NCBI RefSeq assembly: GCF_012641515.1 | Contig: NZ_JABAHY010000003.1 | Span: 186,001-250,000 of the forward strand | Direction: 5' to 3' | Source: Nesterenkonia sedimenti | Lineage (GTDB): Bacteria > Actinomycetota > Actinomycetes > Actinomycetales > Micrococcaceae | DNA: 64,000 nt | Part shown: positions 1 to 64,000 of the stretch, piece by piece | How positions within the stretch are numbered: the stretch's first letter is position 1 | Layout: each line of letters begins with the position of its first letter | The notes under the pieces: generated by a model | The model's input: the letters and a program-made list of their open reading frames with translations, nothing else | The model's database searches: none | What the model was told of the DNA's origin: nothing | Program-made: the position numbers and the translations under genes

Positions 1-257
1 GATTCGGCCACCTGGCGTTTGAGCTGTTCCTCAGGAATATCGGGCACCCCGATCATGGCAGTGTGCACCATGGCGGGTATCGCGAAGGCAGTGACTACGG
101 TTAGGACTGTATTGCGGCGCTGAGCGGCTCGGGCTGCGTAGAACAGCGCCAGCTGGGCGTGCTCTGAGCCGTCATAGCCCACAAGAACGCCCAAGTTTCG
201 GTCAGCGGAGTTGAAGGGAATGGAGCCGGTCTGGGTCTGAACGTCGTTGTTCATCAT
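1..257 (-). CDS. Universal stress protein, N-terminal part (runs off window start)
   Basis: Reading the minus strand from ATG at 257 gives about 85 residues of a UspA-domain protein before the window ends. The stretch GVLVGYDGSE followed by an alpha-helical segment and VVTAFAIP matches the first beta-alpha-beta unit of the Usp fold. A second ATG lies directly after the first, and GAGGG precedes them as ribosome binding site. It resembles the N-terminal half of the tandem Usp at 16268-17338, so it may also be a two-domain protein, but the C-terminus is outside the window. Usp proteins bind ATP and act in the cytoplasm in stress survival; the exact role cannot be inferred. Confidence 0.85.
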   Translation of the reverse strand, partial: MMNNDVQTQTGSIPFNSADRNLGVLVGYDGSEHAQLALFYAARAAQRRNTVLTVVTAFAIPAMVHTAMIGVPDIPEEQLKRQVAE

Positions 258-337
258 GTCCCTCATCCCGGGGGTCTGGGGAGATCCGACGACGACGGCG
301 ACCCCCTATATCTAGTGGAACCGTCCTCGTCAGCTCC

Positions 338-343
338 ATTATA
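338..343 (-). promoter_or_regulatory. Probable -10 box of the usp promoter
   Basis: The minus strand reads TATAAT here, about 80 bases upstream of the usp start at 257. It is a perfect -10 hexamer in an otherwise GC-rich gap (258-435). I see no convincing -35 box at the standard distance. The remaining gap holds only the hairpins at 349-387. Confidence 0.5.
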
Positions 344-348
344 CCCGG

Positions 349-387
349 TTTTTCTACGTTGTGTAGAAAAATTCCGAAGGAATTTTT
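349..387 (-). terminator. Two overlapping hairpins after brnE
   Basis: AAAAATTCC and GGAATTTTT (367-387) form a perfect 9-bp hairpin with a 3-base loop, and TTTTTCTAC/GTAGAAAAA (349-371) forms a second hairpin that shares five bases with it. The two cannot fold at once. On the minus strand the first one met is the AAATTCC/GGAATTT hairpin with a T tract, so it most likely terminates brnFE. The alternative pairing resembles an attenuator layout, but this is inference. Confidence 0.6.
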
Positions 388-435
388 CTCTCCCTCAATC
401 GGTCGCAGAAGACACCATATCCAGGAAGGCCCGCC

Positions 436-747
436 TCAGGGGAAGCCGAGCAGGCGGAGCCCCGCGGCTGCTGCAGCTCCGATGATCACCACCAGAAGGA
501 AAGGCGCCCGCAGCAACAGCGCCACAGCCGCTGCCACCAGCGCACCCACGCGTGCATCCAGGGCGATTCCCTGATCGACCGAAACCGTATTGAGCATGAC
601 TAGGGAGGCCAACAGCCCGATGGTCAGCAGACCGGAAATCCGGCCGACCAACGGATGTTTCAACCAGGAGGCCGGCACCAGATATCCCAGGATCTTCAGT
701 CCATAGGCGGCTGCCGCCCCCAGCAGAATCCATACCCAGAGACTCAT
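436..747 (-). CDS. brnE: Branched-chain amino acid exporter small subunit (AzlD/BrnE family)
   Basis: 103 residues, very hydrophobic, with three to four predicted membrane helices, the usual size of AzlD/BrnE proteins (about 100-110 residues). It overlaps the AzlC-family gene upstream by four bases (ATGA), showing translational coupling. In Corynebacterium BrnFE exports isoleucine, leucine, valine and methionine, and is switched on by Lrp, encoded divergently here at 1513-1965. The family assignment comes from size, hydrophobic pattern and context, which together are strong. It probably forms a complex with the 744-1448 product in the cytoplasmic membrane. Confidence 0.85.
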   Translation of the reverse strand: MSLWVWILLGAAAAYGLKILGYLVPASWLKHPLVGRISGLLTIGLLASLVMLNTVSVDQGIALDARVGALVAAAVALLLRAPFLLVVIIGAAAAAGLRLLGFP

Positions 748-1448
748 CGGCGCTCACCTCCTCGGCCTGCGGTGATCAGGCCCCAGCCGATGGCCACCAC
801 TGCAGCGATCAGCACTGGCAGCCCGGAGGGGACTACGGGGATAGTCAGGGTGGTCACCAGAGCAGCCACAACTGCCAGCGCCCAGGGTTCGACGGATTTC
901 AGCCGGGGCCAGAGCAGGCCCAGGAACGCTGCGACCACAGCGCCGTCGAGTCCGAAGGCCTCGGGTTCAGCGATGAACTCTCCGAGCCAGGCACCCAATG
1001 CAGTCACTGCGGTCCAGCCGGTCCAGATCCCGATTCCGGTGACCCAGAAGCCGCGGCGCTGTTCGGCGGGATCCTCCTGTGCAGTGGAGACCGCCATGGA
1101 TTCATCGATGGTCACATGGGCCGCCACCAGCCGCTTGGCCCCGGCCGGGTTGAGCATGGCCTTGATCTGGACCGCGTAGATCGTATTGCGCACACCCAGC
1201 AGGGTCGCGCTGCTGAAGGCCGCAGCTGGGGATCCGCCGGCGGCGATGACCCCGATGAAGGCGAACTGCGATCCCCCGGTGAACATCAGGGCACTGAGCG
1301 CAATGGTCTGCCAGAAACTAAAACCTGCCGCCACCGCCAGCGCCCCGAAGGAGAGCCCGAAGAGGGAAACGGCAATGGTAACCGAGAGCCCCATTTTGGC
1401 CGCCGGGGTCAGCTCCAGCCGCCGCCCCTGATCAGAACGTGTAGTCAC
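744..1448 (-). CDS. brnF: Branched-chain amino acid exporter large subunit (AzlC/BrnF family)
   Basis: 234 residues with about seven membrane helices. The N-terminal half carries the AzlC signature region (…SLSFGALAVAAGFSFWQTIALSAL-like text, then FTGGSQFAFIGV near residue 57 and a GVRNTIYAVQIK stretch near residue 84), all typical of the family. It is translated into brnE by a four-base overlap. The divergent lrp gene starts 64 bases upstream, leaving a compact shared promoter region (1449-1512) with an AT-rich core at about 1450-1462. Known BrnFE systems export branched-chain amino acids and methionine when their cytoplasmic level rises. Confidence 0.88.
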   Translation of the reverse strand: MTTRSDQGRRLELTPAAKMGLSVTIAVSLFGLSFGALAVAAGFSFWQTIALSALMFTGGSQFAFIGVIAAGGSPAAAFSSATLLGVRNTIYAVQIKAMLNPAGAKRLVAAHVTIDESMAVSTAQEDPAEQRRGFWVTGIGIWTGWTAVTALGAWLGEFIAEPEAFGLDGAVVAAFLGLLWPRLKSVEPWALAVVAALVTTLTIPVVPSGLPVLIAAVVAIGWGLITAGRGGERR

Positions 1449-1512
1449 AACGCAATATTATGGAAAAATCGACGCGCTGTGATTGCCGAACCATATGGTG
1501 AAAGGCGGGATT

Positions 1513-1965
1513 ATGAGCAATGATCTGAAGATCGACGATCTTGATCGCGCGATTATTGCTGAACTGGAGGAGGATGCCCGGCTCAGCAATACCGAACTGG
1601 CCCGCCGGGTGGGCCTGACCCCGGCTCCCTGCCTGAGGCGAGTCCAGCGGTTGGAGGCTGCGGGCGTCATCGCCGGTTATCACGCCTCGGTCAGTCCCAA
1701 GGTGGTGGGGCGGGACTTTGAGGTGATCGCCGCCATCGATATCGCGGTCAACAACAGTGTGACCATTGAGGATTTCGAGAAGGCTGCCGTGGCCGTTCCG
1801 GAGGTCACTGAGCTGCGCCGGATGTTCGGCCAGCCCGACTATTTCCTCCGGGTGCAGGTCGCCGATGGGGAGCACTATGAGTCCCTGGTCATTGGGACAC
1901 TTTCTCAACTGCCGGCGGTCAGTCGGATCCTCTCGCATCAGACCATGCGCCGGCTGAAGGGCTGA
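1513..1965 (+). CDS. lrp: Lrp/AsnC family transcriptional regulator
   Basis: 150 residues from ATG at 1513, chosen because AAAGGCGGG lies just upstream; an ATG at 1483 would add a ten-residue extension not seen in the family. The N-terminal winged helix-turn-helix includes LDRAIIAELEEDARLS and the recognition region TELARRVGLTPAPCLRRVQRLE. The C-terminal RAM domain (from about residue 65) contains GQPDYFLRVQVAD, the usual effector-binding/oligomerisation strand. In C. glutamicum Lrp activates the divergent brnFE operon on binding leucine or methionine; the same divergent arrangement is seen here. Confidence 0.93.
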   Translation: MSNDLKIDDLDRAIIAELEEDARLSNTELARRVGLTPAPCLRRVQRLEAAGVIAGYHASVSPKVVGRDFEVIAAIDIAVNNSVTIEDFEKAAVAVPEVTELRRMFGQPDYFLRVQVADGEHYESLVIGTLSQLPAVSRILSHQTMRRLKG

Positions 1966-2009
1966 GGCCGGGTTCAGCGCCCCGGTCTGCCGTGTCATAG
2001 GATGACCGG

Positions 2010-2357
2010 GTGACAGTGATGAAGGGCCGGTGGTTTCGCCGCAATCTGGTGTCGCTCTGCGCCCTGGGCCTCTTGGCTCCGCTGACGGTGGCCATCGAAA
2101 CTGACTCCGTGACCTTCACCTGTCCGGTCCAGCGGCTTCATGAGATCAGCACTTCACGCGTCTTCGAACCGGCCAATGATGAGGTGGGTTGGAACAGCCA
2201 GTTCTCCCGGTGGTGCAGTGATACTGCGGTGGAGATGGCTTTTGTGGTCCCCGAGGACGTCGACGGCGTCTTCCGTCTGGAGCTCGGTGGCAGCAGCACA
2301 GCTCCGAGATGTCCGATGAACTCGGTGACCACGGCCCAGAGCCAGGCCACCGGATAG
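2010..2357 (+). CDS. Putative membrane-anchored protein, apparently internally shortened
   Basis: 115 residues beginning with positive residues and one hydrophobic helix (about residues 11-28), followed by a short extracytoplasmic part with two cysteines (TCPV and WCSD) and a VVPEDVDGVFRLELGG strand. Proteins of this build that I recall from corynebacteria are nearer 190 residues; here the helix runs almost directly into the TCPV segment, so a middle part may be missing. A TAGGAT box sits six bases before the GTG at 2010, suggesting a leaderless transcript; ATG at 2019 is the alternative start. The 3' end overlaps the antisense open frame described at 2138-2854. Function unknown. Confidence 0.4.
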   Translation: MTVMKGRWFRRNLVSLCALGLLAPLTVAIETDSVTFTCPVQRLHEISTSRVFEPANDEVGWNSQFSRWCSDTAVEMAFVVPEDVDGVFRLELGGSSTAPRCPMNSVTTAQSQATG

Positions 2358-2854
2358 AGGTGCTCAACCAACCAGCCCTGGGCTGTGTCCAACCAGACCA
2401 TGGCCTGCCTCTGTTGGGCCCAGTTGCTGACTGTGGAGGCGTACTGCTCAATGGCCAGAATGGCCAGGAAGATCCATAGGGTCTCGAGGTAGACCACTGC
2501 CGGTGCTGTGGCTCTGGGGTAACTGGTCTTCAGCCGCCCCAGGACTGAGCGCAGCACAAAGGCGGCAACGATCAAGCCGACTTCGATGACCGTGTCGAGG
2601 TCTGGCTGCCGGTTCAGGCCCAGCTGCAGTGCGGCGGGGTCTCCCATATCGGAGATCTTCCCCTCCGGAACTTCGAAGGCCAGGGACCCTGCCAGGGGCA
2701 CACCGGTGCGCAATGGCTGATCCAGCAGGGATTCGATTCGCTCACTGGCCCGGTATACGTGCTCGCCCAGATGCAGTTCGGCATGGACGAGGTGCCCCGG
2801 TTCGGATTCGGTCAGCTGGGCCTCGAGGTCGACTATCAGCCAGTCGCTGGCCAC
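2138..2854 (-). pseudogene. Chimeric remnant: extracellular domain fragment joined to membrane protein fragment
   Basis: An open frame on the minus strand. Residues 1-85 look like the soluble domain of a corynebacterial cell-surface protein (SDWLIVDLEAQL, AELHLGEHVYRASER, GSLAFEVPE, PDLDTVIEV), but the membrane anchor expected before it is absent: the frame meets a TAA at about 2930. From residue 86 the text switches abruptly to hydrophobic helices resembling an unrelated membrane protein (possibly the start of a PAP2-type protein, weak). The last 50 residues are antisense to the gene at 2010-2357 and are probably not real coding sequence. I read this as two truncated genes fused by deletion, perhaps with inversion relative to the plus-strand partner. 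Confidence 0.4.
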
Positions 2855-2998
2855 TGCGCTCTCATCTGCATCGAGGTGATCGGGCCCGGCCTGCGGAGAG
2901 CCTCGGGGGCCTGCGCCGCTGCCGTCTTGTTACGTTGGTGGACTCCCCCTGCATCTGACTCACAGTCAGCAGTCTAAAGACTCTCGGGCCTTGTCCGC

Positions 2999-3286
2999 TC
3001 AGGCCTCCCAGCGATAGCGACGCAGATCGACCTTCTGTCCGGTTGCCAGGACCCCTTCGGCACGCAGTCTGGCCAGCTGTTCATCCCGCAGATGAGAGGC
3101 AGGGACGCCGTCGGCGCGAATGATTCGATGCCAGGGGAGGTCGAACCCATCTTCGCGCAGGACCCAGCCAACCTGCCGGGGATTGGATAGGCCCGCGAGC
3201 GCGGCGATATCTCCGTAGGTCGCCACAGTGCCTGCCGGGACTGCTGCAATGATCTCCCGTACCCGCTCATGGGTCTGCTCATTCAT
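2999..3286 (-). CDS. Alkyltransferase-like protein (ATL, MGMT family)
   Basis: 95 residues covering the DNA-binding half of the O6-alkylguanine-DNA alkyltransferase fold: TVATYGDIAALAG, then NPRQVGWVL and DLPWHRII. In true transferases the last motif is PCHR; here the acceptor cysteine is tryptophan, as in ATL proteins such as E. coli YbaZ and S. pombe Atl1. These bind alkylated guanine without repairing it and hand it to nucleotide excision repair. ATG at 3286 is preferred over TTG at 3298 because GAGG stands before it. The gene begins eight bases after the frameshifted lipoprotein gene, with its ribosome binding site next to that gene's stop. Confidence 0.88.
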   Translation of the reverse strand: MNEQTHERVREIIAAVPAGTVATYGDIAALAGLSNPRQVGWVLREDGFDLPWHRIIRADGVPASHLRDEQLARLRAEGVLATGQKVDLRRYRWEA

Positions 3287-3294
3287 AAATTGCC

Positions 3295-4105
3295 TCAATC
3301 TGCCATAACCGCATGACCCCGGTTATACAGGTAGACCTCTACTGTCGGCAGCTCATCGAAATGCTCATTGACCAGTGCTGCCCATTGCAGGGCCGACTCC
3401 TGATGTTCAGCTGTGACTTCGCGTTCACTATCAGGGAGGTCTTCCTGGGCGGGGTGTTCGCCGCCCCCCCTCCCCTCCTGGGGCAAGCCGGAAGGTGATC
3501 GGCACCAGGCCGGTATCACCGGCTGGACTGTAGGTCTCCAACCGATCCTCACCCAAGGGACTCCAGTCGGGTTTCTCCAACTCCTGCCAGGCTTCTACCG
3601 CGGCGATTCCCTCCTGGAGATCATCGCGTTGAACGGTGATCCCAAGCTCAGTCTCTGATGCGCGGGAACCCTTCCAGGCAATGACATCACCTTCTGTTGC
3701 AAGCCCCAGTTCCAGGAGGTCAGCGTATTGTTCGGCGTCGATGATATCTCGCCATTCCCCGCCGATGGTCACCCGGGATCCCGGTCCTACTTCTCCCCCA
3801 TTGGGCAGATGGACGGTGGGCATAATGCCATAGTCGTTTAGCAGCGCCTCCAGGTTCTCACCGGCAGCCTCGGTATCCGCATCGGGATCGAGGACAAGCT
3901 CAAACCAGTGGAGTTCATCGAGTTTTCCTTTGATCTCGTCATCGCCGAGTTCGATCTCATTGTCAAGCTCTTCGAAGAGTGATTCATCCACCGCATCTGC
4001 CGCCTGCCGGGCGCGCTCTGGTAAATCCTCATCACCGGTACAAGCCACCAGACTGGCGGCCATCAGACCTGCGCCCACCGCAGTCCAGCGCTCTGTCATG
4101 TCCAT
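3295..4105 (-). pseudogene. Putative lipoprotein gene interrupted by a homopolymer frameshift
   Basis: Starts at 4105 with a signal peptide ending in a lipobox (SLVAC, Cys near residue 22), followed by an acidic protein of about 200 residues (NGGEVGPGSRVTIGGEWRD and similar). The reading frame is lost in a run of seven C (G on the coding strand) at 3464-3470 and ends shortly after in an R/P/G-rich tail. In the neighbouring frame a sensible continuation (EHPAQEDLPDSEREV … FDELPTVEVYLY) runs on to a stop at 3295, immediately before the ATL gene. One base change in the run would restore a protein of roughly 265-270 residues. It may be a true mutation, phase variation or a sequencing error. Function unknown. 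Confidence 0.65.
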
Positions 4106-4168
4106 ACCGATATTCTGGTGATGATCCCTCTACGGCTACCGGATGTGCCCTAAGCGGATCCTGGCTGA

Positions 4169-4819
4169 TTACTCCCCGGCGGCGGCGAGCACCCGCTGGA
4201 TCTGGGAGGCGATCGCATCGGAGGGTTCCAGGACCTGAACATGATCCCCGGTGGCCGCCTGAATGGCGTCTTTGATCCAGTGATAGTGAGTGCAGGCGAG
4301 TACGACGACGTCGGCCCCCTGTGTCTCTACGGACTCCACCACCGCGCTGAGGGCCAGGTCTGCGGAGCGGCCCTGTTCGATTGTGGCCGCCCAGCTGCTG
4401 CAGTCGGGTTCGATCACTGTCAGTTCCCCCGCCCAGGTCTGTTTCAGCCGCTGGTACCTCGGGCTGGCCAGGGTCGCAGGCGTTGCGCAGACCACGATGC
4501 GCCCGGAGCGGGTCAGGGAGCTGGCCGGTTTGACCATGGGTTCCAGTCCCACAAACGGCATCTGGGGGTAATCGGCCCGCAGCTGCTCAATGGCTGCTGC
4601 AGTGGCGGTGTTACAAGCCAGCACGACGACGTCGCAATCTTTCAGCAGCGGCTGGATGGCTCGGTCGGTCAGCCGGTGGACCTCTTCCGGGGTCCGGCTG
4701 CCATAGGGGACGTTCTTGTGGTCATGGGCAGTGACCACCTGGGCCTGCGGCAGCAGTTCGGCAAGCCGGTCGGCGACTGCCTGGCCGCCGCGGCCGGAGT
4801 CGAAGACACCGATCTTCAC
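4169..4819 (-). CDS. Aspartate/glutamate racemase family protein (MurI-like, short)
   Basis: 216 residues with the features of cofactor-independent glutamate racemase: GVFDSGRGG at residues 4-12, NVPYGSRTPEE, VLACNTATAA with the first catalytic cysteine near residue 70, and VLACTHYHW with the second near residue 175. Normal MurI proteins are about 260-285 residues, so this is a compact version with shortened loops, though both cysteines and the DSG are present. It could supply D-glutamate for peptidoglycan, or be a paralogue of unknown substrate. It lies three bases after the alpha/beta hydrolase gene, in the same operon. Confidence 0.75.
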   Translation of the reverse strand: MKIGVFDSGRGGQAVADRLAELLPQAQVVTAHDHKNVPYGSRTPEEVHRLTDRAIQPLLKDCDVVVLACNTATAAAIEQLRADYPQMPFVGLEPMVKPASSLTRSGRIVVCATPATLASPRYQRLKQTWAGELTVIEPDCSSWAATIEQGRSADLALSAVVESVETQGADVVVLACTHYHWIKDAIQAATGDHVQVLEPSDAIASQIQRVLAAAGE

Positions 4820-4822
4820 GTC

Positions 4823-5572
4823 TCAGGCACCTTTGGCGAAGTCGGCGATGAGGGCGGCAATCGGATGCGGTGTGCTGATCACCGCTTCATGTCCGCGGTC
4901 GGCGATCTCCTCCATCCGACCATTGGGCAGCAGCTCGGTGACCTCTTCGATCCAGTACCTGGGACAGACCCGGTCCTTCTCCCCGCCGATGACCAGCACC
5001 TCCGCGGTGATCTTGGGGCAGGTCTCCTCCAGCCGGTGTTCCAACAGATATTTGGCGTTCTTGAGGAACCAGCGCATCCCGGCTTTGGCGTATCCGTAGA
5101 CCCCCATGATGAAGACTTTGGGGCTCTCTCCGGTGAAGTCCTGAAGCAGTCGCAGCATCTGTTTGCCGATAGTGCGTTCGGAGCGGTTGACCGCCGGGGC
5201 GATGAACACGCCCTGGTTGCTGATCTCGGGGTGGCGGGCCAGGGCCTCGGCGGCGACCTGGGCGCCCATGGAGTGACCGACCAATACGGGGTTCTCCACA
5301 TCCAGGGAGGTGACCCAGTCGGCGACGATGTCACCGAACTGCTCAATGGTCAGGGCCTCACCCGGTGCCGGGGAGTCGCCGAATCCGGGCAGGTCCAGGG
5401 CGTAGACCTCTCCACTTTTGGCCAGTTCCTCGGCGAGGTCCTGGTAGATGGCACGGCCCATGCCGATACCGTGCAGCAGCACATAGACGGGTCCGGGCCC
5501 GGGGTTGCGGTAATGGTCGAATACAACAGTGTGCTCACCTCGGGTGAACGAGGAGGTCTCCACGTCAGCCAT
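4823..5572 (-). CDS. Alpha/beta hydrolase
   Basis: 249 residues, full-length alpha/beta hydrolase fold. The oxyanion-hole motif LLHGIGMG is near residue 32, the nucleophile elbow GHSMGAQ near residue 98, the acid in GGEKDRVCP near residue 200 and the histidine in DRGHEAV near residue 228. No signal peptide, so cytoplasmic. The substrate cannot be predicted. It is followed after three bases by the racemase-like gene and preceded by the RNA methyltransferase gene 68 bases away, so it probably belongs to a small housekeeping operon on this strand. Confidence 0.85.
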   Translation of the reverse strand: MADVETSSFTRGEHTVVFDHYRNPGPGPVYVLLHGIGMGRAIYQDLAEELAKSGEVYALDLPGFGDSPAPGEALTIEQFGDIVADWVTSLDVENPVLVGHSMGAQVAAEALARHPEISNQGVFIAPAVNRSERTIGKQMLRLLQDFTGESPKVFIMGVYGYAKAGMRWFLKNAKYLLEHRLEETCPKITAEVLVIGGEKDRVCPRYWIEEVTELLPNGRMEEIADRGHEAVISTPHPIAALIADFAKGA

Positions 5573-5640
5573 AGCAATAACCTACTGCACTGTGCCGGGT
5601 GTGATTGCCGGACGGGGATCGATACTGGTCAGCTGCCGGT

Positions 5641-6267
5641 TCAGATCTGGGCATGCTGGCGGATCCAGGCATGCATGGCGATCCCAGCTGCCACCCCGGC
5701 ATTGATCGAACGGGTGGAGCCGAACTGGGCGATAGACAATGTCGCCTCGGCCGCCTGCCGGATCTGCTCGCTGAGCCCGGGCCCTTCCTGACCGAAGACC
5801 AACACACAGTTCTGGGGCAGCTGGTAGGCCTCCAGGGGCACTGAGTCTGGAAAGAGATCGACGCCGAGCACCGGGAGTCCGGCCTCTTTGGCCCAGGCGG
5901 TGAAGTCCTCCACGGTGGGATGGTGTCGCACATGCTGGTATTTATCGGTGACCATGGCCCCGCGACGGTTCCATCGTTTCTTCCCGATGATGTGGACCTC
6001 TTTGGCCAGGAATGCATTGGCTGTCCGGACCACGGTGCCGATATTGAAATCGTGCTGCCAATTCTCGATGGCCACATGGAATCCGTGTCGTTTGGCATCG
6101 AGGTCAGCGACGATCGCTGAATGCTTCCAGTACCGGTATTCGTCGATGACGTTACGCCGGTCGCCTTCAGCCAGCAGGTCGGGGTCATAGTGATCGCCCT
6201 GCGGCCAGGGCCCTTCCCAAGGCCCCAGGCCCACTTCCCGCTCGGCTTCGGACTGGTTGTCTGTCAT
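5641..6267 (-). CDS. TrmH/SpoU family RNA 2'-O-methyltransferase
   Basis: 208 residues from ATG at 6267; the longer open frame upstream is antisense to the aminotransferase gene and is not coding. The SPOUT-knot motifs are present: NIGTVVRTANAF (motif 1, substrate Asn/Arg), LVFGQEGPGLSE (motif 2) and SIAQFGSTRSINAGVAAGIAM (motif 3, AdoMet binding). Such enzymes methylate the ribose of tRNA or rRNA; the target is not evident. The N-terminal 50 residues are charged and not conserved in the core family. Transcribed divergently from the aminotransferase at 6322, with 54 bases between the starts. Confidence 0.87.
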   Translation of the reverse strand: MTDNQSEAEREVGLGPWEGPWPQGDHYDPDLLAEGDRRNVIDEYRYWKHSAIVADLDAKRHGFHVAIENWQHDFNIGTVVRTANAFLAKEVHIIGKKRWNRRGAMVTDKYQHVRHHPTVEDFTAWAKEAGLPVLGVDLFPDSVPLEAYQLPQNCVLVFGQEGPGLSEQIRQAAEATLSIAQFGSTRSINAGVAAGIAMHAWIRQHAQI

Positions 6268-6321
6268 GGACTGTGAGCCTACCCAATGACGCTGCAGACA
6301 GCTCTTCGATAAAGTCGGTGT

Positions 6322-7503
6322 ATGGGTCAGCCGAAGAATCCTCTCGAAGTCCTCAGTCTTGACCAGCTCCGTGCCCGGAAGTCCGCCAAATGGCGGGCCT
6401 TCGGTGACGAGGCCCTGCCGCTTTGGGTGGCGGAGATGGACACCCCGCTGGCCGAGCCGGTTGCCGCGGCCCTGCATGAGGCCATCGAACTCGGCGATAC
6501 CGGTTACCCCTCCTCCGGTCCCTACATCAGGGCCTTCTGCGATTTCGCCAAACAGCATTGGGGTTGGACCGTCAGCCCCAGTCAGGTACGTCCGGTCCGC
6601 GATGTGATGTCTGGAGCGGTCGAGGCGCTGAAACTGGTCGGCGAGATCGCCGATACCGTCATCGTCTCCTCCCCGGTCTACCCGCCCTTCTTCAAATATC
6701 CGGTCAGCGCCGGACGCCGGGTAGTCGAGGCCCCGCTGGGCCCAGACGGACGCTTGGACTTCGAGATGCTGGAGGAGTCCTTCAACCTGCGCACCACCGG
6801 TGGCCAGGCGGCCTATCTTCTGGCGAATCCGCATAATCCCACCGGAGTGGCACATACCCGGGAGGAGTTGGAGAAGCTGGCCGGACTGGCCGCTGACTAC
6901 GGCATCCGGGTGGTCGCCGATGAGATCCATGCCCCGCTGGTCTACTCCGAGGCGCGGTTCACTCCGTATCTGAGTGTGGATCCGCGCGGTTACGCCATCC
7001 ATGCCGCATCCAAGGCGTGGAACCTCGCCGGGCTGAAGGCCGGGCTGATGGTCGCCGGTGAGGAGGCGGTCGATGAGTTGGAGAATCTGCCTCCCGAGGT
7101 CCCGCATGGGCCTACCCATCTCGGTGTGGTGGCCCAGACCGCTGCGTTTACCTCCGGTCAGCCATGGTTAGAGTCCCTGCTGACAGGTTTGGATGCCAAT
7201 CGGAAGCTGCTGGGTGAGCTGTTGGCCAAGCATGCCCCGGAGGTGAAGTACACCGCCCCTGAGGCCACCTATCTGGCCTGGTTGGACTTCTCTGCCTACG
7301 GTTTCACCGATGATGAGCCGACCCCCGGGGTGGAGACCCCGGTGCTGGGTCCGGCCAAGCACCTGTTGAAGAAGGCAGGTGTGGCACTGACCCCGGGGCA
7401 TCCCTTCGGCTCCGGCGGCGAGGCCCATGCCCGGCTGAACTTCGCCACCAGCCAGTCCATCCTCACCGAGGCCGTCGAACGCATAGGCCAGTCCTTGCGT
7501 TAG
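6322..7503 (+). CDS. PLP-dependent aminotransferase / C-S lyase (MalY/PatB type)
   Basis: 393 residues of fold-type I PLP enzyme. PLWVAEMDTP near residue 33 is the characteristic N-terminal segment of cystathionine beta-lyases of the MalY/PatB group. ANPHNPTGVA (about residue 168) and VVADEIHAPLVY (about residue 195) bind the cofactor, and the Schiff-base lysine is in HAASKAWNLAGLK (about residue 233). In corynebacteria homologous enzymes (AecD) split cystathionine and S-(2-aminoethyl)cysteine to pyruvate, ammonia and a thiol, feeding methionine synthesis. Substrate is inferred from the family. Starts from ATG at 6322 without a strong ribosome binding site. Confidence 0.82.
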   Translation: MGQPKNPLEVLSLDQLRARKSAKWRAFGDEALPLWVAEMDTPLAEPVAAALHEAIELGDTGYPSSGPYIRAFCDFAKQHWGWTVSPSQVRPVRDVMSGAVEALKLVGEIADTVIVSSPVYPPFFKYPVSAGRRVVEAPLGPDGRLDFEMLEESFNLRTTGGQAAYLLANPHNPTGVAHTREELEKLAGLAADYGIRVVADEIHAPLVYSEARFTPYLSVDPRGYAIHAASKAWNLAGLKAGLMVAGEEAVDELENLPPEVPHGPTHLGVVAQTAAFTSGQPWLESLLTGLDANRKLLGELLAKHAPEVKYTAPEATYLAWLDFSAYGFTDDEPTPGVETPVLGPAKHLLKKAGVALTPGHPFGSGGEAHARLNFATSQSILTEAVERIGQSLR

Positions 7504-7597
7504 TCAACGCGGTGGGTGCCCCTCCGCCGTTTATTACTAGACCTCTTCTCTCGCCGGCATCACGTCAGAAGTCGCTGAGGCCTGCGCGCCCATCTGA

Positions 7598-7713
7598 GAA
7601 GCGGTGGGTCGGAGGTGCGAACCCGGGGGATCCCTTGTGAGGAGCCGACTCCGCCGAAGGCGGATCGGCGAGTGAAGGAGGAGGGTTCGCACCGGAGGGG
7701 AACCCCGCCGCTT
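7598..7713. repeat. Large imperfect palindrome between convergent genes
   Basis: A 116-base imperfect inverted repeat fills most of the 217-base gap between the aminotransferase and pyrE, which converge on it. Outer arms pair GAAGCGG with CCGCTTC, the middle arms pair GGTGCGAACCC with GGGTTCGCACC, and an inner hairpin GCCGACTCCGCC/GGCGGATCGGC closes on GAA at about 7656-7658. No poly-T tract follows. It could be a bidirectional terminator, a mobile palindromic element or a structured RNA. The adjoining 7504-7597 holds nothing else that I recognise. Confidence 0.65.
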
Positions 7714-7720
7714 CACAACC

Positions 7721-8308
7721 TCAGCTCAGCCCGAGGTCGTCCTTGGAGTAGGCGTAGAAGCAGGGCACTCCTGCTTCCTCTTCGATCCGTTCCTTGGCCC
7801 CGGTGTCCCGGTCGACGATGACGGCCACGGCCTGGACTTCGCCCCCGGCCGCACGCACGCCCTCCACTGCCTGCAGGGCTGAACCGCCGGTGGTGGAGGT
7901 GTCCTCCAGGACCACAACTTTGCGGCCCTTGATATCGGGGCCTTCGACCTGCCGGCCCATGCCATAAGACTTGGCGGCCTTACGCACCACGAAGGAGTCG
8001 ATGGCCCGGTTCTGGCCGGCCGCGGCATGCATGATCGCAGTGCCCACGGGATCAGCCCCCATGGTCAGCCCACCGGCGGCATCAAAGCTGATGCCGGCGG
8101 CGTCGAGCATCTTCAGCATCACTTCACCGACCAGGGGGCCGGCCTCATGGTGCAGGGTCACCCGGCGCAGGTCCACGTAGTAGTCGGCCTCTTTCCCGGA
8201 GGAGAGAGTCACTTTGCGCCGGACCACCGCATGCTGATCGATGAGATCGCGGAGGCGGGTGGCGGCGTCGTCGTTGTTTTTCAGCAGCTCGGCGGCGTAG
8301 GAAGTCAT
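7721..8308 (-). CDS. pyrE: Orotate phosphoribosyltransferase
   Basis: 195 residues, normal for PyrE. It converts orotate and PRPP to orotidine 5'-phosphate in pyrimidine synthesis. The PRPP-binding signature VVVLEDTSTTGG is near residue 130, the substrate region KVTLSSGKEADYYVD near residue 33 and the catalytic loop (RKAAKSYGMGRQVEG) near residue 108. It stands alone on the minus strand, with nadE starting divergently 65 bases upstream. Confidence 0.95.
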   Translation of the reverse strand: MTSYAAELLKNNDDAATRLRDLIDQHAVVRRKVTLSSGKEADYYVDLRRVTLHHEAGPLVGEVMLKMLDAAGISFDAAGGLTMGADPVGTAIMHAAAGQNRAIDSFVVRKAAKSYGMGRQVEGPDIKGRKVVVLEDTSTTGGSALQAVEGVRAAGGEVQAVAVIVDRDTGAKERIEEEAGVPCFYAYSKDDLGLS

Positions 8309-8373
8309 AGTAGTCAGCCTATCCCCAGCAACCTTTCACCCGACCGTTACACAGGCCTGATTAGACTGTGCCT

Positions 8374-9201
8374 ATGCGTGAGCTTCAGAAGGCAATTGTG
8401 GAAGAGATGGGCGTAAAGCCCCAGATCAATCCCGATGAGGAGGTCTCCCGACGGGTAGATTTCCTGGTCGACTACGCCAAAGCGGCCGGTGCAAAAGGTT
8501 TCGTGCTGGGCATCTCCGGCGGTGTCGACTCCACATTGGCCGGCTACCTCAGTCAGAAGGCGACCGAAAAGCTGCGCGAAGAGGGGGTCGATGCCCGGTT
8601 CTACGCCATGCGGCTGCCCCATGGGATCCAGCACGATGAGGATGATGCGCAGACCGCGCTGACTTTCATCGAGCCTGATCACACCTTCACATTCAATATT
8701 GAGAAGGCTGTCACCGGTGTGGATGTCGCCTATCAGGAAGGCTTCGGCGGGCGGCTGGCTGACTACCACCGCGGAAATGTGAAGGCCCGCCTGCGGATGA
8801 CCGCGCAGTACGCCGTTGCCGGGGAGAAGAATGCACTGGTGGTCGGCACGGACCACGGCGCCGAATCCATCACCGGGTTCTTCACCAAATACGGCGACGG
8901 CGGGGCCGATATTCTGCCGAACTTCACCCTGAACAAACGGCAGATCCGCCAGATTCTGAAGCACCTAGGAGCCTCTGAGCACATCTGGTCCAAGGCACCC
9001 ACCGCAGACCTCCTCGATGAGAACCCGGGTCAGCTCGACGAGGTGGAGCTGGGCATCACCTATGACCAGATCGATGACTATCTGGAGGGTCGTGAAGTCG
9101 ACGACGACGCCGCGGCCCAGCTTGAGCAGCGCTACCTGAGCACCCGGCATAAGCGCACTATCCCGGTCACCCTGCTCGATGACTGGTGGCGCCAGGGCTG
9201 A
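8374..9201 (+). CDS. nadE: Ammonia-dependent NAD synthetase
   Basis: 275 residues from ATG at 8374 (a GTG two codons earlier is possible). The ATP pyrophosphatase P-loop GISGGVDSTLAGYLS is near residue 46, VGTDHGAESITGFFTKYGDGG (in two parts) near residue 160 binds deamido-NAD, and TADLLDENPGQLDE near the C-terminus is typical. No glutaminase domain, so it uses ammonia directly like E. coli NadE. It catalyses the last step of NAD synthesis. Confidence 0.95.
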   Translation: MRELQKAIVEEMGVKPQINPDEEVSRRVDFLVDYAKAAGAKGFVLGISGGVDSTLAGYLSQKATEKLREEGVDARFYAMRLPHGIQHDEDDAQTALTFIEPDHTFTFNIEKAVTGVDVAYQEGFGGRLADYHRGNVKARLRMTAQYAVAGEKNALVVGTDHGAESITGFFTKYGDGGADILPNFTLNKRQIRQILKHLGASEHIWSKAPTADLLDENPGQLDEVELGITYDQIDDYLEGREVDDDAAAQLEQRYLSTRHKRTIPVTLLDDWWRQG

Positions 9202-9227
9202 AACTCCACTTGGCCAACTCCACTTGG
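9202..9227. repeat. 12-base direct repeat after nadE
   Basis: AACTCCACTTGG occurs twice (9202-9213 and 9216-9227) in the 103-base gap between nadE and xth. Two copies only, so no more than a short duplication. The rest of the gap is G/C-rich tandem-like text (GGGCTGGGCTAGACCGGACC and on) without a clear promoter. Confidence 0.4.
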
Positions 9228-9304
9228 GTTCACCGCGTTCGGATCAGCCAAACTGGGCTGGGCTAGACCGGACCGGGCCGGGCCGCGTTGGTAATGTGGC
9301 CTGC

Positions 9305-10108
9305 GTGAAGATCGCAACGTGGAACGTCAATTCGATGCGTGCCCGGGCAGACCGGGTCGAGGCCTGGCTGGAGAAGACCGAGGCCGATGTCCTGGCCATC
9401 CAGGAGACCAAGTGCAAGGACGAGAACTTCCCCTGGGAGGTCTTTGAGCACAATGGCTATGATGTGGCGCATTTCGGGTTCAACCAGTGGAATGGTGTGG
9501 CTATCGCCTCCCGCGTGGGGCTGAAGGATGTTGAGCGCACCTTCACCAACCAGCCACCATTCGGCAAGAACGGTAAAGATCCAGTTCAGGAGGCCCGCGC
9601 CATCGCTGCGACCTGCGGCGATGTCCGGATCTGGAGCCTCTATGTGCCCAATGGTCGCTCCCGCGAGGACGAGCATATGACCTATAAGCTCGCCTGGCTC
9701 CGGCAGCTGCGCGAGCATGCCGAGACCTGGCTCAGCGAGGATCCGCAGGCCCAGATTGTGCTGGCCGGGGACTGGAATATTGCCCCGCAGGACGACGACG
9801 TCTGGGATATCGAGTTCTTCGAGAAGAACGAGATGACTCATGTGACCGAACCCGAGCGGGCTGCCTTCAACGAGTTCATCGACGCCGGCTACACCGACGT
9901 GGTTCGTCCGCACGCCCCGGGCCCCGGTATCTACACCTACTGGGACTACACCAGCCTGCGGTTCCAGAAGCGTCAGGGTATGCGGATCGATTTCCTGTTG
10001 GCCTCCCCGGCCCTGGCTCAGCGGGTCAGCACCGGGTATGTGGATAAGGACGAGCGCCGTGGGAAGGGCGCCAGCGACCACGCGCCGGTGGTTATTGAAC
10101 TGGACTGA
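9305..10108 (+). CDS. xth: Exodeoxyribonuclease III
   Basis: 267 residues starting at GTG 9305 (MKIATWNVNSMRAR); a longer frame upstream would add unrelated residues. EEP-family catalytic motifs are complete: WNVNS, AIQETK with the metal-binding Glu near residue 36, LAGDWNIAP near residue 156, and GASDHAPV at the C-terminus with the catalytic Asp/His pair. It cleaves the backbone at abasic sites in base excision repair and trims 3' ends. Followed by a strong terminator at 10127-10165. Confidence 0.95.
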   Translation: MKIATWNVNSMRARADRVEAWLEKTEADVLAIQETKCKDENFPWEVFEHNGYDVAHFGFNQWNGVAIASRVGLKDVERTFTNQPPFGKNGKDPVQEARAIAATCGDVRIWSLYVPNGRSREDEHMTYKLAWLRQLREHAETWLSEDPQAQIVLAGDWNIAPQDDDVWDIEFFEKNEMTHVTEPERAAFNEFIDAGYTDVVRPHAPGPGIYTYWDYTSLRFQKRQGMRIDFLLASPALAQRVSTGYVDKDERRGKGASDHAPVVIELD

Positions 10109-10126
10109 CCCCAACTATTAACAAGC

Positions 10127-10165
10127 GACGACCCCCGGCTGATCTCCAGCCGGGGGTCGTCTTTT
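10127..10165. terminator. Strong rho-independent terminator
   Basis: ACGACCCCCGGCTG and CAGCCGGGGGTCGT form a 14-bp perfect stem with a 5-base loop, followed by CTTTTG on the plus strand. It ends xth; the convergent NlpC/P60 gene ends only 25 bases further on, so it may serve both. Confidence 0.92.
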
Positions 10166-10189
10166 GTGATGATGATGGAGTTGTAGTCT

Positions 10190-12511
10190 TTAGCCCACCA
10201 CTCGGCGGACGCTGGTCGGGTTGCCGAAGACGCTGCGCACGCTCACGCCTGAGCTGGGCGATCCGGCGTCGACGATCTGGCCGTTCCCGAGGTAGATCGC
10301 CAGGTGGTAGTCACCCCAGAAGATGAGGTCACCGGGGCGACGCTCACCCCAGGAGACCTGACGACCCTGAGTGATCTGGTCGTAGGTGGTCCGGCCCAGG
10401 TTCACGCCGGCCTGGCGGTATGCGGCCTGCACGAAGCTGGAGCAGTCCCAGGCGTTGGGGCCGTTGCCGCCCAGCTGATAGTAGACATCCGAGCGGCTGG
10501 CAGTGTTGGTCGCCCAGTTGATGGCGATCTGTGCCGCGCCGGAGCCGCTGCCGGAGTTACCCGCGGGCTGGCTGCCGCTGCCCTGAGTCTGGCTCTGGGT
10601 GGGGCTCGGAGTCGATGTCTGGCTCGGGGTGGAGGAGGCTGTGGAGCCGCCGCCTCCGCCGCCGGAACTGCTGCGCAGGGAGCTGACGTGGGTGGCCAGC
10701 TTGGAGGTGGAGACGCTGCCGTCATTGTTCAGCAGGTTCGGCCGGTTGGAGGGGATCCACCGCCAGTAGTCACCACCGGATCCACCGCCGAAGCGGGAGT
10801 CCAGGTTCGAGCCCTCCACCAGCAGACTCTGCAGCTCACTGCTGAGGTCATCCCAGTGCGGGACGCTCTGAGTCTGAGTCGGGCTGGGGGTGGAGGTCGG
10901 AGTCGGTGTCGAGGTCTGGGTCGGCGTCGAGGACTCCGTGGGAGTCGCTGTCGGCGTCGGAGTGGAGGTCTGGGTGGGGCTGGGAGTGGACTCAGCCTCA
11001 GCCTCAGCTTCTGCCTCGGCCTCCGCCTCTGCGGCGAGGTTCTCCAGGTAGCTGACGTGACCCTCGACGATGGTCCAGTTGACCGAACCGCCGCTGGTGG
11101 TGAAGGTGCTGTTGTCCAGCAGCAGCTGGTAGTAGTCCCGGGCGCCGCCGTCGAAGTTCTCATCCAGCTCAGCGGCCTCGCCCAGCAGGGAGCGCTGCCC
11201 CGAGTTCAGGGAGTCATAGCTGGCAGCCGATGCGGAGGAGGACTCCTCGCTGGTCTCCTCTTCCTCTTCCTCAGTCTCGGAAGCCTCGGAGGTCGCAGTC
11301 AGGCTCGGGGACCGAGCCGGGGTTGACTCTTCCTCAGCCTCTTCCTCTTCGGCTTCTTCCTCTTCGCCCTGGGTCTCCAGGTAAGTGATGTGGCCGGCCA
11401 GGGCATCCCAGTCGACTGCGTTGCCGCTGGTCAGGCCGTCATTGGCGAGCACGACGTTGTAGTAGTCGCGCAGGCCGTTGAAGCCCTCCAGTTCAGCACC
11501 ATCGCGGAGCAGTGCTTTCTGCTCTTCGCTCAGGGAGTCGTAGCTGGGGGTTTCTTCGCTAACCTCGGACTCTTCGGACGATTCGGCTTCCCCTTCCTCA
11601 TCGCCCGAAGAATCCTCGGTGGTCTCAGTGCTGGCCACGGATACCGCAGAGTCGGGACCGGTGGCACGCAGCTGGCGGATACGCTCACGCACTGCGTCGC
11701 CGTCGAGTTCGCCGTCCTCGGTGAAGTAGCCGCTGCCGCCGTCGACGCGGTCGTTCTCACCGAGCATGAAGATCAGGAAGTCATCGAGGCTGCCGTCGAA
11801 TTCCTCCAGCTCCTGAAGGTCCTCAAGGAGGTCGCGCAGGACGGCGTCGAGCTCCTCAACGCTGATATTGGTCTCGCCTTCGGCGGTTCCGGTCAGCGCC
11901 AAGGTCTCTGCAGCCTCCTGGCTGTTCTCCTCGGCAGCAGCTGCGGCGGCCTCGGCCTCGCGCTGGGCCTGCTGGGCGTCCACGGCTTCCTGCTCGGCCT
12001 GATCGGACAGCTGCTGGTCGGTGGCATCATCGGCCAGGGCGTCTTCATCGCCGAGCAACACGTCAGCTGCATCGGTATCGCCGTCCTGGTATTCCTCGCC
12101 GGCTTCCATAGCCAGAGCGGCCTCGGCCTCGATTGCGGCCTGTTCGGCCTCCTCAGCTGCCTCAGCGGCTTCCTCAAGCTGTGCGGTGGCCAGAGCCTGC
12201 TGGCGCAGCAGCTCAGATTCGAGCTCGTCTGCGCGGTCCACAGCCTGGTCGATCCGACCGACGATGTCGATGATCAGCTGGTCGGTGGCTTCCTTGGACT
12301 TCTTGGCCTCGGAAACCTGGTCCGCGCTAGGTGCTTCGGGCAGCTCAGTGGTCACAAGGGACTCGGAGAGGTTCTGGTCCTCGCTCTGCTCGGCCGCCGA
12401 AGAGTCCGCGGCGCGGTCGGCGACCAGGTCGGGCAGAGTGGTCCCGACTAACGCTGTGGTCACGACGGCGGCGGTAATCGCTGCCACCGCGAAATTGCGA
12501 CGGTTTTTCAC
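10190..12511 (-). CDS. Secreted modular NlpC/P60 peptidoglycan hydrolase with four copies of an uncharacterised repeat
   Basis: 773 residues. A signal peptide (about 1-35) precedes an acidic, Ala/Glu-rich coiled-coil region (about 65-205). Four related modules of 55-65 residues follow at about 217-282, 324-379, 432-491 and 553-613, sharing the pattern YDSL…LL…AEL..nF.G…DYY..LL…G..VdW..laGHv.YLe. They are separated by Glu/Ser-rich linkers and then Ser/Thr/Pro linkers, likely O-mannosylated. The C-terminal NlpC/P60 domain (about 655-773) has the catalytic Cys690 in AWDCSSF and His736 in GDYHLAIYLG, so it should cleave stem-peptide bonds in the wall. The module is not a wall-binding domain that I recognise (not LysM, SH3 or SPOR). 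A long upstream region suggests regulation by a leader. Confidence 0.9.
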   Translation of the reverse strand: MKNRRNFAVAAITAAVVTTALVGTTLPDLVADRAADSSAAEQSEDQNLSESLVTTELPEAPSADQVSEAKKSKEATDQLIIDIVGRIDQAVDRADELESELLRQQALATAQLEEAAEAAEEAEQAAIEAEAALAMEAGEEYQDGDTDAADVLLGDEDALADDATDQQLSDQAEQEAVDAQQAQREAEAAAAAAEENSQEAAETLALTGTAEGETNISVEELDAVLRDLLEDLQELEEFDGSLDDFLIFMLGENDRVDGGSGYFTEDGELDGDAVRERIRQLRATGPDSAVSVASTETTEDSSGDEEGEAESSEESEVSEETPSYDSLSEEQKALLRDGAELEGFNGLRDYYNVVLANDGLTSGNAVDWDALAGHITYLETQGEEEEAEEEEAEEESTPARSPSLTATSEASETEEEEEETSEESSSASAASYDSLNSGQRSLLGEAAELDENFDGGARDYYQLLLDNSTFTTSGGSVNWTIVEGHVSYLENLAAEAEAEAEAEAEAESTPSPTQTSTPTPTATPTESSTPTQTSTPTPTSTPSPTQTQSVPHWDDLSSELQSLLVEGSNLDSRFGGGSGGDYWRWIPSNRPNLLNNDGSVSTSKLATHVSSLRSSSGGGGGGSTASSTPSQTSTPSPTQSQTQGSGSQPAGNSGSGSGAAQIAINWATNTASRSDVYYQLGGNGPNAWDCSSFVQAAYRQAGVNLGRTTYDQITQGRQVSWGERRPGDLIFWGDYHLAIYLGNGQIVDAGSPSSGVSVRSVFGNPTSVRRVVG

Positions 12512-12869
12512 GGTAGTTCCTCACTTTTCCTCATTGGTGCAACGCTCATGGCTCGGCCCTTGCGGTGAGGCCAACCCCTCGGGGTTCGGATCGGACACGG
12601 TCGCTTACCTGTGTCGGAGCTGTGCTCCAGATAAGCGGCAGAGATGGGAAACGCGTCCTGATTGAACCCTTCGTGGTGCTGCTGGCGTTCACGATAATTG
12701 CGGAAAGGTCACGGAGGCAATAGTCCGTGTCGTTTCTGTGATGAACCTGTGAAACCAAAAACCCCGGAATCATGCGGAAGCAAGGTCACAAAATGGCATC
12801 TTTAAACCTTCAAGTAGGTTGAAGGTTGGATATCCGCTGGCCTGTCACAGGTTTGTGATATGCGCAGGT
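12512..12869 (-). promoter_or_regulatory. Long upstream region of the NlpC/P60 gene with structured leader
   Basis: This 358-base gap holds no gene. On the minus strand it contains, going towards the start codon, a long hairpin (12602-12637: CGCTTATCTG pairs with CAGGTAAGCG apart from one G-U, enclosing GGAGC/GCTCC), a small AACCCC/GGGGTT hairpin (12573-12586) and a GGCC-containing hairpin (12555-12572). Further upstream AACCTTCAA/TTGAAGGTT (about 12805-12828) forms another hairpin that could end the upstream zincin gene. Wall hydrolase genes of actinobacteria are often controlled by c-di-AMP (ydaO) riboswitches, but I cannot fit the consensus convincingly. Confidence 0.45.
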
Positions 12870-13235
12870 TCAGGCCCAGCCGAGCCGGTGCAGTGTGGCG
12901 TCGTCGATCCCGAAAAAATGGGCAACTTCATGCACCACGGTGATGGTCACCTGATCGATGACCTCATCCGGCGATTCACAGATATCGAGGATCGCCCGCT
13001 TATAGAGAGTGATGCGGTCCGGCATTGCCCAGGGCTCCCCACCGCGCTCGGTCAGAGGTATGCCTTCATAGAGACCCAGCAGAACTGTGTCGGGATCCTC
13101 CCAGGGCTCAGGTTCATAGCGGTCCTCTACGAAGACCGCCACATTATCGATCTTGGCTGCCAGGGCGGGCGGGATCCGCTGCAGGGCACCTTCGACGGCG
13201 GCGTCGAAATCCTCATCACTCATCTCGACTGGCAT
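12870..13235 (-). CDS. Zincin-like metallopeptidase family protein
   Basis: 121 residues from ATG at 13235 (GTG at 13253 and ATG at 13223 are alternatives). The C-terminal motif HEVAHFFGIDD fits HExxHxxGxxD, with two zinc-binding histidines and a third Asp ligand, as in the small minigluzincin-like family common in actinobacteria. The upstream half (PEPWEDPDTVLLGLYEGIPL, and ITLYKRAIL) matches the same family. No signal peptide, so cytoplasmic. The substrate of this family is unknown. Located next to the tRNA cluster. Confidence 0.85.
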   Translation of the reverse strand: MPVEMSDEDFDAAVEGALQRIPPALAAKIDNVAVFVEDRYEPEPWEDPDTVLLGLYEGIPLTERGGEPWAMPDRITLYKRAILDICESPDEVIDQVTITVVHEVAHFFGIDDATLHRLGWA

Positions 13236-13285
13236 AGAACGCAGTCTATCCACTACACTCTTATAGGTTCCCTACGGGGCAACTG

Positions 13286-13358
13286 GCCCCCATCGTCTAG
13301 CGGCCTAGGACACCGCCCTTTCACGGCGGCGGCACGGGTTCGAATCCCGTTGGGGGTG
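13286..13358 (+). tRNA. tRNA-Glu (TTC)
   Basis: 73 bases folding as a cloverleaf: acceptor GCCCCCA/TGGGGGT, anticodon arm CCGCC-CTTTCAC-GGCGG with anticodon TTC, and T-loop TTCGAAT. CCA is not encoded. First of three tRNAs in a row. Confidence 0.95.
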
Positions 13359-13439
13359 CGGCTCTGAGCCGATTGGCGAAGAGCAGAGAGGATCTGCTAA
13401 AGTTTTTCCTCGTGCCGATAGGCACAACAAAAGAATACT

Positions 13440-13513
13440 GGCCCTGTGGCGCAGTTGGTTAGCGCGCCGCCCTGTCACGGCGGAGGTCGCGAGTTCAAGT
13501 CTCGTCAGGGTCG
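13440..13513 (+). tRNA. tRNA-Asp (GTC)
   Basis: 74 bases; acceptor GGCCCTG/CAGGGTC with one G-T pair, anticodon arm CCGCC-CTGTCAC-GGCGG with anticodon GTC, T-loop TTCAAGT, discriminator G. CCA is not encoded. The 81-base spacer before it contains CGTGCC…GGCAC, a small hairpin. Confidence 0.95.
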
Positions 13514-13534
13514 CTTGAGCGTTTGGTTGAACCA

Positions 13535-13607
13535 GGCTCTGTAGCTCAGTTGGTAGAGCGTTCGACTGAAAATCGAAAGGTCACCGGATCGACGCCGGTC
13601 GGAGCCA
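13535..13607 (+). tRNA. tRNA-Phe (GAA)
   Basis: 73 bases; acceptor GGCTCTG/CGGAGCC, D-loop AGTTGGTAGAGC, anticodon stem TCGAC/…ATCGA with anticodon GAA, T-arm CCGG…CCGG. It follows tRNA-Asp by 21 bases and is probably co-transcribed with it; the order Glu-Asp-Phe is usual in corynebacteria. Confidence 0.94.
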
Positions 13608-13631
13608 CGAACCGAACGCTTGAAGCAGAAA

Positions 13632-13656
13632 GCCCCCGGAATCCCCGGGGGTTTTC
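13632..13656 (+). terminator. Terminator of the tRNA operon
   Basis: CCCCCGG and CCGGGGG form a 7-bp GC stem followed by TTTTCG, 25 bases after tRNA-Phe. Confidence 0.88.
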
Positions 13657-13671
13657 GCGTTTCATTCCAAA

Positions 13672-14485
13672 TTATTGCGGCCGGCCGAGCACGGCTCTGC
13701 GAAGGCGCTCTCGTATACCCTCCCGAGCTGCAGACACATCAACATGAGATGCTCTCCAGGCTCTCACCGGGGGCTCCGAAGATCCCATTGGACGCCAATG
13801 GGTCGTTCCAGGGGCGTCGACGTCGTCGTCGAACCTCACTTCCACCGGCTGAAACCTGAAGTGCTGTGGTGCCATGAGGGCAAGGAGGGTCAGGGGGTCA
13901 CAGGGATTCGATCCAGGACGCCCCAAATGATCCCACCAGCCCTGTGTGCGGTCACGGATCATTGCGGCCACATCCCCAGACGCCGGCGGCGCCGCAACTG
14001 CGAGATCCTCAGTTGTGAAGGGAACCTCCCGGCAGAGTTCTATACCCACATAGACCACCGGAATCCCGCATGCGGCGAGGCGCCGTGCCGCCTCCGCATC
14101 AGCGCGAACATTGGTGTCCGGCAGTCCGTTGCCGAACTGGCCGGCCATTGCCAGCACGCACCGTGGAACCGAACCCCCGCCCTGGGCTCGCGGTTCCTAC
14201 GCCAGGCGGACGTTGGTCAATGGACCGATCGCGGCAATCACCAAATCACTGCCGAAACGGTCCAGACTGTGGCCAATCAGCTCGAGTGCGCTGTCTCGAC
14301 TCCCCGGAAGCCCAATTTCACTGAGATCCCCGTAGCCCTGACCCTCGTGCCCAGCCCAGAACACCTCGCTGCCCGAGAGCGGCGATGCCTCCCCTGCCGC
14401 CACCGGGACATCGGCTTCCCCTAGCATTTCCAGGACACGGGCAGCCACCTTCGCCCGGGTAGTCGTATCTCCGTAGACAGTAGTC
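13672..14485 (-). pseudogene. Inosine/uridine-type nucleoside hydrolase, broken by an amber codon and missing its 5' end
   Basis: Reading from about 14485, the frame gives VTTVYGDTTTRAKVAARVLEM, VPVAAGEASPL and VIAAIGPLTNVRLA, the start of the IUNH fold, then TAG at 14197-14199. In the same frame EPRAQGGGSVPRCVLAMAGQF and NVRADAEAARRLAACGIPV continue the fold to a stop at 13672. The TAG is therefore a nonsense mutation, perhaps from CAG. The very N-terminal DTDxxxDD calcium-binding motif is absent because the frame is fused to a permease fragment at about 14485. Intact enzymes release the base from nucleosides. Context suggests it served an adjacent sugar or nucleoside ABC importer. Confidence 0.8.
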
Positions 14486-14619
14486 ACCAAGCCATGCCCC
14501 ACGCCGGGCAGCACCAGCCCCGTATAACTGTTGGCCAGGCCGAACTCACGGAACTGAGTGGCCAGCGGAACCGCCACCGCGTCGAATGGCACCAGAAAAC
14601 TGATGACGACGACGGCGAC
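14486..14619 (-). pseudogene. Carbohydrate ABC transporter permease fragment (MalG type)
   Basis: About 45 residues in frame between a solute-binding protein and a nucleoside hydrolase: VVVISFLVPFDAVAVPLATQ, then REFGLANSYTGLVLPG. This is the segment before the EAA loop of CUT1-family permeases such as MalG. Both ends are abrupt, so internal deletions removed the rest of the permease (and any second permease gene). The open frame passes through all three parts without a stop. Confidence 0.75.
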
Positions 14620-15383
14620 ACCACGGGGCGAGATCCCGTCCTCGTGCAACTCTTGGAAGAACTCCATGGACTCCACCCAGCCATCATTTGTCAGATCAGG
14701 CTCATGGGGGTCAGTCTCAGTGTTCATACCGCTGCCACCGCCCAGTGATTCCGCCAGGGGCTGCATCTGGAAAATCTGACTGACTCGGAAGATCTGGAAA
14801 CCATAGGTGGCACCGGCGTCCTGTGTCGCCTCCGCGGCCTCGCGCAGTTCTTCCCAAGTCCAGCGATCGTCGGGGCTCTTGGAGGGCGGCTCCACGCCTG
14901 CGGCCTCTAGGAGCTCCTCGTTGTAGTACAGGACGACCATGGAGGTATTGACCGGGCGGCGTAGAGATTGTCTTCCACAGTAGAGACTTCGACTGTGGAG
15001 GGGTCGAAGAGTTCTTCTGCGTCGTCGAAGTCTTCACTGATGTCCAGCAGCAGCTCATCTTCGACCAGCGCGGCTATGCGAGGTTGATCCGCCGCGTAGA
15101 CATCCGGCGTAGCGTCTCCCGAGCCGATGCGAGTACGGATGACCTCATTGAGGTCGTTCAAGGGCAGCTCTTCATAATTGACGGTCACATCTGGGTTTAC
15201 TTCGTTCCACGCCTCGATGGCTGGTGTAACCGCTTCCTCTGGGAAGGTTGCTACGAAGTTGAGCTCACCGGAGAGACCCTCGGCCACTTCTCCGTCCTCA
15301 TCTACTGCTTCAGATCCAGCTCCACCGCCGCAGGCTGTGAGGGCAAGGGCCCTCCTAGTGTGGCGCCGCATACTGCACGCCAT
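14620..15383 (-). pseudogene. ABC transporter solute-binding lipoprotein, frameshifted and 3' truncated
   Basis: Starts at 15383 (or ATG 15371) with a short signal sequence and a lipobox (LALTACGGG). The family 1 solute-binding text is clear: GELNFVATFPEEAVTPAIEAW, NEVNPDVTVNYEELPLND, and DATPDVYAADQPRIAALVE. At about 14955-14965 one C seems lost: the frame runs into SSCTTTRSS-stop at 14907, while the next frame resumes with MVVLYYNEELLEAAGVEPP and continues to FFQELHEDGISPRG, where it joins a permease fragment. The last half of the binding protein is gone. The signal peptide is also shorter than usual. Probable original role: sugar or nucleoside capture outside the membrane. Confidence 0.8.
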
Positions 15384-15710
15384 TTGCGGCTGGTTGCTGG
15401 GTGCTCATCATTTCCGTATTCCACAGACGTCTCCAAGAGGGGTTTGCACGAGTTTGATTCTGGGCTGATCAGGCATTTTGGTATGTACTTGGCCCAGCCT
15501 GAGTCTCCCCCGGAGACGTGAATTGCAGGTTGAGACGCGGTGAACCCATCACATCAAGTCGGTAAAATTTCACAGGTCAGGGCACGGATTACAGGACTCA
15601 GCTGCATCCCGTCAACGCCAGGCAATCCGGCAACAGAGCCGATCCCCTCACTTGGATGATTTGATGGGCCCGAGACAAGGGATTGGTCGCCGCCCTGAGG
15701 ACAACAAAAC
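15384..15710. other. Gene-free gap
   Basis: 327 bases between the dead ABC locus and the terminator at 15711. It presumably held the ABC operon promoter on the minus strand; I see no good -10/-35 pair, no RNA gene and no coding frame worth reporting. Confidence 0.5.
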
Positions 15711-15741
15711 GCCTCTGTCGTTGGGCCCTAACGACAGAGGC
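15711..15741 (-). terminator. Terminator of the small secreted protein gene
   Basis: GCCTCTGTCGTT and AACGACAGAGGC form a perfect 12-bp stem with a 7-base loop; on the minus strand GTTTTGTTG follows. It lies 18 bases after the stop at 15759. Confidence 0.9.
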
Positions 15742-15758
15742 TGTTTCACAAAAGGGGC

Positions 15759-16028
15759 TCAGTACTTCTCCCTCGCTGCAGGGGGATCGCGCCAGTCGTC
15801 TGGGTAGTACATATCAGCGTACTTCGGAACCCAATTCATACTGTGCCAAGGGCAGTTCGCCACTTGGTACTGCCACTTCATGTTGTGGCACAAAGTCAGA
15901 GCAGGTCCCCCACCCTCCGGTCCCGGATGGTGCGATGCATTCGCGGCAGGGACTCCGCCGAGTGTGATGCCGCCAAGCAGAGCCAAGCCAGCGAGTCCTG
16001 AGAGTGTACGTGTCCTCCGAGAGGTCAC
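15759..16028 (-). CDS. Small secreted protein, two cysteines, unknown function
   Basis: 89 residues from GTG at 16028, chosen because AAGGAGG lies eight to nine bases upstream; longer frames upstream lack this. The N-terminus RRTRTLSGLAGLALLGGITLG followed by VPAANA-SHH is a Sec signal peptide with a good cleavage site. The mature part is about 60 residues with Cys in LTLCHNM and ANCPWHS, which could form one disulphide, several Trp/Tyr and a His-Pro rich start. I do not recognise the family. It is a single-gene unit with its own strong terminator. Upstream gap 16029-16267 has no other gene. Confidence 0.7.
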   Translation of the reverse strand: MTSRRTRTLSGLAGLALLGGITLGGVPAANASHHPGPEGGGPALTLCHNMKWQYQVANCPWHSMNWVPKYADMYYPDDWRDPPAAREKY

Positions 16029-16206
16029 CTGCCTCTCCTCCTTCGTTATGCATTCCTTCATTTCCTGTGCTTCTGCTGCTGTGAGCAGTAGCACAAGGCT
16101 CACGCTACGAAGGCGGTTCACTCGCTATCAAGCGATTTGGACCTGTTCAGAAGGATTCACTGAGAACTCTTAGGTCATGACCATGAACGGCAAATCCCCG
16201 TACAGA

Positions 16207-16275
16207 TTTCTGGGAGTCCGCTCGAAGCGTCCGACTGGCGAACACATGGGAATGTTCGCAGCGACGCTCAGAGAA
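16207..16275 (-). other. Imperfect hairpin at the end of the tandem usp gene
   Basis: AGCGTC (16217) pairs with GACGCT (16264) and GCGAACA/TGTTCGC pairs inside it. There is no clear T tract, so termination is uncertain. The inner part looks superficially like a LexA box but has the wrong spacing. Confidence 0.35.
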
Positions 16276-17338
16276 CCGGACCGAAGTCTGCGCGGTTCTC
16301 GATTCGCTCGTCGTCCTCCTCGGGGACAACCATCAAGGGGCCCTCAGCATGCTGGAGCACCCCCTGAGAGGTCGAGCCCAGGAGCATGCCGGCGAAGCCA
16401 CCGCGGCCACGCGTGCCGAGCACTGTCAGCTGCGCACCGCGGGTCTCCTCGACCAGGACATCCACTGCGGTGCCATCAATGACCTCTGCATCGATGTTCA
16501 GCTCCGGGTAATGGTCATTGAGCCACAGCTTCCCGGCCTCAAGCTTCTCCTGCAGTTCCTTGACCGCATCGGTGTCATCAATATGTGTAGGAATCCACAC
16601 CAGCGTCGATCCAAGGGGTGGCAGGGCGCAGACCAGTCGAAGGGTCGTCTCCCGCTCAGAGGCCTCCTGAGCGGCAACCAGGGCAGCCACCCGGCCGTAG
16701 TCGGATCCATCGACACCGGCGACCACGGGCCGCTTGTCCTTGGTCCGGATCGGATGGGCGCCCTCTTCGATCAGCGACCCCGGGGCGGGTGCCCCGGGCT
16801 GATCCGTGGCAGCCACAATCGGTATTGCGCCCGTGGCGGTGGTGACCGCGTTCTCCTCCTTAGTGGAGAACTTCAGCGGAACCAGGACAGTGGGGCACTT
16901 CGCGTGGGCAGGAAGAGCCGAGGAGACCGATCCCAGCAGCCGCCCGAAGAAGCCGCCGCGGCCGCGGGAGCCGACCACCAGCATCTCGGCGGCCTCGGAG
17001 TACTCCAGGAGCACTGCTGTGGGATCACCCGATTCCACGTAGTAGGAGACTTCACCCGGGTAGTCACGCAAGAACTCCTTAGCCTCATCAATCACCCGGT
17101 CGGCACCGGCACGCAGGGATGAGTCATCCATCATGGCGTAGCCGCCGTCCATGGAAGATGCAGCAAAGGCCGGAATCGAATAGGCGGTGACCACACTCAG
17201 CGGCAGTTCGCGTCGATAGGCTTCAGCGGCAGCCCAGTGGGCAGCCCTCAGTGACTGCTCCGAGCCGTCGACGCCGACGATCACACCGTATTTCGAAGGG
17301 GTGGCCGGGCCGGGGGTTTCCGTGTCCTGCTGGGGCAT
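16268..17338 (-). CDS. Universal stress protein, tandem two-domain
   Basis: 356 residues with two Usp domains. Domain 1 (about 15-155) has GVIVGVDGSEQS and the ATP-binding signature VVGSRGRGGFFGRLLGSVS; domain 2 (about 205-345) has VVAGVDGSDYG and VLGTRGRGGFAGMLLGSTS. Both keep the G-x2-G-x9-G-S/T nucleotide loop, so both should bind ATP, as in mycobacterial and corynebacterial tandem Usp proteins. It acts in the cytoplasm, in stress or growth arrest. ATG at 17338 lies after a GGAGG. It resembles the partial Usp at 1-257. Confidence 0.92.
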   Translation of the reverse strand: MPQQDTETPGPATPSKYGVIVGVDGSEQSLRAAHWAAAEAYRRELPLSVVTAYSIPAFAASSMDGGYAMMDDSSLRAGADRVIDEAKEFLRDYPGEVSYYVESGDPTAVLLEYSEAAEMLVVGSRGRGGFFGRLLGSVSSALPAHAKCPTVLVPLKFSTKEENAVTTATGAIPIVAATDQPGAPAPGSLIEEGAHPIRTKDKRPVVAGVDGSDYGRVAALVAAQEASERETTLRLVCALPPLGSTLVWIPTHIDDTDAVKELQEKLEAGKLWLNDHYPELNIDAEVIDGTAVDVLVEETRGAQLTVLGTRGRGGFAGMLLGSTSQGVLQHAEGPLMVVPEEDDERIENRADFGPVL

Positions 17339-17434
17339 CGCAGACCTCCTGGAGGGGGTTCAGAGTAGTCCACATAGTACCCAGCCAAAGCCCATCGGGG
17401 CGAGAGGCGCGGAACTTCGGCCGTGGCGGAGAAC

Positions 17435-18496
17435 TCAGATGGAGAGCGAAGCGGCCATCTGCCGCTCGGAACCAGCAGGTTCCGGGGTGACCTGGCGGAT
17501 GATTCGGGCCGGCCAATTTGTGGTCAGTTCCTGGACCCCGAGGTCGAGCAGCTGATCAGCGTGGGCGATCTTGTCGACGGTCCAGACCCGCATGATCGCC
17601 CCACGGGCGATCCAAGCCTTGGCCTCAGCCTTATGCTGCAGGACGTACTCCACACCGGGTCCGGCCAGCCCCACTTTGCTGTTCCAGACCAGCGACTCCG
17701 AATCCCGGACGGTACCGCGCATAATCGCTGCCACAACCGGCTTAACCGCTGCGGAGAACCGAAGGTGGGAGAGCCTCGACCGGACCTCCTCCTCGGTGAC
17801 CGTGCTGAAGAGAGCGCAGAGCTTATCGCTGGAGACCAGTTCGGACAGGTGCATCAGAGAGCCCGGGTAGAAGCTCATGAAGCTGACTTCGACGCTGTGC
17901 TCGCCAGCGGGGATCCTAGAGGTCTCCGGGTCCCAGCCAAACTCCAGCAGCACCTTCAGCACCCGATCCTCCAGCTTATGCCCAAAGGGTGAGGGGTGTT
18001 TCAGCTCCACAGCCAGCCGGAAGTCCCGCCCGGCGTTGGTGACCAGCTCTAAGGTGTCCTGCAGGGTCATCAGCTGTTGACTGCGACCGCCATATCGGCT
18101 GGGCAGCTTGGGAGTCTTCCAACTGGAGACATCAAGCCGGCGCAGCTGGGCGAGGCTGAGATCGGCCAGGGCACCAGCACCATCAGTGGTACGTTCCAGC
18201 GTCGGGTCGTGGAAACAGACCGGTTCCCCGTCGCTGGAGAGGTGAATATCGATCTCCAGGCCATTGGAGCCCTCTTCGATGGCTCGCATATAGGCCGCCC
18301 GGGTGTGCTCCGGGAAGAGTCCTGATGCTCCGCGGTGGGCGAAGACTGCTGCCCGCCTCTGATTGGGGTCAGTCTCTGGAACGTTGAACTCGAGATCCTC
18401 GGGGATTCGGTGGAGGGCGGCTGTAGGGGTCTGTCCGAAAGGACGGGGTGACCGGATGCCGCCGGGGTGCTGATTCACTGCTGGTGTGATCGTCAC
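17435..18496 (-). CDS. Glycerophosphodiester phosphodiesterase family protein
   Basis: 353 residues. The TIM-barrel motifs are AHRGASGLFPEHTRAAY near residue 53 (usually HRG…PENT; here His replaces Asn), LEIDIHLSSDGEPVCFHD near residue 79 (metal-binding Glu, Asp and catalytic His) and VELKHPS near residue 160. It hydrolyses glycerophosphodiesters from phospholipid breakdown. There is no clear signal peptide; the first 45 residues are Pro-rich and outside the domain, so the true start may be later. Co-directional with the tandem usp gene downstream. Confidence 0.86.
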   Translation of the reverse strand: MTITPAVNQHPGGIRSPRPFGQTPTAALHRIPEDLEFNVPETDPNQRRAAVFAHRGASGLFPEHTRAAYMRAIEEGSNGLEIDIHLSSDGEPVCFHDPTLERTTDGAGALADLSLAQLRRLDVSSWKTPKLPSRYGGRSQQLMTLQDTLELVTNAGRDFRLAVELKHPSPFGHKLEDRVLKVLLEFGWDPETSRIPAGEHSVEVSFMSFYPGSLMHLSELVSSDKLCALFSTVTEEEVRSRLSHLRFSAAVKPVVAAIMRGTVRDSESLVWNSKVGLAGPGVEYVLQHKAEAKAWIARGAIMRVWTVDKIAHADQLLDLGVQELTTNWPARIIRQVTPEPAGSERQMAASLSI

Positions 18497-18580
18497 AGTT
18501 TCACGCTAGGGCCAGGAGGCCAACTTCAGGCGACAGCGGGGCGAAATATGGGTGGAACTCTCTGTGAACATTTCGTAAAC

Positions 18581-19609
18581 CTAACTCTGCAGCTGCTTTC
18601 TGGCGGCGCGTTTGGCCTTCACCGAGGCCTTCAGTTCCTTCTTCTTCGCCCGACGCTCCTTGCGGTCGGCTCGCAGCTTCTCCCGCTGCAGACCTCGTTT
18701 GAAATCCTCGACGACGGCTTCTGGAGTCTCCTCCGGCAGCTCACCAAAGGTCTTATGCGCGCTGCGGACGATCTGATTGGCCAACGCCCGGTTGCCGATC
18801 CCGCCGATCACCGCACCGATGCCATAGGGAATAGCCCGGCCGAACATGGAGGTGCCCTGTCGAACGAAGAAACGCCGGACGAACTGCTTCTTCAGCTGAG
18901 TGGAGACGATGCCGGCCATAGTGGTGGCTGTTCCGGCAGAGGAGGCCAGGTTGCTCAGCGGAACGATGGAACCCACTGGGCCCGCCCCACGCCCATCGGC
19001 CTGAGCCGAGAGCTCTGCGAGCAGCCGGCGGCCCTCATCGCCGAGCATCACGCCCATGACCAACAGTTTGGCCTTCTGGGGGTCCTCTGTGCTGACTCCG
19101 GAAAGCTCCGCCATGGACTGAGCGTAGATGGCACACAGCTCCAGGAAGCTACCGGTGGCCAAGGTGGACAGCCCCAGTGAGGTGACGGTGCCGACACCAG
19201 GCACAGCCGAGGTTGCGCCGATCAGTGCCCCTCCCCCGGTCATGGAGCGTTTGAACTCCTTGTCCAACTGGGCGGCCAGCTGGCGGTTTGTGAAGGTGGG
19301 ATGGGATTTGCGCATCCGCCGCAGGTTCGCCAGGACAACAGGGCGCTGAACGGTCACAGCACGGGTCAGCCAGGTCTCGGCCGATGGGGTCAGAGTGCCG
19401 TCCTCGTTGAAAGCCTGACGCGAGATGAAACTGACCGACTTCGCGGTGAGATAACCGGTGGCAGCACTGCGGAAGACTGGTTTGGCCGCTTTCTTCGCGG
19501 CCCGGCGCTGCTGTTTCTGCTGGGCACGCTGGGCGGAACCGATTCGGCGCGGCTGGGGGAAGTAGTCCGAGCCAGAGCCCTGGTAGGGCACTATCTGCGT
19601 TGAAGCCAT
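18581..19609 (-). CDS. Conserved hypothetical protein, possibly EcsC-like
   Basis: 342 residues with strongly basic ends (RRAAKKAAK near residue 38; an Arg/Lys-rich tail from about 310) and a central Gly/Ala/Leu-rich helical part (GGGALIGATSAVPGVGTV, GIGAVIGGIGNRALANQIV) that could be membrane-associated amphipathic helices. The GA-rich core reminds me of EcsC-family proteins, but I am not sure. No enzyme motif is visible. It is co-directional with the glycerophosphodiesterase downstream and the EEP-like gene upstream. Confidence 0.65.
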   Translation of the reverse strand: MASTQIVPYQGSGSDYFPQPRRIGSAQRAQQKQQRRAAKKAAKPVFRSAATGYLTAKSVSFISRQAFNEDGTLTPSAETWLTRAVTVQRPVVLANLRRMRKSHPTFTNRQLAAQLDKEFKRSMTGGGALIGATSAVPGVGTVTSLGLSTLATGSFLELCAIYAQSMAELSGVSTEDPQKAKLLVMGVMLGDEGRRLLAELSAQADGRGAGPVGSIVPLSNLASSAGTATTMAGIVSTQLKKQFVRRFFVRQGTSMFGRAIPYGIGAVIGGIGNRALANQIVRSAHKTFGELPEETPEAVVEDFKRGLQREKLRADRKERRAKKKELKASVKAKRAARKQLQS

Positions 19610-19627
19610 ATAGCTGAGTCTATGAGC

Positions 19628-20971
19628 TCAGTCGTCCAGAGTCAGATCGACCCAGACCAGCCGATCGAGGAGGGCGTAGGAGGAGGTGGGATCCACCACT
19701 TCATAGCCCAGTTCACCCGATCCTGGCCAAAACACGCCGGAGCCGCTGACATCCAGTCCTGTGGAGGGCAGGACATAGGAGGTCCGCAGATCTCCGCCTT
19801 GCTCCACGAAGTGCGTGGCAGTCTCGTCAGTGTCCTCCAAGGGGCCGGGGCGCTCCTCGAGGCTGACCTCGGTGATGGCCTCGGGCTCGGGGTCCTGAAC
19901 TCCGGGAGCCTCCAGCAGCGGGCTGAGATCCTCGGGGGACTCTCCGGTAATCACAGGAGAGCCGGCGACGACGAAGGGGGTGCCTGCATCCAGCGGGCCG
20001 GTCTCACCCTCATCGTCGTAGAGGTACCAGGCATTGCCGGAGACATAGTCACCGATGACCCGGCGCAGATCATTGCTGCGGGCAACGGCAAGGTCATCGG
20101 TCTGCTGCACTGCAGTGGAGGTGGTAACAACGTGGACGGTTTCGCCGTCGACCTCAACAGGAACGTCGAGGAGGTTGGTCTCCGGCAGGCGCAGCACTGA
20201 CTCCTCGAGCTCGGAGTGCTCGTCCTCCGGCATGGAGTTATCCGGCAGATCGCTCCACAGGAAGTTCTGGAAGCTGCGCACCTCGTCCTCAACGATGGGG
20301 TGCTTCGAGAAGATCAGATTGCCGTACTGGCCGGGGAACTCCCCGTAGCCCACGGCGTCACCGGGTCCTCCGATGACACCATCGCCGTCGAGGTCTGCCC
20401 CGGAGTCACGCCCGGAGTTGGTGCTTGCGGCATATACATAGGGGTAGTCGAGGCTGGCCTCCCCGTGCTGGCCGCTGGCGAGGTACCGGGTGCGCAGCAG
20501 TTCGGCTACGGCACCGTCCTCGTCATAACTCACCCCGGTGAGAACCAGCACATCGGGATCGTTGATCTGAGCGGTCTGCGCCACTGCACGAGCCGGGATA
20601 TGGTTCCCGGTGCTCAGTGAGGAGATCAGCTGGTCTACGGGGTCATCGGCGTCGGGGTCGGCGGTGATACCTGCGTGCAGGGTCGCGACCCGGAGGTCAC
20701 CCTCATCCTTCTCCACCACAGAGGCGGAGGCGTCGTCGTCATCCGAACCAGAAGGCTGACCTGGCGCTGGGTAGGAGACGCCGGGGGTCACCACTCCGGT
20801 GACCCCTTCAGCTGCGGGAGCGGGCTGCGCGACAGAGGAGGAAGCGGCGGCCGCAGTGGTCACGGTCAGACCAGCTGCCATCGTTACTGCAACGCAGGTT
20901 CGTGCTGCAGTGCCCCTCATCATCCTCATCCGGCGCGCAGGCTCAGGAAAGCCTGTGGGCATGCGTTCCAC
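19628..20971 (-). CDS. Secreted endonuclease/exonuclease/phosphatase-fold protein lacking catalytic residues
   Basis: 447 residues with an N-terminal signal peptide (about 15-48, ending in AQPAPAAEG). The frame follows a large EEP-family protein: LRVATLHAG (expected F/L-N at the His), VLVLTGVSY (expected Asn-Glu), YGNLIFSKHPI, PFVVAGSPVITG (expected GDFN) and SYALLDRLVWVDL (expected SDH). All four catalytic sites are substituted while the scaffold is kept, so it is probably an inactive homologue or a gene losing its function. The start is uncertain (GTG 20971, ATG 20962 or later ATGs). It is transcribed away from the BCCT gene. Confidence 0.7.
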   Translation of the reverse strand: MERMPTGFPEPARRMRMMRGTAARTCVAVTMAAGLTVTTAAAASSSVAQPAPAAEGVTGVVTPGVSYPAPGQPSGSDDDDASASVVEKDEGDLRVATLHAGITADPDADDPVDQLISSLSTGNHIPARAVAQTAQINDPDVLVLTGVSYDEDGAVAELLRTRYLASGQHGEASLDYPYVYAASTNSGRDSGADLDGDGVIGGPGDAVGYGEFPGQYGNLIFSKHPIVEDEVRSFQNFLWSDLPDNSMPEDEHSELEESVLRLPETNLLDVPVEVDGETVHVVTTSTAVQQTDDLAVARSNDLRRVIGDYVSGNAWYLYDDEGETGPLDAGTPFVVAGSPVITGESPEDLSPLLEAPGVQDPEPEAITEVSLEERPGPLEDTDETATHFVEQGGDLRTSYVLPSTGLDVSGSGVFWPGSGELGYEVVDPTSSYALLDRLVWVDLTLDD

Positions 20972-21115
20972 GGTAGCGACTCAACCTGGATACGCCAAGC
21001 CCGGATTCGTCATCTTCAACAAGAGTTATAAAGGTGTAATCGCCCCAACGGTTACAGTGGAGCACAGTAAACGACTACTTTTACGTTATTACTGTGACTA
21101 TTAGGAGGGTACTCA

Positions 21116-23179
21116 ATGGCTTCGCAGCCAGAGAGCAAATTGAGGGACTGGTCCCTCTCCGATGCGTGGAAGGGGCTGAGTCTACCGGTCTTCATTCCCG
21201 CGGTGCTGCTGATCGTCGGCGCCCTGATCTTCGCCACCTGGTGGGGTGCTACTGAGGGCGAGGAAGCATTTGAAACGCTGAACGCCAATATTGTTGAAGG
21301 TGTCGGCTGGTGGTACGTACTGCTGACTGCAGTCTTCATCGCCTTCGCCCTGTGGGCAGGCTTCTCCCGGGCTGGAAACATCCGCCTGGGCCGCGACGAC
21401 GAGGCACCGGAATTTGGTCTGGGCTCCTGGTTCTGCATGCTCTTTGCTGCAGGTATGGGTATCGGCCTGGTCTTCTGGGGCGTCTCCGAGCCGCTGTTCA
21501 ACCTCATGGGCCCCCCGGAGTTCGCTGATCCCGACGGTGATGCCGGCGAGGCCGTCGGCCAGGCACTGGTCCACTGGGGTCTGCATGCCTGGGCGATCTA
21601 CGTGATCGTCGGCCTGGGCCTTGCCTATATGACTTTCCGCCGCGGCCGGCCGCTGTCCATCCGTTGGCTGCTGGAGCCGATCTTCGGCCGTAAGCTCATC
21701 CAGTCCTGGGTGGGCCACGTCATCGATATCGTCGCCATCGTCGGTACCGTCTTCGGTGTGGTGACCTCACTGGGCATCGGTGTCCAGCAGATCGCCACCG
21801 GCCTGGACTTCATGGGCTGGGCCAATGCGGATAACGAATTCCTGCTGACCTGGCTGATCGTGGGCATTATGGCCATCGCCACCTTCTCGGTGATCACCGG
21901 TGTTCATAAGGGCCTGAAGTGGCTGTCCAACATCAATATGGTCATGGCCGCCGGACTGGCCCTGTTCGTGCTGCTGGCCGGACCGACCCTGTTCCTGCTG
22001 CAGTCCATGGTGGGCAACCTCGGTGAGTACCTGCAGACCTTCCCGCAGATGATCTTTGAGACCAACGCCGCCTACCACGACCCTGAGGCCGAGTCCACCT
22101 TCTCCGGTGACTGGACTATCTACTACTGGGGCTGGTGGATGAGCTGGGCACCCTTCGTGGGCATGTTCATCGCCCGGATCTCCCGCGGCCGCACCGTGCG
22201 TGAGTTCGTCTTCGGCGTGCTGCTGGCCCCGACTATGATCTCGGTGATCTGGTTCTCCATCTTCGGTTCCTCCGGTATCTTCTACTACCTCCGGGACGAA
22301 GCGAATATGCAGAACGATGAGGGCACCCTTGACGAAGCCGAGGGTCTCTACCTGCTGTTCCAGAACCTGCCGGTGGCTGAGATTGCGGTCTCCCTGGCTG
22401 CCGTGTTCGGCATCCTGGTGATCACCATCTTCTTCATCACCTCCGGTGACTCCGGCTCCCTGGTCACCGACGTGCTGGCCTATGGCGGTCGCACCGAGAC
22501 CCCGCGTCTGACCCGTGTGTTCTGGACTCTGCTGATCGCTGTGACCGCCATCGTGCTGCTGGCAGCGGCTCCGGAACCGGATGCCTCACTACGCGTGCTG
22601 CAGGTGGCCTCCATCTCCGCAGCGGCACCGCTGTCGATCGTCTTCGCTCTGGCTGTTGTGGCCATGGTGCGCCTGCTGGCCTATGACGGCAAGAACACCC
22701 CACGCTATGTGCGGGTCCGCCGCCATGCCTCCAAGGCAGCCCTGGTGGACACCGCCCGCGCCGAGGCCGGCTCCGATGAGGGCCCGGCCGTGCAGCGAAC
22801 GTTGCTGCAGATGCTCAACGAGCAGACCAAGGTGCTGCGCGGTATGTTCGGCAACACCTCGGCCACTCTGGCCGGACTGCCGATCACTGCCGGTAAGGGC
22901 TCTGCCTCTGGTAAGGACAACGGCAACGATGATCTGGTGCTGGCTATTCAGGACATCCCGGCTCATGCCACCAAGGTCAACGCTGAGACCGGTGTACTCG
23001 GCTGGGACAAGAAGGCCGCCTACCGCGATCCGATCGACGGCGATGCCTCCTTCGAGACGCCTGAATACTCTGCCTCCTACACCGGTTGGGAGCACGAGGC
23101 AGAGGAGTACTTCCACGAGACCGTCGCCACCGGGACCATCCCTGTTGTGGATCCCGATGAGGACGAGGAGAAGAAGTAA
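21116..23179 (+). CDS. BCCT family osmolyte transporter
   Basis: 687 residues, 12 membrane helices, ATG at 21116 preceded by AGGAGGG. The family signatures are AAGMGIGLVFWGVSEPL near residue 110 (glycine-rich stretch of TM3, the GMGIG form found in sodium-coupled betaine carriers such as BetP) and WGWWMSWAPFVGMFIARIS near residue 340 (TM8). A cytoplasmic C-terminal tail of about 150 residues is longer than in BetP and may act in osmosensing; corynebacterial LcoP and EctP are closer in size. Likely substrates are betaine, ectoine or proline. It is a single-gene unit with a terminator at 23211. Confidence 0.92.
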   Translation: MASQPESKLRDWSLSDAWKGLSLPVFIPAVLLIVGALIFATWWGATEGEEAFETLNANIVEGVGWWYVLLTAVFIAFALWAGFSRAGNIRLGRDDEAPEFGLGSWFCMLFAAGMGIGLVFWGVSEPLFNLMGPPEFADPDGDAGEAVGQALVHWGLHAWAIYVIVGLGLAYMTFRRGRPLSIRWLLEPIFGRKLIQSWVGHVIDIVAIVGTVFGVVTSLGIGVQQIATGLDFMGWANADNEFLLTWLIVGIMAIATFSVITGVHKGLKWLSNINMVMAAGLALFVLLAGPTLFLLQSMVGNLGEYLQTFPQMIFETNAAYHDPEAESTFSGDWTIYYWGWWMSWAPFVGMFIARISRGRTVREFVFGVLLAPTMISVIWFSIFGSSGIFYYLRDEANMQNDEGTLDEAEGLYLLFQNLPVAEIAVSLAAVFGILVITIFFITSGDSGSLVTDVLAYGGRTETPRLTRVFWTLLIAVTAIVLLAAAPEPDASLRVLQVASISAAAPLSIVFALAVVAMVRLLAYDGKNTPRYVRVRRHASKAALVDTARAEAGSDEGPAVQRTLLQMLNEQTKVLRGMFGNTSATLAGLPITAGKGSASGKDNGNDDLVLAIQDIPAHATKVNAETGVLGWDKKAAYRDPIDGDASFETPEYSASYTGWEHEAEEYFHETVATGTIPVVDPDEDEEKK

Positions 23180-23210
23180 CCGAATACAGAACTAGCCGCT
23201 GAGGCTAATC

Positions 23211-23275
23211 AGCGGGGGTCGGCCCCAGAGAATCGTTTGAGTTCTCTGAAGGGGAGCCGGCCCCCGCTTCTGTTT
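23211..23275. terminator. Bidirectional terminator between BCCT gene and gntR
   Basis: AGCGGGGGTCGGCCCC pairs with GGGGAGCCGGCCCCCGCT (one bulge), with an inner AGAGAA/TTCTCT hairpin, followed by TTCTGTTT. The convergent gntR gene ends at 23274, inside its 3' arm. Confidence 0.85.
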
Positions 23276-23927
23276 AACCCTCGCTCAGGGCCAGCCAGTT
23301 CTGCTGGGTCAGCTCAGCGCAGCCGGTTGCATCACCGGCCTGGGCCGCTGCGATGATCTGTTCATGGTGGCTGATGGAGGTCAGCGCCCTGGCCGAGTCG
23401 AAATGCAGGTACTCCGCCCTGCGCAGCACTGGCATGACCTGGTCGATCTGTTCGGTGAGGACAGCGTTTCCGCCGCGGTGGATGAATATCCCGTGGAAGG
23501 CGTCGTCGGCGGTTACACATGCTTCGGCATCTCCGGCCTCGACCCCCTTGCGCAGAGCCTCATTGGCTTCAGTCAATCGGTTGAAATCGGCTGCCTCCAG
23601 CTGCGGTACGGCCAGACGAGCGGCGAGACTGTGCAGTTCGGCTGCGACCACGCGGGAGTCTCCTACGGCCACGGTGTCATAGGGGGTGACCATAGTGGAG
23701 CGCCCGGGAACAGCGCTGACCAGACCGCTTCGCTCCAGTCGGAGCAGGGCCTCGCGGATCGGGGTTCGAGAGACACCCAGCCATTCCTGCAGCTGGGAAT
23801 CCACCAGCTTCTCCCCCGGCGCCAATTCTCCGCGGACGATGGCATCGCGCACCGCACGGTAGACGTCATCGCGCAGCAGTGATCGCCGGGTCAGCGGGGC
23901 GGTATTCGGTACTGGCATGCCATGCAT
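23274..23927 (-). CDS. GntR family regulator, FadR/FCD subfamily
   Basis: 217 residues. The N-terminal winged helix-turn-helix runs from about residue 14 (DDVYRAVRDAIVRGELAPG … LGVSRTPIREALLRLE). The C-terminal FCD domain has the metal-ligand pattern: Asp/His in TADDAFHGIFIH, and His in ISHHEQIIAA. It is divergent from the ACC deaminase gene, and a perfect inverted repeat lies between them (23931-23947), so it very likely represses that gene and itself, with an amino acid or keto acid as effector. Confidence 0.9.
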   Translation of the reverse strand: MHGMPVPNTAPLTRRSLLRDDVYRAVRDAIVRGELAPGEKLVDSQLQEWLGVSRTPIREALLRLERSGLVSAVPGRSTMVTPYDTVAVGDSRVVAAELHSLAARLAVPQLEAADFNRLTEANEALRKGVEAGDAEACVTADDAFHGIFIHRGGNAVLTEQIDQVMPVLRRAEYLHFDSARALTSISHHEQIIAAAQAGDATGCAELTQQNWLALSEG

Positions 23928-23930
23928 CCT

Positions 23931-23947
23931 ATGTCACCCTTTGACAT
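23931..23947. promoter_or_regulatory. Probable GntR operator overlapping the acdS promoter
   Basis: ATGTCA-CCCTT-TGACAT is a perfect 6-bp inverted repeat with a 5-base spacer, between gntR and acdS. Its right arm is part of a TTGACA -35 box (23941-23946); a TATGCA -10 candidate follows about 16 bases on. Binding here would block the acdS promoter. Confidence 0.75.
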
Positions 23948-24019
23948 CACCCCATGGAGCAATATGCAATATATAGCAGACTGATCGCCAGTCTCCCCGC
24001 TGTCTACAGAGGAGTTCCC

Positions 24020-25024
24020 ATGGCCCTATCCGACTTCGAGCGTTATCCCCTGACCTTCGGCCCGAGCCCCATTCACCGACTGGACCGGCTGACCGAGCAT
24101 CTGGGCGGGGCGCAGATCTGGGCCAAGCGTGAGGATGTGAACTCGGGGCTGGCCTTCGGCGGCAATAAGACCCGCAAGCTGGAGTACATCGTCCCGGACA
24201 TCCTGGCCTCCGGGGCCGACACCCTGGTCAGCATCGGCGGGTACCAGTCCAACCACACCCGCCAGGTCGCGGCAGTGGCCGCCAAACTGGGGCTGAAGGC
24301 ACGGCTGGTGCAGGAGAAGTGGGTGGATTGGCCCGATGCCGTCAACGATAAAGTCGGCAATATTCTGCTCTCCCGACTCATGGGCGCAGATGTCAGCCTC
24401 AGTCCCGAGGGTTTCGATATCGGCATCCGATCCAGCTGGAAGGAAGCACTGGCTGAGGTGGAGGCAGAGGGCGGTGTGCCCTATCCGATCCCCGCCGGAG
24501 CCTCGGAGCATAAATTCGGTGGTCTGGGCTTCGCGAACTGGGCCTATGAGGTCCAGCAGCAGGAACAGGAACTCGGGGTCTTCTTCGACACCATCATCGT
24601 CTGCACGGTCACCGGTTCCACCCATGCCGGCATGATCGCCGGATTCGCCGGCCAGGACCAGCCCCGCCAGGTCCTGGGGATTGATGCCTCCGCGACCCTG
24701 GAGAAGACCCGGGAGCAGGTTGCCCGGATCGCAAGGAACACCGCTGAGCTGATCGACCTCGGCCGTGAACTTCGTGACGAGGAGATCAATGTCCTCGAGG
24801 GCTGGGCCGGGGACCTCTATGGCATCCCGGTGGAGTCCACAGTGGATGCGATGCGGCTCAGCGCCCAGACCGAAGGGATGATCATCGACCCGGTCTACGA
24901 GGGCAAGTCCATGGCCGGGCTGATCGATCTCGTCAACAGTGGGCGCATCGATAAGAACTCCAATGTCCTCTACGCGCATCTGGGTGGCCAGCCCGCCCTG
25001 AACGCATATTCCGGAATTATTTAG
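24020..25024 (+). CDS. acdS: 1-aminocyclopropane-1-carboxylate (ACC) deaminase
   Basis: 334 residues from ATG at 24020, with AGAGGAG upstream (a longer frame from 23954 adds residues with no family match). PLP-binding lysine is K50 in [10 protein letters not shown]. The residues that separate true ACC deaminases from D-cysteine desulfhydrases are all of the deaminase type: Y267, Y293, E294 in PVYEGKSM and L321 in YAHLGG, one position off the Pseudomonas numbering (268, 294, 295, 322). It converts ACC, the plant ethylene precursor, to 2-oxobutyrate and ammonia. The adjacent GntR regulator suggests induction. It implies contact with plant material or use of ACC as nitrogen source. Confidence 0.93.
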
Positions 25025-25040
25025 AGCCTGTAAGAACACA

Positions 25041-25094
25041 CTGGCCCGGTCGCCCTCCGGCGTCTCAGAAGGGACCGGAGCGCGACCGGGCCAG
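25041..25094. terminator. Bidirectional terminator between acdS and the aldo/keto reductase gene
   Basis: CTGGCCCGGTCGC pairs with GCGACCGGGCCAG; an inner loop contains a smaller TCCGG/CCGGA pairing. It lies between two convergent genes. Confidence 0.8.
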
Positions 25095-25132
25095 CGAACA
25101 GTTTCAGCGGCGGGGAACTAGGCCCCTTCCGA

Positions 25133-25963
25133 TCAGGCCGGGTTAAACTCAGCAGGGTGGAAGCCGGTGCGCTCATCACGGTCCAAAGCGTCGATGGCAT
25201 CCAGCTCGGCGTCGGTGAGCTCGAAGCCGAAGACGTCGAAGTTCTGCTCGATGCGGGCCGGGGTCACCGACTTCGGGAAGAGGATGCGCCCGCGCTGCAG
25301 GTGCCAACGGATGATGACCTGAGCCGGGGTGACCCCGTGGGCCTCGGCTGCGGCAACGATCGGCTCATCACCGAAGACCGCACCCTGAGCCAGGGGGCTC
25401 CATGCCTGAGTGGCGATGCCGTACTTCTTATTGGCTTCCTGGATCTCGCGCTGCTGCAGGGCGGGGTGGATCTCCACCTGGTTGATCGCCGGGGTCACCG
25501 ATCCGGTCTCGGCAACCCGGTCCAGGTGCTCGGGCAGGAAGTTGGAGACACCGATGGAGCGGGTCAGGCCCTTGGCCTGCAGCTCCTCAAGGGCCTTCCA
25601 TGCTTCGAGGTACTTCTCATCGGCTGGGGACGGCCAGTGGATGAGGTAGAGGTCGACGGCGTCCAGACCCAGCTTCTGCAGGGAGGTCTCCAGAGCCTGG
25701 TGGGTACTGCCTGCTTTGAAGTCGGAGACCCAGAGCTTGGTGGTCACATACAGTTCGTCGCGGGGAATGCCGGATTTGGCGATGGCTGCACCCACGCCGT
25801 CCTCATTGCCGTAGATAGCTGCAGTGTCGATATGCCGGTAGCCGGCCTGCAGTGCGTGAGTCACCACCTCCTCTGCCTGCTCTGCCGGAACCTGCCAGAC
25901 TCCGAAGCCCAGCTGCGGAATGCTGGTGCCGTCGTTGAGGGTGATGGTGGGTACTGCAGTCAT
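25133..25963 (-). CDS. Aldo/keto reductase (2,5-diketo-D-gluconate reductase type)
   Basis: 276 residues, complete. The AKR tetrad is present: Asp in GYRHIDTAAIYGNE (about residues 42-55, with catalytic Tyr), Lys in YVTTKLWVSD and His in DLYLIHWPSP. NADPH-binding ILFPKSVTPARIEQN near residue 230 is typical. It belongs to the DkgA/AKR5 group of soluble NADPH-dependent carbonyl reductases. The substrate is uncertain; DkgA-like enzymes also reduce methylglyoxal. Confidence 0.9.
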   Translation of the reverse strand: MTAVPTITLNDGTSIPQLGFGVWQVPAEQAEEVVTHALQAGYRHIDTAAIYGNEDGVGAAIAKSGIPRDELYVTTKLWVSDFKAGSTHQALETSLQKLGLDAVDLYLIHWPSPADEKYLEAWKALEELQAKGLTRSIGVSNFLPEHLDRVAETGSVTPAINQVEIHPALQQREIQEANKKYGIATQAWSPLAQGAVFGDEPIVAAAEAHGVTPAQVIIRWHLQRGRILFPKSVTPARIEQNFDVFGFELTDAELDAIDALDRDERTGFHPAEFNPA

Positions 25964-26044
25964 CTGCGGTTTCTCCTTTGGCCAATTTTGCGGCTTCCAC
26001 TGGTGTTGAACTCATAGGACCTGAAGTTCATTCCGGGTCCTTCC

Positions 26045-26833
26045 TCATACACCGAGACGCTTGCGCAGACCACTGGCATGGCGCCGGGAGACTTCCACCC
26101 GCGAGCGCTGACGGTCATTCATCACCAGAACCAGATGCCCCCGGAAATCGGGCACCAGTTCACGCACATAGCGCAGGTTCACCAGATAGGAGCGGTGAAC
26201 GCGGAAGAAATGTCCCTGGAGACGCCGCTCGAGCTCATTGAGCGAGAAGGAGACCAGGACTTTGTCCTCGGCCAGTTTCAGTGAGGAGTAGCCCCGTGCT
26301 GCCGCGGCGTAGACGATGGCATCCCCGTCGATCAGCACAGTGCGGCCATCGCGTTGGACGGGGATGCGCACTAAGGGGTCCGGTTCTGCTGCTGGCTGGG
26401 CCCTGTGCTCACCATTGCGTGCGGCCCCCGCGGGTTCGGCGTCGTCGGCGGTTGTGTTCTCCTGGGCACCCAGGGCTCGTTCCACCGCTCGGGCCAGCCG
26501 CTCGGCGTCGAAGGGTTTGACGAGATAGTCGGCAGCGGCGAGATCGAAGGCCTCCACCGCATGATCTGGATAGGCGGTAGTGAAGATGACCTTCGGCCGG
26601 TTCGGGAGCTCGCGGAGCTGCTCGGCCACCTGCAGCCCGGTAAGCCCGGGCATCCGGATATCGAGGAAGACGAGGTCATAGTCCAGCGAGCGCAGCAGCA
26701 CTAGGGCTTCCTCACCATTGGTGGCCTCGCCGACCACCTGGACATCCGTCCCCCCGGTAGCCTCTTCGAGCAGATAGCGCAGCTCCTCGCGGGCGGGGGC
26801 TTCGTCATCAACAATCAGGGCACGGGGCGACAC
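26045..26833 (-). CDS. LytTR-family response regulator
   Basis: 262 residues starting with GTG at 26833. Receiver domain 1-120 with the acidic pocket VDDE at 8-11, phosphoacceptor Asp58 in LVFLDIRMPG and the Lys in DYLVKPF. An Ala/Glu-rich linker is followed by a LytTR DNA-binding domain (about 155-260: LIDGDAIVYAAAARGYSSL, FFRVHRSYLVNLRYV). The partner kinase gene lies 31 bases upstream in the same operon, after a sodium symporter. Its target is probably the symporter operon or a related uptake gene. Confidence 0.93.
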   Translation of the reverse strand: MSPRALIVDDEAPAREELRYLLEEATGGTDVQVVGEATNGEEALVLLRSLDYDLVFLDIRMPGLTGLQVAEQLRELPNRPKVIFTTAYPDHAVEAFDLAAADYLVKPFDAERLARAVERALGAQENTTADDAEPAGAARNGEHRAQPAAEPDPLVRIPVQRDGRTVLIDGDAIVYAAAARGYSSLKLAEDKVLVSFSLNELERRLQGHFFRVHRSYLVNLRYVRELVPDFRGHLVLVMNDRQRSRVEVSRRHASGLRKRLGV

Positions 26834-26864
26834 AGATCACAGTGTAGCGGCGTTTACTCCACCA

Positions 26865-28196
26865 TTAGCGCAGCGGGATTTTGAGCTCCACGACCGTGCC
26901 GCCGGATTTCGGGGTGGAGATGGAGAGGTCGTAGCGGTCGCCGAAGAGGGAGTCGAGGCGTTCGGAGATGTTCTTCAGTCCCACTCCGGCATGCCCGCCG
27001 GGCCCGCTGACTGCCTCGGGGGTCTTCAGCTCCGAGTTGTCCAGCACCTCGGGGGCCATTCCGACCCCGTCATCAGAGACTCGGATGCTGGTGGTGCGGG
27101 TCAGCGGATCCACCCGGGCCCGCAGCCGGACGGTGCCGCCCTCCATCTTCGGGGCGATCCCGTGTTTGACCGCGTTCTCCACCAGCGGCTGGATAGTCAG
27201 CACCGGCACCCGGGAGGTCAGCACCTGGGGGTCGATGTCATAGCGGACCTGCAGCCGGTCGCCGAATCGGGCCTGCTCCAGGGAGAGATAGGTCCGCACA
27301 AAGTAGTACTCCTGGGCGAACTCCGCCATATGCCCCTCCTGCCGGACGGCATAGCGGAAGAATTCGGAGAGCCTCAGCAGCAGCTCTCGGGCCTCCTCGG
27401 GCCGGGTGCGCGCCTTGGAGGCGATGGTGTTGAGGATATTGAACAGGAAATGCGGGTTGATCTGGGCGCGCAGGGCATCCAGCCGGGCGCTGGCGGCCAG
27501 TTGCTTCTCCCGGTCCAGTTCGGCCAGCTCCAGGTGGAGGCTGAGCATATTGGCCATATCCTCCACCAGTTCCTTCGGTGGGATGGCAGTGCGCTGCTGG
27601 TAGACACCCAGGGTGCCGACGACGCGTTGGCCGATCCGCAGCGGGGAGACTACCGCAGAGGTGACCTCGCAGCCGGGTTCGCGGCAGCCGACTCCGGATC
27701 GGTCGCGGACCACCTGGGTCTTACCCTTGCGCACCGCCCGTGGAGCTGCGGACGTCTGCATCGCCCCGCCGGCCACATGGTGGTCCTCCCCGGGGCCGAT
27801 ATAGGCCAGGATCTCCTCAGTATCGGTGATGGAGACTGCGTCTCCGGAGAGCATGGGCCGCAGCAGTTCGCAGGTGCGGCGGGCTGCATCCTGGGTCAGG
27901 CCCGAGCGCAGCGGGATGGTCCGCACCGCCAGGTTCCGCACCCCCTGATCAGGCAGGTCTTGGCGGGCCGCGCCCTCCTTCTCCCCCTCCCGGGAGCGGA
28001 AGAGTTTGGGGGCCCGGGCACCGCGGGGGCCGCGCAGTGCGGAGGGGTAGCCCAGCACCACACCGATGGTCAGCAGCACCCCGATGCCCAGGGTCGGCAG
28101 CACCGGCAGGGCGGGGGTGACCAGCAGCTGGGTGATCACGTAGACCAGGGTCCAGATCCCCAGCACTGCTGCGGCGAGGATGAGGCTACCGCGCAT
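26865..28196 (-). CDS. LytS-type sensor histidine kinase
   Basis: 443 residues. Two N-terminal membrane helices (about 5-27 and 33-50), a GAF-like sensor part (about 95-205) with Cys171 and Cys176 in GVGCREPGC, then the LytS/YehU kinase core: QINPHFLFNILNTI with His249, and an HATPase domain with VPVLTIQPLVENAVKHG and VSDDGVGM. The usual five-helix LytS membrane domain is absent. It overlaps the symporter gene by 11 bases, which suggests that kinase and transporter work together, the kinase perhaps sensing the transported carboxylate or the transporter state. Confidence 0.9.
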   Translation of the reverse strand: MRGSLILAAAVLGIWTLVYVITQLLVTPALPVLPTLGIGVLLTIGVVLGYPSALRGPRGARAPKLFRSREGEKEGAARQDLPDQGVRNLAVRTIPLRSGLTQDAARRTCELLRPMLSGDAVSITDTEEILAYIGPGEDHHVAGGAMQTSAAPRAVRKGKTQVVRDRSGVGCREPGCEVTSAVVSPLRIGQRVVGTLGVYQQRTAIPPKELVEDMANMLSLHLELAELDREKQLAASARLDALRAQINPHFLFNILNTIASKARTRPEEARELLLRLSEFFRYAVRQEGHMAEFAQEYYFVRTYLSLEQARFGDRLQVRYDIDPQVLTSRVPVLTIQPLVENAVKHGIAPKMEGGTVRLRARVDPLTRTTSIRVSDDGVGMAPEVLDNSELKTPEAVSGPGGHAGVGLKNISERLDSLFGDRYDLSISTPKSGGTVVELKIPLR

Positions 28197-29883
28197 TGGG
28201 CCCGTCCTTTCGGCGTCGTCGTTCCCGCAGGGTCAGTGCGGCCATCCGTTCGGCGTGCCGGTCAGCGGCAGTGCCATGCATGATGACCCAGTCGGAATCG
28301 GCCTCCTTGGGCGGGGTTGTCCGCAGGGAGACCAGGATGGTCAGGGCGAAGGCGATAGGGGCTGCCACCAGGGTGGGGGCGGCGAAGAGTTCCCGCAGCG
28401 CTCCAGGCTCCATGAAACTGGCGGTCAGGAACATCGCAATGGCGATAACCGAACCGCTGATCAGCCCGGCCAGGGCTCCGGCAGCGGTGGTCCGGCGCCA
28501 CCAGATGGCCAGTACCACCACTGGAGTCAGTGCCGAACCTGCGATGGCGAAGGCCCAGGTGACCATTGTGGCCACCAGTGAGGGCATCGCTGGGGTGAAG
28601 GCATCGGGGCGCAGGGCGATGGCCAGCCCGGCGGCGATACCGGCTGCCACCAGGGTGGATGCCCGGCCCACCCATACGGCCTGGCGCTGGGTCGCCCGGG
28701 GGTTGATGTGACGTTCGTAGACGTCATGGCCCCAGGTCGCAGCGGAGGCCAGCAGGAGTCCGGCCACCGTGGACATCGCGGCGATCAGAGCCGCTGCGGC
28801 AATCAGCCCCAGACCAGCCTCATCCCCGTAGATCCGGCCCAGTACCGGCAGGGCGTGTTCGGGGACCCGCAGCACCCCGTCAACGGTCAGCTCTTCCAGC
28901 CAGGGGTGCTCCTCCACCGCTCCGGGGATGATCTCGCGGGCGGCAGTGCCCATCATGACTGCCAGCCCGTAGAAGATTCCGATCATCCCCAGAACCCAGA
29001 CGGTGGTGGTGCGGGCGGCCCGGCCGGTGGGGGCGGTGAAGTAGCGGTTCATCACATGGGGCAGACCAGCGGTGCCCAGCCCCAGGGTGACCACCAGCGC
29101 CACCTGGCCCAACCAGCCGTAGCGGGCACCGGGTTCCCCGAAGGTGGCCGGCTCATCGGGGTGGATGGAGTTGGTCTCCTCGGTCAGCTCCCAGTCGCCA
29201 TCGGTGAACTCGGGGTTAGCCAGCGGCTCCTGGCTGAGGTTCTCCACCGCATCGCCATAGCGGAACCCATCGGCGCTGACTGTCACTGCCAGCCACAGCA
29301 GGGCGCCGAAGAGCAGCAGGAACTGCACCGCCTGGTTCCAGGTGGTCCCGCGCATACCCCCGGAGGCGACGACGACGGCGATCACCGCCGTGGAGAGCAG
29401 CACTCCGGTGGAGTAGGGGCTCAAGCCCAGGATTCCGTGACCAACCAGCAGGTCCCAGGTGATGCCGCCGCCGACTGACTGCGGGATGAGGTAGCAGAGG
29501 ATGACCAGTTGGACCACGCCCACTGAGTGCAGTCGCACTGAATCTGAGCGCAGCCGTCGGCCCAGGAAATCGGCCAGGGAGAATTCGCCGTAGCGGCGCA
29601 GCGGGGCTGCCACCAGCAGCAGCACCGGCACGAATCCGGCGGCGAAGCCCACTGCATACCAGGCGCCGTCGAGCCCGGAGACATAGACCGCTGCGGCTAC
29701 CCCCAGGAAGGAGGCCGCCGAGAGGTAGTCCCCGCAGATGGCCCAGGAGTTGGTGGCCACCCCGACCCGCTGGCCGGCGAGGTAGAAGTCCACCGTGGAG
29801 GAGTGCCGGGGGCGGGTGATCACCGAGACTCCGAGCACGATTACCAGCACCGCGGCAAGGGTGACGATGGCAGTTGAGGTCAT
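28186..29883 (-). CDS. Sodium:solute symporter, cation/acetate (ActP/MctC-like)
   Basis: 565 residues with about 13 membrane helices. ICGDYLSAASFLGVAAAVYV near residue 50 and HVMNRYFTAPTGRAARTT near residue 280 are typical of ActP/MctC acetate and monocarboxylate carriers, as is DVYERHINPRATQRQ near residue 390. It is coupled to a DUF485-type small membrane protein upstream (four-base overlap) and to the LytS-type kinase downstream (11-base overlap). Expected to import acetate, propionate or pyruvate with sodium. Confidence 0.88.
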   Translation of the reverse strand: MTSTAIVTLAAVLVIVLGVSVITRPRHSSTVDFYLAGQRVGVATNSWAICGDYLSAASFLGVAAAVYVSGLDGAWYAVGFAAGFVPVLLLVAAPLRRYGEFSLADFLGRRLRSDSVRLHSVGVVQLVILCYLIPQSVGGGITWDLLVGHGILGLSPYSTGVLLSTAVIAVVVASGGMRGTTWNQAVQFLLLFGALLWLAVTVSADGFRYGDAVENLSQEPLANPEFTDGDWELTEETNSIHPDEPATFGEPGARYGWLGQVALVVTLGLGTAGLPHVMNRYFTAPTGRAARTTTVWVLGMIGIFYGLAVMMGTAAREIIPGAVEEHPWLEELTVDGVLRVPEHALPVLGRIYGDEAGLGLIAAAALIAAMSTVAGLLLASAATWGHDVYERHINPRATQRQAVWVGRASTLVAAGIAAGLAIALRPDAFTPAMPSLVATMVTWAFAIAGSALTPVVVLAIWWRRTTAAGALAGLISGSVIAIAMFLTASFMEPGALRELFAAPTLVAAPIAFALTILVSLRTTPPKEADSDWVIMHGTAADRHAERMAALTLRERRRRKDGPNAR

Positions 29884-30200
29884 GGCTGCCGCTCATCCTG
29901 GGTGCCGAGCATCCGCTGTTCCACCGAGGAGCTCAGAGTGGCTGCGGCGATACCGATGATCGCGAAGATCGCGTAGAGCCCCACACCCACGGTCAGGAAC
30001 CCGGGGCTGAGATTTCCCAGCAGCCGGGAGTCCAGCCACCAGTTCAGGGTCAGCGACAGCACGGGGAAGGCTGCCACCACTGCCAGAAAGACCAGGAAAT
30101 AGGTCACCGAAATGCGGCGCAGGGTCCGGAAGGCGGCGTCGACCTCGGCCGGGGTGTCCCGTACTTCGCCGTCGTCGGGTGCAGGTGTGGGCAGGCTCAC
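29880..30200 (-). CDS. Small membrane protein partner of the symporter (DUF485/MctB-like)
   Basis: 106 residues with two membrane helices (about 33-55 and 70-92), charged N-terminus and C-terminus. Proteins of this size directly before ActP/MctC symporters (YjcH in E. coli, MctB in C. glutamicum) belong to DUF485, and position and topology match, although the sequence is divergent. Overlaps the symporter start by four bases. Confidence 0.75.
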   Translation of the reverse strand: MSLPTPAPDDGEVRDTPAEVDAAFRTLRRISVTYFLVFLAVVAAFPVLSLTLNWWLDSRLLGNLSPGFLTVGVGLYAIFAIIGIAAATLSSSVEQRMLGTQDERQP

Positions 30201-30210
30201 GCCGTCTAGA

Positions 30211-30723
30211 CTACGGCTGCACGGGCCAGCGCCGGTACATATTCCATCCGGCCTTGATCAGCAGAACCGCGCCACCGCCGGCCAGGACAAGCCCCATACC
30301 GGGCAGGAAGGCGCCCCAGGCATCGAGCTGAACGGACTGGGCAATGATGTTCCAACACTGGATGAGCACAATGACACCGACGACGACGCCTGGGACCGCT
30401 GCGTGACCGATGGCCAGTTTGCGCCGGGGCACGAAGGCACCGGCGAAGGCCAAACAGCCCACTGCCAGGGTGAGGACGCCGGGTCCGTCAGTACCGCGTA
30501 GGTGGAAGGCCTCTCCGGTGAGCTCCTCGACCCAGGGCAGGGTCACCCAGGGCAAGAAGGCGGAGACAATGAACATCATGCCGCCGATCATCATCGGCCA
30601 GCTGCCCATGTGGAAGATTCCCCAGCCTTGGGCCTTACCGGCTTTCAGCCGCGCGAAGACTCCGGGCAGGCCCTTGTCGTTGACCCCAGCCGACTGGGTG
30701 CGCTCGCGTTCGGTGATGCTCAT
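30211..30723 (-). CDS. Hypothetical four-helix membrane protein
   Basis: 170 residues with about four membrane helices (roughly 40-60, 80-98, 104-124, 132-152). GWGIFHMGSWPMMIGGMMFIV contains a Met/His-rich start to the first helix. No family recognised. It is first in the operon that continues through the DUF485 protein, symporter, kinase and response regulator, so it may be an accessory of this uptake/sensing unit. Confidence 0.65.
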   Translation of the reverse strand: MSITERERTQSAGVNDKGLPGVFARLKAGKAQGWGIFHMGSWPMMIGGMMFIVSAFLPWVTLPWVEELTGEAFHLRGTDGPGVLTLAVGCLAFAGAFVPRRKLAIGHAAVPGVVVGVIVLIQCWNIIAQSVQLDAWGAFLPGMGLVLAGGGAVLLIKAGWNMYRRWPVQP

Positions 30724-30865
30724 GCCCTGCAGTCTAGAGTGAGCCGCATCACAGGGTCCAGGCTGCCGGGGAGAGCACTGCCGGACGGCAGTTATCGGAC
30801 CCCGAGCGGTCGATTACGGGCCACCTGTGGCCCATTAATGTGACCCATGCCACTTATCGGTGCAT

Positions 30866-30894
30866 ACCCCCCGCTCGGCAACCCGTATACCCCA
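30866..30894. promoter_or_regulatory. Two RamA-like boxes
   Basis: ACCCCCCG (30866-30873) and ACCCCA (30889-30894) fit the AC4-6 A/G/T half of the RamA consensus known from C. glutamicum acetate genes, 23 bases apart, in the shared upstream region of two symporter operons. The motif is short, so chance hits are possible. Confidence 0.45.
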
Positions 30895-30910
30895 TTGATC
30901 AGGTTCTGCT

Positions 30911-30926
30911 TGTGAGTCAGGTCACA
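30911..30926. promoter_or_regulatory. GlxR (CRP-type) binding site
   Basis: TGTGAGTCAGGTCACA is a perfect TGTGA-N6-TCACA palindrome, the corynebacterial GlxR consensus (cAMP-dependent regulator of carbon uptake). It lies 81 bases before the start at 31007. A weaker half-match (TGTGACCCATGCCACT) is at about 30840-30855. Confidence 0.8.
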
Positions 30927-31006
30927 GAGCGGTTGTCTTGTCTCAGGCGTTTGTGCCTCCCGGCGCAAATGTGCATTGCCCACGTCAACGAGCAAAGGAG
31001 TCTCGC

Positions 31007-31330
31007 ATGTCCGATGTGGCACACGAGAACTCTTCTTCGGACGCCCCGCCAGAGGACAACGGCTGGCGGCAGCGTTATTGGAAGAAGAACCTGCGGCTGA
31101 TGATTGTGCTGCTGGCGATCTGGTTCACCGTCTCCTTCGGGTTCGGGATCCTGCTGATCGAGCCGCTGAACAACATCGTCATCCTCGGCTTCCCGCTGGG
31201 GCTGTGGTTCGCCCAGCAGGGTTCGATCTACACCTTCGTGATCCTGATCCTGGTCTACGCCCTGTGGATGGACCGGATCGACGATGAGTTCGGGGTCTCC
31301 GAACGCGATAAGAACGGAGGCCGCCAGTAA
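31007..31330 (+). CDS. Symporter small subunit (DUF4212)
   Basis: 107 residues from ATG at 31007 with AAAGGAG upstream. Two membrane helices; the text YWKKNLRLMIVLLAIWFTVS, then GFPLGLWFAQQGSIYTFVIL and ALWMDRIDDEFGV is the DUF4212 pattern of small subunits that accompany VC_2705-type sodium:solute symporters. The stop codon overlaps the start of the large subunit (TAATG), so both are translated together. Confidence 0.9.
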   Translation: MSDVAHENSSSDAPPEDNGWRQRYWKKNLRLMIVLLAIWFTVSFGFGILLIEPLNNIVILGFPLGLWFAQQGSIYTFVILILVYALWMDRIDDEFGVSERDKNGGRQ

Positions 31331-33006
31331 TGACAGGCTTGGAGTTCTGGACCTACTTCTTCCTGATCCTGACCTTCGGGATCTATATCTTCATCGCCTG
31401 GCGCTCCCGGGTGAAGGAGACCAAGGAGTTCTACGTCGCCTCCCAGGGCGTGCCGACTATCGCCAATGGCGCTGCGGTGGCCGCCGACTGGATGTCCGCA
31501 GCCTCCTTCATCGGTATGGCGGGCATGATCGCCTTCCTCGGCTCGGACGGCTCGGTCTACCTCATGGGTTGGACCGGCGGCTATGTGCTGCTGGCCCTGC
31601 TGCTTGCTCCCTATCTGCGTAAATGGGGCAAGTTCACCGTGCCGGAGTTCGTCGGCGACCGGTATAACGACACTGTTCGTGTGGTCGCTGCCATCTGTGC
31701 GATCGTCATCTCCTTCACCTATGTTGTCGGTCAGATGACCGGTGGTGGTGTGGTCTTCGCCCGCTTCCTGGGACTGGATCCGCAGTGGGCCGTGGTCGCC
31801 TGCGCCGCGGTGATCTTCTTCTACGCGGTCCTGGGCGGCATGAAGGGCATCACCTACACCCAGGTCGCCCAGTACGTAGTGCTGATCACCGCCTACCTCA
31901 TTCCCGCCGTGGCGGTTTCTCAGCACCTGGGCAATTTCCCGATCCCGCAGGTGACCTACGGCCGCATTCTGGAGGAGCTCGACGGACTGCGTACCGACTT
32001 CGGTCTGCATGAGTTCACTGATGCCTTCGCCGGACGTGCCGGTGGTCAGTTGGATGTCTTCCTGGTGACCCTGTCCCTGATGCTGGGTACAGCCGGTCTG
32101 CCGCATGTGATCATCCGGTTCTACACCACCAAGACGGTCCGCGGAGCCCGCTTCTCGGCCTTCTGGGCACTGTTCTTCATCTCCCTGCTGTACCTGACCG
32201 CCCCGGCGGTGGGGGCCTTCACCAAGCTGAACCTGCTGCAGGGCGCCCAGGGCTCCACCGAGGACGATCTCCCGGCCTGGATCGCCCCCTGGCAGGAAGC
32301 CGGTTCCGTGGAGTTGAACACCACCGGTGAGATCACCTCGGTCTCGAATGTTCCCGGCGAGGCTGACCTCGTGGTCTCCAATGACATCCTGGTGCTGGCC
32401 TCCCCGGAGATCAGTGGTCTGCCGGCCCCGATTGTGGGACTGATGGCTGCCGGCGGTATGGCCGCGGCCCTCTCCACTGCCGCTGGTCTGCTGCTGGTGA
32501 TCTCCTCGGCTGCCTCCCACGACATCTACTTCCGGATGATCGCCAAGGAGAAGGCTTCCGAGGCACGCCAGATGAATGTGGGACGTATTGCCATGGCAGT
32601 GGCCGTGGTGATCGCGATCCTGGCCGGGCTGAATCCGCCGGCATTCGTGGCCCAGGTGGTGGCATTCGCCTTCGGCCTGGCGGCTTCGACCTTCTTCCCG
32701 ATTTTGATGTTGGGAATATTCTGGAAGAAGGCCAATGCCACCGGTGCAGCCGCGGGCATGCTCACCGGTCTGATCTTCAGCGGTGGTTACATGATCTACA
32801 CCCTGGAGCTCTTCGGCACACCGGCCAACGACCACATTCTGGGCATCTCCCCGGAGGGTATCGGCCCGATCGGTGCACTGTTGAACTTCGTCATCACCAT
32901 TGTGATCTCGAATCTCACCCGACCTCCGAGCGAGGAGGTCCAGGAGATGGTGGAGTCCATCCGGTACCCCGCCAAGCAACAGCTGGAGGCTGCCGGCAAG
33001 GAGTAA
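31330..33006 (+). CDS. Sodium:solute symporter large subunit (VC_2705/MctC-like)
   Basis: 558 residues, about 13 membrane helices. FYVASQGVPTIANGAAVAADW, MSAASFIGMAGMIAF near residue 56 and GTAGLPHVIIRFYTTKTVRGA near residue 257 place it in the SSS family branch that pairs with DUF4212 small subunits, thought to carry acetate, propionate, lactate or pyruvate. GlxR and RamA-like sites upstream fit carbon-source control. A terminator follows at 33036. Confidence 0.9.
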   Translation: MTGLEFWTYFFLILTFGIYIFIAWRSRVKETKEFYVASQGVPTIANGAAVAADWMSAASFIGMAGMIAFLGSDGSVYLMGWTGGYVLLALLLAPYLRKWGKFTVPEFVGDRYNDTVRVVAAICAIVISFTYVVGQMTGGGVVFARFLGLDPQWAVVACAAVIFFYAVLGGMKGITYTQVAQYVVLITAYLIPAVAVSQHLGNFPIPQVTYGRILEELDGLRTDFGLHEFTDAFAGRAGGQLDVFLVTLSLMLGTAGLPHVIIRFYTTKTVRGARFSAFWALFFISLLYLTAPAVGAFTKLNLLQGAQGSTEDDLPAWIAPWQEAGSVELNTTGEITSVSNVPGEADLVVSNDILVLASPEISGLPAPIVGLMAAGGMAAALSTAAGLLLVISSAASHDIYFRMIAKEKASEARQMNVGRIAMAVAVVIAILAGLNPPAFVAQVVAFAFGLAASTFFPILMLGIFWKKANATGAAAGMLTGLIFSGGYMIYTLELFGTPANDHILGISPEGIGPIGALLNFVITIVISNLTRPPSEEVQEMVESIRYPAKQQLEAAGKE

Positions 33007-33035
33007 CCCCAGCACCACAAGTGAATACAACTAAC

Positions 33036-33074
33036 GATGACGCCCCCGGGACAGAGATTCCCGGGGGCGTCATC
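33036..33074 (+). terminator. Rho-independent terminator
   Basis: GATGACGCCCCCGGGA and TCCCGGGGGCGTCATC form a 16-bp perfect stem with a 7-base loop; no long T tract. It ends the symporter pair. Confidence 0.85.
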
Positions 33075-33114
33075 GCTGACTCTCCCCAACCGCCTGCACC
33101 TGTAGCCTTAATGG

Positions 33115-33351
33115 GTGCCGCCAACCCATCAGCGAACCTCGTCCCGCAGCTGGCTGCTGGCCAGTGTGCCGGTGATCATGCTGGCGATGTTCCTCGTCCC
33201 CTATACCCTGCTGGCCGAGGTTGACGCCTGGTACGGCAGTGCCCTGTTCTGGACGGTGGCGACTGTGGCCGTCATCGCGGTCAATGTCCTGGTCTCCTCC
33301 GCCTGGAGTGATGAGGACGAGGAGAATGCCGCCGAAGGGGATCTGCGCTGA
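33115..33351 (+). CDS. Small membrane protein, symporter partner
   Basis: 78 residues from GTG at 33115, with two membrane helices (about 13-35 and 42-62) and an acidic C-terminus (SDEDEENAAEGD). It overlaps the next symporter by TGATG. Small two-helix partners (DUF997/YhdT or DUF485 types) commonly precede SSS carriers, and position suggests the same role. A TAGCCT box about eight bases before the GTG suggests a leaderless transcript. Confidence 0.72.
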   Translation: MPPTHQRTSSRSWLLASVPVIMLAMFLVPYTLLAEVDAWYGSALFWTVATVAVIAVNVLVSSAWSDEDEENAAEGDLR

Positions 33352-34832
33352 TGGAATCGACCTGGGTATGGATCGGCATCGGGCTGTATTTCCTGGTGGC
33401 CATCTCGGCGGCCCTGCTCTCCCGCTCCGGGGCAGCTGAGGATATGTCGGACTACTTCCTCGGCGGCCGCAGGATGGGCGGGTTCCTCTCGGCGATGAGC
33501 TATTCGGCCACCACCTATTCGGCGTTCATGATGATCGGATTGGCGGGGCTGACCTATGCCGGTGGTGTCGGAGCCCTGGGCTTCGAGCTGCTCTATCTCT
33601 GTGGGGTCACCCTGGTGCTGATTTTCGGGCCCCGATTCTGGCGGGTGGGCCGGAAGTTCGGCTATGTGACCCCTTCGGAGATGATCGGGCATCGGTATGC
33701 CAGCCGGGCCGCGGCCACTGTGACCGCCATTGCCAGTTTCGTCTTCCTGCTGCCCTATGCGGCCGTTCAGCTGGCAGGTGCCGGCTATCTGGTCTCGGGG
33801 ATGACCAATGGGGCGATCAGTTTCACCACCGGCACCGCCGTGGTCTGCTTCGCCGCGATTGTCTTCGCCATGGTGGCCGGTCTGCGCTCGGTGGTCTGGA
33901 CCGACGCCCTCCAATCGGTGGTGATGGTGCTCTCGGCGACCCTGGTTGTCGTCATCGTCATCCATCAGCTCGGCGGTCTCAGCGGATTCTTCTCAAGCCT
34001 GGAGGATCAGCCCGGTGCGCTCAGTGTTCCCGGGGAGGGTTACTTCACGCTCTCGACCTTCATCGCCCTGTCCCTGCCGTGGATCTTCTTCTCGATCTCG
34101 AATCCGCAGGTCTCCCAGCGGCTGTTCACCCCGGGGTCCATGAAGGATCTGCGGCGGATGCTGATCGGTTTCCTGATCTTCGGGTTCATCTACACCTTCG
34201 TCTCGGTGTTCTGGGGCTTCGCGGCCCGGATCCATTTCCCGGAGCTCGAGGCAGCCGATAACGCTACTCCCACACTGTTGGGTTCGGGACTGGTGCCCAC
34301 TCCCCTGGCGATCATTGTGATGATCGGGATCCTGGCGGCCTGTGTTTCGACTATCGATTCGATCATGCTGACCCTGTCTTCGATGATCACCCGCGATGTG
34401 GTCAGCACCCGCCGCAGTGAGCGCATCCAGCTTGCTGCAGGCAAGGCGGTGATCCCGGTGGTGGCCGGATTGGCCTTTTGGTTCGCCCAGCTGCAGTTGG
34501 ACCTGATCGCCGTTCTCTCGGTCTCCGCCTCGGCGGGCCTTCTGGTGATGGTCCCGCCGATCATCGGTGCGTTCTTCTGGCGCCGCGGAACATCCTGGGC
34601 AGTGATCAGCTCAGTGGTCACCGCTGGTTCTTTGGTGCTTGTCCTGGAGGCCACCGAAACGCTCTTCCTCGGCCAGGGTTCCGGTGTTTGGGGCCTTGCC
34701 ACAGCAGTGGTCCTCTTCCTCAGCGTCAGTCTGCTCACCCCCGCACCGACGCGGCGAGCTGAGGAGTTTATGGCCGCCGCGGCGGGACCCCGCCGCAGGT
34801 CCCGCCCCCGCAGCGCCTCTGGGGTGAGCTGA
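33351..34832 (+). CDS. Sodium:solute symporter, third in the cluster
   Basis: 493 residues, about 13 membrane helices. SDYFLGGRRMGGFLSAMSYSA near residue 27 and SNPQVSQRLFTPGSMKDLRRM near residue 245 mark the SSS family; overall it is closer to the pantothenate/proline branch than to the acetate branch, so the substrate is open. The C-terminus is Arg-rich and cytoplasmic. Translationally coupled to the small protein before it and, by one-base overlap, to the methyltransferase-like gene after it. Confidence 0.85.
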   Translation: MESTWVWIGIGLYFLVAISAALLSRSGAAEDMSDYFLGGRRMGGFLSAMSYSATTYSAFMMIGLAGLTYAGGVGALGFELLYLCGVTLVLIFGPRFWRVGRKFGYVTPSEMIGHRYASRAAATVTAIASFVFLLPYAAVQLAGAGYLVSGMTNGAISFTTGTAVVCFAAIVFAMVAGLRSVVWTDALQSVVMVLSATLVVVIVIHQLGGLSGFFSSLEDQPGALSVPGEGYFTLSTFIALSLPWIFFSISNPQVSQRLFTPGSMKDLRRMLIGFLIFGFIYTFVSVFWGFAARIHFPELEAADNATPTLLGSGLVPTPLAIIVMIGILAACVSTIDSIMLTLSSMITRDVVSTRRSERIQLAAGKAVIPVVAGLAFWFAQLQLDLIAVLSVSASAGLLVMVPPIIGAFFWRRGTSWAVISSVVTAGSLVLVLEATETLFLGQGSGVWGLATAVVLFLSVSLLTPAPTRRAEEFMAAAAGPRRRSRPRSASGVS

Positions 34833-35602
34833 TGCAGGCATCGGTGCGCCTTTCCCGGTCTGGGCAGCTGGCTGAGCTGTTTCCGGATGCCCTGACTCGC
34901 AATGGGGTGGTGCTGAGCATCGGTGGGGCCGAGCAGTCTCATGTTGAAGTTGATGACCCCAGTTTCCTGCTGCATGACTACATCCGCAGAATGCGTTCGA
35001 TCATCACAGCTGGTTTTGGAGATGAATGCCCTTCCAATGCCCTGCACCTGGGTGCCGGTGCCCTGACCCTACCCCGGTGGCTTCAGCATTGGCAGCCCGG
35101 CCTGGCTCAGACCGTGGTCGACTATGAGCCGGAGTTGGTGCAGTTTGTTCTGCAGCATCTGCCGATGCACCCTAAACCGGAGTCAGTGGTCGACGACGCC
35201 GCCGCAGCCCTGATTGAACAGTTGGCTGGTCGGGCGTATGACCTCGTGGTGGTGGATCTGTTCAACTCCGACCAGGCCCCGGGGCATCTGACCACGGCAG
35301 AGTTCTTCGAGAACTGTCTGGCCAGGGTCAGCCCCCGGGGCCTGCTGGTGGTGAATTTCGGCGATGACGCGGGCATGCGGTTTGCCCGCAGATTGACCTC
35401 CACAATGGTCTCCGTCTTGGGACCAGGCGCCCTGTTGGCCGCACCCGATGACGTGCTCGGCGGCGGTTCCGAGGGCAACCTGGTCCTGGCTGCTGCCGCC
35501 CGGGGGTTCAGCCAGGGGCAGCAGAACATGATCTGGGCAGCCGGGCCGCATCCGGACAGTCTGCTCAGCGGTGATGAGCTCATCGCCTGGACAGGAAGTT
35601 GA
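34832..35602 (+). CDS. Spermidine synthase-like methyltransferase-fold protein
   Basis: 256 residues. Rossmann-like core: NALHLGAGALTLPRWL (about 70-85) as the cofactor loop, VVDYEPELVQFV (about 92-103) and YDLVVVDLFNSDQAP (about 131-145). The family includes fused spermidine synthases and unclassified actinobacterial proteins that may lack aminopropyltransferase activity; polyamine pathway genes are not nearby. The start overlaps the stop of the symporter gene (TGATG). Confidence 0.8.
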   Translation: MQASVRLSRSGQLAELFPDALTRNGVVLSIGGAEQSHVEVDDPSFLLHDYIRRMRSIITAGFGDECPSNALHLGAGALTLPRWLQHWQPGLAQTVVDYEPELVQFVLQHLPMHPKPESVVDDAAAALIEQLAGRAYDLVVVDLFNSDQAPGHLTTAEFFENCLARVSPRGLLVVNFGDDAGMRFARRLTSTMVSVLGPGALLAAPDDVLGGGSEGNLVLAAAARGFSQGQQNMIWAAGPHPDSLLSGDELIAWTGS

Positions 35603-35786
35603 GGATGGCTTCCTCACGCTGTTTCTCTGCGCGGCGACAGAGCTCATCCTGGTGCTTGCGGTTTTCAGGTGCGGCTGCACGGCGGGCTTCGCTGCGGGCT
35701 GCCTGCCACTGAGCCCAGCTGACCAGGGACTCTCCTATCCAGAGAACAATGCGTTGGGAACGCGAAAACTGGGGTATTGATGACAT
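35580..35786 (-). CDS. Small hypothetical protein, basic
   Basis: 68 residues from ATG at 35786 with AAGGA seven bases upstream. Arg/Ala/Glu-rich and mostly helical (WQAARSEARRAAAPENRKHQ), with one short hydrophobic helix near the start. Its 3' end overlaps the end of the convergent methyltransferase-like gene by about 23 bases. The good ribosome binding site favours a real gene; function unknown. Confidence 0.6.
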   Translation of the reverse strand: MSSIPQFSRSQRIVLWIGESLVSWAQWQAARSEARRAAAPENRKHQDELCRRAEKQREEAILNFLSRR

Positions 35787-35911
35787 GACTGTTCCTTGAA
35801 ATACTCGTCTGAAGGCATGAATAATTAAGGCTTCTTAGGGGCATAAAATCCACAGCGAATGACACACCAATGGATGGAAAACCAGAGACTTAAGCTAATG
35901 ACACACGCATT

Positions 35912-35949
35912 CGCGCTGTAGATGCAATACTCCGCCATCTACAGACGCG
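35912..35949. repeat. Hairpin in the 35787-36252 gap
   Basis: CTGTAGATG and CATCTACAG form a perfect 9-bp stem with an 11-base loop, flanked by CGCG/CGCG. No T tract. It lies 3' of the small ORF at 36008-36127 and could end its transcript. Confidence 0.5.
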
Positions 35950-36007
35950 TGCCGGAATGGCTACAGAAATTGGTGATGAATTGCGGAACTTCAGGTCCGC
36001 TTAGCCG

Positions 36008-36127
36008 TCAAGCTCGTCGCATTGCGAGCGCGGATCCGCCGAGGGTCCGGGGCATAGCGGTGCCGATTGGATGAATGCCGCCAGTGGCGAACATTCCTAC
36101 CGCGTTCATTGTGTTGAGATTTTTCAC
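36008..36127 (-). CDS. 39-codon ORF with strong ribosome binding site
   Basis: On the minus strand GTG at 36127 follows AGGAGGGG closely and opens a 39-residue frame ending in TGA at 36008. The product begins MKNLNTMNAVGMFATGG, is rich in Met, Gly, Ala and Thr, has no Cys, and ends RRA. Upstream the text is unusually AT-rich for this window, with a TGATAGATT-like -10 about 40 bases before the start. A hairpin lies downstream. No homologue recognised; it could be a small membrane-active peptide, a leader peptide or a chance ORF. Confidence 0.45.
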   Translation of the reverse strand: MKNLNTMNAVGMFATGGIHPIGTAMPRTLGGSALAMRRA

Positions 36128-36252
36128 TGCCCCTCCTCTCAAAGGCTCGATCCGGTTGCTGACACAAGAAATCTATCACGAGTTTTTCGGACATGAAAGA
36201 CTTCTGCGGAATTATTACGGGATGATTTCTGTGAATTCTTGGTGAACACCAG

Positions 36253-36294
36253 AAAGCGCCCTGTCGATTCATTGCTGAACCGACAGGGCGCTTT
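36253..36294 (-). terminator. Terminator of thiC
   Basis: AAAGCGCCCTGTCG and CGACAGGGCGCTTT form a perfect 14-bp stem, 16 bases after the thiC stop; CTTTCTGG follows on the minus strand. Confidence 0.9.
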
Positions 36295-36309
36295 GGTCTG
36301 AAGAATCTT

Positions 36310-38172
<1,863 letters not shown>

Positions 38173-38332
38173 CACAACCATACCAATATGCAGTCAGACA
38201 CAAGTCTCGGCCAAGGTTCTCATAAGCCTGAAGTCAGTAAAACCCCAGGTCAGAGGATGGTTGCGTCAAGAGTGGCCGTGTTAGGTGAGGGGCAGAAGTC
38301 GCAACTGAAGTTCCTAGCCACAAGGAGTCGCA

Positions 38333-39388
38333 TTGGGTACCAATATCTTTGTCCTCGGTCTCGACGAACTGAACCACCAGGCCCTGAAGAAGCTGCCCGG
38401 GGCAGAGAACTACACCTTCCACCAGCTGCTGACCTTCGATGAGCTCCAGGGTGGGTCCATCGCGGTCAATGAGCTGCTCGAGGAGGCAGAACGCCGGCTG
38501 GAGGACTTCGACGGTTCCATCGACGCCATCGTCGGCTATTGGGATTTCCCGGTCACCGCCATGGTCCCTATCCTCGCCGACCGCTATGGTCTGCCCTCGG
38601 CCAATCTCAAAGGCATTGTCACCGTGGAGCATAAGTATTGGAGCCGGGTGGAGCAGCAGCGGGTGGCCGATGAGGAGGTGCCAGGCTTCGGACTGATCGA
38701 CCTCAATGATGAGGAGGCCCGCCTGCCCGAGGGGGTGAACTACCCGGCCTGGATCAAACCGATCAAATCCACCTCCTCCGAGGGTGCTTACCGAGTCACC
38801 GACGACGCCGAACTGCAGGAGGCCGTCGCTGAGGAACGCGAGGTGGTCGACCGGATGGGCGGCGGTTTCAATGAGGTCCTCGAACGTCTCGAGCTTCCCG
38901 ATGAGATCGCCGAGATCGGCGGCAGTGCAGCCATGATGGAGGAGGAGGCCTCCGGGTCCATGCTGACCGTGGAGGGCTTCAGCTACCAGGGGGAGGTGGA
39001 GGTCTACGGGGTCATCGACTCCCATACCTATGAGGGGACCTCCAACCACGCTTGTATGGTGGACCTAGGCCTGGGTCGCGAACCACAGATGCCAGCCCAG
39101 AACGGTGAGTTCCGGACTGCGGCCACCTGGTTCCTGCGCCGGTTCGAGGACGGTTATATCAAGCGCGTCCCCACCGCCGAGGAGGTCCGGGCCATCGAGC
39201 AGAAGTACCCCGGCACCACGATCCAAATCGATAAGGAAGCCGACCGGCCACTCTCCGGAGATCCGGCCGAGGATGCCTATAGTTTCGCCCTGGCCGAGAT
39301 CTTCACCGCCGGTCAGAGCGAGGAGGAGATGATCGAGACCTATGAGAAGGTCATCGAGGAGCTGAACTTCGAGATCGAAGATCTCTAA
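38333..39388 (+). CDS. ATP-grasp family protein missing the catalytic segment
   Basis: 351 residues from TTG at 38333, preceded by AAGGAG. N-terminal and ATP-binding parts are recognisable (AIVGYWDFPVTAMVPILADR, YPAWIKPIKSTSSEGAYRV with the phosphate-binding Lys). After VEVYGVIDSHTYEGTS (about residue 238) the text jumps to NHACMVDLGLGREPQMP and WFLRRFEDGYIKRVP. In the family as I know it, some 60 residues lie between, including the metal-binding F-N-I-E…LLEINPRHSQS strand. Its loss in frame (near 39042) should abolish ligase activity. Followed 37 bases later by the CocE-type hydrolase gene, its usual partner. Confidence 0.75.
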   Translation: MGTNIFVLGLDELNHQALKKLPGAENYTFHQLLTFDELQGGSIAVNELLEEAERRLEDFDGSIDAIVGYWDFPVTAMVPILADRYGLPSANLKGIVTVEHKYWSRVEQQRVADEEVPGFGLIDLNDEEARLPEGVNYPAWIKPIKSTSSEGAYRVTDDAELQEAVAEEREVVDRMGGGFNEVLERLELPDEIAEIGGSAAMMEEEASGSMLTVEGFSYQGEVEVYGVIDSHTYEGTSNHACMVDLGLGREPQMPAQNGEFRTAATWFLRRFEDGYIKRVPTAEEVRAIEQKYPGTTIQIDKEADRPLSGDPAEDAYSFALAEIFTAGQSEEEMIETYEKVIEELNFEIEDL

Positions 39389-39425
39389 AGTCCCCGACGT
39401 CGTCTGAAACGCTTCAGGAGGCGCA

Positions 39426-41453
39426 TTGCAGACAGTCACCTCACTGCCCTACGAGGTCGAAGAGACCGAGAACCTCTGGATCACCGTCTCGGATGGGACC
39501 AGGCTCGCCGCCCGGCTGTGGAAACCTGTCGGGTCAGAGCAGCAGCCTGTGCCGGGGATCGTCGAGGCGATCCCTTACCGGAAACGTGATCTCACCGCGC
39601 AGCGGGATTCGGTTCACCACCCCTATATGGCTGGCCACGGTTATGCCTGCCTACGCCTGGATCTGCGTGGTTCCGGGGATTCCGAAGGTGTGCTGGAGGA
39701 TGAGTACCTCGAACGCGAGCTGCAGGATATCGAGGAGGTTCTGCAGTGGTTGGCCGATCAGCCCTGGTGCAGCGGCCGTACCGGAATCATGGGGATCTCC
39801 TGGGGCGGGTTCAACGGCCTGCAGGTCGCTGCCCGCCGCCCGAAGTCCCTGGGTGCTGTGGTCACCGTGGCCTCCACAGATGACCGCTACGCCGATGACG
39901 TCCACTACATGGGCGGGCTGCTGCTGACCGATAACCTCTCCTGGGCCTCAACCATGTTCGCCTATACCTCTTGCCCACCCGATCCTGAGGTGGTCGGGGA
40001 CGCCTGGCAGGATATGTGGCGAGAGCGGATCGAAGGGTCCGGGCTGTGGTTGGAGAAATGGCTGCAGCATCAGCGCCGTGATGACTACTGGAAACACGGT
40101 TCGATCAATGAGAACTTCGACGACGTCGAGGTTCCGGTCTTTGCGGTCAGCGGTTGGGCCGATGGATACTCCAATTCGGTCTTCCGCCTCCTTGAGGGCC
40201 TCAATACTCCCACCCGAGGACTGATCGGCCCCTGGAGCCATAAATACCCACATCAGGGTGAGCCGGGTCCGGCCATTGGGTGGCTGCAGGAGGTTGTCGC
40301 CTGGTGGGACTACTGGCTGAAGGATAAGACCGGTAACGGCGCCATGGACGGACCCGAGCTTTCGATCTGGATGCAGGACAGCATCGAACCGGCAACTGCC
40401 TATTCCGAACGCCCGGGCCGCTGGGTGGGTGAACCCTCCTGGCCCAGTCCACGGATCAAGGAGGTCCGCCACCAGCTGGGGCGGCATTCGATCCTGCCGG
40501 CCGGAAGCCAGGAGAACAGTCCACCGGTGAGCATCTCTTCCCCGCTGTCGGTGGGCCTCTACGGTGGGAAGTGGTGCTCCTATAACGCTCCGCCGGATCT
40601 GCCCTATGACCAGCGCGAAGAGGACGGTGGTGCCATGATCTTCACCACCGACCCTCTGGAGGAACCACTGGAGCTGCTCGGTGCCCCGGTGGCGGAGCTG
40701 ACCTTTCAAGTGGATAGACCAGTGGCCCAGGTTGCGGTCCGGCTCTCCGATGTCGCCCCTGACGACGCCGCAACTCGGGTCAGCTACGGGGTGGCCAATC
40801 TGAATCATCTTCAGGGCCATGACTCTCCGGAACTGCTGGAACCGGGCAAGAAGTACACCGTGCGGGTCCAGCTCAATGGGATGGCCCAGTCCTTCCCGGC
40901 AGGACATCGGCTGCGGCTTTCGGTCTCCACCTCCTACTGGCCGGTGACCTGGCCCTCCCCTGAACCGGTGCGGTTGACCATCCATCCCCAGGAGTCGGCC
41001 CTGCTGCTGCCGGAGCGACCGACCACTGAGGAGGCCCCCTCACTGACCCCGGAGTTCGGTGAGCCGGAGGGGACCGAAGCCCTGACCGTGGACCAGGTGG
41101 TCCCCGGGGATCTGGACTGGAAGGTCTCCCGGAGTCTGGTGGACCTCTCCGGCCAATTGGAGGTGGTCAAGGACCTCGGTGTGGTCCACCTGCCGGATAT
41201 CGACCTTAATGTCACTCGTCGTGCCACCGAGACCTACAGCTTCGTAGGCCGGGACTATGACTCAGTCCGCGGGGAGACCGATTGGACGATGGGTTTCTCC
41301 CGGGGGGATTGGGAGGTCGAGATCCGCACCCGGACGGTGCTGACCTCCACCCCCACTGATTTTCATATCTACGCGGAGCTGGATGCCTATGAGGGTCAAC
41401 GGCGCTTCGCAGCCAAAACCTGGGAGACCTCCCTCCCCCGGGATCATCTCTAG
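39426..41453 (+). CDS. CocE/NonD-type X-Pro dipeptidyl-peptidase family hydrolase
   Basis: 675 residues from TTG at 39426 with AGGAGG four bases upstream. The N-terminal alpha/beta hydrolase (S15) has the nucleophile elbow GISWGGFNG near residue 122, the active-site region SGWADGYSNS near residue 242 and the histidine in GPWSHKYPH near residue 268. The jelly-roll C-terminal domain (from about 370; FPAGHRLRLSVSTSYWPV) is complete. No signal peptide. Probably hydrolyses an amide or ester; acts with the ATP-grasp protein encoded upstream, which suggests peptide-like amide metabolism. Confidence 0.87.
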   Translation: MQTVTSLPYEVEETENLWITVSDGTRLAARLWKPVGSEQQPVPGIVEAIPYRKRDLTAQRDSVHHPYMAGHGYACLRLDLRGSGDSEGVLEDEYLERELQDIEEVLQWLADQPWCSGRTGIMGISWGGFNGLQVAARRPKSLGAVVTVASTDDRYADDVHYMGGLLLTDNLSWASTMFAYTSCPPDPEVVGDAWQDMWRERIEGSGLWLEKWLQHQRRDDYWKHGSINENFDDVEVPVFAVSGWADGYSNSVFRLLEGLNTPTRGLIGPWSHKYPHQGEPGPAIGWLQEVVAWWDYWLKDKTGNGAMDGPELSIWMQDSIEPATAYSERPGRWVGEPSWPSPRIKEVRHQLGRHSILPAGSQENSPPVSISSPLSVGLYGGKWCSYNAPPDLPYDQREEDGGAMIFTTDPLEEPLELLGAPVAELTFQVDRPVAQVAVRLSDVAPDDAATRVSYGVANLNHLQGHDSPELLEPGKKYTVRVQLNGMAQSFPAGHRLRLSVSTSYWPVTWPSPEPVRLTIHPQESALLLPERPTTEEAPSLTPEFGEPEGTEALTVDQVVPGDLDWKVSRSLVDLSGQLEVVKDLGVVHLPDIDLNVTRRATETYSFVGRDYDSVRGETDWTMGFSRGDWEVEIRTRTVLTSTPTDFHIYAELDAYEGQRRFAAKTWETSLPRDHL

Positions 41454-41460
41454 TTGAGGC

Positions 41461-41778
41461 TCAGCTGGTCTCAGTCGAGACCCAGTTGAGGTAGCCGGAG
41501 CTGCCGTCCAGGATGGGCAGGACGATCAGCTCCGGCTCCTCATAGGGATGCTGATCATCGATAAGTTCCTTGAGCCCGGGCACACAGGCTGAGGTGGTCT
41601 TACAGGTCAGCAACTGTTCGGCGTCGTTCTGGACACCGTCCCAGCGGTAGTAGCTACGCACCTCGGAGACCTGGATGCAGGCTGCCAGGCGCGCCTCGAG
41701 GATCGCGGAGGCCAGTGTTTCGGCCTCCTGCTGGCTGGCGACAGTGGTCTGGACGGCAACGTACTCTGACTGGCTCAT
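41461..41778 (-). CDS. cutA: Divalent-cation tolerance protein CutA
   Basis: 105 residues from ATG at 41778; a longer frame upstream is antisense to terC. The CutA core is complete: LASAILEARLAACIQVSEVRS, YYRWDGVQNDAEQLLTCKT and HPYEEPELIVLPI near residue 80. A small trimeric cytoplasmic protein linked to copper tolerance, though its exact role is unclear. Divergent from terC. Confidence 0.93.
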   Translation of the reverse strand: MSQSEYVAVQTTVASQQEAETLASAILEARLAACIQVSEVRSYYRWDGVQNDAEQLLTCKTTSACVPGLKELIDDQHPYEEPELIVLPILDGSSGYLNWVSTETS

Positions 41779-41838
41779 GGCACCAGTATGCCCATTGTGT
41801 CTTCCCCTCCACAGGGGCCCTGCGTACACTTCCCAACT

Positions 41839-42858
41839 ATGGAGATCCCGCTGCTGGCCTGGATACTTACCCTGACCGCGATCACAGCCCTGCTGGTCTT
41901 CGACTTCTTCTTCCATGTCCGCAAGGCCCATGAGCCGACCCTGCGTGAGGCCACAGTGTGGTCGGCGGTCTATGTGGGGATCGCGTTGGCCTTCGGGCTG
42001 GTGTTCCTCATCTTCGGCGATACTGCCCATGCCACCGAGTACTACGCCGGCTACATCACCGAGAAGGCCCTGAGCGTGGACAATCTCTTCGTCTTCCTGG
42101 TGATCATCTCAAGCTTCCAGGTGCCCCGGGAGCATCAGCAGAAGGTCCTGCTCTTCGGGATCATCTTCGCCCTGATCGCCCGCACCGGGTTCATCTTCGC
42201 CGGAGCTGGGCTGATCAATGCCTGGTCCGATGTCTTCTATCTCTTCGGGCTGATCCTGCTGATCACCTCCGGGCAGCTGCTGAAGAAGGAGGCCGCCGGA
42301 GGTGCCGAGCATGAGGCCGAGAACTTCATTGTCCGAGCGGCCCGCCGTTGGCTGCGCACCTCGGAGGACTACGACGGCGACAGGCTGACCACCCAGGTCA
42401 ACGGTAAGCGAATGCTCACTCCCATGGTTCTGGTCATGGTCGCCATCGCTGGGACTGATCTGCTCTTCGCGGTGGATTCCATTCCGGCCATCTATGGGCT
42501 GACCCAGGAGCCGTTCATCGTCTTCACCGCAACTGCCTTCTCCCTGATGGGGCTGCGTCAGCTGTACTTCCTGATCGATGGCCTGCTGGATAAGTTGATC
42601 TATCTCTCCTACGGCCTGGCGGTGATCCTGGGGTTCATCGGTGTGAAGCTGATCCTGCACGGACTGCATGAGAACAACCTGCCGTTCATCAATGACGGTC
42701 AGGATGTTCCCGTGGCTGAGGTGCCCACCGGACTCTCCCTGGTGGTGATTATGGCCGTGCTGGTCATTACGGTGGCGGCTTCGCTGATTGTGCCGCGGGT
42801 ACGTGCCAGCCGGGCAGCTGGCCGCGAGGTCACCAACGGTGGTGGACCTCAGGCTTGA
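41839..42858 (+). CDS. TerC family integral membrane protein
   Basis: 339 residues from ATG at 41839, eight to nine membrane helices. The acidic signatures of TerC/Alx are VFDFFFHVRKAHEPTLREA near residue 20, EKALSVDNLFVFLVI near residue 75 and AGTDLLFAVDSIPAIYGLT near residue 210. These proteins move manganese or calcium across the membrane and help load secreted metalloproteins. TACACT lies eight bases before the ATG, which suggests a leaderless mRNA. The 3' end overlaps the end of the broken aldo/keto reductase gene by 29 bases. Confidence 0.92.
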   Translation: MEIPLLAWILTLTAITALLVFDFFFHVRKAHEPTLREATVWSAVYVGIALAFGLVFLIFGDTAHATEYYAGYITEKALSVDNLFVFLVIISSFQVPREHQQKVLLFGIIFALIARTGFIFAGAGLINAWSDVFYLFGLILLITSGQLLKKEAAGGAEHEAENFIVRAARRWLRTSEDYDGDRLTTQVNGKRMLTPMVLVMVAIAGTDLLFAVDSIPAIYGLTQEPFIVFTATAFSLMGLRQLYFLIDGLLDKLIYLSYGLAVILGFIGVKLILHGLHENNLPFINDGQDVPVAEVPTGLSLVVIMAVLVITVAASLIVPRVRASRAAGREVTNGGGPQA

Positions 42859-43828
42859 TCTTGGTGTCATAGAGTTCCCCGACGGCGCTGAGGAAACTCT
42901 CCGGCAGGGGCCCGATGGCGCCGGCGCTTGCATTGGCGCGGGCCTGTTCGGCATTGCGGGCACCGGGGATGACGCTGCTGACTCCCGGCTGTTGGGCAAC
43001 CCAGGCCAGGGCCGCCGTCGTCGGTTCCATGCCGTGCTCCCGGGCCAGGGCCGCGAACTCCTGGGCGGCCTCGACACCGGTGTTGTAGTCCACACCGGAG
43101 AAGGTCTCGCCGACGTCGAAGGCCTCCCCACGACGGTTGAAACTGCGGTGATCGGTCTCGGCGAAGCTGGTCTCAGCGGTGTATCGGCCTGAGAGCAGCC
43201 CGCTGGCCAGGGGCACTCGGGCGATGATCCCGACCCCTGCCTGCTGGGCGGCCGGCAGCACCTTCTCTAGGGGTTTCTGCCGGAAGGCGTTGAGAATGAT
43301 CTGTACGGTGGCCACCCCGGGGCGGGCGATGGCGGTCAGGGCTTCATCCACGGTCTCCACTGAGACGCCATAGGCGGCGATGCCGCCCTCCTCCACGAGA
43401 GCATCCAGGGCGTCGTAGACCGCATCGGCGGAGTAGACAGGGGTTTCCGGGCAGTGCAGTTAGACTAGGTCCAGGGTTTCGACCCCGAGGTTGGTGCGGG
43501 AGCGCTGGGTCCAGGCCCGGAAGTTCTCCAGGCTGGCGTGCTCCAGGCTGGGGGCAGGGGCCCGGCGGATCATTTTGGTGGCCACTGTGCCCTGCCAGTC
43601 GGAGTTCTCTGCCCGCCACCGGCCGATCAGCTGCTCACTGCGGCCATCGCCGTAGACATCTGCGGTGTCGAAGAAGGTCATCCCGGATTCGGCTGCGGCA
43701 TCGAGGACGGCGAAGGCATCGGGCTCCTCGACTGTTCCCCAGTCGCCGCCGATCTGCCAGGTGCCCAGGCCGATGGATGAGACGCTGCGGCCGGTGCGGC
43801 CCAGTTTCCGCTGTGTCTGCTCAGTCAT
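42830..43828 (-). pseudogene. Aldo/keto reductase interrupted by a single nonsense codon
   Basis: From ATG at 43828: KLGRTGRSVSSIGLGTWQIGG, MTFFDTADVYGDGRSEQ, VATKMIRRAP and GVETLDLV, then TAA at 43460-43462. The same frame goes on with LHCPETPVYSADAVYDALD and VEEGGIAAYGVSVETVDEA to a natural stop at 42830, giving the length (about 330 residues) and order of a normal AKR (YajO/Gas2 type). The conserved text is DLVQLH, so the TAA most likely arose from CAA by one C-to-T change. No other damage is visible, so it is a young pseudogene or a sequencing error. Confidence 0.85.
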
Positions 43829-43905
43829 CGTTACTCCGCTTTCCCTCTGGTCGCAGTTCCCGGAGCCGGGGATCGGCTCGATTATTGTCCAGCCTAACGC
43901 TCGGC

Positions 43906-44751
43906 TCAGGCGTTGATGATGCCGAAGCTAAGCATGATGTAGACGAAGAGGCCCAGCAGGATCCGGTAGCCGACGAAGAGGTTATAGGTGTTGCGGGAGA
44001 CATAGTTGAGGAACCAGCCGATGATGACATAGGCGACTATGAAGCCGACGAGGGTGGCCACTGCGGTCTGGCTCATGGTGTAGGGCCCGGACTGTTCCCC
44101 GAAGGCTCCGATGAGCTTATAGAACCCGGAGCCGAAGACTGCTGGGATGGCCAGCAGGAAGGAATAGCGGGCTGCTGCCTCACGGGTGTAGCCCATGAAC
44201 AGGCCGGCGGTGATTGTGCCACCGGAGCGGGAGACTCCGGGGATCAGGGCCATGGCCTGGGCGAAGCCGAAGATGATGCCATCGCGGATGCTGAGCTTCT
44301 CCAGTGGTTTGCGCTGTTTTCCGAGGTGGTCGGCGAATCCCAGCAGGATGCCGAAGGCGATGAGCATAGTCGCCACGATCCAGAGGCTGCGGAAGGTGGA
44401 CATGATGAAGTCTTCCAGCAGCAGACCCAGCACCACGATGGGGATAGTGCCGACGATGATCAGCCAGCCCATGCGGGCATCGGGGTCGTTATGCGATCCG
44501 CCGCCGAAGACAGCGGCGAACCAGGCTTTGAGGATGCGCAGGATATCGCGCCAGAAGAAGACTAAGACGGCCGCCTCAGTACCGAGCTGGCTGATGGCGG
44601 TGAAGGCTGCACCGGGGTCTTGGGCACCGGGGAGGAATTCACCGACGATCCTCAGGTGAGCTGAGGAGGAAATGGGGAGAAACTCTGTGAGGCCCTGCAC
44701 CAGGCCCAGGATGATGGCTTCGATCCACTGCACTGGATGAGAGTACTCCAT
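43906..44751 (-). CDS. uppP: Undecaprenyl-diphosphatase (BacA family)
   Basis: 281 residues, about eight membrane helices, start with AGGAAAG upstream. The catalytic regions are complete: [20 protein letters not shown] near residue 16 (Glu-rich motif and SSSAH) and [18 protein letters not shown] near residue 165 (PGxSRSG). It recycles undecaprenyl diphosphate to the monophosphate for cell-wall synthesis and gives bacitracin tolerance. It lies 12 bases after a malate:quinone oxidoreductase remnant. Confidence 0.94.
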
Positions 44752-44763
44752 CTTTCCTGCGGT

Positions 44764-45213
44764 TCACATCTCCAGCAGGGTGTTGACCTCCTGACGTGCC
44801 CAGACAGTTGCTGCCTCATCCCGGGTGAGGTCCAGTTCCCGGGCGGGCAGATAGTCGCGCAGCCGGGGACTGGAGGCCGTCTGCGGCAGCAAGCGCTCCA
44901 GTGCTGCCAGGGCCAGGGGCACCGCGGTGGAGGCCCCCGGTGATAGTTCCGGCTGGGGAGCTGATCAGTTCAGTGCCGAAGGTCAGCCTTCCGCCTCGCC
45001 GGGGGTCTGCTTTGACGATCTGGGCCCGTTGACCGGCGGTGATCAGCTGCCAGTGCTGCGGCTGGGCAGCGGGGAAGAATTCTCGAAGGGCTTCAATGCG
45101 CTGCCGGTGGCCTTTGGTCAGATCACCGATAAGCAGTTTAAGCAGGTTCAGATTCTGCACGCCCATCGCAGCCAGGGGCCAGAGGTTATCCGGACGCAGC
45201 TGCGGTCATGGCC
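44764..45213 (-). pseudogene. Malate:quinone oxidoreductase C-terminal remnant
   Basis: About 150 codons of the Mqo C-terminus: NLNLLKLLIGDLT, RIEALREFFPAAQP, LITAGQRAQIVKADP, RGGRLTFGTELISS. At about 44940 a small out-of-frame deletion removes the LLGASPG-type FAD-binding turn; the next frame resumes with PGASTAVPLALAALERLLP and ends properly at TGA 44764. The 5' side stops at about 45213, in front of the TetR promoter, so some 350 codons of the normal ~490-500 are missing. No intact mqo lies in the window; malate oxidation may rest on another copy or on malate dehydrogenase. Confidence 0.82.
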
Positions 45214-45277
45214 TGTCCTTCCGGGAATCTATTTGAACTGCACTTAGTACATTTACTTTGTACAGTAACATGTGGTT

Positions 45278-45931
45278 ATGGCTAGAAATCGGCTCAGCAG
45301 GCAGCGACTGATCTCGGCTGCCTTGGAGCTCATCGACGCCGAGGGCCCAGAGAAGCTCACCGCCCGCAAACTCGCATCCTCCCTTGGCGCCTCTCCGATG
45401 GCGCTCTACTGGCATTTCGATAACAAGGCCCAGCTGCTCGAAGGTGTGGGCGATTATTTGGTCAGCCTGATCACTCCCCCGGTCTCCCTTGACCAACAAG
45501 GCCAAAAGAACCCAGCGGACTGGGAGGAGACCCTTACTGCGGTGCTGCACAGTGTCATCGATGTGGTCCAGCAACATCCGCGGGCTGCAGACCTCGTCGT
45601 CCAGCGCCTGCTGTTCACCGCGCCTGGGCAACAGTTGGCAGAACAGGCTCTGCGCGCCCTTGAGCAGGCAGGCCTCGATGAGGCCACCGCCGTCGTCGTC
45701 GCCCGTCATGGGTTGCGAGTGGCCACCACGGTCGGGACAGAGCGGCTCTTCACCGGCTCCCCGAACAGTGATAATCCAGGTCAGGAAGAACCGCGAGAGG
45801 TCAGTTTCGACCAATCAGTCCAACCCGCCTTGGCAGCCAGCTCAGATTGGTTGCACCGGGCCACCCCACCCGAGCTCTACCGGGAGACTGCAGTCAATCT
45901 ATTTATCGCCGGAGTCCGAGCACTGAGCTGA
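45278..45931 (+). CDS. TetR family regulator
   Basis: 217 residues from ATG at 45278 (GTG at 45272 possible). The N-terminal helix-turn-helix is ISAALELIDAEGPEKLTARKLA, then LGASPMALYWHFDNKAQLL, as in TetR and related tetracycline-type regulators (TetR_C-like C-terminus). Upstream is AT-rich with two GTAC-containing repeats (45248-45266). No target gene is beside it: the flanking genes are pseudogenes (mqo remnant, phzF), so it may have lost its local target. Confidence 0.87.
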   Translation: MARNRLSRQRLISAALELIDAEGPEKLTARKLASSLGASPMALYWHFDNKAQLLEGVGDYLVSLITPPVSLDQQGQKNPADWEETLTAVLHSVIDVVQQHPRAADLVVQRLLFTAPGQQLAEQALRALEQAGLDEATAVVVARHGLRVATTVGTERLFTGSPNSDNPGQEEPREVSFDQSVQPALAASSDWLHRATPPELYRETAVNLFIAGVRALS

Positions 45932-45974
45932 ACATCCTGTGCCCGGGATGAGGACAGTTTTTAGACTTCCTGGT

Positions 45975-46501
45975 ATGACACAGCCTGAGGTTTCACGGTG
46001 GGCAGCCTTCACCTCTGATCCGGATGGCGGGAATCCCGCTGGTGTGGTCATGAATGCCGGTGGCCTCACCGAGGGGCAGATGTTGGGCATCGCCCAGGAG
46101 GTGGGGTTCTCCGAGACAGCGTTTATCCGTTCCTGGGATCCCCCGAGCGCGCGGTTTTCGACGGTTTCAGCTTTGACCCCGATGCGCTCAGGGCGTTGAT
46201 GGATCAGCAGGACTGGGCCGGTACGGTCACCGTTCTCTGGGCCGAATCCACCGGGGTTTTCCAGGCGCGGAACCTCTTCCCGGTCGGGGAGATCACCGAG
46301 GACCCGGCCGCTGGATCCGCGGCAGCCTCGACTGGGGCGTATCTGCGGCAGCTTGGCCTGGCAGGAATCGACGATGACGGGGGCTTCGGTGAACTGCTGA
46401 TCCGGCAGGGTATGCACGTGGGCCGGCCCAGCCGATTGCAGGTGAGCATTCCGGAATCCGGGGGCATCACGGTCACTGGTGCCGCTGTGCCGCTTAGCTG
46501 A
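45975..46501 (+). pseudogene. PhzF family isomerase, collapsed by deletion
   Basis: From ATG at 45975 the N-terminus is clear (WAAFTSDPDGGNPAGVVMNA … AQEVGFSETAFI), with the catalytic-Glu segment in GFSETAF. At about 46137-46145 the frame breaks; in the next frame PERAVFDGFSFDPDALRALMD, VFQARNLFPVGEITED and DPAAGSAAASTGAYL belong to the second half of the protein. The middle third, including the CGHAT motif, is missing. Total coding length is about 175 codons against some 280 in intact PhzF proteins. The 3' end overlaps the next, convergent gene by eight bases. Confidence 0.82.
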
Positions 46502-47162
46502 AGTCGAGGTCGATATCCCCGCCGCCGTCGAGCAGCCAGTTATAGCGCAGACGTAGGGCACGTTCGACGGAGGCCAGAATCGCCCCGAAGATCAGCACGC
46601 CGTTGAGCCAATCGGGGATCTGGATCGGTGAGACCCAGGTGCCGGTGTACTGAGCGACGATGTCCCAGCTGGTGACCATCTCCACCAGCTGGGGGATGCC
46701 CAGGATAAAAGCAACGATCAGCACCACCAGGGAAGTTACCCCGAGCAGTCGGCTCAGCCCCGGCCTGTTCTGTTCCAGCCGGGCACGATGACCTTCGGCA
46801 GAGCTCGGTTCCGGGACCAGAGGGTGTTCCACTCCGCTCTCACTGTGGAAGTGGCAGTGTTTGAGCCCCACCGGCCCCATCTTCACCTGGAGGGTTCCGC
46901 CGGGTACGGGGAATGCCGCCGGGAGTTTGGAGTGGGCGTGGTGTTTGCCGTCGAGGTAGAGATCCGCTTTAGCCTCACTGAAGAAATAGGTCCAGTAGTC
47001 GACGTCGACCGCATAGCTGTGGCGTTCGCCCTCGTGATCTGTGGTCTCGAAGTAGTAGAGGGCCCGGGATAACATCTGCCACCAGCGGTAGCGTTTCAGG
47101 GCATGGCCATCCCCGGGCTTGATCCTTTTGACCGCCCTACGCTGCCGCCAGTCCTTGAACAT
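46494..47162 (-). CDS. Hypothetical membrane protein
   Basis: 222 residues. The N-terminal 130 residues are soluble and basic-start (MFKDWRQRRAVKRIKPGDG), with a beta-rich part (YYFETTDHEGERHSYAVDVDYWTYFFSEAKADLYLDGK) split by loops and a His-rich stretch (LKHCHFHSE). Two membrane helices lie at about 142-163 and 187-205. Similar architecture is found in conserved corynebacterial hypotheticals; no function known to me. Confidence 0.7.
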   Translation of the reverse strand: MFKDWRQRRAVKRIKPGDGHALKRYRWWQMLSRALYYFETTDHEGERHSYAVDVDYWTYFFSEAKADLYLDGKHHAHSKLPAAFPVPGGTLQVKMGPVGLKHCHFHSESGVEHPLVPEPSSAEGHRARLEQNRPGLSRLLGVTSLVVLIVAFILGIPQLVEMVTSWDIVAQYTGTWVSPIQIPDWLNGVLIFGAILASVERALRLRYNWLLDGGGDIDLDFS

Positions 47163-47196
47163 GCCTCAAGGTTATCCACCCCGGTTTCGCAGGGGA

Positions 47197-47541
47197 TCAT
47201 TCCTTTGACTGATCTTTAGAGTGATCCGCGGGTTTCACTAGCTTCGTGACGCCCGGTTGATCGTCGGCATCGATATCAATATCTGCGCCGTCAATATAGG
47301 CATCCAGGAGGTCGGTGACCCGCTGGGTGTCCTGGATGGCGAGGCTAGTGAATCCCTTCTCGATCAGCGCGTAGGTGGTCTCTGCGACCAGTTCGAAGAT
47401 TTCTCGGGATTCCCGGGTGTTGACTCCCAAACCCACCACAGTGGCGTCCCCGGCGGCATCGCTGATGGTCGCCGGTGAGAGCCCTGTCGGCTGGTGGGTC
47501 AGCAGTTCGGTCAGTGGGTTCGTGAGCCGTTGTGGTTCCAT
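47197..47541 (-). pseudogene. Erythromycin esterase-like N-terminal fragment
   Basis: 114 residues (start at ATG 47541 uncertain). DATVVGLGVNTRESREIFEL and ALIEKGFTSLAIQDTQRVTD, then LLDAYIDGADID match the start of erythromycin esterase family proteins, where the text is ALGENTHGSREIFEL. The catalytic Glu and His of that motif are Val and Arg here, and about 300 downstream residues are missing. It is probably the remnant of a gene cut off after the first quarter; a short stand-alone protein with other use is less likely. Confidence 0.65.
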
Positions 47542-47601
47542 ACCTGCGAGTCTTGCCCTTGAACATTGGTTGAAGGCAAGACCCACAGGTAGGCGATCCG
47601 G

Positions 47602-49107
47602 TTACATATGTCCTTCGGCCTGGAACTTCTGGTGCCAGCTCAGTGCCTCGGCCAGCAGATGCGGGGTGTGCTGGCCGTTGGGGTTCTCAGCCACCGCACG
47701 GTCGAAGTAGTCCTGCAGGCCATCCCGGTAATCGGGGTGGGCGCAGTTGGCGATGATCCGCCGGGCTCGTGCTGTGGGCGAGAGTCCGCGCAGATCGGCC
47801 AGGCCCTGTTCGGTGACCAGGATCTGGGTGTCATGCTCGGTGTGATCGGTATGCGAGGCGAAAGGCACAATCGCCGAGATCGCCCCGTCCTTCGCGGTGG
47901 AGGGTGAGACGAAGAAGTTGAGGTAGGCATTGCGGGCAAAGTCTCCGGAGCCGCCGATGCCGTTGATCACCGAGGAGCCCATCACGTGGGTGGAGTTCAC
48001 ATTGCCGTAGATATCAGCTTCAACCATGCCGTTGATGGCGATCAGGCCGAGTCGGCGGATCACCTCGGGGTGGTTGGAGATCTCCTGGGTGCGCATCAGG
48101 ATCCGACCTTTGTACTCCTCGGCCTTGGCGTTGAAGGCCTCGGCCCGTTCGGCCGAAAGGGAGAACGATGTCGCTGACACCGCAGTGAGCTTGCCGGTGT
48201 CGATGAGGTCGAGCATCCCGTCCTGGATGACCTCGGTGTAAGCGGTGAGGTTCTCGAATTCGGAGTGGGCGAACTCGGCCATCACCGCGTTTGCCACATT
48301 CCCAACCCCGGACTGGATGGGCAGCAGATTCTCGGGCAGCCGATCGTGCTGGATCTCATGACGGAGGAAGTCGACCACATGTTCTGCCATCGCCTTGGAG
48401 GACTCATCCGGGGATTTGAAGGGCAGATTGCGGTCAGGGGCGCTGGTCTCGACGATGGCGACGACCTTGTCAGCATCCACCCGCAGATAGGGGTCTCCGA
48501 TGCGCTGCATGGGGTCGAGGATCTGGATGGGCCGGCGCTCGGGAGGCAGGCGGGTGCCGTAGTAGACATCGTGGAAGCCCTCATAGGCGCGGGGGTGCCA
48601 GTCATTGACCTCGAGGATGACCTTATCGGCCAGTTCCAGCCAGGACTTGTTATTGCCCACCGAACTTCCCGGCACCACCATGCCGTTGGGCAGTACGGCG
48701 GCGACCTCGACGACGGCGACGTCGATATTCCCGTAGAAGCCGAACCATGCCTGCTGGGCGGAGTGGGAGAGGTGGGTGTCGACGTATTCGGTGGCACCGG
48801 TGTTGATCGCCTTGCGCAGCGCCGGATCGGACTGGAAGGGCAGGCGCTTGCGGATGGCTCCGGCCTCGGCGAGCACGCCGTCGAGTTCGGGTGCGGTGGA
48901 GGCGCCGGTGAACAGTTCGATGCCGAAGTCCTCGCCGCGTTCCTGTGCGGCTTTGGCGTTCTCAGCAATGGCGGCCGGGACTGCTTTGGGGTATCCGGCT
49001 CCGGTGAAGCCGCTCATGCCGACGCGGTCGCCGTCGTTGATATAGGTCGCAGCTTCCTCAGCGGAGGTGACCTTGCTGCTGAGCACAGGGCAAGTGATTC
49101 GGGTCAT
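47602..49107 (-). CDS. Succinyl-CoA:acetate CoA-transferase (ActA/Cat1 family)
   Basis: 501 residues from ATG at 49107, nearly the length of C. glutamicum ActA. VGMSGFTGAGYPKAVP near residue 30 and LFTGASTAPELDG near residue 65 are in the N-terminal domain; GVGNVANAVMAEF near residue 265 and the catalytic Glu region YTEVIQDGMLDLID near residue 285 lie in the second. It exchanges CoA between succinyl-CoA and acetate or propionate, activating the acids imported by the MctC-like symporters or forming acetate in overflow. No AT-rich strong promoter is evident in 49108-49250. Confidence 0.93.
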   Translation of the reverse strand: MTRITCPVLSSKVTSAEEAATYINDGDRVGMSGFTGAGYPKAVPAAIAENAKAAQERGEDFGIELFTGASTAPELDGVLAEAGAIRKRLPFQSDPALRKAINTGATEYVDTHLSHSAQQAWFGFYGNIDVAVVEVAAVLPNGMVVPGSSVGNNKSWLELADKVILEVNDWHPRAYEGFHDVYYGTRLPPERRPIQILDPMQRIGDPYLRVDADKVVAIVETSAPDRNLPFKSPDESSKAMAEHVVDFLRHEIQHDRLPENLLPIQSGVGNVANAVMAEFAHSEFENLTAYTEVIQDGMLDLIDTGKLTAVSATSFSLSAERAEAFNAKAEEYKGRILMRTQEISNHPEVIRRLGLIAINGMVEADIYGNVNSTHVMGSSVINGIGGSGDFARNAYLNFFVSPSTAKDGAISAIVPFASHTDHTEHDTQILVTEQGLADLRGLSPTARARRIIANCAHPDYRDGLQDYFDRAVAENPNGQHTPHLLAEALSWHQKFQAEGHM

Positions 49108-49270
49108 CGGTGTATTTCTCCAGTAGGTACATCGGGCCTGAGCCTGTGGTGACACAGACCTCCCTACCCTATGCCCCATGTCACGCTCGTGGTCCAATTT
49201 TGACCGCTCATGACGCAAAATCGACCGTTCATCATGTTTCGAATCACATTTGAACGCGGGGTTGCGCCGG

Positions 49271-49867
49271 TTACGAGGCCTTCAGGAGGCTCCGCAGGGT
49301 CTCGTAGAGCAGAGGTTTTTCGACGGCGACCTCGAAGCTCTCATCAGTGCCGACCTGACCGGCGAAGCCGTCGATGATCACCATGACCCAGGCTGCCAGG
49401 CGTCCCGCACTGAGGTCAGTGCGCACCAGCTCCGCCTGCTGGGCCCGGTCGAGCCATTGGGTAAGCGCTTCGCGGTTATTGCGACCCAACTCAGCCAGCA
49501 GAGCTTGGACGCGCTCCCCGTGCCCTGGGCTGTTGACCGCGGAGATGAAACCGGCCGCACGGGGGTCCTCCAAATCGGCCAATTCGTGGTCGACGTATTC
49601 CCAGATGACCCCGAGGGGGTCGGTGCGCTCGGCCCGTTGGGCGAAGAATTCCTGGGCCTCGGTCAGTGAGAGCTGCAGGATCCCCTCGAGGAGGTCAGAT
49701 TTTTTCGGGAAGTAGTGGAAGAAAGTCCCAGAGCTGATGCCCGCCTCGCGGCAGATTCCGGCAGTAGTTGCCCCGGCATATCCCTGGCGGGAAAAGACGG
49801 TGAGACCGGCGTCAATGATCTGCAGGCGGCGCGCCTGATGGCGGTCTGGATCAATGGGCCGTGCCAT
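49271..49867 (-). CDS. TetR family regulator
   Basis: 198 residues from ATG at 49867 with GGAAGGAGG upstream. Helix-turn-helix: IIDAGLTVFSRQGYAGATTA and GISSGTFFHYFPKKSDLL. It is divergent from the membrane protein gene at 49956, and a perfect inverted repeat AGAGT-ACAC-ACTCT lies in the gap, so it very likely represses that gene and itself. The ligand is unknown. Confidence 0.9.
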   Translation of the reverse strand: MARPIDPDRHQARRLQIIDAGLTVFSRQGYAGATTAGICREAGISSGTFFHYFPKKSDLLEGILQLSLTEAQEFFAQRAERTDPLGVIWEYVDHELADLEDPRAAGFISAVNSPGHGERVQALLAELGRNNREALTQWLDRAQQAELVRTDLSAGRLAAWVMVIIDGFAGQVGTDESFEVAVEKPLLYETLRSLLKAS

Positions 49868-49927
49868 ATCGGCACCTCCTTCCCGAGGGACTGATTGCCA
49901 CCCCATTCTCACATTATCCCTATTATT

Positions 49928-49941
49928 AGAGTACACACTCT
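49928..49941. promoter_or_regulatory. Probable TetR operator
   Basis: AGAGT-ACAC-ACTCT, a perfect inverted repeat between the divergent tetR and membrane protein genes. It lies just before a TAACCT -10 candidate of the rightward gene. Confidence 0.7.
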
Positions 49942-49955
49942 GCTAACCTGAGCTC

Positions 49956-50978
49956 ATGCTTCCACTGCGACAGAGAATCCTGCCGATCCTGGGGGTGCTG
50001 CTGGCTGCACCTATCACTGCGGAGTTCCTTCAGGCGTATCTGACCCTGACCGGGGAGACCCTGATGCTGGTCTGGGCAGTGGTTTTCCTGGCACCGCTCT
50101 ACGGAGGGGCCGCCCTGCTGATCCGAGAGGTCACCGTTCGCTGCGGCGGCGGATGGGCAATGACCCTATTACTGGCGGCTGCCTTCGGTATGGCGCTTCA
50201 GACCGTGGTGGATCTCTCGATGTTCGCCGAGGACTCACCGGATGTTCCGTACTGGTCGCAGATCCGTGAACCGACTCTGATCCCGGGCCTGGAGGTCAGC
50301 GCCTTAGCGGGCCTATCCTGGATGCTGGGGCATGTGATGCTGAGCGTCGCTGCACCCCTAGCCCTGCTCTACGCTCTGGCTCCGGCCCATCGGGGACGGC
50401 CTCTGCTGGGGCGGATCGGCATCCCCGCCTTCACCGCCGCCTGGTTCTTCCTCGCCTGGCAGATTCACCTCGATGCCCAGGAGATGTTCGGGATCACCGC
50501 CACACCTACCCAGTGGGTTGGCTCCCTGGCCGTCGTCGTCGTTCTGATTGCTCTGGCTTGTCTCCCCCGCTTCATCGGGCAGAGGCGAGAGCCGGCGAGT
50601 CCGGCAGGTGATCTGAGGCGTATCCCCCTGGGGGTGGTGGCGGTGGCAGCGATTCTGCTGAAGATTGCTATGGACCTCATGCCTTCCACCTGGGCTGGCT
50701 TCAGTGCTCTGGTGGCGCTGACCACGGTCACAGCCATCGCCTTATTGATGGCTGACAGGCATCTGAACTGGGGGCCGGCGGAGATCGGCATGCTCGGCAT
50801 CGGGGTGATCATCGGTGCAATCCTCATTGGCTTCCTCGCACCCCTGCCGCCGGGGGTGAGCATGGCCGCGAAGCTGACTCAGAACAGCATTCTGTTGGTG
50901 GCCGCAGTGGGGCTGCTGGTGTTCACCGCCCGGCGCACTGGACGTGAACACCAGAGGGCACCGGAACCGGTGAAGTGA
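49956..50978 (+). CDS. Polytopic membrane protein under TetR control
   Basis: 340 residues with about nine to ten membrane helices over the full length and hardly any soluble part. AEFLQAYLTL near residue 22 and LIREVTVRCGGGWAM near residue 55 are the most distinctive bits; I recognise no transporter family signature. TAACCT lies six bases before the ATG, indicating a leaderless mRNA. The divergent TetR and shared operator suggest an inducible resistance or efflux function. Confidence 0.75.
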   Translation: MLPLRQRILPILGVLLAAPITAEFLQAYLTLTGETLMLVWAVVFLAPLYGGAALLIREVTVRCGGGWAMTLLLAAAFGMALQTVVDLSMFAEDSPDVPYWSQIREPTLIPGLEVSALAGLSWMLGHVMLSVAAPLALLYALAPAHRGRPLLGRIGIPAFTAAWFFLAWQIHLDAQEMFGITATPTQWVGSLAVVVVLIALACLPRFIGQRREPASPAGDLRRIPLGVVAVAAILLKIAMDLMPSTWAGFSALVALTTVTAIALLMADRHLNWGPAEIGMLGIGVIIGAILIGFLAPLPPGVSMAAKLTQNSILLVAAVGLLVFTARRTGREHQRAPEPVK

Positions 50979-51065
50979 ACCGGTGGTGAAGGTTCTTCGA
51001 CCAACTCCTGAACTGGTCCCGCGACTGATCTGATACTCCGATTGCGGTGCCTAGACTAGGTGTCG

Positions 51066-53051
51066 ATGACTGCATCGGAGCACCGTTTTTCGCTGACCAT
51101 GACCGCCATCGCCTCCGCCGCCGCGCTGCTGCTGACCAGCTGCGCAGGGGATGACTCACCTGAGGAGGGCACCGATTCCGACGCCCAGGCAGAGGGCACC
51201 GATTCCGACGGCGCAGACCCCGGCGAGGGCGACCAGCTGGCGATTCTTGCCATGAACGACTTCCATGGTGGGCTGGCCACCGCCCGCGAACTGGCCTGCA
51301 CTGTTGAAACTCAGCGGGAGGCTTATCCCGATCATCTGCTGGTCTCAGCAGGCGACGACGTCGGGGCCAGCCAATTCGAGTCCTCCATTCAGGATGATGA
51401 GCCGACACTGGATTTCTTCAATGCCCTGGAGGTGGATGCCTCCGCGCTGGGCAATCATGAGTTCGATGAGGGTTACGCCGATATCACCGATCGGCTCCAG
51501 CCCCATGCTGAGTTCGACCACCTCTCGGCAAACCTTTTCGAGGCCGATAGTGATGAGCGGGCCGCCGATCCCTATGAGATCTACGAGGTCGGTGGTCTTG
51601 AGGTTGCGGTCATCGGCGCCGTCACCGATGACACCCCGGAATTGGTCGTGGCCGAAGGTGTCGCCGATGTGGAGTTCCGCGATCCCATTGATTCGGTCAA
51701 TGAGGTGATCGCGGAGGAACTGGAGGAGGTCGACGTCGTCGTCGCGGCCTTCCATGAGGGTTCACCCAGTGACGCGGACTGGGGCGAGGTGCCCGAGGAC
51801 GACTGGGCCCAGCGGCTGCAGCAGGATCTGGCCGAGGAGGTCGACGTCGTTCTCGATGGTCACACTCACAACGAGTACGGCTACCTCGCAGAGGGGCTTG
51901 CGGTGGTGCAGACCGGGGCGAATGCCGCGAATCTGGGGCAGGTTCTGGTGACCGTTGACCCCGAGACCGGTGAGGTCACCGCTCATGAGCCGGAGCTGCT
52001 GCCGGTGGCCGATGCTGATCTGGAGGCCTGCGCAGATTTTGAGCGCTTCACCGCCGCTGAGGAGGTTGTCACTGCCGCTGAGGACTATGCCGAGGAGGCC
52101 GGCAGTGAGGTGCTGACCGGTCAGGAGGGTTATCTGACCACCGCCTGGGGTGCTGATCGGGCGGAGTATGTCGATGGCATCTGGACAAGTGATGAGGCCG
52201 GCCACGGTGATGAGCGGGGCTATCAGTCGGTGCTGGGTGGTTTCACCGCCGATTTCATCCAGGAGCTGGACTGGCCTGAGGAGATCACCCCGGATTTCTC
52301 TCTGATCAATGCCGGTGGCATCCGGGACGATATCCGCCAGGATGACTCCGGTGAGGTCACACTGCGCGATGCCTTCGGGGTGATGCCCTTCAATAACCGG
52401 ATGAGCGTGGTGGAGCTGACCGGTGAACAGGTCTATGACCTCTTGGAACAGCAGTGGGGTGAGGAGGGCTACCACCAGCTGGGCTTCTCCTCAGCGCTGA
52501 GTTACACCTTCGATGAGGAGGCAGAAGCCGGGGAGCGAATCACCTCGGTCAGTGTGGACGGAGAACTGGTTGATGAATCCGGGACCTACTTAGTGGGCGT
52601 GCAGGAATTCCTGGCCGATGGCGGCGATGGGTTCACCGTGCTGGCTGAGGGTCAGGATCGGCATAACACTGAGATCATCGACTCCGAGGTCTGGCCCGAT
52701 TACCTCAGTGAGCAGGAGACCTTGGATCCCGATTACGGCCAGCGGGCCGTTGAAGTCTCTGGCTTTGACCCGGCTGAACCGGTCTCCCCCGGTGATGAGC
52801 TGAGCTTTGAGGTCGGGGCGGTGCACAGTATGAGTCTGGGAGCCCCGGAGGTCATCGAGGTGCAGGCCGTGATTGAGCAGGGCGAGCAGGAGCATGAGCT
52901 TGCAGCTGCCGACTACACCGTCGAGGAAGGCCAGGGCTCCGCTGAATTCACCGCGGATATCCCCGGGGAGCTGGAGTCAGGCGATGCGGTGCTGGTACTG
53001 ACCGGTGATACCGGTGGCACCAGGGCTGAAGTTCCGATCACTGTGGAGTGA
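51066..53051 (+). CDS. Secreted 5'-nucleotidase / UDP-sugar hydrolase family lipoprotein
   Basis: 661 residues from ATG at 51066 (GTG at 51060 possible; a TAGACT box seven bases upstream suggests a leaderless mRNA). The signal peptide ends in a lipobox (LLLTSC). An acidic linker precedes the metallophosphatase domain: AMNDFHGG, SAGDDVGAS, ALGNHEFDEGY and LDGHTHNEY supply the metal ligands. The C-terminal 5'-nucleotidase domain has INAGGIRDD and DAFGVMPFNNRM plus the FLADGGDGF stretch. It should release nucleosides and phosphate from nucleotides at the cell surface. A beta-rich tail ends the protein. Confidence 0.92.
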   Translation: MTASEHRFSLTMTAIASAAALLLTSCAGDDSPEEGTDSDAQAEGTDSDGADPGEGDQLAILAMNDFHGGLATARELACTVETQREAYPDHLLVSAGDDVGASQFESSIQDDEPTLDFFNALEVDASALGNHEFDEGYADITDRLQPHAEFDHLSANLFEADSDERAADPYEIYEVGGLEVAVIGAVTDDTPELVVAEGVADVEFRDPIDSVNEVIAEELEEVDVVVAAFHEGSPSDADWGEVPEDDWAQRLQQDLAEEVDVVLDGHTHNEYGYLAEGLAVVQTGANAANLGQVLVTVDPETGEVTAHEPELLPVADADLEACADFERFTAAEEVVTAAEDYAEEAGSEVLTGQEGYLTTAWGADRAEYVDGIWTSDEAGHGDERGYQSVLGGFTADFIQELDWPEEITPDFSLINAGGIRDDIRQDDSGEVTLRDAFGVMPFNNRMSVVELTGEQVYDLLEQQWGEEGYHQLGFSSALSYTFDEEAEAGERITSVSVDGELVDESGTYLVGVQEFLADGGDGFTVLAEGQDRHNTEIIDSEVWPDYLSEQETLDPDYGQRAVEVSGFDPAEPVSPGDELSFEVGAVHSMSLGAPEVIEVQAVIEQGEQEHELAAADYTVEEGQGSAEFTADIPGELESGDAVLVLTGDTGGTRAEVPITVE

Positions 53052-53093
53052 TCCCCTGGCCGCCGGTGGGCCCGGGTATGAAAATATGTGCTC

Positions 53094-53696
53094 ATGCCCA
53101 AGAAGGTTGACCACCAAGAGCGTCGGGAATTGATTGCGGCCGCATTGATGCGGGTCGTGGCAGATCAGGGCCTGGAAGCCGTCAGCCTGCGTCAGGTTGC
53201 TGCCGAGGCCGGAGTGACCGGAGGGATGGTCCAGCACTATTTCCCGAATAAGGACGCCATGATGGACTTCGCCATGGCGGCTGCCAGCTCCCGCTATGAG
53301 CAGCGGATCGGGGCTGCCACGGCCGAGCTGGGCGAGGCCCCCTCACCAGTTCAATCGGCAGAGACAATATTGGGCTGCTTGCTGCCGGCCGATGAGCAGG
53401 GACGACGCGACGCTCGGGTTGCTTTGGCGTTTATGTCCTATTCGGCCGTGCGCAAGTCAGCCTCCGAATCTTTGGCGGCTGACAATACGGGCATGCAAGG
53501 GGTTATCGCCGATCTGTTGCGCTCGGCCCAGGCATCAGGGATGGCCCCTGAGGATCGCGACCCGGAGGCAGTCGGGGTTGCGCTGATGGCGCTGACCGAT
53601 GGCTTGAGCATCCACATCATCAGCGCCGGACTGTCACATCAGACCGCGGCACAAATCCTGCGATCTGAGGTCCGCCGGGCCTTTGGCGAGGCCTAA
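53094..53696 (+). CDS. TetR family regulator (BetI-like)
   Basis: 200 residues from ATG at 53094 (GTG at 53088 possible). Helix-turn-helix: IAAALMRVVADQGLEAVSLR and AGVTGGMVQHYFPNKDAMMDF, of the BetI/TetR_C_6 type. Two TTGCA/TGCAA-type palindromes follow directly in the gap before the SnoaL-like gene, so it probably controls that gene. TATGAAAAT before the start fits a -10 box for a leaderless or short-leader mRNA. Confidence 0.9.
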   Translation: MPKKVDHQERRELIAAALMRVVADQGLEAVSLRQVAAEAGVTGGMVQHYFPNKDAMMDFAMAAASSRYEQRIGAATAELGEAPSPVQSAETILGCLLPADEQGRRDARVALAFMSYSAVRKSASESLAADNTGMQGVIADLLRSAQASGMAPEDRDPEAVGVALMALTDGLSIHIISAGLSHQTAAQILRSEVRRAFGEA

Positions 53697-53716
53697 CCCA
53701 GGGTTCACATTGCACT

Positions 53717-53766
53717 TGCATTGCAAAACGCTCAAACTCTGCGTAGTATTTATTGCAGTCGCAATG
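53717..53766 (+). promoter_or_regulatory. Pair of palindromic operator-like sites
   Basis: TTGCA-T-TGCAA (53717-53727) and ATTGC-AGTC-GCAAT (53753-53766) lie between tetR and the SnoaL-like gene, sharing the TTGC core, and flank a TAGTAT -10 candidate (53745-53750). They look like binding sites of the upstream TetR protein. Confidence 0.6.
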
Positions 53767-53801
53767 TAAAAATCGTTGCCCTAGTGAATGGAGCCGCAGA
53801 G

Positions 53802-54356
53802 ATGACTGCCACCGGCACCCGCACACCTCGGATCCAAGCCAATGTTGACCTCATTCTGGAGGCATTCGAGGCACTGGCACGCCAAGACATGGACGCCTGC
53901 CTGGCCGTGATGGCGGAGGACTTCCGCATCAATATCGCCGGCATGCCGTACCAGAAGCGCGGCAAATCAGCCTGGAAGAAGAACTTCGCCACGATTTTCA
54001 CCGGCTTTCCGGACTTCACTCCGCATATTGAAGATGTGGTGGCAGAGGGCAGCAAAGTGGTGGTCCGCGTGCGGTTTACCGGTACCCACCTCGGCGAGTT
54101 TCTAGGCATTCAACCTACTGGGAAGAAGTTGAACTATCTCAGCACTGAGATTTATGAGATCAGGGATGGGGTAGTCACCGAGGAGTGGATCTGCTCGGAT
54201 TCAATGACGATGATGACCCAGATCGGGGCGGTCTCCTCAGCTCGACTGGCCTCAATGTGGCTGGCTGGCTACCGCATGTGGTTCGCCCTGGCTGCCGGAG
54301 CCATTGGCGGCGTGGCGGCCGGCTTTGGTGCCGCCCGCCTGCTGGACAGCCCATAG
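53802..54356 (+). CDS. SnoaL-like ester cyclase fold protein with C-terminal hydrophobic tail
   Basis: 184 residues from ATG at 53802 (GGAG eight bases upstream). Residues 10-140 form an NTF2/SnoaL domain: ILEAFEALARQDMDACLAVMA, IAGMPYQKRGKSAW, VRFTGTHLGEFLGIQPTGK and EIYEIRDGVVTEEWICSD. The last 40 residues add a Gly/Ala-rich membrane-like helix (ALAAGAIGGVAAGFGAARLL), unusual for the family; it may be natural or joined by deletion, and it overlaps the convergent gene by 105 bases. Substrate unknown; likely under the upstream TetR. Confidence 0.75.
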   Translation: MTATGTRTPRIQANVDLILEAFEALARQDMDACLAVMAEDFRINIAGMPYQKRGKSAWKKNFATIFTGFPDFTPHIEDVVAEGSKVVVRVRFTGTHLGEFLGIQPTGKKLNYLSTEIYEIRDGVVTEEWICSDSMTMMTQIGAVSSARLASMWLAGYRMWFALAAGAIGGVAAGFGAARLLDSP

Positions 54357-54953
54357 GAGACAGCCGCCCACCAACAGTAATCCATGCAGGATGCGCAGGG
54401 CATCTGGGGCAAAGAACTGCGGTAAATAGAGCGCTATCAACACTGCAAGGGGAAACCCTGCCCAGCGCATGCGCGGTGATCTCCAGGCATCACGGGCCAC
54501 CAGGGTTATCGCCACAGCGGCGATGATCAGACCGGCACCAAAGAGCCCCAGCGCGGTGGCTTCTCCTCGAATAGCCTCTTCCAGGTCCAACAGAGAGAGG
54601 TCTCCGCGCTCCTGGGCTGCGGCAGCCACAACATGAAGACCGAAGGTTTCAGCTCCATAGAACGGCAGCAGGGCACTCACTCCGAGGCCGAGCAGCAGTT
54701 TTGCCGTGAGCGCCACTGCTGGGGTGGCGATGACGGCGGCAAGCAGCAGCGCCCAGCCAAGCATTCCGCTGACATGCGAGATCACCCAGAAGGGGTCAGC
54801 GAATGCCTCGGCCATGGCCTCGACATTGGCGGAGCCGTCGTCGTCGACCTCTTTGTCACCCCAGGGTCGGAGGATCGGGAAGGTGGCGAATGCCAGGCCC
54901 GAAAGCACAGCGAGACCACCAGCCAGCCAGCTGCCTCCAGAATGCCGTTCCAT
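54252..54953 (-). CDS. Hypothetical membrane protein under TetR control
   Basis: 233 residues from ATG at 54953, about five to six membrane helices; ISHVSGMLGWALLLAAVIAT and DALRILHGLLLVGGCLLW are typical pieces. The C-terminal 35 residues, polar and Gly/Ser/His-rich, are antisense to the end of the SnoaL-like gene, so the original stop may have been lost. Two GTGAACA/TGTTCAC operators lie in its promoter, shared with the divergent tetR. No family known to me. Confidence 0.7.
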   Translation of the reverse strand: MERHSGGSWLAGGLAVLSGLAFATFPILRPWGDKEVDDDGSANVEAMAEAFADPFWVISHVSGMLGWALLLAAVIATPAVALTAKLLLGLGVSALLPFYGAETFGLHVVAAAAQERGDLSLLDLEEAIRGEATALGLFGAGLIIAAVAITLVARDAWRSPRMRWAGFPLAVLIALYLPQFFAPDALRILHGLLLVGGCLLWAVQQAGGTKAGRHAANGSGSQGEPHAVASQPH

Positions 54954-54971
54954 AACCACCCCTTCTTCAGT

Positions 54972-55019
54972 GAACACTGTTCTCCCAATAAGAGTAGCAG
55001 AATTGTGAACAGTGTTCAC
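54972..55019. promoter_or_regulatory. Two TetR operators in inverted repeat
   Basis: GAACA-C-TGTTC (54972-54982) and GTGAACA-G-TGTTCAC (55005-55019) are each palindromic and together form a longer inverted repeat. They cover the gap between the membrane protein gene and the divergent tetR, so both promoters should be controlled. Confidence 0.85.
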
Positions 55020-55036
55020 TGAATTATGATGGCCAG

Positions 55037-55675
55037 ATGGGAACCCGCAGTGAGGCCAAGGAGAACACCCGACAGCAGTTGCTGCAGGCGGCCAAGGATG
55101 TGGTCAGCAGTCAGGGGCCCACGGCTTTATCTCTGCGCGATGTGGCCCGTCGGGCCGGCGTCGTACCCTCGGCTGTCTACCGGCACTTTGAGTCCCGGGA
55201 TGCACTGCTGACGCAGTTGATTCTTTATGCCTACACCGGGCTGGCGGAGCATTTGGAGACTGCAGTAGCCAGCAGTGAGGGACATGGTGCCTGGCGGACC
55301 GCGGCGAATGCACTCCGGGCCTGGGCCCTGGCCAATCGCCATGAGTTTCTGCTGATCTACGGCACCCCGGTTCCGGGGTACCGAGCACCGGAGGCCACAA
55401 TCTCCGCGGCCGTCCGAGTTGCTGCGGTGTTCATCTCCAGGACACCGCAAGAGGCCGGGCCGCCAGCTGATCCAACACTGCGGAAACAGCTGACGGCCCC
55501 GGCTGCGGATTTTGGGGTCTCGGCGGACGGGTTGGCCCATGCACTGGCTGAGGTGTCTCAGCTAGTGGGGGCGCTGATCCTGGAACTTGGTGGACATTTC
55601 GTCGGCACCGCGGATCCCGCTGATCAGCTCTGGGACCACATCCTCACACGGCAGTCACTAGGCGGAACCGGTTAG
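55037..55675 (+). CDS. TetR family regulator
   Basis: 212 residues from ATG at 55037. Helix-turn-helix: LLQAAKDVVSSQGPTALSLR and AGVVPSAVYRHFESRDALL. The C-terminal part (AWALANRHEFLLIYGTPVPGY) is the TetR_C_13 type common in actinobacteria. Palindromic operators (54972-55019) just upstream point to self-control and to control of the divergent membrane protein gene. Confidence 0.9.
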   Translation: MGTRSEAKENTRQQLLQAAKDVVSSQGPTALSLRDVARRAGVVPSAVYRHFESRDALLTQLILYAYTGLAEHLETAVASSEGHGAWRTAANALRAWALANRHEFLLIYGTPVPGYRAPEATISAAVRVAAVFISRTPQEAGPPADPTLRKQLTAPAADFGVSADGLAHALAEVSQLVGALILELGGHFVGTADPADQLWDHILTRQSLGGTG

Positions 55676-55685
55676 CGTAGTGCTT

Positions 55686-56669
55686 ATGCCGACACCACCG
55701 CAGACCAGTGACCGTCCTGAGCAATGGCTCGACCTCCCCCAGTCCCAGCACCTGATTGACCGGCGGGCCAGTGAACGGGAGCAGGCCGACTGGCTGCAGC
55801 ATGTCTGGGGCTCCCCCAATACGCTGGTTCTCCGCTTGCGGCAGCGTCGGGCACCGGTTCCTGCACAGCCTTCTGCCGATTCCCCGGGGTTGATCCTGCA
55901 GCCTCCTGCAGGTGCCCTCCCCGAGGGCCTGGTGTACCTCGGTGCAGCCCGGGAACCCGAACTCTATGGGGTCACAGCCACTGACCGTGACGAGCCAGTG
56001 CATCTACTCGTTGAGGCCGCAGCTGAGGAGACAGAAGAGGACCCCGAGGTCTCCTGGGTTTCCCTGCGCGCTGCCTTAGCTCTGCTGGAGCCGTTCTATC
56101 TGGGACTTTTCACCCAGGCCCTTGCCATCTCCAATTGGCATGCCACCGCCGTCTTCTGCGGCACATGTGGAGACCGGACAGTATCGAGATCCTCAGGCTG
56201 GATGCGTTTCTGTTCGAGCTGCTCGACAGACCATTTCCCGCGGATGAATCCGGCGATCATCACCGCCGTGGTCGATGATCAGGACCGGCTGCTGTTGGGC
56301 TCTGCCTACCAGTGGGAGGAGCGCCGCTACTCGACCTTCGCCGGGTTCGTCGAGGCCGGCGAGGCCCTGGAGGACACGGTGGTCCGTGAGGTGCAGGAGG
56401 AGGCCGGCGTCGTCGTCCGTGAAGCTCAGTATCTGGGCTCCCAACCGTGGCCGTTTCCGGCTCAGCTGATGCTGGGGTTTGTTGCTCGTGTGGAGAGTGC
56501 AGATACAGCAAGGCCCGACGACGACGAGATTCGCTCCGTCCTGGCCTTCACTCGTCAGGAACTGGCTGAGGCGGTCAGCACCGGTGAGGTGAAGATCCCC
56601 CTGCGTGGTTCGATCTCGCGGGCCCTGATTGAGCACTGGTACGGAGCCCGGATCCCCGATCCTCAGTAG
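55686..56669 (+). CDS. nudC: NAD(H)/RNA-cap pyrophosphatase NudC
   Basis: 327 residues from ATG at 55686. A zinc ribbon (FCGTCGDR and FCSSCSTDHFPR, about 155-185) precedes the Nudix box GFVEAGE…REVQEEAG (Gx5Ex7REUxEExG pattern, near residue 222). The NADH-specific SQPWPFPAQLM follows 13 residues after the box, as the family requires. It cleaves NADH to NMNH and AMP and removes NAD caps from RNA. It lies ten bases after the tetR stop. Confidence 0.93.
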   Translation: MPTPPQTSDRPEQWLDLPQSQHLIDRRASEREQADWLQHVWGSPNTLVLRLRQRRAPVPAQPSADSPGLILQPPAGALPEGLVYLGAAREPELYGVTATDRDEPVHLLVEAAAEETEEDPEVSWVSLRAALALLEPFYLGLFTQALAISNWHATAVFCGTCGDRTVSRSSGWMRFCSSCSTDHFPRMNPAIITAVVDDQDRLLLGSAYQWEERRYSTFAGFVEAGEALEDTVVREVQEEAGVVVREAQYLGSQPWPFPAQLMLGFVARVESADTARPDDDEIRSVLAFTRQELAEAVSTGEVKIPLRGSISRALIEHWYGARIPDPQ

Positions 56670-56696
56670 ACCACGCAGTCGCCCGGTCCACTGGGC

Positions 56697-57302
56697 TCAG
56701 TGGTGGTTGATGTCCACCTCGGCCACGCTTTTGCGGCCGAAGGCCCAGAGCACCAGTTCCTCCGGAGCTCCCTGGATGACACACAGGGGGTCGGTGGGCT
56801 TGCCACGGGTCACGGCTCCATGGCGAGAGCTTATGAAGGTGATGCGCTGGCGCTGCGAGCGCGCTCCCAGCAGGAACAGTGCCTGCGTTCCCTGTTTCCA
56901 CAGTTGGGCTTGCACTTCTGCGCTGACGGTTCGCCGGTTATCGGGGGTAAAGTCAGGCTGAGCCCGGAGCACATCCTCGGTGTGGACGTAGAACTCTACG
57001 GTGTTGGTGAGATTATCCACCGGCTGCAGTCGTGTTGGTGACCAGGCCGGTGCCCCGGCTGCGATTCGGTCGATCAGGGCCTGATAGTCAGTGCGCTCGA
57101 GCTCACGGAGTGCTGCACGGGCCCGGGCGCCCACTACGGGAAGCCGCTCCCCCGCTAGGAGGTCGGGGCGTGAATCACGCACCACAATGTGAAGGGCAAG
57201 GTCCTTTGCGGCCCACCCCTCACATAGCGTGGGTGCATCCTCGGGAACGCTGCGAAGCGCTTCGACCAGGGCTTTCCGCTCGTCAGCTGCAGTGTGGGCC
57301 AT
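56697..57302 (-). CDS. Maleylpyruvate isomerase/DinB-like family protein (TIGR03085 type)
   Basis: 201 residues. The N-terminal four-helix part has TLCEGWAAKDLALHIVVRD near residue 25, in which the His is a likely metal ligand, and DNLTNTVEFYVHTEDVLRAQ near residue 95 supplies more His/Glu. This matches the actinobacterial TIGR03085 family related to mycothiol-dependent maleylpyruvate isomerase; members may use mycothiol. The actual reaction is unknown. Confidence 0.8.
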   Translation of the reverse strand: MAHTAADERKALVEALRSVPEDAPTLCEGWAAKDLALHIVVRDSRPDLLAGERLPVVGARARAALRELERTDYQALIDRIAAGAPAWSPTRLQPVDNLTNTVEFYVHTEDVLRAQPDFTPDNRRTVSAEVQAQLWKQGTQALFLLGARSQRQRITFISSRHGAVTRGKPTDPLCVIQGAPEELVLWAFGRKSVAEVDINHH

Positions 57303-57392
57303 AAGTGCAGTCTACGCCTGACTTTTCCGCACAGGCAGCCCATTTGGCAGGTGTAGCATCCTGTCTGGACGCTGCGTTCGGAAGGAACGGTC

Positions 57393-58390
57393 ATGAAACA
57401 GCATGCTGTTGTGGTGGGTGCGGGACTGGCGGGCCTTGCTTCAGCGATCTCCCTGTCACTGTCCGGCTGGCGGGTCACCGTCCTGGAACGTTCGGCGACC
57501 CTTCAGGAGGTGGGTGCGGGTTTCGCGATGTCCCGCAATGCTGTGGCCGCTTTCCGTGGTTTGGGATTCGACGATGGCGCGGTGGCAGCTCTCGGTGCTC
57601 CCACCTGGGCCAGTGGAACCTGGACCGCCCAGGGGAAACCCTTGATGACGGTTCAGCAGACCCCTTCGACCCAACTGATCGGCGTGCATCGTCGTCGCCT
57701 GCACCAGATGCTGCACCGCCGTGCCGATGACCTGGGCGTGGAGATCATTACCGAATCCCCCGTGACTGCCCTGCAGCCTGGCGCCCCAGGGGAAGATCCC
57801 GCCTAGGTGTCGGGGAGGACTGCAGATCTTGTCGTCGCAGCTGATGGTATGAGAAGTGCGGTTCGGGGCCTGCTCTACCCCGAGAGCCAGGCAGCCTATA
57901 GCGGATATTCCAGTTGGCGAGCGATTGCACCGCGTGGCCGGGATGAGGATTCACTGCGTCAGTTCTGGGGCCCGCATGCTGAATTTGGTGTGATGCCAGT
58001 TTCAGAGAATGAGACCTATTGGTATGGCTATGTGGCGATGCCGCAGCGCAGCACTGTGGCCGATGAGCTTGGGGCCGCCCTGGAGAGATTCCAGGGGTGG
58101 GCTGATCCCGTACGTGATGTTCTGCACAGGACACCTGCCGAGGCGGTCATGCGCCACGATGTCCATCACATCCCGGGCGGAGTGCCCACCTACTACTCGG
58201 GGCGCGTTGTGATGGTCGGCGATGCCGCCCATGGTTTCCTGCCCACTATGGGCCAGGGCGCGGCAACTGCGCTGGAGGACGGTCTCTGTGTTGGTCGGCT
58301 GATCGGCGCGCCGGTCGCGGCCGGGGGTGATCTCGCTGCGGCTTTGGCCGATTTTGATGCTCAGCGCCGCCCGCGTTGTCAGAGCTTGGC
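57393..58390 (+). pseudogene. FAD-dependent monooxygenase, amber codon and lost 3' end
   Basis: From ATG at 57393: VVVGAGLAGLASAISLSLSG (FAD GxGxxG), GVHRRRLHQML near residue 108, then TAG at 57804-57806. The same frame continues with SGRTADLVVAADGMRSAVRG (the DG motif) and GRVVMVGDAAHGFLPTMGQG (the GD motif) until about 58390, where it merges with a transporter fragment. The upstream half and downstream half together give a class A flavin monooxygenase of about 330 residues, short of its C-terminal helices. The TAG could be CAG by one C-to-T change. Confidence 0.83.
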
Positions 58391-58503
58391 CCGGCGGCGA
58401 CACCGGATTCCAGCAGGCCTTCGGCTTTGCCGCAGCCGCAGCCCTCATCGCGGCAGTCATTACACTTGCAGCGATCCCACCCCACCGTCCCGCCCCAGCC
58501 TGA
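58391..58503 (+). pseudogene. C-terminal fragment of an MFS transporter
   Basis: In the frame one base off the monooxygenase frame: GFQQAFGFAAAAALIAAVITL, then AAIPPHRPAPA and TGA at 58501-58503. This is the last helix and tail of a DHA2/EmrB-type exporter. It is joined directly to the monooxygenase, so a deletion removed both the monooxygenase end and nearly the whole transporter. Confidence 0.65.
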
Positions 58504-58538
58504 TTACGGGGCCAACCAGGGCTCACTCTTTACATGAG

Positions 58539-58579
58539 ATACCCTTACCGGGTATAAGTAGAGCTACCCCTAGGGGGTA
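58539..58579 (+). promoter_or_regulatory. Two CsoR-like operators before copZ
   Basis: ATACCCTTACCGGGTAT (58539-58555) and TACCCCTAGGGGGTA (58565-58579) are palindromic and match the TACCCC…GGGGTA pattern of the copper-responsive repressor CsoR. The csoR gene is not in the window. They lie over the copZ promoter, so copper should release repression of the cop cluster. Confidence 0.8.
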
Positions 58580-58596
58580 TCAGAAAGAGAGGGACA

Positions 58597-58809
58597 ATGA
58601 GCACAACCACCACGTACACCGTGACCGGAATGACCTGCGGGCACTGCGAAAGCTCCGTCCGGGCCGAAGTCTCACAGCTGCCTGGAGTCACCGGGGTTGA
58701 TGTCAGCGCGAAGACAGGAACGCTGACGGTCACCGCAGAGAACACAGTCAACGACGCCGAGGTGATCGCCGCTGTTGACGAAGCCGGCTACACCGCGGCC
58801 AGGAGCTGA
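58597..58809 (+). CDS. copZ: Copper chaperone CopZ (HMA domain)
   Basis: 70 residues with one heavy-metal-associated domain; copper-binding GMTCGHCESS with Cys14 and Cys17. Preceded by GAGAGGGA as ribosome binding site. It carries Cu(I) in the cytoplasm to CopA, encoded two genes downstream. Confidence 0.93.
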   Translation: MSTTTTYTVTGMTCGHCESSVRAEVSQLPGVTGVDVSAKTGTLTVTAENTVNDAEVIAAVDEAGYTAARS

Positions 58810-58811
58810 CC

Positions 58812-58976
58812 ATGAACGCCCCTGCACGACTCAGCTTGTACGGCACAGGACTGGTTGCTGTGTTCATCGCAGCGTTCTTCACCGCCGGGGCTGTCGTTCC
58901 CGAGGAGACCGTGCAGAACTGGGTGGATGACACCTCGCAGAGCGAGCATCACGGGGAGGACGGCCATGACCGCTGA
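58812..58976 (+). CDS. Small membrane protein between copZ and copA
   Basis: 54 residues from ATG at 58812, two bases after the copZ stop, and overlapping the copA start by 11 bases. One membrane helix (about residues 8-30: [20 protein letters not shown]), then an acidic and His-containing tail ([11 protein letters not shown]) that would lie outside the membrane. The tight spacing indicates a real gene co-translated with copA. It may present copper to the exporter or sense it. Family not recognised. Confidence 0.75.
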
Positions 58977-61278
58977 AACAACCAACCCGGCCAACATCGA
59001 GTTGCAGATCGGCGGGATGACCTGCGCCTCCTGCGCGATGCGCATTGAGAAGAAGCTCAACAAACTCGACGGTGTGGAGGCCAGCGTCAACTACGCCACC
59101 GAGAAGGCCCGTATCACCTCCAATGGTGGACTGGACCCCCAGGTGCTGATCACCGAGGTCGAAAAGACCGGCTACACCGCCACACTGCCCGCTGCCCCGG
59201 AAGATAAGACCGACTCGGGTGACGACGACGATTCGGTTGAGGACCAAGAGCTGGTGGTGCTGCGTCAGCGGCTGATCGGTGCCGCAGTCCTTTCGGTGCC
59301 GGTGATCGCCATGGCGATGATCCCGGTCTTGCAGTTCGACTACTGGGGCTTCGCATCCCTGGTGCTGGCAGCCCCAGTGGTGGTGTGGGCCGGGTGGCCC
59401 TTCCACCGGGCTGCGCTGATGAATCTGCGCCACGGGGCAGCCACGATGGACACCCTCATCTCAGTAGGCACCACCGCGGCACTGATCTGGTCGGTGGTGG
59501 CCCTGTTCTTCGGCACTGCCGGCCAACCCGGAGTGGTGCATCCGTTTGAACTGACCATCTCCCGCAGTGACGGCCTGGGGCATATCTACCTGGAGGTCGC
59601 CGCCGGGGTGATCACCTTCGTGCTGCTGGGCCGGTATTTCGAGAAACGTTCCAAGCGCCGGGCTGGTGCCGCCCTGCGCGCCCTGCTGGAGCTGGGAGCC
59701 AAAGAGGTCGCCGTGCTCCGCGACGGTGCAGAGCAGCGGATCAGCGTCGATGATCTGACCGTGGGCGATGAGTTCGTGGTCCGGCCCGGGGAGAAGATCG
59801 CCACCGACGGTGTAGTGGTCTCCGGGACAAGCGCGGTGGACGCCTCCATGCTCACCGGTGAATCGGTCCCGGTGGAAGTCACCGAAGGCGATGCGGTGAC
59901 CGGAGCCACCGTCAACGCCGGAGGCCGCCTGATCATCCGGGCAACCCGGGTGGGCTCGGATACCCAGTTGGCGCAAATGGCCAAGCTGGTCGAGGACGCC
60001 CAATCCGGCAAGGCAGAGATTCAGCGCCTGGCCGACCGGGTCTCCGGAGTGTTTGTGCCGGTGGCCATCGCCATCGCCGTCGCCGCACTGGGGGCCTGGC
60101 TAGGTGCTGGATTCCCTGCCTCGGCAGGGTTCACCGCTGCGGTGGCTGTGCTGATCATCGCCTGCCCCTGCGCCCTGGGGCTGGCGACCCCCACCGCCTT
60201 GTTGGTCGGCACCGGCCGTGGCGCTCAGCTGGGGATTCTCATCAAAGGCCCGGAGGTGTTGGAGTCCACCCGCAGGACCAACACCGTGGTCCTGGATAAG
60301 ACCGGCACTGTCACCACCGGGAAAATGACCCTGGAAGACGCCCTCCCCGCCGAAGACACCAAAAGGGATGAGCTGCTGCGGCTGGCCGGCGCAGTCGAGG
60401 ACGCCTCCGAGCATCCCATCGCCCAGGCCATCGCCACAGGAGCAGTCACCGCGACGGGAGCTCTGCCAAAGGTGGAGTCCTTCGAGAACATCGAAGGTCG
60501 CGGTGTCCAAGGCATCGTGGAGGGCCACACCGTGCTGGTGGGGCGTGAGTCCCTGCTGGCCAATTGGGGCCAGCACCTCGATGAGCAGTTAGCAGCGGCC
60601 AAGCAGCAGGCGGAGTCCCAGGGTAAAACTGTGGTCGTAGTCGGCTGGGACGGTAAGGCCCGGGGCCTGCTGGTAGTGGCTGACCAGATCAAACCCACCA
60701 GTGCCGAAGCCATCGGCCACTTCAAACAGCTCGGCCTGACCCCGGTGCTGCTGACCGGCGATAACCAACGCGTCGCTGAGCAGGTCGCCGCCGAAGTCGG
60801 GATCGATGAGGTGATCGCTGAAGTCCTGCCCCAGCAGAAGGTCGATGTCGTAGCAGGCCTGCAACAGCAGGGTAAGACGGTGGCGATGGTCGGCGATGGT
60901 GTCAACGACGCCCCTGCCCTGGCCCAAGCCGACCTCGGACTGGCCATGGGCACAGGGACCGACGTGGCCATCGAGGCCGCCGACATCACCCTGGTGCGTG
61001 GAGACCTACGGGCTGCTGCTGATGCGATCCGGCTCTCCCGGAAGACCCTCGGGGTGATCAAGACCAACTTGTTCTGGGCCTTCGCCTACAACACCTCCGC
61101 CATTCCGCTGGCGGCCTTCGGCCTGCTCAACCCCATGCTGGCCGGGGCGGCCATGGCCTTCTCCAGTGTCTGCGTGGTGACCAACAGCCTACGACTGCGC
61201 CGCTTCAAGGCCCAAGCCGACCGTGCCGCCTCAGATGCCCCTGTCACAGAAATCAATACTCAGACCATCAAGGCCTGA
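58966..61278 (+). CDS. copA: Copper-exporting P1B-type ATPase
   Basis: 770 residues from ATG at 58966 (a longer upstream frame overlaps the small protein). N-terminal HMA domain with GMTCASC (Cys20 and Cys23), eight membrane helices, transport motif CPCALG (P1B-1, Cu(I)), phosphorylation site DKTGTVTTG, the P1B-specific EHPIAQ, and [10 protein letters not shown]. It pumps Cu(I) out of the cytoplasm. Second in the copZ-small protein-copA operon. Confidence 0.96.
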
Positions 61279-61303
61279 ACACCATCACCGAAAGGACCAG
61301 ACC

Positions 61304-61579
61304 ATGACCACTCACCACTGCGGGGCACACTCCCACGCCTCCGAGAACCACTCCGACCATCACGGCCATAGCCAAGCACCGTCCCCGGAGAAGCTGGCCG
61401 CAGCATCCTCCGAAGAAGTCGCCGAATGCCCGGTGATGGAAGGCACCCCAGTGATCAAAGCTGAGGCAGAACAAGCGGGACTGTACCGGGATTACCAGGG
61501 CAAGCGGTATTGGCTGTGCTGCGAAGGCTGTGGACCACTCTTTGATGCTGCCCCCGAGGAATATGCGCATTCCGCCTGA
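61304..61579 (+). CDS. YHS-domain heavy-metal-binding protein
   Basis: 91 residues from ATG at 61304 with AAAGGA upstream. A His-rich start (HHCGAHSHASENHSDHHGHS) could bind copper, and the C-terminal YHS-like/TRASH domain has CPVMEGTPV and YWLCCEGCGPLFD, four Cys in two pairs. Such proteins accompany copper ATPases as metal buffers or chaperones. Cytoplasmic. Confidence 0.82.
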   Translation: MTTHHCGAHSHASENHSDHHGHSQAPSPEKLAAASSEEVAECPVMEGTPVIKAEAEQAGLYRDYQGKRYWLCCEGCGPLFDAAPEEYAHSA

Positions 61580-61631
61580 GCAACGAGCACCTCATGCCAT
61601 CGGACACGAATCAACAGGAAGGACCAGCTCG

Positions 61632-62237
61632 ATGAGATTCCGTCATCCTGCCACCCTCGTCACCGCCCTCACTTTGGCCGCCGTGTTGGCCGCCTGTAGT
61701 CAGAACGACCAGCAGGAAACTGATGAGTCCGACCATGGTGAGCATTCCGCCGAAGAAGTCTCCGGCGAGTTCAACGACGCAGATGTCGAATACGTCTCAG
61801 GCATGATCGTCCACCACGAACAGGCCGTCGAGATGTCGGACATCCTGTTGGCCAAGGACGATGTGGACACCGATGTCGCCTCTCTGGCTGAGGAGATTCG
61901 GGACGCTCAGCAGCCCGAGATTGATCAGATGGTCACCTGGCTGCAGGACTGGGGCCATGATCCCGAAGACGATCACGGTACCCATGGCGACCACGGGAAC
62001 GGGCACGAGGGAATGATGAGTGACGACGACATCGCCGACCTTGAAGCCGCTCAAGGCGATGAGGCTGCACGCCTGTTCTTAGAGCAGATGATCGTCCATC
62101 ACGAAGGTGCAGTCTCTATGGCTGAGGACCACCTGGCCGACGGGGAGAACCCCGAGGCCCTGGAACTGTCAGAAGAGATCATCAGCGTCCAGCAGGCTGA
62201 GATCGAACAGATGGAAGACCTGCTGGAGAACATATAG
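61632..62237 (+). CDS. DUF305 lipoprotein
   Basis: 201 residues from ATG at 61632. Signal peptide with lipobox LAAC near residue 20, then two DUF305 repeats, each with MIVHHEQAVEMSD / MIVHHEGAVSMAED. The His pairs and acidic residues suggest metal binding outside the membrane. A His/Asp-rich linker (DHGTHGDHGNGHEG) separates them. DUF305 proteins are common in copper and multi-metal resistance clusters of actinobacteria. Confidence 0.9.
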   Translation: MRFRHPATLVTALTLAAVLAACSQNDQQETDESDHGEHSAEEVSGEFNDADVEYVSGMIVHHEQAVEMSDILLAKDDVDTDVASLAEEIRDAQQPEIDQMVTWLQDWGHDPEDDHGTHGDHGNGHEGMMSDDDIADLEAAQGDEAARLFLEQMIVHHEGAVSMAEDHLADGENPEALELSEEIISVQQAEIEQMEDLLENI

Positions 62238-62244
62238 GACCCCC

Positions 62245-64000
62245 ATGACCGAGCAGCATCACGGACACCATCACCACGCAGACCAGGACCACCCTGAGTC
62301 TCACCACGGGCATGCGATGCACCCCACAGCAGAGACCCCCCAGGGTCACGCCGCCCACGGCCACGACCAGCATCAGCATGATCACTCCGCGCATGCCGGA
62401 CATGGCCACAGCGGACACGGGGGCCATGGTGATCACGTCGGGCAGTTCCGCCGGCTGTTCTGGATCATGCTGGCCCTGGCGGTACCGGTGGTGGGGTTCA
62501 ACGAGATGTTCGCCCACCTGGTCGGCTACCACCTACCAGAAGCCGACTGGGTCTGGTGGGTCTCCCCCATCCTGGGCACAGTGATCTATGCCTGGGGCGG
62601 CTGGCCATTCCTCACCGGGGCGGTCTCAGAGATCCGCTCCGGCAAGCCGGGGATGATGCTTCTCATTGGGCTGGCCATCACGGTGGCGTTCATCGCCTCC
62701 TGGGGTGCCAGCCTGCACCTGCTGGATCACGAGCTGAACTTCTGGTGGGAGCTGGCCCTGCTGGTGGTGATCATGCTGCTGGGTCACTGGATCGAGATGC
62801 GATCCTTGGCCCGGACCAGTTCAGCTCTGGATTCGCTGGCCGCGCTGCTGCCGGATGAAGCGGAGAAAGTCACCGACCACGGGGTGGATAAGGTCTCCCC
62901 GGAGCAGCTGGCCCTCGATGACGTGGTGATCGTCCGCCCCGGTGCCTCTGTACCTGCTGATGGGCAGGTGATTGAGGGCTCGGCGAGTATGGATGAGTCG
63001 ATGGTCACCGGGGAGTCCAAGCCGGTCCGTCGTGACGAAGGCGATCACGTCGTGGCCGGAACAGTGGCCACTGACTCCGGTCTCCGGGTACGGATTACCG
63101 CCACCGGAGACGACACCGCCTTGGCCGGTATTCAACGTCTGGTCGCTGATGCTCAAGCCTCATCCTCCCGGGCTCAGCGGATCGCCGATACAGCAGCAGG
63201 GTGGCTGTTCTGGTTCGCCCTGGTCGCCGCACTGATCACTGCAGCGGCCTGGGCAGTGCTGGGAATGCCTGATGCTGCTGTAGTGCGGACCATCACCGTG
63301 CTGGTGATCGCCTGCCCGCACGCCCTGGGTCTGGCGATCCCGCTGGTGGTCTCCATCGCCACCGAACGCGCCGCACGCGGGGGCGTGCTCATCAAGGACC
63401 GCCTAGCCCTGGAATCAATGCGCACCGTAGACGCAGTGCTCTTCGACAAGACCGGCACACTGACCAAGGGAGAACCTACCGTCACCGGGGTGGAACCCAC
63501 CCCGGGATATACCGGCGACGAGGTCCTGGCTCTGGCCGCAGCGGCCGAAGCCGACAGCGAGCACCCGCTGGCCCGCGCCATCACCGGCGCAGCATCCCAC
63601 CACAGTCTGGAGGTCCCCGCGGCCAAGGACTTCGCATCCTCACCAGCTGTAGGGGTCCGTGCCACAGTCAATGGCAACGTGATTCAGGTCGGTGGTCCCT
63701 ACATGCTCAGCGAGCAGCACCAAGATGAGCTGTCTATCGCAGAGCAATGGAGGAACGAAGGCGCGATCATTCTTCACGTCCTGGTCGATGGCGAGGTCGT
63801 CGGCGCCCTGCGCCTGGCCGATGAGATACGTCCTGAATCCCACGCCACAGTCGAAGCTCTCCACGCCGTGGGCGCCCAAGTAGTCATGATTACCGGGGAC
63901 GCCCAAGCAGTCGCCGAGACCGTTGCCACCGAACTGGGCATCGACCGGGTCTTCGCCGGCGTCCGGCCCGAAGACAAGGCAGCCAAGGTCAAGGAACTCC
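62245..64000 (+). CDS. copB: Copper-translocating P1B-type ATPase, CopB-like (runs off window end)
   Basis: At least 585 codons from ATG at 62245, eight bases after the DUF305 gene. The first 75 residues are extremely His-rich and replace HMA domains, as in CopB. The membrane motif IACPHALGL (CPH) marks the P1B-3 group, often ascribed to Cu(II) or Ag; DKTGTLTKG is the phosphorylation site and HPLARA follows. The window ends after GDAQAVAETV and VRPEDKAAKVKEL, before the hinge GDGxND. It is in the same orientation as copA and likely the same regulon. Confidence 0.92.
   Translation, partial: MTEQHHGHHHHADQDHPESHHGHAMHPTAETPQGHAAHGHDQHQHDHSAHAGHGHSGHGGHGDHVGQFRRLFWIMLALAVPVVGFNEMFAHLVGYHLPEADWVWWVSPILGTVIYAWGGWPFLTGAVSEIRSGKPGMMLLIGLAITVAFIASWGASLHLLDHELNFWWELALLVVIMLLGHWIEMRSLARTSSALDSLAALLPDEAEKVTDHGVDKVSPEQLALDDVVIVRPGASVPADGQVIEGSASMDESMVTGESKPVRRDEGDHVVAGTVATDSGLRVRITATGDDTALAGIQRLVADAQASSSRAQRIADTAAGWLFWFALVAALITAAAWAVLGMPDAAVVRTITVLVIACPHALGLAIPLVVSIATERAARGGVLIKDRLALESMRTVDAVLFDKTGTLTKGEPTVTGVEPTPGYTGDEVLALAAAAEADSEHPLARAITGAASHHSLEVPAAKDFASSPAVGVRATVNGNVIQVGGPYMLSEQHQDELSIAEQWRNEGAIILHVLVDGEVVGALRLADEIRPESHATVEALHAVGAQVVMITGDAQAVAETVATELGIDRVFAGVRPEDKAAKVKEL

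Follow-up and report, generated by a model that had tools for sequence, protein, structure and literature searches.

A probable decayed nucleoside-import operon beside a tRNA cluster in Nesterenkonia sedimenti

When pieces of a solute-binding protein (SBP), a MalG-type permease and a nucleoside hydrolase (NH) share one open frame, is a new protein being made, or is the frame what is left of an operon? This question is raised by a stretch of 64,000 nucleotides from Nesterenkonia sedimenti (hereafter the window, in which all positions are given). Translation of its minus strand in all frames places the three kinds of piece in a row between 13672 and 15383. In our judgement the locus is very probably a decayed nucleoside-import operon whose pieces were joined by deletions, as a preliminary description had proposed.

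Layout and lesions of the remnant

The features of the remnant are as follows, in the order in which they would be read.

14964 to 15383, minus strand: N-terminal part of the SBP, a MalE-type lipoprotein (SBP_bac_1, E 2.9e-11; alignment to the SBPs of loci L158 and L122)
14950 to 14970, at about 14960, minus strand: frameshift in the SBP, where SBP homology switches reading frame
14620 to 14940, minus strand: SBP, middle segment (E about 1e-5 for both SBP_bac_8 and SBP_bac_1; 41-52% identical to its counterparts in 10 intact operons)
14488 to 14619, minus strand: MalG-type permease fragment of about 43 codons (identity to the L122 and L158 MalG proteins)
14200 to 14487, minus strand: first kept part of the NH (IU_nuc_hydro profile positions 29-129 of 297, E 9.2e-12; alignments)
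14197 to 14199, minus strand: in-frame TAG within the NH (seen in translation; one TAG inside the profile match)
13672 to 14196, minus strand: C-terminal part of the NH with its stop at 13672-13674 (IU_nuc_hydro profile positions 143-294 of 297, E 9.3e-10)
14197 to 14940, minus strand: 247-aa open frame running through pieces of SBP, permease and NH (from the list of open reading frames)

Indeed, SBP text from 14940 to 14620, permease text and NH text down to 14200 follow one another without a stop, with junctions at about 14620 and 14485 as first described, and both the frameshift and the in-frame TAG are seen in the minus-strand translation. Searched separately, as the preliminary description had advised, the SBP and NH pieces are identified by Pfam. 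Both NH pieces score above the curated cut-off of IU_nuc_hydro (45.7 and 39.1 bits against 34.2), and the second SBP piece falls just below those of SBP_bac_8 and SBP_bac_1. The 44-aa permease piece has no Pfam match and is recognized by its alignment to intact MalG proteins.

The claim that each part lacks most of its gene stands for MalG (about 43 of 284-308 residues kept) and for MalF (none kept), but not for the NH, about 85% of which is retained. By alignment the SBP keeps roughly the first 240 of about 430 residues, mapping to residues 29-110 and 137-248 of the 425-residue L122 SBP. Neither both lobes nor an intact lipoprotein signal is found: the C-terminal half is absent, the signal peptide is shortened by comparison with those of L158 and L122, and the frame is shifted. 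The permease piece is 60% identical to residues 143-185 of the L122 MalG (of 308) and 64% identical to the MalG of L158, a locus from the same genus. The EAA loop of a MalG-type ABC permease contacts the ATPase; the L158 stretch LAEAARMDGLGWFGIFWRIYLP, which we take to be this loop, has no counterpart in the window. With the MalF and LacI proteins of L122 as queries, no match was obtained in the 64-kb window at E 1e-4.

The NH maps to residues 34-262 of the 309-residue L122 NH (for which we chose the start codon) and is 47 N-terminal residues short of the 310-residue L080 NH. In the alignments everything before VTTVYGD is missing, with permease text in its place, and the N-terminal DxDxxxDD is thus gone. 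This motif is given as the metal-binding fingerprint of NHs in the relevant part of PMC8910321, and the window NH, judged by its sequence, is a remnant and not an active enzyme.

Since just one shift and one TAG divide the pieces, one might think of programmed frameshifting combined with stop readthrough, giving a single product from the whole stretch. Large and necessary parts of the proteins are physically gone from the alignments, so readthrough could not yield a working importer or hydrolase, and no Rfam family reaches its gathering threshold within 13600-16300; we give this reading next to no chance.

An assembly error, in which pieces of a live operon were misjoined, is very unlikely. 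Although the draft assembly comprises 64 contigs, the remnant lies well within one of them, at 199,672-201,384 of a 250,930-base contig, and its own genome (G000) holds a single match each for the remnant DNA, the NH pieces and the SBP pieces. Moreover, a misjoin would account for neither the frameshift nor the TAG, which are distinct lesions.

Intact operons in relatives and the extent of loss

It had been predicted that relatives would hold the operon intact. At the level of gene order they do: SBP-MalF-MalG-NH, the order of the window, is intact in 10 loci of the window's class (L158 and nine others), none of them a close ancestor. These loci were chosen for their matches, and their number is therefore no measure of how common the operon is. 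Among 15 neighbourhoods picked for good NH matches, seven have the window's order (L116, L117, L121, L122, L123, L125 and L127), three have the NH first (L118-L120), and in five (L113, L114, L115, L124 and L126) neither an SBP nor a permease was matched at E 1e-3. Three further loci share the window's order: L156 and L157, which belong to the same family, and L158, which belongs to the same genus. The last reads, with Pfam support, divergent LacI, SBP, MalF, MalG, NH and PfkB kinase. Nine of the ten collinear loci have a LacI-like gene, divergently oriented, no more than about 0.4 kb from the SBP gene; at L127 none was found at E 1e-4. A scan of named genomes added four loci: L148 (Paenibacillus validus) has the NH first, followed by SBP-MalF-MalG, L149 and L150 were matched by the NH alone, and L151 by the SBP alone.

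The window has the same gene order on one strand, SBP, (MalF), MalG, NH, as the LacI-linked operons (L158, L122 and eight others), but it lacks MalF, the SBP C-terminal half, most of MalG and the NH N-terminus, has neither a LacI nor a PfkB neighbour, and carries a frameshift and a stop. Across the ten collinear operons, identity is 41-52% for the SBP middle part, 57-66% for the permease piece (over 40-42 residues), 29-46% for the first NH part and 24-33% for the second; the same-genus NH of L158 is 29% (E 0.005) and 27% (E 5e-5) identical to the two pieces. At such protein identities (24-66% by piece) the relatives show the architecture of the operon, not a near ancestor.

Measured against the seven collinear neighbourhoods, DNA is missing from the window at both joins, in line with an operon of binding protein, permeases and hydrolase shrunk by two deletions. 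At the first join all seven have DNA that the window lacks (1825, 1789, 1868, 1895, 1877, 1812 and 1834 bases), as they do at the second (516, 509, 560, 623, 518, 542 and 477 bases), amounting to losses of 1789-1895 and 477-623 bases. The two deletions were likely independent of each other. Because no close intact ancestor is available, their ends are invisible at the DNA level, and none of the repeats listed in 9900-16600 could be assigned to a deletion end.

We propose the following course. The ancestral operon would have encoded a carbohydrate-type ABC importer (SBP, MalF and MalG) with the NH last, and would have imported a (ribo)nucleoside to be split into base and ribose. A deletion of about 1.8-1.9 kb would have removed the C-terminal half of the SBP, all of MalF and the N-terminal half of MalG, and one of about 0.5-0.6 kb the C-terminal part of MalG together with the NH N-terminus; the frameshift, the stop codon and the shortened signal peptide would be added lesions. 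A nucleoside as substrate is suggested by gene content, namely the NH and, in L158, the PfkB gene alongside. We infer further that the NH directly followed MalG in the ancestor, and that the remnant no longer yields any useful product.

The preliminary description had left open whether the in-frame junctions were chance or marked a fusion that is still translated. The 247-aa frame (14197-14940) is open, begins with ATG and runs in frame through both joins, and the chance of two frame-keeping joins is 1 in 9, a point that counts against simple decay. It begins inside the SBP after the frameshift, however, and ends at the stop inside the NH, without the SBP start, most of the permease or the NH metal site. 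A stop-free frame is expected within each retained piece, all of them being coding sequence; the in-phase joins are the only coincidence, and a functional fusion is not needed to explain the frame. Sigma-70-type promoter-like sites numbered zero in 13600-16300 against 0.5 expected by chance, a weak test. Apart from the window's own, three of the 395 family genomes match the SBP middle part, and these have ordinary SBP-sized frames of 437-447 aa; as an incidental observation, no three-part fusion was met in a relative. We therefore consider it highly improbable that the 247-aa frame is translated into a new, functional fused protein, and less probable still that its in-frame joins are not chance and that it is retained as a hybrid protein for a new role. 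The remnant is almost certainly nonfunctional and a product of ordinary gene decay.

The combination of genes in the intact operons recalls a described system. In Bifidobacterium, the RbsR2/RbsR3 nucleoside regulons bring a LacI-family regulator, a ribonucleoside hydrolase, transporters and a ribokinase into one predicted pathway (PMC4746261); the transporters that appear in the pertinent portion of that paper are rihP, rihT, nupC and iunT, and no MalEFG-type importer is named there. Among the titles and abstracts that searches of an open-licence library listed, none dealt with a MalEFG-NH operon.

The type of the nucleoside hydrolase

One feature of the NH sets the window apart from its collinear relatives. 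Ahead of the last active-site Asp it has Cys instead of the usual His (NPCDP), as do the NHs of genomes G140, G156 and G199, whereas all ten intact collinear operons have His. In a tally of 102 loci, which includes several duplicates of one place, this residue is His in 77, Cys in 16, Tyr in eight and Met in one; seven of the 16 Cys loci are the window's own place and six come from G140, G156 and G199 (two each), the others being L044, L071 and L074. According to two reviews, PMC8910321 (section 16) and PMC10526354, Cys ahead of the last metal-site Asp marks group III NHs, and the window NH has this Cys, the one residue on which its assignment to the group is based.

The same three genomes hold the closest NHs (L080-L082), with identities of 59-51% and 46-40% over the two pieces. 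They share the motif NPCDPLTLLA with the window but, unlike it, have an intact DTDIG..DD start. They also differ in their surroundings, no MalEFG genes having been found alongside them in 16 kb, which speaks, as does the Cys that they share with the window, against the decay of a MalEFG-NH operon. At L080 (4576-8463) the Cys-type NH adjoins genes for an ATPase, a permease and a binding protein that by eye resemble a TauABC/NMT1-type importer.

Given Cys in the window and His in all ten collinear operons, a Cys-type NH may have stood together with a MalEFG importer in the lost operon, a combination of which no intact case was found. Alternatively, further genes between MalG and the NH may have gone with the deletion.

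Genomic setting and distribution

The remnant lies beside a cluster of tRNA genes, in a part of the genome that is arranged differently in related genomes. The features of this setting are given below; zincin and NlpC were named from Pfam, and exo, usp, OPRT, nadE, gdpd, ecsC, endo and bcct by eye from their proteins.

13286 to 13608, plus strand: tRNA-Glu, tRNA-Asp and tRNA-Phe, with the remnant on the 3' side of tRNA-Phe
13628 to 13656, no strand assigned: hairpin, rich in GC, that separates tRNA-Phe from the remnant and resembles a terminator on either strand
10109 to 16267, no strand assigned: inverted block with the NlpC/P60 gene, the zincin gene, the tRNAs and perhaps the remnant (from same-genus synteny)

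Only 63 bases separate the end of tRNA-Phe (13608) from the stop of the remnant (13672). We compared stretches around these tRNAs from 20 of 29 other genomes of the genus. Nine contain exo, Phe, Asp, Glu, zincin, NlpC and usp in a common order and orientation, six more keep this order without exo or without usp, and five (L131, L133, L134, L137 and L141) deviate from it. Relative to the first 15, the NlpC-zincin-tRNA block of the window is inverted, and it lies between exo (ending at 10108) and usp (starting at 16268), a full arrangement seen in none of the 20. The window is not alone in showing rearrangement here: in L131, too, exo is found on the side of tRNA-Glu (and neither zincin nor NlpC is in range), and in L134 and L137 that side is occupied by nadE. 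No inverted repeat pairing the block ends was present among the 25 repeats listed, of 38 in 9900-16600.

If the inversion carried the remnant, then the exo/tRNA-Phe interval was its place of origin. Among 14 relatives (loci between L128 and L146) the length of this interval ranges over 510-9309 bases, and its gene content varies too. Five such intervals have 23 listed ORFs, and of the ten scanned with Pfam three had no match; DUF1538 occurred in two intervals, and there was one case each of M48 peptidase, rhodanese/lactamase-B, TauE, PASTA and alcohol dehydrogenase. These findings are in keeping with a variable site next to the 3' end of a tRNA. The same operon was sought in this interval of other species and the idea rejected, the best match of the pieces to the 14 intervals having E 0.014.

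Third-position GC is 61-79% in the five remnant pieces and 68-82% in six neighbours (OPRT, zincin, usp, gdpd, endo and NlpC), a comparison that settles nothing. Also in the block is an ORF of 120 aa at 15759-16121 (minus strand; 63% GC at third codon positions), which has a stretch resembling a signal peptide, and a hairpin at 15711-15741 that resembles a terminator; Pfam assigns it no family above cut-off, and the 20 same-genus stretches contain nothing that matches it at E 1e-5.

Every distribution count that follows includes the window's own genome, and the family, order and class sets are samples of larger groups. The NH C-terminal part matched 1 of 30 genus genomes, 15 of 395 from the family and 40 of 396 from the order, the NH N-terminal part 4 of 30 genus genomes, and the NH alignment 37 of 394 class genomes at E 1e-20; these NH counts are lower bounds, because the searches missed G026, the genome that carries L158. 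The SBP middle part matched 4 of 395 family genomes at E 1e-12. Matches to the SBP N-terminal part occurred in 26 of 30 genus genomes, at 26-37% identity outside its own locus among the matches listed, a breadth that would be expected for SBPs generally. The operon looks patchy in the family, to judge by these protein matches. When the remnant DNA was compared with 58 genomes, its own included, the matches listed were, besides its own locus, only to the tRNA stretch and edges, and there was no DNA match to plasmid records.

This locus offers a clear example of an importer operon lost through large deletions. It is also a hazard for annotation, as the 247-aa frame or the halves of the NH could be filed as real genes. 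In addition, its intact relatives suggest a candidate pathway of nucleoside uptake, in which a MalEFG-type importer is combined with an NH and, in one case, with a PfkB kinase.
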